Position numbers and translations under genes: made by a program. This document shows, piece after piece, positions 1-14,526 of a stretch of 14,526 nt of DNA. The notes under the pieces are model-generated. The model had not been told where the DNA came from. It worked only from the letters and a program-made list of their open reading frames with translations, and made no database searches. The first letter of the stretch is position 1. Each line of letters begins with the position of its first letter. The DNA lies in the NCBI GenBank assembly GCA_030691435.1, contig JAUYEK010000109.1, positions 1 to 14,526 of the forward strand. The letters run 5' to 3'. The DNA is from Sulfuricella sp. (lineage in GTDB: Bacteria > Pseudomonadota > Gammaproteobacteria > Burkholderiales > Sulfuricellaceae).

Positions 1-232
1 ATCACCGGGCCGACTGGCGCCACCCGCGTAGAAGTCTGCATGGCAGGCGAGAGGCTGAGCCAAAATTCAGATGGCCGACTTGTTCCTGGCCACCAAGCAG
101 AACATCGGTCGGCACATCCGCAACGTCTTTGCCGAAAGGGAATCGGCTCCCGAGTCAGTAGCAAAGGATTCCTTTACTACTACCGCCGACGGCAAGCAGT
201 ACCGAACCAAGCGCTACAGCCTGATCGGGTAA
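1..232 (+). pseudogene. Decayed RhuM-family gene remnant (N-terminal part only)
   Basis: Two adjacent frames together resemble the start of RhuM-like ('virulence RhuM') proteins. Frame 1 reads ...ATRVEVCMAGERLSQ up to base 63. After a one-base slip within 64-70, the frame starting at ATG 71 reads QMADLFLATKQNIGRHIRNV and continues to KQYRTKRYSLIG before TAA at 230-232. RhuM proteins typically carry a TR(V/I)EV...WLSQ.QMADLF..TKQNI..HI.N block near their N terminus and run on for about 300 residues, so only the first fifth is present and it is broken by a frameshift. RhuM genes are common in accessory islands beside restriction or nuclease genes, which fits the DUF1016 gene 3 bases downstream. 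The short piece 71-232 (53 codons) could still be translated and might couple translation to that gene. The family assignment is from memory of the motif. The left boundary is unknown because the window starts here. Confidence 0.65.
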
Positions 233-235
233 AAC

Positions 236-1288
236 ATGAGTGAACAGCCTGACATTCCCATTGCACTGATCGAAGCACCCAGCGGTTATGCCGATTGGCT
301 GTCCGAACTAAAAACCCGCATCCACACCGCCCAGCAGCGCGCAGCGCTGGCGGTGAACTGTGAACTGGTGTTGCTCTACTGGCAGATCGGGCTCGACATA
401 CTGGAACGGCAGGCCAAGCAGGGTTGGGGCGCCAAGGTGATCGAACGGTTGGCCCACGACCTGCGCACAGCCTTCCCTGACATGAAGGGCTTTTCGCCGC
501 GTAATCTCAAATACATGCGCGCCTTTGCCGAGGCTTGGCCGGACAGCGAATTTGTGCAAGGGGTGCTTGCACAATTGCCTTGGTATCACCAGCTTGCCAT
601 GCTGGACAAGTTGCGCACGGAGGATGAGCGTCGCTGGTATGCCGCAAAGGCCATCGAACATAACTGGTCGCGCAATGTTCTGGTGATCCAGATCGAAACC
701 CGCTTGCGCGAGCGCACCGGCACGGCGGTCACCAATTTCGAGGCTCAGTTGCCGCGCCTACATTCCGATCTGGCGCGTGAATCGCTGAAAGACCCCTACC
801 GGCTGGATTTCCTCGGGTTGGGTGAAGATGCGGAAGAGCGTGCGATTGAGTCTGCTATCGTCCAACACATCACTCAATTCCTCATCGAGCTTGGTGCCGG
901 TTTTGCCTATGTCGGTCGTCAGGTACACATCGAGGTGGGCGGCGATGACTTCTTCATCGACTTGCTGTTCTATCACCTCAAACTACGCTGTTATGTTGTG
1001 GTGGAACTCAAGGCGGGAGCCTTTAAGCCCGAGCACGCCGGGCAACTGAGCTTCTATCTGAGCGCGGTGGATTCTCAGATGAAATCCGAGCAAGACAACC
1101 CGACTATCGGACTGCTGCTGTGCAAGAGCCAGAACCGCGTAGTCGCCGAATATGCGCTACGTGATTCGAACAAACCGATAGGCGTGGCCGAATATCAACT
1201 CGTTGAGGTCTTGCCCGCCGAATTGCAGACCAGCCTGCCAAGCATCGAACAGATCGAGCGAGAATTGGGTGGCGCGAATATAAAATGA
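236..1288 (+). CDS. DUF1016/YhcG-family PD-(D/E)XK nuclease
   Basis: This is a 350-residue protein of the YhcG family (DUF1016). Residues about 18-160 form the helical DUF1016 N-terminal domain, with a typical LYWQIG motif at 47-52 and a FSPRNLKYMRAFAEAWP segment at 86-102. Residues about 175-325 form a PD-(D/E)XK nuclease fold. The likely catalytic set is E205, D242 (FFIDLLFYH), E257 and K259 (VVVELKAG), followed by Q270/Y274. All catalytic positions look intact, so the enzyme is probably active on DNA. The family occurs widely in accessory regions, often near type I restriction or other defence genes; its exact role is not settled. The ATG lies 3 bases after the RhuM-remnant stop, and the stop lies 10 bases before ftsE, so it is placed inside the transcription path leading to ftsEX. 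No strong Shine-Dalgarno sequence is visible, consistent with translational coupling to the upstream remnant. Confidence 0.9.
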   Translation: MSEQPDIPIALIEAPSGYADWLSELKTRIHTAQQRAALAVNCELVLLYWQIGLDILERQAKQGWGAKVIERLAHDLRTAFPDMKGFSPRNLKYMRAFAEAWPDSEFVQGVLAQLPWYHQLAMLDKLRTEDERRWYAAKAIEHNWSRNVLVIQIETRLRERTGTAVTNFEAQLPRLHSDLARESLKDPYRLDFLGLGEDAEERAIESAIVQHITQFLIELGAGFAYVGRQVHIEVGGDDFFIDLLFYHLKLRCYVVVELKAGAFKPEHAGQLSFYLSAVDSQMKSEQDNPTIGLLLCKSQNRVVAEYALRDSNKPIGVAEYQLVEVLPAELQTSLPSIEQIERELGGANIK

Positions 1289-1298
1289 AACAACACAA

Positions 1299-1952
1299 AT
1301 GATCTCTTTCAGCCAAGTCTACAAACGCTACCCCGGCGGCCATGAGGCGCTGAAAAACCTCAGCTTCACCATCGAGCCTGGCGAGATGGTCTTCATCACC
1401 GGGCCGACCGGCGCCGGCAAGAGCACTTTGCTGAAGCTGGTGGCCGCAATCGAGAAACCCTCGTCCGGCAGCGTGGTGGTGAGCGGCCAGAACATCGGCA
1501 AGCTGCGCCGCAGCGCCGTTCCCTTCCTGCGCCGCAACTTCGGCCTGATCTTCCAGGACCACAAGCTGCTCTACGACCGCAACGTGCTGGAAAACGTCAT
1601 CCTGCCGCTGGATATCGCCGGTCTGCCGCGCGCCGAAGGCATGAAGCGCGCCCGCGCCGCGCTCGACAAGGTGAAACTGCTGGGACTGGAAAAGGCCAAT
1701 CCGATTTCCCTTTCCGGCGGCGAGCAGCAACGCCTGTGCGTGGCTCGGGCGATCGTCAACCGCCCGGCCATCGTGCTGGCCGACGAACCCACCGGCAATC
1801 TCGACGCCGAGTATGCCGGCGAAATCATGGAGATGTTCAAATCCTTCAACCAGGTCGGCGTCACCCTCCTGATCGCCACCCATGACGAGTCGCTGATCGC
1901 ACGCTACAGCAGCCGGGTGTTGCACCTGAAGCAGGGGGAGTTGCAGACATGA
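1299..1952 (+). CDS. ftsE: Cell division ATP-binding protein FtsE
   Basis: FtsE is the cytoplasmic ATPase of the FtsEX complex, which sits at the division septum and activates peptidoglycan amidases (through EnvC-type partners) by ATP-driven conformational change. The 217-residue product, close to the usual 220, has a Walker A GPTGAGKST at 35-43, Q-loop Q86, the signature LSGGEQQR at 138-145, Walker B with D162-E163 (ADEPTGNLD), and the H-loop H195. All ATPase motifs are intact. The start ATG at 1299 has no good Shine-Dalgarno site and lies only 10 bases past the nuclease stop. The stop overlaps the ftsX start (ATGA, 1949-1952), showing translational coupling. ftsY, the usual upstream neighbour, is not in view. 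The Walker A region is echoed at bases 1-21 of the window. Confidence 0.96.
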   Translation: MISFSQVYKRYPGGHEALKNLSFTIEPGEMVFITGPTGAGKSTLLKLVAAIEKPSSGSVVVSGQNIGKLRRSAVPFLRRNFGLIFQDHKLLYDRNVLENVILPLDIAGLPRAEGMKRARAALDKVKLLGLEKANPISLSGGEQQRLCVARAIVNRPAIVLADEPTGNLDAEYAGEIMEMFKSFNQVGVTLLIATHDESLIARYSSRVLHLKQGELQT

Positions 1953-2866
1953 ACTGGCTCAGCCAACACCGCATCGCCCTGGGCCTGATCCTTGTCCGCT
2001 TCGCCCATGCGCCTTTTTCCAGCCTGCTCGCCATGATCGTTTTTGGCGTCGCGCTCAGCCTGCCGCTTGGCCTTTATACGCTGATCGAAAACGTCAGGGT
2101 GGTTGCCGGCAACGTCAGACTGGAGCCGCAGATCACCGTATTCCTGTCTCCCGGTGCAGATGCCGGCAGCGCCAGGCAAGTCGAGTCGCGGCTGAAGGAG
2201 CTGGATGCCATCAAACAATTCCGCTTCATCCCGCGCGACCAGGCGCTGCAGGAGCTGCTGCAAAACACGGGGCTGGTCGACGTGGCGGCGGGACTGGAAC
2301 GGAACCCGCTACCGGACGCTTTCGTGATCGAACCCCACAGCATCAACCCGGATGAACTCAAAAACCTGCGTAGCGAGCTGATGAAGCTGCCCAAAGTGGG
2401 CAAGGTGCTGCTGGACACCGCCTGGGCAGAACGCCTGAACGCCATGGTGCGCCTCGGTCGCGATGTCACCCTGATTCTTGCCGTCCTGCTTGGTTTTGCC
2501 CTGGTGGTGATCACCAGCAACACCATCCGTCTGCAAATCCTGTCGCAGCGCGAGGAAATCGAGATCAGCACGCTGATCGGTGCGACCGATGCCTTCATCC
2601 GCCGCCCCTTCCTTTACCACGGAGCGCTGCAGGGCTTGGGCGGCGGTCTCGCCGCCTGGCTCATCGTCAGTCTCGGCCTGCAACTGCTCAACGTCGGCAT
2701 AGCCGACCTGGCAAAACTCTACGCCGCGCAATTTCGTCTTCTACCCCTGGGCGCCAGCGACATATTCGGCCTGCTGCTGTTTGCCTCCCTGCTCGGCTGG
2801 CTCGGGGCATTTCTGGCGGTAGGGCGGCATTTGCGCCGGATCGAGGCTAGCGCAAACGCCGGCTAA
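1949..2866 (+). CDS. ftsX: Cell division protein FtsX (permease-like)
   Basis: FtsX is the membrane partner of FtsE. The 305-residue protein has the expected layout: a short cytoplasmic N terminus, TM1 at about 24-46, a periplasmic domain at about 50-170 that contacts the amidase activator, then TM2 (about 172-192), TM3 (about 226-250) and TM4 (about 271-292), ending in a short basic cytoplasmic tail (RHLRR). Residues 195-224, with LSQREEIEISTLIGATDAFIRRPF, are the cytoplasmic loop typical of MacB/FtsX permeases that contacts the ATPase. The start codon overlaps the ftsE stop by 4 bases, and a GGGGGAG Shine-Dalgarno stretch lies 8 bases upstream of the ATG inside ftsE. In related bacteria rpoH follows directly; here two extra genes intervene. 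The downstream transglutaminase-like gene is convergent, with only 36 bases between the two stops and no clear terminator hairpin. Confidence 0.95.
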   Translation: MNWLSQHRIALGLILVRFAHAPFSSLLAMIVFGVALSLPLGLYTLIENVRVVAGNVRLEPQITVFLSPGADAGSARQVESRLKELDAIKQFRFIPRDQALQELLQNTGLVDVAAGLERNPLPDAFVIEPHSINPDELKNLRSELMKLPKVGKVLLDTAWAERLNAMVRLGRDVTLILAVLLGFALVVITSNTIRLQILSQREEIEISTLIGATDAFIRRPFLYHGALQGLGGGLAAWLIVSLGLQLLNVGIADLAKLYAAQFRLLPLGASDIFGLLLFASLLGWLGAFLAVGRHLRRIEASANAG

Positions 2867-2902
2867 ATCCGCTGCCATGACCGGCGCCCAAATTTTACGG
2901 GT

Positions 2903-4051
2903 TCAATGGTCGGGCAACACCATGCCGGACGTACCCGGGCAAACACAGCGCGGGTACTCGCGAGAGGTGTCAATGCAGCCGCCATTGGCGTACACGCCTT
3001 TCGGCTCCCGGAGCCGCAGCATGATTCCGAGGATGCGCTCGACCTCCGCCGGGTCATTCATCGAGCTTCGCACCCGCTGTTCGACCACCGTCTCGTCGAT
3101 CTGCAGCTCGTCGGCCTGATCCCGATAGGTCGCGTTCCGCCAGTGAAACAACTCCAGGCACTTCGACGTCAGCGTGTAAGGCTTATCCCGCTTCCAGAAA
3201 TTTGTGAACAAGCCGCAACCGAGGTAGAACACCCACGACCCCTCGTATCCCGTCACGTCGGAGGAACTATCGTCAGGGTTGCGAAACCAGAGCCGGTCTC
3301 CGGGGACGTAATACTTCACCGGCAAGGGTTCGCTCATGGAACCGTACTCGCGCAGAAAGACTTCGTGGAATTCCCCCGACATGATTGCGCGGGTTTCCCA
3401 CTGCCGTTGCAGCTGGCGAAACAGTTCGGGGTTGCAGTTCATCAATTCCTGCGCGATGCCGAGCAGAATGACGTACTCGGTCGCCCGGTAACAGGAAAAT
3501 GAGTACAGCTCGCCCGACACGCCGGGCTGGGTCGCTTTCTGCAGCGCCGTGATCAGGGACTTGCCGGGCAGAATCGTGAATCCGCGGCCCTTGGCATAAG
3601 TCCAGTAATCCGCTGGCCGTTCGGCCTCGGTCGTGTGAAAGGCCAGCGCTGTCCGGCGCGCCGCCTCGACGACGTTTTTCCTGATGCGAACCGCCGACGC
3701 GAGTTCATGATGGCCAGGAAACTCAAACGCAACGGGGCTCAGCAGCATGGCCAGCAGGATTTCCCGTTCGAGATCGCCGGAATTGCCCTGGGTATCGAGA
3801 TTGAGCTTCTGGCACAACTGTATCGTATCGCTGCCTGGCGCCCACTCGCTGGCGAGTTCTTCACGCAGCCGGAACCTGATGCAGAGGCGACCGCCATCCG
3901 CTTCGTCAGTGGTCTTCACATACTGATCGAGGCCGAGCGCCCCGAGTTGATCCAGAACATTCAGTCGTGCCGTCTCTATGTCCTGCGCCGTCGTCCCCCG
4001 GATATAAATCCCGCCGCGGCGCGGGTCAGGCGAATTGGTCGCACCATTCAT
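2903..4051 (-). CDS. Tgl-type protein-glutamine gamma-glutamyltransferase-like protein
   Basis: The 382-residue protein resembles Bacillus Tgl, the small transglutaminase that cross-links spore coat proteins through glutamine-lysine isopeptide bonds. The matching stretch runs from about residue 100 to 300: a VRIRKNVVEAAR helix (121-132), ADYWTYAKGRGFTILPG (147-163), then the presumed catalytic block GELYSFSCYRATEYVILL with C187. A later GDRLWFRNPD block (251-260) and GYEGSWVFYLG (268-278) match the Tgl LGDCLYFKNP and RGENVILLG regions. The cysteine is kept, but the two glutamates that support it in Tgl (Glu115, next to the Cys, and Glu187) align with S186 and S272; E270 is close by. Residues 1-95 and 320-382 have no Tgl counterpart. 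No signal peptide or TM segment is seen, so it is probably cytoplasmic. ATG 4051 has an AGGAAG site upstream. The family call rests on a remembered alignment; activity is uncertain. Confidence 0.68.
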   Translation of the reverse strand: MNGATNSPDPRRGGIYIRGTTAQDIETARLNVLDQLGALGLDQYVKTTDEADGGRLCIRFRLREELASEWAPGSDTIQLCQKLNLDTQGNSGDLEREILLAMLLSPVAFEFPGHHELASAVRIRKNVVEAARRTALAFHTTEAERPADYWTYAKGRGFTILPGKSLITALQKATQPGVSGELYSFSCYRATEYVILLGIAQELMNCNPELFRQLQRQWETRAIMSGEFHEVFLREYGSMSEPLPVKYYVPGDRLWFRNPDDSSSDVTGYEGSWVFYLGCGLFTNFWKRDKPYTLTSKCLELFHWRNATYRDQADELQIDETVVEQRVRSSMNDPAEVERILGIMLRLREPKGVYANGGCIDTSREYPRCVCPGTSGMVLPDH

Positions 4052-4153
4052 CCCTGCTTCCTTTCAGGCTTGAAAACTCGCCCCCCAGTGCGGAAGGGCA
4101 TCCACCCGACCTAAAGGCCGACGACTCCATTGCTGCATTATAAGGTTCACTCG

Positions 4154-4182
4154 TTGGGCGCGTCCGCCGCGAGGTGTATTAT
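4154..4182 (+). promoter_or_regulatory. Candidate sigma-70 promoter for the acyltransferase gene
   Basis: TTGGGC at 4154-4159 and TATTAT at 4177-4182 are separated by 17 bases. A transcript starting near 4189 would have a leader of about 40 bases before the ATG at 4229. The same 177-base divergent spacer has TATAAT on the minus strand (forward 4137-4142), which could serve the transglutaminase-like gene, but no matching -35 is seen there. Confidence 0.45.
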
Positions 4183-4228
4183 ATGTCCCTTGCGGCGCCG
4201 TGCCGATAACACCCAATGACATAAGCCG

Positions 4229-5335
4229 ATGCGTACTGATGTTTCGAGAATGCCTCTTGTGGATGCACTCAAGGCCATCGCCTGCCTGCTGATTGTATCG
4301 CATCACCTGGCATTCTACGGCCCCATGTCGGATTTGGCCTACCCGCTGATTCCCGGCCTGATCGACTGGCTGTACGAGTACGGAAGGATGGCGGTTCAGG
4401 TCTTCTTTGTCGTAGCGGGCTTTTTGCTGGCCGGGAAACTGGCGCCGGGTGGAGTATCGCTCGTCACCGACCCGGTTCGGGCCATTAAACGGCGCTACGT
4501 TCGACTGGCCATGCCGTATCTCGCCGCATTAACCCTGGCGATCGGATGCGCGGCGCTGGCAAGGGGCTGGATGGCGCACGACTCCATTCCCGACGCGCCC
4601 GATCTCCCCCAGCTTCTGGCTCATGCGCTTTTGCTCCATGACCTGCTTGATCAGGAAGCCCTGTCAGCGGGTGTCTGGTATGTGGCAATCGATTTTCAGT
4701 TGTTTGCCCTTGCCGCGACCTTGCTCTGGCTATCCGGGCGGTTCGAGCGCCGCTACCCGAAACTGAAGGCCACTGCTCCGGTTTTGATTGCGGGCTTGAC
4801 CATGGCCTCGCTCTTCGTGTTCAACCGGGATGAATCCTGGGACGAAACCGCTTTCTACTTCTTCGGATCATACGGTCTCGGGGTGTTGGGCTATTGGGCC
4901 TCGAAAAGTCCTCACCGCACTTTCTGGCTCGGGTTGCTGGGCATGCTGGCGATAGCGGCCTTGCTGGTGGATTTCCGCTCCCGGATCGCGGTTGCGGGCG
5001 TGGTCATGCTGATGCTGGGGCTGGCCAGGCAATATGGCGCCCTCAACAGCTGGCCCGTGCCGAATTTCCTGACTTATCTCGGGCGTATTTCCTACTCCAT
5101 ATTCCTCGTTCACTTCCCCCTGAGCCTGATTGTCAACGCGGCATTCTTCCGTTTTTTCCCGCACCAGCCGGCCGTCGGTGCCTTCGGGCTGGTTTTGGCC
5201 TTCTGCATCAGCATTACTGGTGGCGCCCTGTTTTTCCGATGGGTCGAAAGCCGGCCGCTCACGAACAGGACGCACTTGTTGCTACCGGCAGGATTCGTGA
5301 CAACGGGCTTGCTCGTCGCTTTGAGGAGTAGCTAA
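4229..5335 (+). CDS. Acyltransferase 3 family membrane O-acyltransferase
   Basis: The 368-residue, strongly hydrophobic protein belongs to the acyltransferase 3 family (OatA/NodX/WecH type), which transfers acetyl or other acyl groups to sugars of surface polysaccharides, peptidoglycan or lipids at the inner membrane. Hallmarks are an N-terminal VDALKAIACLLIVSHH segment (11-26) ending in the family histidine, AVQVFFVVAGFLLAGKL at 55-71, the basic loop KRRYVRLAMPY at 87-97, GVWYVAIDFQLF at 148-159, and the C-terminal LGRISYSIFLVHFPL at 284-298. About ten TM segments are expected. No SGNH domain is fused. The Shine-Dalgarno site is poor at 4229; ATG 4250 (residue 8, MPLVDALK) is an alternative start. 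The gene diverges from the transglutaminase-like gene, and the two share a 177-base control region. The acceptor molecule cannot be read from the sequence. Confidence 0.9.
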   Translation: MRTDVSRMPLVDALKAIACLLIVSHHLAFYGPMSDLAYPLIPGLIDWLYEYGRMAVQVFFVVAGFLLAGKLAPGGVSLVTDPVRAIKRRYVRLAMPYLAALTLAIGCAALARGWMAHDSIPDAPDLPQLLAHALLLHDLLDQEALSAGVWYVAIDFQLFALAATLLWLSGRFERRYPKLKATAPVLIAGLTMASLFVFNRDESWDETAFYFFGSYGLGVLGYWASKSPHRTFWLGLLGMLAIAALLVDFRSRIAVAGVVMLMLGLARQYGALNSWPVPNFLTYLGRISYSIFLVHFPLSLIVNAAFFRFFPHQPAVGAFGLVLAFCISITGGALFFRWVESRPLTNRTHLLLPAGFVTTGLLVALRSS

Positions 5336-5408
5336 GGCACGGCATGATCGACTGGAATTGAAGGGTCGAAAGAAATTCAGCCCAGAACAAACTTTTAAAA
5401 TATAATTA

Positions 5409-5438
5409 TTGACTAATGTAGCCATGAGTCCGTATAGT
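5409..5438 (+). promoter_or_regulatory. Candidate upstream sigma-70 promoter of rpoH (P1) with A/T-rich UP-like stretch
   Basis: TTGACT at 5409-5414 and TATAGT at 5433-5438 are 18 bases apart. An A/T-rich run at about 5390-5408 lies immediately upstream of the -35, as in an UP element. Transcription would start near 5445 and carry the CIRCE element in a leader of about 110 nucleotides. The rest of 5336-5501 shows no ORF and no terminator for the acyltransferase gene. Confidence 0.5.
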
Positions 5439-5501
5439 TGACAACGATGGTCGGGAATTGTCTTTTCCGCACAACGGAATGCGACGAACTTTTCCGACTA
5501 C

Positions 5502-5528
5502 TTGGCACTCTCATTCCCCGAGTGCTAG
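5502..5528 (+). promoter_or_regulatory. CIRCE-like operator (HrcA site) before rpoH
   Basis: The sequence reads TTGGCACTC - 9 bases - GAGTGCTAG. The CIRCE consensus is TTAGCACTC-N9-GAGTGCTAA, so 16 of 18 arm positions match and the 9-base spacing is exact. CIRCE is bound by the HrcA repressor, which normally controls groESL and dnaKJ-grpE. The operator also contains a second possible promoter: TTGGCA (5502-5507) as -35 and TAGAAT (5526-5531) as -10, with an 18-base spacer, so bound HrcA would cover both elements. It ends 13 bases before the rpoH Shine-Dalgarno sequence. Confidence 0.88.
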
Positions 5529-5555
5529 AATTAACAAAACTGGAGGAATGATTTT

Positions 5556-6419
5556 ATGACGAATGCCTTGTTAGCCATCTCCATCCCTTCTGCGGTAGGC
5601 AGCCTGGAGAGCTATATCCAGTCGGTCAGGGCGATGCCGGTGCTGAGCGCCGAGGAGGAACACGAACTGGCGTTGCGCCTGAAGCGCGACGACGATGTGG
5701 AAGCAGCGCGGATGCTGGTGGTTTCGCACCTGCGCGTGGTGGTGAACATCGCGCGCGGCTACATGGGTTACGGCCTGCCCCAGGCGGACCTGATTCAGGA
5801 AGGCAACATCGGCTTGATGAAAGCCGTGCGCCGCTTCGACGGTGAGCGCGGCGTGCGTCTGGTTTCCTTTGCCATCCACTGGATCCGCGCCGAAATGCAT
5901 GAATACATCCTGCGCAACTGGCGCCTGGTCAAGGTCGCCACCACCAAGGCGCAACGCAAGCTGTTCTTCAATCTGCGCAGCATGAAAAAGGGTCTTGGCT
6001 ACCTCGGCCCGGATGAGGTTAACAGCATCGCCAAAACCCTGGGCGTAAAGCCGGAAGAAGTGGTGGAAATGGAAAGCCGCATGGGCGGCCAGGACATCTC
6101 CATGGAAACCCACGGCGGGGACGAGGATGAAGGCACCGGCCCGATCGCCTATCTCGCGGCCGACGCGACCAATGAACCCGCGGCCCTGCTGGAGCAGGAG
6201 CAAACCAGCCAGTTGCGCGAGCGCGGCCTGTCCAGCGCGTTGCAGGGCCTCGACGACCGCAGCCGCCGCATCATCGAGGCGCGCTGGCTAACCGAGGATG
6301 CGAGCGCCACGCTGCATGAGCTCGCTGCGGAATATGGCGTATCCGCGGAACGCATTCGCCAGATTGAGCAAAAAGCCTTGCAGAAAATGAAGACGGCCAT
6401 TGTGGCCGAAGCCGCTTGA
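5556..6419 (+). CDS. rpoH: RNA polymerase sigma-32 factor (heat shock)
   Basis: This alternative sigma factor directs RNA polymerase to heat-shock promoters (chaperones and proteases). The 287-residue protein, close to the usual 284, has region 2 with [18 protein letters not shown] (78-95) for core binding and [20 protein letters not shown] (103-122) for -10 recognition. The RpoH box QRKLFFNLR (133-141) distinguishes sigma-32 and mediates chaperone/FtsH control. Region 4.2 is a helix-turn-helix at about 252-279 ([23 protein letters not shown]). A GGAGG Shine-Dalgarno sequence at 5542-5546 lies 9 bases before ATG 5556, making the start secure. The leader from the promoter inside CIRCE would be only about 20 nucleotides, leaving little room for an E. 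coli-like RNA thermometer. Control may instead be by HrcA at the CIRCE element. A strong hairpin terminator follows 12 bases after the stop. Confidence 0.97.
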
Positions 6420-6431
6420 CCCCACCGCAAC

Positions 6432-6467
6432 AAAAAAAACGGGGCGCATTTCGCGCCCCGTTTTTTT
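6432..6467. terminator. Bidirectional rho-independent terminator between rpoH and the cco cluster
   Basis: A perfect 15-base inverted repeat (6433-6447 and 6453-6467) has a GC core GGGGCGC/GCGCCCC, a 5-base loop, and an A run on the left with a T run on the right. It therefore gives a stem followed by U's in both directions. It ends rpoH on the plus strand and the cco transcript on the minus strand, which are convergent here. Confidence 0.93.
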
Positions 6468-6489
6468 GTCCGGATATTCCGATACCCGC

Positions 6490-6573
6490 TCAGGCCAGAA
6501 TCACGGAAAAAAAGCTGATCCAGCTCCACACCATCAAAGTTATCACGATAGGCATCACAAATTTAGACATCAT
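6490..6573 (-). CDS. Small single-span membrane protein (27 residues), unrecognised, at the end of the cco cluster
   Basis: A 28-codon ORF starts with two ATG codons (6573 and 6570) and ends in TGA. A clear Shine-Dalgarno AGGAGA (complement of 6581-6586) lies 8 bases upstream, an optimal distance for the first ATG. The peptide begins MMSKFVMPIVITLMVW and ends FFSVILA. One lysine is followed by a run of about 22 hydrophobic residues rich in V, I, M, W and F, so it should be a single TM helix with almost no soluble part. It lies 100 bases after ccoS on the same strand and just before the shared terminator, so it is likely the last gene of the ccoGHIS transcript. Small single-helix subunits or assembly factors (such as CcoM of Pseudomonas stutzeri) are known for cbb3 oxidases, but I see no sequence likeness to CcoM. 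Function unknown. Confidence 0.62.
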   Translation of the reverse strand: MMSKFVMPIVITLMVWSWISFFSVILA

Positions 6574-6673
6574 TTCACCATCTCCTTAATTAAAAACCCG
6601 CCAAAACCCATTTTCCAAAACGGGGCAATTCTAGTTCAAAGCCCCTTCCCATTCAACCCACTACGTCAACTTA

Positions 6674-6859
6674 TCACTTCTTTGATCGCGAATCCGAATA
6701 ACGCGGAATACGCGGATCGTCATCATCCATCAGGATGCGCTGGGCAGGGCCTTCCATGTCTTCGAACTGGCCATTCTTGATCGCCCAGAAAATGCCGATC
6801 CCGGCGACGAGAATCATCACTGCGGTCATGCCCAGCAAATAGATCAGTATCGGTGTCAT
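6674..6859 (-). CDS. ccoS: cbb3 oxidase assembly protein CcoS
   Basis: This 61-residue protein has one N-terminal TM helix (about 5-27, ILIYLLGMTAVMILVAGIGIFWAI) followed by the family-typical KNGQFEDMEGPAQRILMDDDDP. CcoS is needed for incorporation of heme b and CuB into the CcoN subunit; without it the oxidase assembles in inactive form. The aspartate run DDDD at 45-48 is typical of the family. ATG 6859 has AGGA 7 bases upstream. It lies 163 bases downstream of ccoI, a gap filled by a repeat element, whereas in many genomes the two genes are close together or overlap. Confidence 0.93.
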   Translation of the reverse strand: MTPILIYLLGMTAVMILVAGIGIFWAIKNGQFEDMEGPAQRILMDDDDPRIPRYSDSRSKK

Positions 6860-6886
6860 CTATTTTTCCTTGAATCAAAAAAACGG

Positions 6887-7010
6887 TTAGCCACGGATTA
6901 CGCGGATAAACAAAGCGTTGTAAAAAGCCGCCATTCCCCCGGAAGATATCCAGGCAAGTAAAGGCAAGCCATTGATAATCCGTGTACATCCGTGCTAATC
7001 CGTGGCTGAA
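6887..7010. repeat. Palindromic intergenic repeat with 10-base periodicity between ccoI and ccoS
   Basis: The right arm holds three tandem 10-mers, ATCCGTGTAC (6978-6987), ATCCGTGCTA (6988-6997) and ATCCGTGGCT (6998-7007). The left arm, starting TTAGCCACGGATTA at 6887, carries two units in the opposite orientation (6889-6898 and 6899-6908). The arms form an imperfect inverted repeat around a spacer of about 70 bases. Similar ATCCGTG-type intergenic repeats are scattered through many bacterial genomes, to my knowledge without an assigned function. It fills almost all of the ccoI-ccoS gap, and no ORF is seen in it. In RNA it could form a long hairpin between the two coding regions. Confidence 0.75.
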
Positions 7011-7022
7011 TTGCTTCTAAGA

Positions 7023-9431
7023 TCAGCGCAGGCGCAGCGCATTCAGCACCACCACCAGCGAGCTGGTCGACATGCCGATAGAGGCCAGCCACGGCGGGAT
7101 CATGCCGACTGCGGCAAAGGGCAGCGCGAGCAGATTGTAAACGATTGCCCAGGCGAAATTCTGGCGCATCACGGCGATACTCGCATGGCCGGTCTTCAGG
7201 GCGCGCTGGATATCCAGCAGATTTTCCGTCAATAATACGATGTCGCTGCTGGCCCGTGCAACCTGGGTGCCGCCGCCCATGGCGATGGACACATCGGCCC
7301 CGGCCAGCACCGGCGCATCGTTGACGCCGTCACCCACCATGGCTACGACATGGCCTCGCTGCTGAAGTTCGCGTAGCGCCTGGAGTTTGTCTTCCGGTTG
7401 CAACGCGGCCTGCCAGGATTCGATACCGGCCTCGGCGGCAACGTGGGCCACCGCGTCGACCGCATCGCCGCTCAGGATGGTGACCTGCACCCCTGCCGCC
7501 TTGAGCTGCGCGACCAGCTCGCTGGCCTGTGGCCGCAGACCATCGGACAGCACGAACACCGCCATGGCGCGCCGCTCGTCGCACAACCACACCCGCGTTG
7601 CGCCTTCCGGCAGATCGCCCGGCAACGCCACCGGCTCGAACCCGGCCAAAGCGGCATTGCCCAGGGTATAGCGCACGCCGTCAATGGAACCGCTCACTCC
7701 CTTGCCCGGCAGGTTCTGTGCTTCCTGAACCGCAATCAAATCAGGGCCGGCGACCCGGCTCAGAAAACTTTGCGCCAGCGGATGCTCCGAAGCCTGCTCC
7801 AGGCTGGCCGCGAGCAACAGGCAGCGCTCTTCGTCCACGTCGGAAAAAGTGACGGTGCGCTGCAGCACCGGCTTGCCGTAGGTGAGGGTGCCGGTCTTGT
7901 CGAAGACCACATGATTGACCTTGGCCAGGGTTTCCAGGGCGTGGCCGCGCGTCAACAATATGCCGTGCCGCAGCAGGTGCGAGCCGGCGGCGGCGAAGGC
8001 CGTGGGCGCGGCGAGCGACAACGCGCACGGGCAGGTCACCACCAGCACCGACAACACGATTCCGAATGCCTGCCCCGGCTCCAGCCACCACCATACAGCG
8101 CCGACTATCGCCGTCAGAATCAGCAGGCCGACCGTGAAATGGCCCGCCACTTGATCGGCCAACTGCGCCAGACGCGGTTTCTCCGCCACCGCCCGGTCAA
8201 GCAGACGGACGATACCCGCCAGCACGGTGTTTTCACCCACTCCGGTCACGCGCAGCAGCAGCGGCCCTTCCAGATTGATGCTGCCGGCAATCACCCGCGC
8301 CCCGGCGCGCTTCGGCACCGGACGGCTCTCGCCGGTCAACAGCGCCTCGTCCACCGTGCTCTCGCCTTCGATCACTTCGGCGTCGGCGGCGATGGCTTCG
8401 CCCGGCTTGGCCAGGATGGTGTCTCCCTCGTTCAGTTCCAGCACGGGCACCGGCTGGTGCTGGCCGCCATCCAATATCCTGGTGGCCATTGCCGGCGCGA
8501 GCTTGAGCAGGTTTTCCGCCGCTTCGACCGACTTTTCCTGGGCGCCCTGCTCAAGGAAACGGCTGGAAAGCAGGAACAGGCTGAACATGGTGATGGCATC
8601 GTAGTACACCACACCGTGGCCCTGCAACGTGGCCCAGGCGCTGCCGGCGAAAGCCCCGATCACGGCCAGGGAAACCGGCACGTCCATGTTCAGGCGCTTC
8701 CCGAGCAGAGCATTCCAGGCGCTCTGGTAGAACGGCAAAGCGGCATACAACACCACCGGCAGTGCCAGCACCAGACTGAAATAGCGCAGCAGCGCAGCCG
8801 TGCTGTCCTCCATGCCGAATGCGGCGCCGGCGTACAGCGCCACCGCCAGCATCATCACCTGGCCGGAAGACAACCCGGCAATGGCGATCCTGCGCAGATC
8901 CTTTGCCCGCCGCTTGCGGCGCAGGTTTTCCTGGCGTTCGGCGCTGAAGGGATGGGCGTTATAGCCGAGCAGCTGGATTTCTTCGAGGATCTTGCTGAGA
9001 TGAATCGCCTGGTCGTCCCAGGTGATGCGGGCGCGGTGGGTGGCGTAGTTGACCTGAACCTGCAGCACGCCCGGCAACTGCTTGAGGTGCCGCTCGTTGA
9101 GCCAGATGCAGGCGGCGCAGGTAATGCCTTCGAGGATCAGGGAGGCTTCCTTGACGTGCTCGCCTTCTTGCCTGACAAAGCTTTTCTGGATGCCGGGGTG
9201 GTCGTAAAGCGCCAGCTTCTGCACTTCCTCCGGCACCACTTCGTGGCCGACGCCGGGCAAAGCGGTACGATGCCGGTAATAGTCGGTCAGCCCGTTGTCG
9301 ACGATGGTCTGCGCCACCGCCTGACAGCCGCGGCAGCACATCTCGTGCGATGCGCCCTCGATAGCCACGAGGTAATGCGCGCTGGCCGGAACCGGCAGGG
9401 CGCAATGGTAACAGGTTTTTTCGACGTTCAT
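7023..9431 (-). CDS. ccoI: Copper-transporting P1B-type ATPase CcoI (FixI)
   Basis: This is the inner-membrane Cu(I) pump that supplies copper for assembly of the CcoN CuB centre. The 802-residue protein has an N-terminal cysteine-rich metal-binding region (C7, C10, C32-C33, C36), then a heavy-metal-associated domain with ITCAACIW (C105, C108). Membrane helices follow from about 180, with the TGES actuator loop at 366-369, the CPC metal site at 467-469 in the membrane, the phosphorylation motif DKTGT at 511-515, the nucleotide-binding HP at 550-551, and GDGVNDAP at 700-707. All catalytic motifs are intact and the length is normal for CcoI. The start ATG 9431 abuts the ccoH TAA (9432-9434) directly with no Shine-Dalgarno site, so translation is probably coupled. 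The long ORF on the opposite strand is a shadow. Confidence 0.96.
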   Translation of the reverse strand: MNVEKTCYHCALPVPASAHYLVAIEGASHEMCCRGCQAVAQTIVDNGLTDYYRHRTALPGVGHEVVPEEVQKLALYDHPGIQKSFVRQEGEHVKEASLILEGITCAACIWLNERHLKQLPGVLQVQVNYATHRARITWDDQAIHLSKILEEIQLLGYNAHPFSAERQENLRRKRRAKDLRRIAIAGLSSGQVMMLAVALYAGAAFGMEDSTAALLRYFSLVLALPVVLYAALPFYQSAWNALLGKRLNMDVPVSLAVIGAFAGSAWATLQGHGVVYYDAITMFSLFLLSSRFLEQGAQEKSVEAAENLLKLAPAMATRILDGGQHQPVPVLELNEGDTILAKPGEAIAADAEVIEGESTVDEALLTGESRPVPKRAGARVIAGSINLEGPLLLRVTGVGENTVLAGIVRLLDRAVAEKPRLAQLADQVAGHFTVGLLILTAIVGAVWWWLEPGQAFGIVLSVLVVTCPCALSLAAPTAFAAAGSHLLRHGILLTRGHALETLAKVNHVVFDKTGTLTYGKPVLQRTVTFSDVDEERCLLLAASLEQASEHPLAQSFLSRVAGPDLIAVQEAQNLPGKGVSGSIDGVRYTLGNAALAGFEPVALPGDLPEGATRVWLCDERRAMAVFVLSDGLRPQASELVAQLKAAGVQVTILSGDAVDAVAHVAAEAGIESWQAALQPEDKLQALRELQQRGHVVAMVGDGVNDAPVLAGADVSIAMGGGTQVARASSDIVLLTENLLDIQRALKTGHASIAVMRQNFAWAIVYNLLALPFAAVGMIPPWLASIGMSTSSLVVVLNALRLR

Positions 9432-10217
9432 TTAGATTGCCGGGACGATGATCTCTTTTGCTGTTTCGAACCTGTCCTGTCCACGCTCGATCAGCAGCAC
9501 AGCTACCCACTGGCCTGGCTTATCCATGCTGACTTGAGCACGATAGCGCCCCGGCGCGAAAGAGTTCAAGTTGGTCGATTTCCCCGTATCTGCGCCGTCT
9601 GCCGGGTGCTTGATGGTGAGCGTCACGGTCGCACCCTCAATGGGTTGCCGTGCGCTGTCGCCGGTACTAACAGTCACTTCAGTGGCTTTGCCGAGCTTGA
9701 TCTGATCAAGTCCGGCAACCTCGATCTGCCAGCCCAATTGGCGTTGCCGCACGGATTTCTTCATATGCGAAGAAATCATCTTGGCCGCCGCCTCGTCATG
9801 CGGGATTTCCCCGGAAAAAGCGGTATAGACTTGCTTGTGCGCGGCATTCGGCAGGAACCATTGGGCAATCGAAGGCGGCAGGCCGCTGATTGAAATCGAG
9901 ACGAATGCCGCCATCAACAGCGCCAGCGCCAGAAAGAAACCGACGATGATCTTGGGAATCCAGTGCATCGGCTGCGGCGGCGACCCTATTTTTCTATCAC
10001 CCGTCAGGGTCAGCACGATCGCAGTGGCGACGTACAGCGCCAGATGGAGCGCCACTACGTCGGCGCCGGGCCAGTGGCTCAGGCTGTAGAACATGATCGC
10101 CAGAGTCGGCAACGCACCGCTGATCACGCCGCGCCAGTAGTTGGAAACACCGGCCAGACGCAGGCCAAAATACAACAGGGCGATTAGCGCAGCCCCTCCG
10201 AACAAGGTCACTGTCAT
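9432..10217 (-). CDS. ccoH: FixH/CcoH-family cbb3 assembly protein with N-terminal membrane extension
   Basis: CcoH (FixH) is a membrane-anchored protein needed for stable assembly of the cbb3 oxidase and contacts CcoN. Of the 261 residues, about 85-258 match the FixH layout: one TM helix (about 88-110, IPKIIVGFFLALALLMAAFVSIS) and a periplasmic beta-rich domain containing AKMISSHMKK, GWQIEV and APGRYRAQV....GQWVAVLLIERG. The first 75 residues are extra. They form three further hydrophobic segments (about 3-24, 30-48 and 53-71), so the protein likely has four TM helices, compared with one in the standard form of about 160-170 residues. The family call rests on the C-terminal domain and the position between ccoG and ccoI. 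The ATG at 10217 has AAGGAT upstream, overlapping the ccoG stop, and the stop abuts ccoI, so the three genes are tightly coupled. Confidence 0.85.
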   Translation of the reverse strand: MTVTLFGGAALIALLYFGLRLAGVSNYWRGVISGALPTLAIMFYSLSHWPGADVVALHLALYVATAIVLTLTGDRKIGSPPQPMHWIPKIIVGFFLALALLMAAFVSISISGLPPSIAQWFLPNAAHKQVYTAFSGEIPHDEAAAKMISSHMKKSVRQRQLGWQIEVAGLDQIKLGKATEVTVSTGDSARQPIEGATVTLTIKHPADGADTGKSTNLNSFAPGRYRAQVSMDKPGQWVAVLLIERGQDRFETAKEIIVPAI

Positions 10218-10221
10218 CTAT

Positions 10222-11667
10222 TTATCCTTCATGCTTGGCGTAAAAACGGGCTTTCTTTATGACTGCCTGATCCGGCTTTTTCAGCGGTGTAATGATGAAT
10301 TCGATTTCACTCACCTGGCTCGCCATGGCGGGAGGAAGCTTGACGTTCGCCAGCACCATCAAACTCTTGCCCTGGCGCACGCTGATCTCGCCCATCTCCC
10401 CAAAATCCACCGCACCCTCCGGAAGCCCGCGCACACTGATGCGGTAATCCTGCACCTCTTGCGACTTGTTGGTAATGTGGATCTGGTAACGGTTGCGGAT
10501 ATCGCCGTTCGACAGCACCACGAACAGCGGCTGGCGCACCGGCTGGACGGAAAGTTCGGTCTCGGAACGCGAGGCGATATTGTATACCAGCACAACCACC
10601 ATCACGAGTATCGCTGCGCCATAGCCCAGGGTGCGCAACCGCAGCCAGTCCAGATGCACCTTGCCCGGATTCCTGCTTTCGATGTTGATTTCCGAATCGT
10701 ATCGTACCAACCCACGAGGGAAGCCGACCGAATCCATAATGTTGTCGCAGGCGTCAACGCACAAACCGCAGGAAATGCACTGGTATTGCAGCCCTTTGCG
10801 GATGTCGATACCCGCCGGGCACACCTGCACGCAGAAGCCGCAATCGATGCAATCGCCTATTCCCTGGGCCTGTCGCTCCTCGCGAGTCCTGGTGCCTGCG
10901 CGCGGCACGGCGCGCCCTGCCGACCCCTCGCCGCGCTGGAAGTCATAGTAGGGCGCCAGGGTTTCCGGCTCGTACATCACGCCCTGAAAACGCGCGTAAG
11001 GACATATGTAGATGCAGACCTGCTCGCGTGCCAGTGCAGCCGCCACGTAGGTGGTCACGGTTAAAATCAGCACGGTGAAATAGGCTACAGAAGGCAGATC
11101 GGCGGTGAAGAAACGCTGGGTCAACTCGGGCGCATAACCGTAGTACATGATGAAGCTATAGGCGGTAATGAAGGCCAGAAGCAGCCACAAGGCGTGTGTG
11201 GCGCCATATTTGGCCACCTTCTCCGCATTCCATGGCTGCTTGTAAAGACGAATGCGGGCCGGGCGCTCGCCCTGAACCCATTGTTCGATAAAAATAAAAG
11301 CGTCCGTCCACAAAGTCTGGAAGCAGAAATAGCCGCAGAATGCCCTCCCTACAAGTCCGGTTGCGAAGAACAGCAGAGCCGCGGCAATAAACAGCAGCAG
11401 AGCGAGTGAGATCAGATCCTGCGGATAGAACACCAGGTCGAAGACGAAAAAGCGGCGCCCGACCAGATCAAACAATACCGCCTGCGCAGGCGCATCCTGG
11501 CGCGTCCAGGGCAGCCAGGGCAGGAGGAAATAAACGGCATAGGCCAGCACCATCACGGAGGTCTTGAAGGTACGGAATGCGCCTTTAACCGACCGAGTGT
11601 AGATCGGAATCCGCTTCTGGAACAACTCTTCGGATTCTTCACCTGCCTGCAAGTTTTTCATCTTCAC
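10222..11667 (-). CDS. ccoG: Polyferredoxin-type cbb3 accessory protein CcoG (FixG/RdxA)
   Basis: CcoG is a membrane iron-sulfur protein shown in Rhodobacter to reduce Cu(II) to Cu(I) for cbb3 assembly. The 481-residue product has N-terminal TM helices (about 36-55, 84-104, 155-175 and 193-212) with cysteine pairs C111/C115 (CGYFC) and C218/C222 near them. Two 4Fe-4S clusters of the ferredoxin type follow: C273, C276, C279, C283 and C297, C300, C303, C307. A further TM helix (about 347-364) leads into a C-terminal Ig-like domain. All cluster cysteines are intact. The given start is GTG 11667, with AGGA 7 bases upstream; ATG 11661 two codons later (MKNLQAG) is an equally possible start. It is the first gene of the ccoGHIS unit, with its own promoter region, and its stop is 4 bases from the ccoH ATG. 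Confidence 0.95.
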   Translation of the reverse strand: MKMKNLQAGEESEELFQKRIPIYTRSVKGAFRTFKTSVMVLAYAVYFLLPWLPWTRQDAPAQAVLFDLVGRRFFVFDLVFYPQDLISLALLLFIAAALLFFATGLVGRAFCGYFCFQTLWTDAFIFIEQWVQGERPARIRLYKQPWNAEKVAKYGATHALWLLLAFITAYSFIMYYGYAPELTQRFFTADLPSVAYFTVLILTVTTYVAAALAREQVCIYICPYARFQGVMYEPETLAPYYDFQRGEGSAGRAVPRAGTRTREERQAQGIGDCIDCGFCVQVCPAGIDIRKGLQYQCISCGLCVDACDNIMDSVGFPRGLVRYDSEINIESRNPGKVHLDWLRLRTLGYGAAILVMVVVLVYNIASRSETELSVQPVRQPLFVVLSNGDIRNRYQIHITNKSQEVQDYRISVRGLPEGAVDFGEMGEISVRQGKSLMVLANVKLPPAMASQVSEIEFIITPLKKPDQAVIKKARFYAKHEG

Positions 11668-11715
11668 AATCCAATCCTGTCGATTCTCGTCATATGGCTA
11701 AAAACATTCAAATTC

Positions 11716-11729
11716 GTTCCGTTCGGAAC
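11716..11729. promoter_or_regulatory. Perfect palindrome (possible operator) at the ccoG transcription start
   Basis: GTTCCG-TT-CGGAAC is a perfect inverted repeat with a 2-base centre. It begins 5 bases downstream of the candidate -10 (11735-11740, read on the minus strand) and so overlaps the predicted transcription start, a usual place for a repressor operator. I do not recognise the binding protein. Confidence 0.45.
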
Positions 11730-11734
11730 ATGAG

Positions 11735-11774
11735 ATTATCCAAATATTCAAAACGCCTCACTGACAAAAATCAA
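11735..11774 (-). promoter_or_regulatory. FNR/ANR-like box and -10 element for ccoGHIS
   Basis: On the minus strand TTGAT-TTTT-GTCAG (complement of 11761-11774) matches the ANR/FNR pattern TTGAT-N4-GTCAA at all but the last base. A GATAAT -10 (complement of 11735-11740) lies 28-33 bases from the centre of the box. That places the box near -40 to -41.5, the position of class II FNR-activated promoters. FNR control would fit a high-affinity oxidase assembly operon used at low oxygen. Confidence 0.55.
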
Positions 11775-11787
11775 TTCCCGCAAAAAA

Positions 11788-11819
11788 CAAAAACCCCGTC
11801 CGTTAGGCCGGGGTTTTTG
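11788..11819 (-). terminator. Rho-independent terminator after ccoP
   Basis: An 11-base perfect inverted repeat (11788-11798 and 11809-11819; CCCCG/CGGGG core with A/T flanks) with a 10-base loop is followed on the minus strand by more T's. It starts 24 bases past the ccoP stop and separates ccoNOQP from ccoGHIS. The A/T flanks would let it work in either direction. Confidence 0.9.
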
Positions 11820-11842
11820 GTTGAGCGGATGCTCTATTTTAA

Positions 11843-12772
11843 TTACTTTTTGCTGCCGCCGCCGAGCACATCATGCACGTAAACCGTCAGAAGCTTGATC
11901 TGGTCAGCACTGAGGCGACCATTCTGGGCAGGCATCACGCCCTTGTTCAGGCCGGAGGTGATTACCGCCTTGACCGCAGCGACTTTCTTGTCCGCGCTGC
12001 CCTGGGCAGGCACGTCGGCCCACAGCCAGATCTTGTCGGTCAGGTTGGCCGAGCCGATGTCCTGGTTGCCTTTAGCATCCGCACCGTGACATGCAATGCA
12101 GAGACCCTTGCCATGGAACAGTTCATCGCCGACCGCGATTTTGGCTGCATCCATTTTTTCGCCAGACAGGCTCAGTACATAGTTGGCAAGACTCTCGATT
12201 TCGCCCTCGTTGAGGTCGGCACCCCCCTTGGCCGGCATGATGCCGTGACGGCCATTGGTGATGGATGCCTGGATCTTGTCGTGAGTACCGCCATAGAGCC
12301 AGTCGTCGTCCGTCAGGTTGGGAGCAAATGCCATCTTGCCCTGACCACCGCTCTGATGACAGGCGGCGCAGTTGTCTGCGAACACCACTTTGCCGGCAGA
12401 AGCCACGAAGTTCGACAACTCCGGATTTTTGGCGAACTGCTCGTAGGGTGTGGCCGCGACCATGTCGAAATACTTCTTCTGGGATTCACGGGCGTCCTGC
12501 AGGTCTTTCATCAGCAGGGCGCGCGTGCTCCAGTGCGTGGTTTTCTCCACACCCTTGTCGTTCTTGTAAGTGATGGTGGTAATGCCTTTAGTAAAACTAT
12601 CGCCCAGCGGCCAAGCCGGGTAGGCCACCCAGTACACCACCGAGAAAATGATGGTGGCGTAGAAGGACCACAGCCACCAGGCGGGCAGCGGATTGTTGAA
12701 CTCCTGCAAATCCCCGTCCCAGACGTGGCCGGTGGTTTGCACATTGCTCTCTTGCGAGTTTCCCTGACTCAT
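11843..12772 (-). CDS. ccoP: cbb3 oxidase subunit III, diheme cytochrome c CcoP
   Basis: CcoP is the membrane-anchored diheme c subunit that passes electrons from soluble cytochromes c to CcoO. The 309-residue protein has the typical N-terminal HVWDGDLQEFNNPLPAWWLW (16-35), a TM helix at about 33-53, and two cytochrome c domains. Heme sites are CAACH (135-139) and CIACH (225-229), with axial methionines M179 (HGIMPAKGG) and M280 (GVMPAQNG). All heme ligands are present. ATG 12772 has AAGGAA upstream, 23 bases beyond the ccoQ stop. The ORF ends in GGGSKK shortly before a strong terminator, so it is the last gene of the structural operon. Confidence 0.97.
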   Translation of the reverse strand: MSQGNSQESNVQTTGHVWDGDLQEFNNPLPAWWLWSFYATIIFSVVYWVAYPAWPLGDSFTKGITTITYKNDKGVEKTTHWSTRALLMKDLQDARESQKKYFDMVAATPYEQFAKNPELSNFVASAGKVVFADNCAACHQSGGQGKMAFAPNLTDDDWLYGGTHDKIQASITNGRHGIMPAKGGADLNEGEIESLANYVLSLSGEKMDAAKIAVGDELFHGKGLCIACHGADAKGNQDIGSANLTDKIWLWADVPAQGSADKKVAAVKAVITSGLNKGVMPAQNGRLSADQIKLLTVYVHDVLGGGSKK

Positions 12773-12795
12773 GATTAGTTCCTTTGCCTCAATAT

Positions 12796-12957
12796 TTAAT
12801 CGTCGTGGAGCGGTATGTTCTTGTGGGATTCCAGGCGCTCGCCGCGCTTCTTGCTACCATACACATAGAACAGGATGGCGCAGAACGTGATGAAGAAAAT
12901 CACCAGCGCCAGCGGCTTGGCATTTTCCAACCGGGTAAACCACATAAGCCATTCCAT
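12796..12957 (-). CDS. ccoQ: cbb3 oxidase small subunit IV CcoQ
   Basis: This 53-residue ORF lies between ccoO and ccoP on the same strand, starting MEWLMWFTRLENAKPLALVIF and ending HKNIPLHDD. It has one TM helix (about 15-33) followed by a basic stretch (SKKRGERLE), as in CcoQ, the non-catalytic subunit that stabilises CcoP and the complex. A GGGAGG Shine-Dalgarno sequence lies about 6 bases before ATG 12957. The ccoO stop is 13 bases upstream. Identification rests on size, topology and position between ccoO and ccoP, because the subunit is poorly conserved. Confidence 0.9.
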   Translation of the reverse strand: MEWLMWFTRLENAKPLALVIFFITFCAILFYVYGSKKRGERLESHKNIPLHDD

Positions 12958-12970
12958 AGCGCCCTCCCGT

Positions 12971-13723
12971 TTAACGGAATTTCACGAAGCTGTCGTTGTC
13001 GAGCTTGCTGAAGTCAACCATCGTACCCAGCACCTGCAGGTAAGCTACCAGCGCATCCATTTCGGTTACGTCGGCGGCGTTGCCGTCATATTTGCCGGTT
13101 TGCGCCTGCTCGATCAGGTTCTTCCGCGCATCGGGGATGTGCAACTGCTTCGCCACATCCGCGCCGAACTCCTTGACGTTGTTGTCGTGCTCGGCCTTAT
13201 TGGCGGAGTAGGGCACACCGGTCATGCGCAGCGCTTTCATGCGGTCCGCCACGTCGGAAGTATCCAAAGCGGTGAGCAGCCAGGGGTAATTCGGCATCAC
13301 CGACTCGGGCACCATCGAGCGCGGCGCGATCAGGTGCTGCACCTGCCACTCGTTGGAATATTTCTTGCCGACTCGCGCCAGATCCGGGCCAGTGCGCTTG
13401 GAACCCCACTGGAACGGATGGTCATACTGCGATTCCGCCGCCAGCGAGTAATGCCCGTAGCGCATGGACTCATCGCGGAACGGACGGATCATCTGCGAAT
13501 GGCACAGGTAGCAGCCCTCGCGGATGTAGATGTCGCGACCGCGCTGCTCCAGCGGGCTGTAGGGGCGAACCATCTTGATCCCATCGGCGTTTTTCACATC
13601 CTCGACGGTACCCTTGAGGAAGAACAGCGGCACGATTTCAACCAGACCGCCGATACTGATGGCGATCAAGGTCAGCACCAGCATCAGCCCAATATTTTTT
13701 TCAATTTTTCCATGTTCGATCAT
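12971..13723 (-). CDS. ccoO: cbb3 oxidase subunit II, monoheme cytochrome c CcoO
   Basis: CcoO is the monoheme cytochrome c subunit that delivers electrons from CcoP to the CcoN active site. Of 250 residues, a TM helix at about 12-35 anchors the periplasmic domain. The heme site CYLCH lies at 71-75 within [17 protein letters not shown], and the axial methionine is likely M143 in [11 protein letters not shown]. The [32 protein letters not shown] block (88-119) is characteristic of the family. ATG 13723 lies 98 bases past the ccoN stop, an unusually wide gap for this tight operon, and the gap carries two hairpins. Confidence 0.97.
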
Positions 13724-13748
13724 GATCTTTCCTTATGTTAAGGTGAAA

Positions 13749-13804
13749 CTCGCGAAGCGAGACTTCGTCCCTCTCTCCCTCTGGAAGAGAGTTAGGAGAG
13801 AGGG
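13749..13804. repeat. Two inverted repeats in the ccoN-ccoO spacer
   Basis: CTCGC-GAA-GCGAG (13749-13761) is a perfect short hairpin. CCCTCTCTCC (13769-13778) pairs perfectly with GGAGAGAGGG (13795-13804) across a 16-base loop. Neither is followed by a U run on the minus strand, so they are not typical terminators. The CCCTCTC/GAGAGGG type of palindrome resembles repeats scattered between genes in many betaproteobacteria. In the mRNA they could act as processing or stability signals between ccoN and ccoO. Confidence 0.7.
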
Positions 13805-13821
13805 TTTCAACCCGAGTCCCG

Positions 13822-14526
<705 letters not shown>

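Follow-up and report, generated by a model that had tools for sequence, protein, structure and literature searches.

What does a relative of the spore transglutaminase Tgl, by which spore coats are cross-linked, do in a betaproteobacterium of the order Burkholderiales, and on which substrate does it work? The question is raised by one gene in the window, the stretch of 14,526 nucleotides of Sulfuricella sp. analysed here (contig JAUYEK010000109.1; source assembly 79% complete, in 453 contigs), whose features are collected in Table 1. An earlier note on this DNA had called the product a Tgl relative and had set a profile search and a fold prediction as tests beforehand, and the relationship held in both. 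The TGL family model PF20085 matched residues 87–349 with 125.8 bits against a gathering cut-off of 23.7, Geobacillus Tgl (PDB 7c9j) matched the protein at E 2.3e-7, and the predicted model has the Tgl fold, so that neither an absent match nor a different fold was seen. The NCBIfam Tgl equivalog model NF002869 gave 38 bits, below its cut-off of 307. A first predicted structure, built from 29 close sequences, modelled the catalytic strand poorly, with pLDDT <50 at 231–272; it gave no Foldseek match under E 0.001 and was superseded by the later model. The GD motif, described for cluster II papain-like proteins in the accessible part of PMC10318531, is present as G251-D252, with G invariant and D in at least 90% of 117 rows.

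Table 1. Coordinates of the TGL-family gene, its key codons and its divergent neighbour in the window
Feature	Position	Strand	Basis
Type I Burkholderiales TGL-family protein gene, 382 aa	2903..4051	minus	ORF with ATG start; profile and structure matches
Cys187 codon, Tgl nucleophile position	3491..3493	minus	Sequence; invariant in alignments
Ser186 codon, Tgl Glu115 position	3494..3496	minus	7c9j alignment and residue counts
Ser272 codon, Tgl Glu187 position	3236..3238	minus	7c9j alignment and residue counts
Glu270 codon, Tgl Arg185 position (Gln in most spore Tgls)	3242..3244	minus	Alignment counts; residue role from the accessible part of PMC6490927
Asn284 codon (Asp in type II), 12 residues past Ser272	3200..3202	minus	Alignment counts
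N-terminal beta-alpha-beta-beta domain, residues ~12-65	3857..4018	minus	DSSP of predicted model; hhalign
Divergent intergenic region, TGL gene / Acyltransferase_3 gene	4052..4228	.	ORF layout
Acyltransferase_3 membrane acyltransferase gene, divergent neighbour	4229..5335	plus	Pfam match

We then compared the active-site residues in an alignment of the window protein with 120 listed of 2983 close homologues (type I), 120 listed of 730 spore Tgls, and 116 proteins from the retrieved loci. Aligned with 7c9j, C187 takes the position of the catalytic Cys, and S186 and S272 stand where Tgl has the preceding Glu and its second catalytic Glu, respectively; E270 precedes S272 by two residues and, in the alignment with 4p8i, falls on the Arg of the WRGE motif. 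The earlier reading of this site, with the cysteine kept, serines in both glutamate positions and E270 nearby, is thus borne out, and all four residues were present in 120/120 of the close homologues listed. Among the spore Tgls listed, the two catalytic positions are Glu in 120/120 and 119/120, and the E270 column holds Q in 91, R in 27, and K in 2. Because loci L013–L092 were retrieved with peptide patterns containing the motifs, their residue counts are selected; an HMM recovered 28 type I loci, the window among them, and in these S186 occurs in 27, and E270 and S272 in 27/27 readable sequences. The pattern is not chance, and the odd residues mark, as judged from these alignments, a constrained group; that Cys, E270, and S272 are so strictly kept also argues against a decaying protein. 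The position of the third residue of the spore enzyme depends on the alignment: MAFFT places Tgl His200 at N306 (N 16, H 14, D 3, F 1 of 34 type I sequences), an ungapped hairpin would give F285, and Asn284 would lie close to the His200 place if the hairpin is aligned gap-free. NlpC/P60 cysteine amidases differ in having a catalytic His, in the place which we take to be that of Ser272.

A second clade, type II (1059 matches, 120 listed), shares much of this pattern: in all 44 sampled rows, positions 186, 270, and 272 hold Gly, Glu, and Ser, respectively; Cys187 and E270 are invariant across the sampled rows of both types. A quick tree built from 117 rows sets types I and II and the spore Tgls apart from one another, with support of 99–100 for the branch that delimits each. 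The N-terminal extension had been put at about 95 residues; measured, it is about 70, the median number of residues ahead of the residue-92 column being 90 in close homologues versus 19 in spore Tgls. The N-terminal parts of types I and II align with an hhalign E of 2e-4 and a probability of 47%, and on this comparison the two extensions look related, with spore Tgls lacking them. By a crude 12-residue hydropathy rule, which is not a signal-peptide predictor, a hydrophobic N-terminus occurs in 93/120 of the type II and 2/120 of the type I proteins listed. Type II proteins with hydrophobic N-termini are also seen at loci L004–L009, L123, L124, and L128. Comparison of net charge among type I, type II, and spore Tgl gave no clear pattern. 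Relative to spore Tgl (PF20085; PDB 4p8i, 7c9j), the window protein has the fold and the catalytic Cys in common and differs in carrying Ser (Gly in type II), Ser, and Glu for E115, E187, and R185/Gln, an extra N-terminal domain, and a link to cyanophycin genes, set out below. One genome (G015) has one gene of each type, separated by about 8 kb, and at L125:1551-2891 a TGL-like domain stands behind another N-terminus, presumably DUF4157-like, beside tail-like genes, where the fold seems to be put to another use.

To place the family in a metabolic context, we compared its distribution with that of cyanophycin synthetase (CphA, called by TIGR02068 at E 1e-80), which makes a polymer that stores nitrogen. 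PF20085 was found in 4 of 398 genomes drawn across the phylum, namely the source genome and three others of its order; it occurs in 35/349 genomes of the order draw (own included), from 15 families. CphA occurs in 130/349 genomes of the order draw; the two draws of 349 are taken as the same genomes, as their handles recur. CphA was present in 33 of the 35 TGL genomes versus 97 of the 314 without TGL. The two exceptions are G692, in which the match comes from a different protein with a presumably DUF4157-like front, and G551, whose TGL gene is cut by a contig end and has Ala at 186. CphA was likewise found in 48/50 named TGL genomes, a count that shares at least six genomes (identical CphA coordinates) with the 33/35 and is not independent of it. 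Within the family of the source organism, CphA (21/22) and TGL (8/22, own included) are uninformative for the tie. In the source genome, the detected synthetase gene lies on another contig (L127:7866-9404), whose end truncates it; genes resembling queE, tol/pal, and ruv, named by eye, are also seen on that contig. There is thus a strong genomic tie between the TGL gene and cyanophycin synthetase in the sampled Burkholderiales, the former occurring almost only with cyanophycin genes. The target, which had been called unknown, is narrowed by this co-occurrence to cyanophycin metabolism; a link of TGL to cyanophycin is very probable, and cyanophycin rather than the spore is suggested as its field of work.

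The gene neighborhoods of the best 80 of 259 stretches encoding relatives were examined next. ORF clustering placed cphA within 19 of the 80 loci, in five gene orders: DUF1854 followed by TGL on the same strand (8 loci, four named Thiobacillus); TGL facing DUF1854 (8 loci, of genera that are presumably Alcaligenaceae); and, at one locus each, TGL facing cphA (L036), cphA then TGL (L015), and cphA, acyltransferase, TGL (L090). At L043, NCBIfam models named the neighbors as two cyanophycin synthetases, a cyanophycin metabolism-associated ABC transporter, and a DUF1854 protein; the second synthetase lies above the cut-off of a subfamily model only, and the other loci were assigned by clustering with the L043 genes. 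In these 19 loci, TGL is thus attached at either end of the betaproteobacterial cyanophycin cluster (two cphA, the NF052233 ABC transporter, and NF052234 DUF1854). The accessible parts of PMC10687191 and PMC10206079 name no TGL, and that of PMC10206079 mentions no acyltransferase. A DUF1854 gene adjoins TGL in 16/80 loci; DUF1854 is itself present in 75/80 CphA genomes, with or without TGL, and is uninformative. The remaining 61 loci had no cphA within the fetched stretch; 49 of their genomes were searched and 47 contained it, the exceptions (L032, L071) being metagenome-assembled. The Polaromonas neighbors, named by eye as PhzF, PGAM, Lrp, and TlpA-like, were judged to be plain synteny.

The membrane acyltransferase gene that diverges from TGL in the window also adjoins TGL in 9/80 loci. 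It was found in 23/80 CphA-positive genomes (own included; one a 46-residue piece) versus 0/80 CphA-negative genomes (p 4e-8, inflated, as are all our co-occurrence p-values, by shared ancestry), and among the CphA-positive genomes in 5/33 with TGL versus 18/47 without. Its coordinates put it less than 300 bases from CphA in G574, G040, G252, and G423. In these samples it is confined to CphA-positive genomes and is therefore a second cyanophycin accessory, mostly apart from TGL. In G503, a cyanophycinase match is found some 350 bases away from it.

Several other roles were considered and set aside. Cyanophycinase CphB (TIGR02069, called at E 1e-15) belongs to a different family and would share with TGL only the pathway, as a candidate role. 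The source genome, which is incomplete, gave no match at this threshold. Replacement of CphB by TGL was rejected in its simple form, CphB being equally rare with and without TGL (2/33 and 6/47 CphA genomes; Fisher p 0.46); nor is TGL the general depolymerase of the order, since it is present in only 33 of the 130 CphA genomes. A mobile or phage origin was dismissed (no matches in 72,556 plasmid and 50,697 phage records, none in PHROGs at E 0.01), as was a defence role (no PADLOC match for TGL or the acyltransferase).

That this Tgl (NlpC/P60-like) fold branch in Burkholderiales is a working cysteine amide-transfer enzyme serving cyanophycin metabolism is a proposal we hold as evenly balanced, its catalysis, substrate, and reaction being inferred; that it may act catalytically on the polymer itself is plausible but falls short of an even chance. 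In the mechanism we propose, Cys187 would attack a cyanophycin amide, most likely the side-chain isopeptide by which Arg is joined to the beta-carboxyl of Asp, a substituted side-chain amide that would chemically resemble the Gln side chain used by Tgl. The aspartyl thioester could then be resolved by water, removing the side chain, or by an amine, leading to cross-linking or attachment to protein. At the mouth for the substrate, spore Tgl has Arg or Gln; the acidic E270 found there instead would match an acyl donor that carries arginine. On this view, the neighboring acyltransferase would serve the same polymer as another accessory, separable from TGL. In its fullest form, the proposal is rated as rather unlikely: a Tgl-fold cysteine enzyme that attacks the Asp-Arg isopeptide without a Glu dyad would give some betaproteobacteria, the majority of them without a recognizable cyanophycinase, a means of their own for trimming, cross-linking, or anchoring the polymer, and the hydrophobic N-terminus of type II together with the membrane acyltransferase may point to polymer handled outside the cytoplasm as well.

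This proposal has to be weighed against others. The protein might cross-link proteins just as the spore enzyme does, joining Gln and Lys side chains in proteins of the cyanophycin granule or in ABC/DUF1854 proteins; cyanophycin itself, which can contain Lys, would then be an amine donor at most. The retained fold and Cys, the adjoining DUF1854 genes, and the wide occurrence of DUF1854 in CphA genomes are consistent with this, but the sampled rows of types I and II have other residues in place of both dyad glutamates and at the Q-side mouth, and in the accessible part of PMC6490927 the B. subtilis variants E115A, C116A, and H200A have no activity (E187A keeps about 60%); we regard a spore-like cross-linker as improbable. 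No more favored is a non-catalytic member, in which the fold would bind cyanophycin or a granule protein and Cys187 would be structural or redox-active: with both glutamates and possibly His200 gone and no general base evident at the expected places, TGL may bind rather than catalyse, but a Cys invariant over both clades in the sampled rows is judged unusual for a binding-only derivative. Alternatively, the link to cphA could reflect shared ancestry or habitat in the same Burkholderiales lineages with no joint work, as the absence of TGL from 97/130 CphA genomes and the many neighbors resembling plain synteny, as in Polaromonas, would allow; five gene orders beside cphA and the spread of the 35 TGL genomes over 15 families make it very unlikely. 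Least probable is a shifted dyad, in which E270 replaces E187 in a normal transglutaminase: E270 is invariant in the rows sampled from both types, two residues before S272 and next to a strand that starts at 271 in DSSP of the predicted model, but it is the less natural reading because E270 aligns with R185, a front-side (Q-substrate) tunnel residue outside the catalytic center (PMC6490927, accessible part).

The amide-transfer proposal bears on a gap in cyanophycin metabolism. According to the accessible part of PMC10206079, betaproteobacteria account for 903 of 1,614 CphA1 genomes, and a recognizable cyanophycinase occurs in 2.8% of the 903 versus 70–100% of the genomes in the other clades (Table 2 therein). 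That of PMC10687191 describes the two-cphA and ABC transporter cluster as lacking cphB and leaves analogues of cphB to future work. The open-licence literature covered here yielded no report of a TGL–cyanophycin link. The genomic tie is what is new here, and the reaction is a proposal. Betaproteobacterial use and processing of cyanophycin thus become approachable through two tied genes, TGL and the acyltransferase, to which a fold or family can be assigned, and an active TGL enzyme would display Tgl-fold chemistry without the Glu partners of spore Tgl.

In the window itself, the TGL gene sits between ftsX and the acyltransferase gene, with no cphA adjacent: genes for an ABC ATPase and FtsX (ftsE, ftsX) come before it, and the acyltransferase gene, 177 bases off, and a sigma-32 type rpoH after it. 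The divergent intergenic region contains one sigma-70-like match, on the minus strand at 4206-4178, by consensus only. Immediately before ftsE, a DUF1016/YhcG-type PD-(D/E)XK nuclease gene (236-1288) strongly matches PADLOC models of PDC-S02, which makes its product a candidate defence protein, and also phrog_22762. On the minus strand at 7023-14499, copper-ATPase, ccoG-like, and cytochrome cbb3 oxidase genes, named by eye, appear ordinary.
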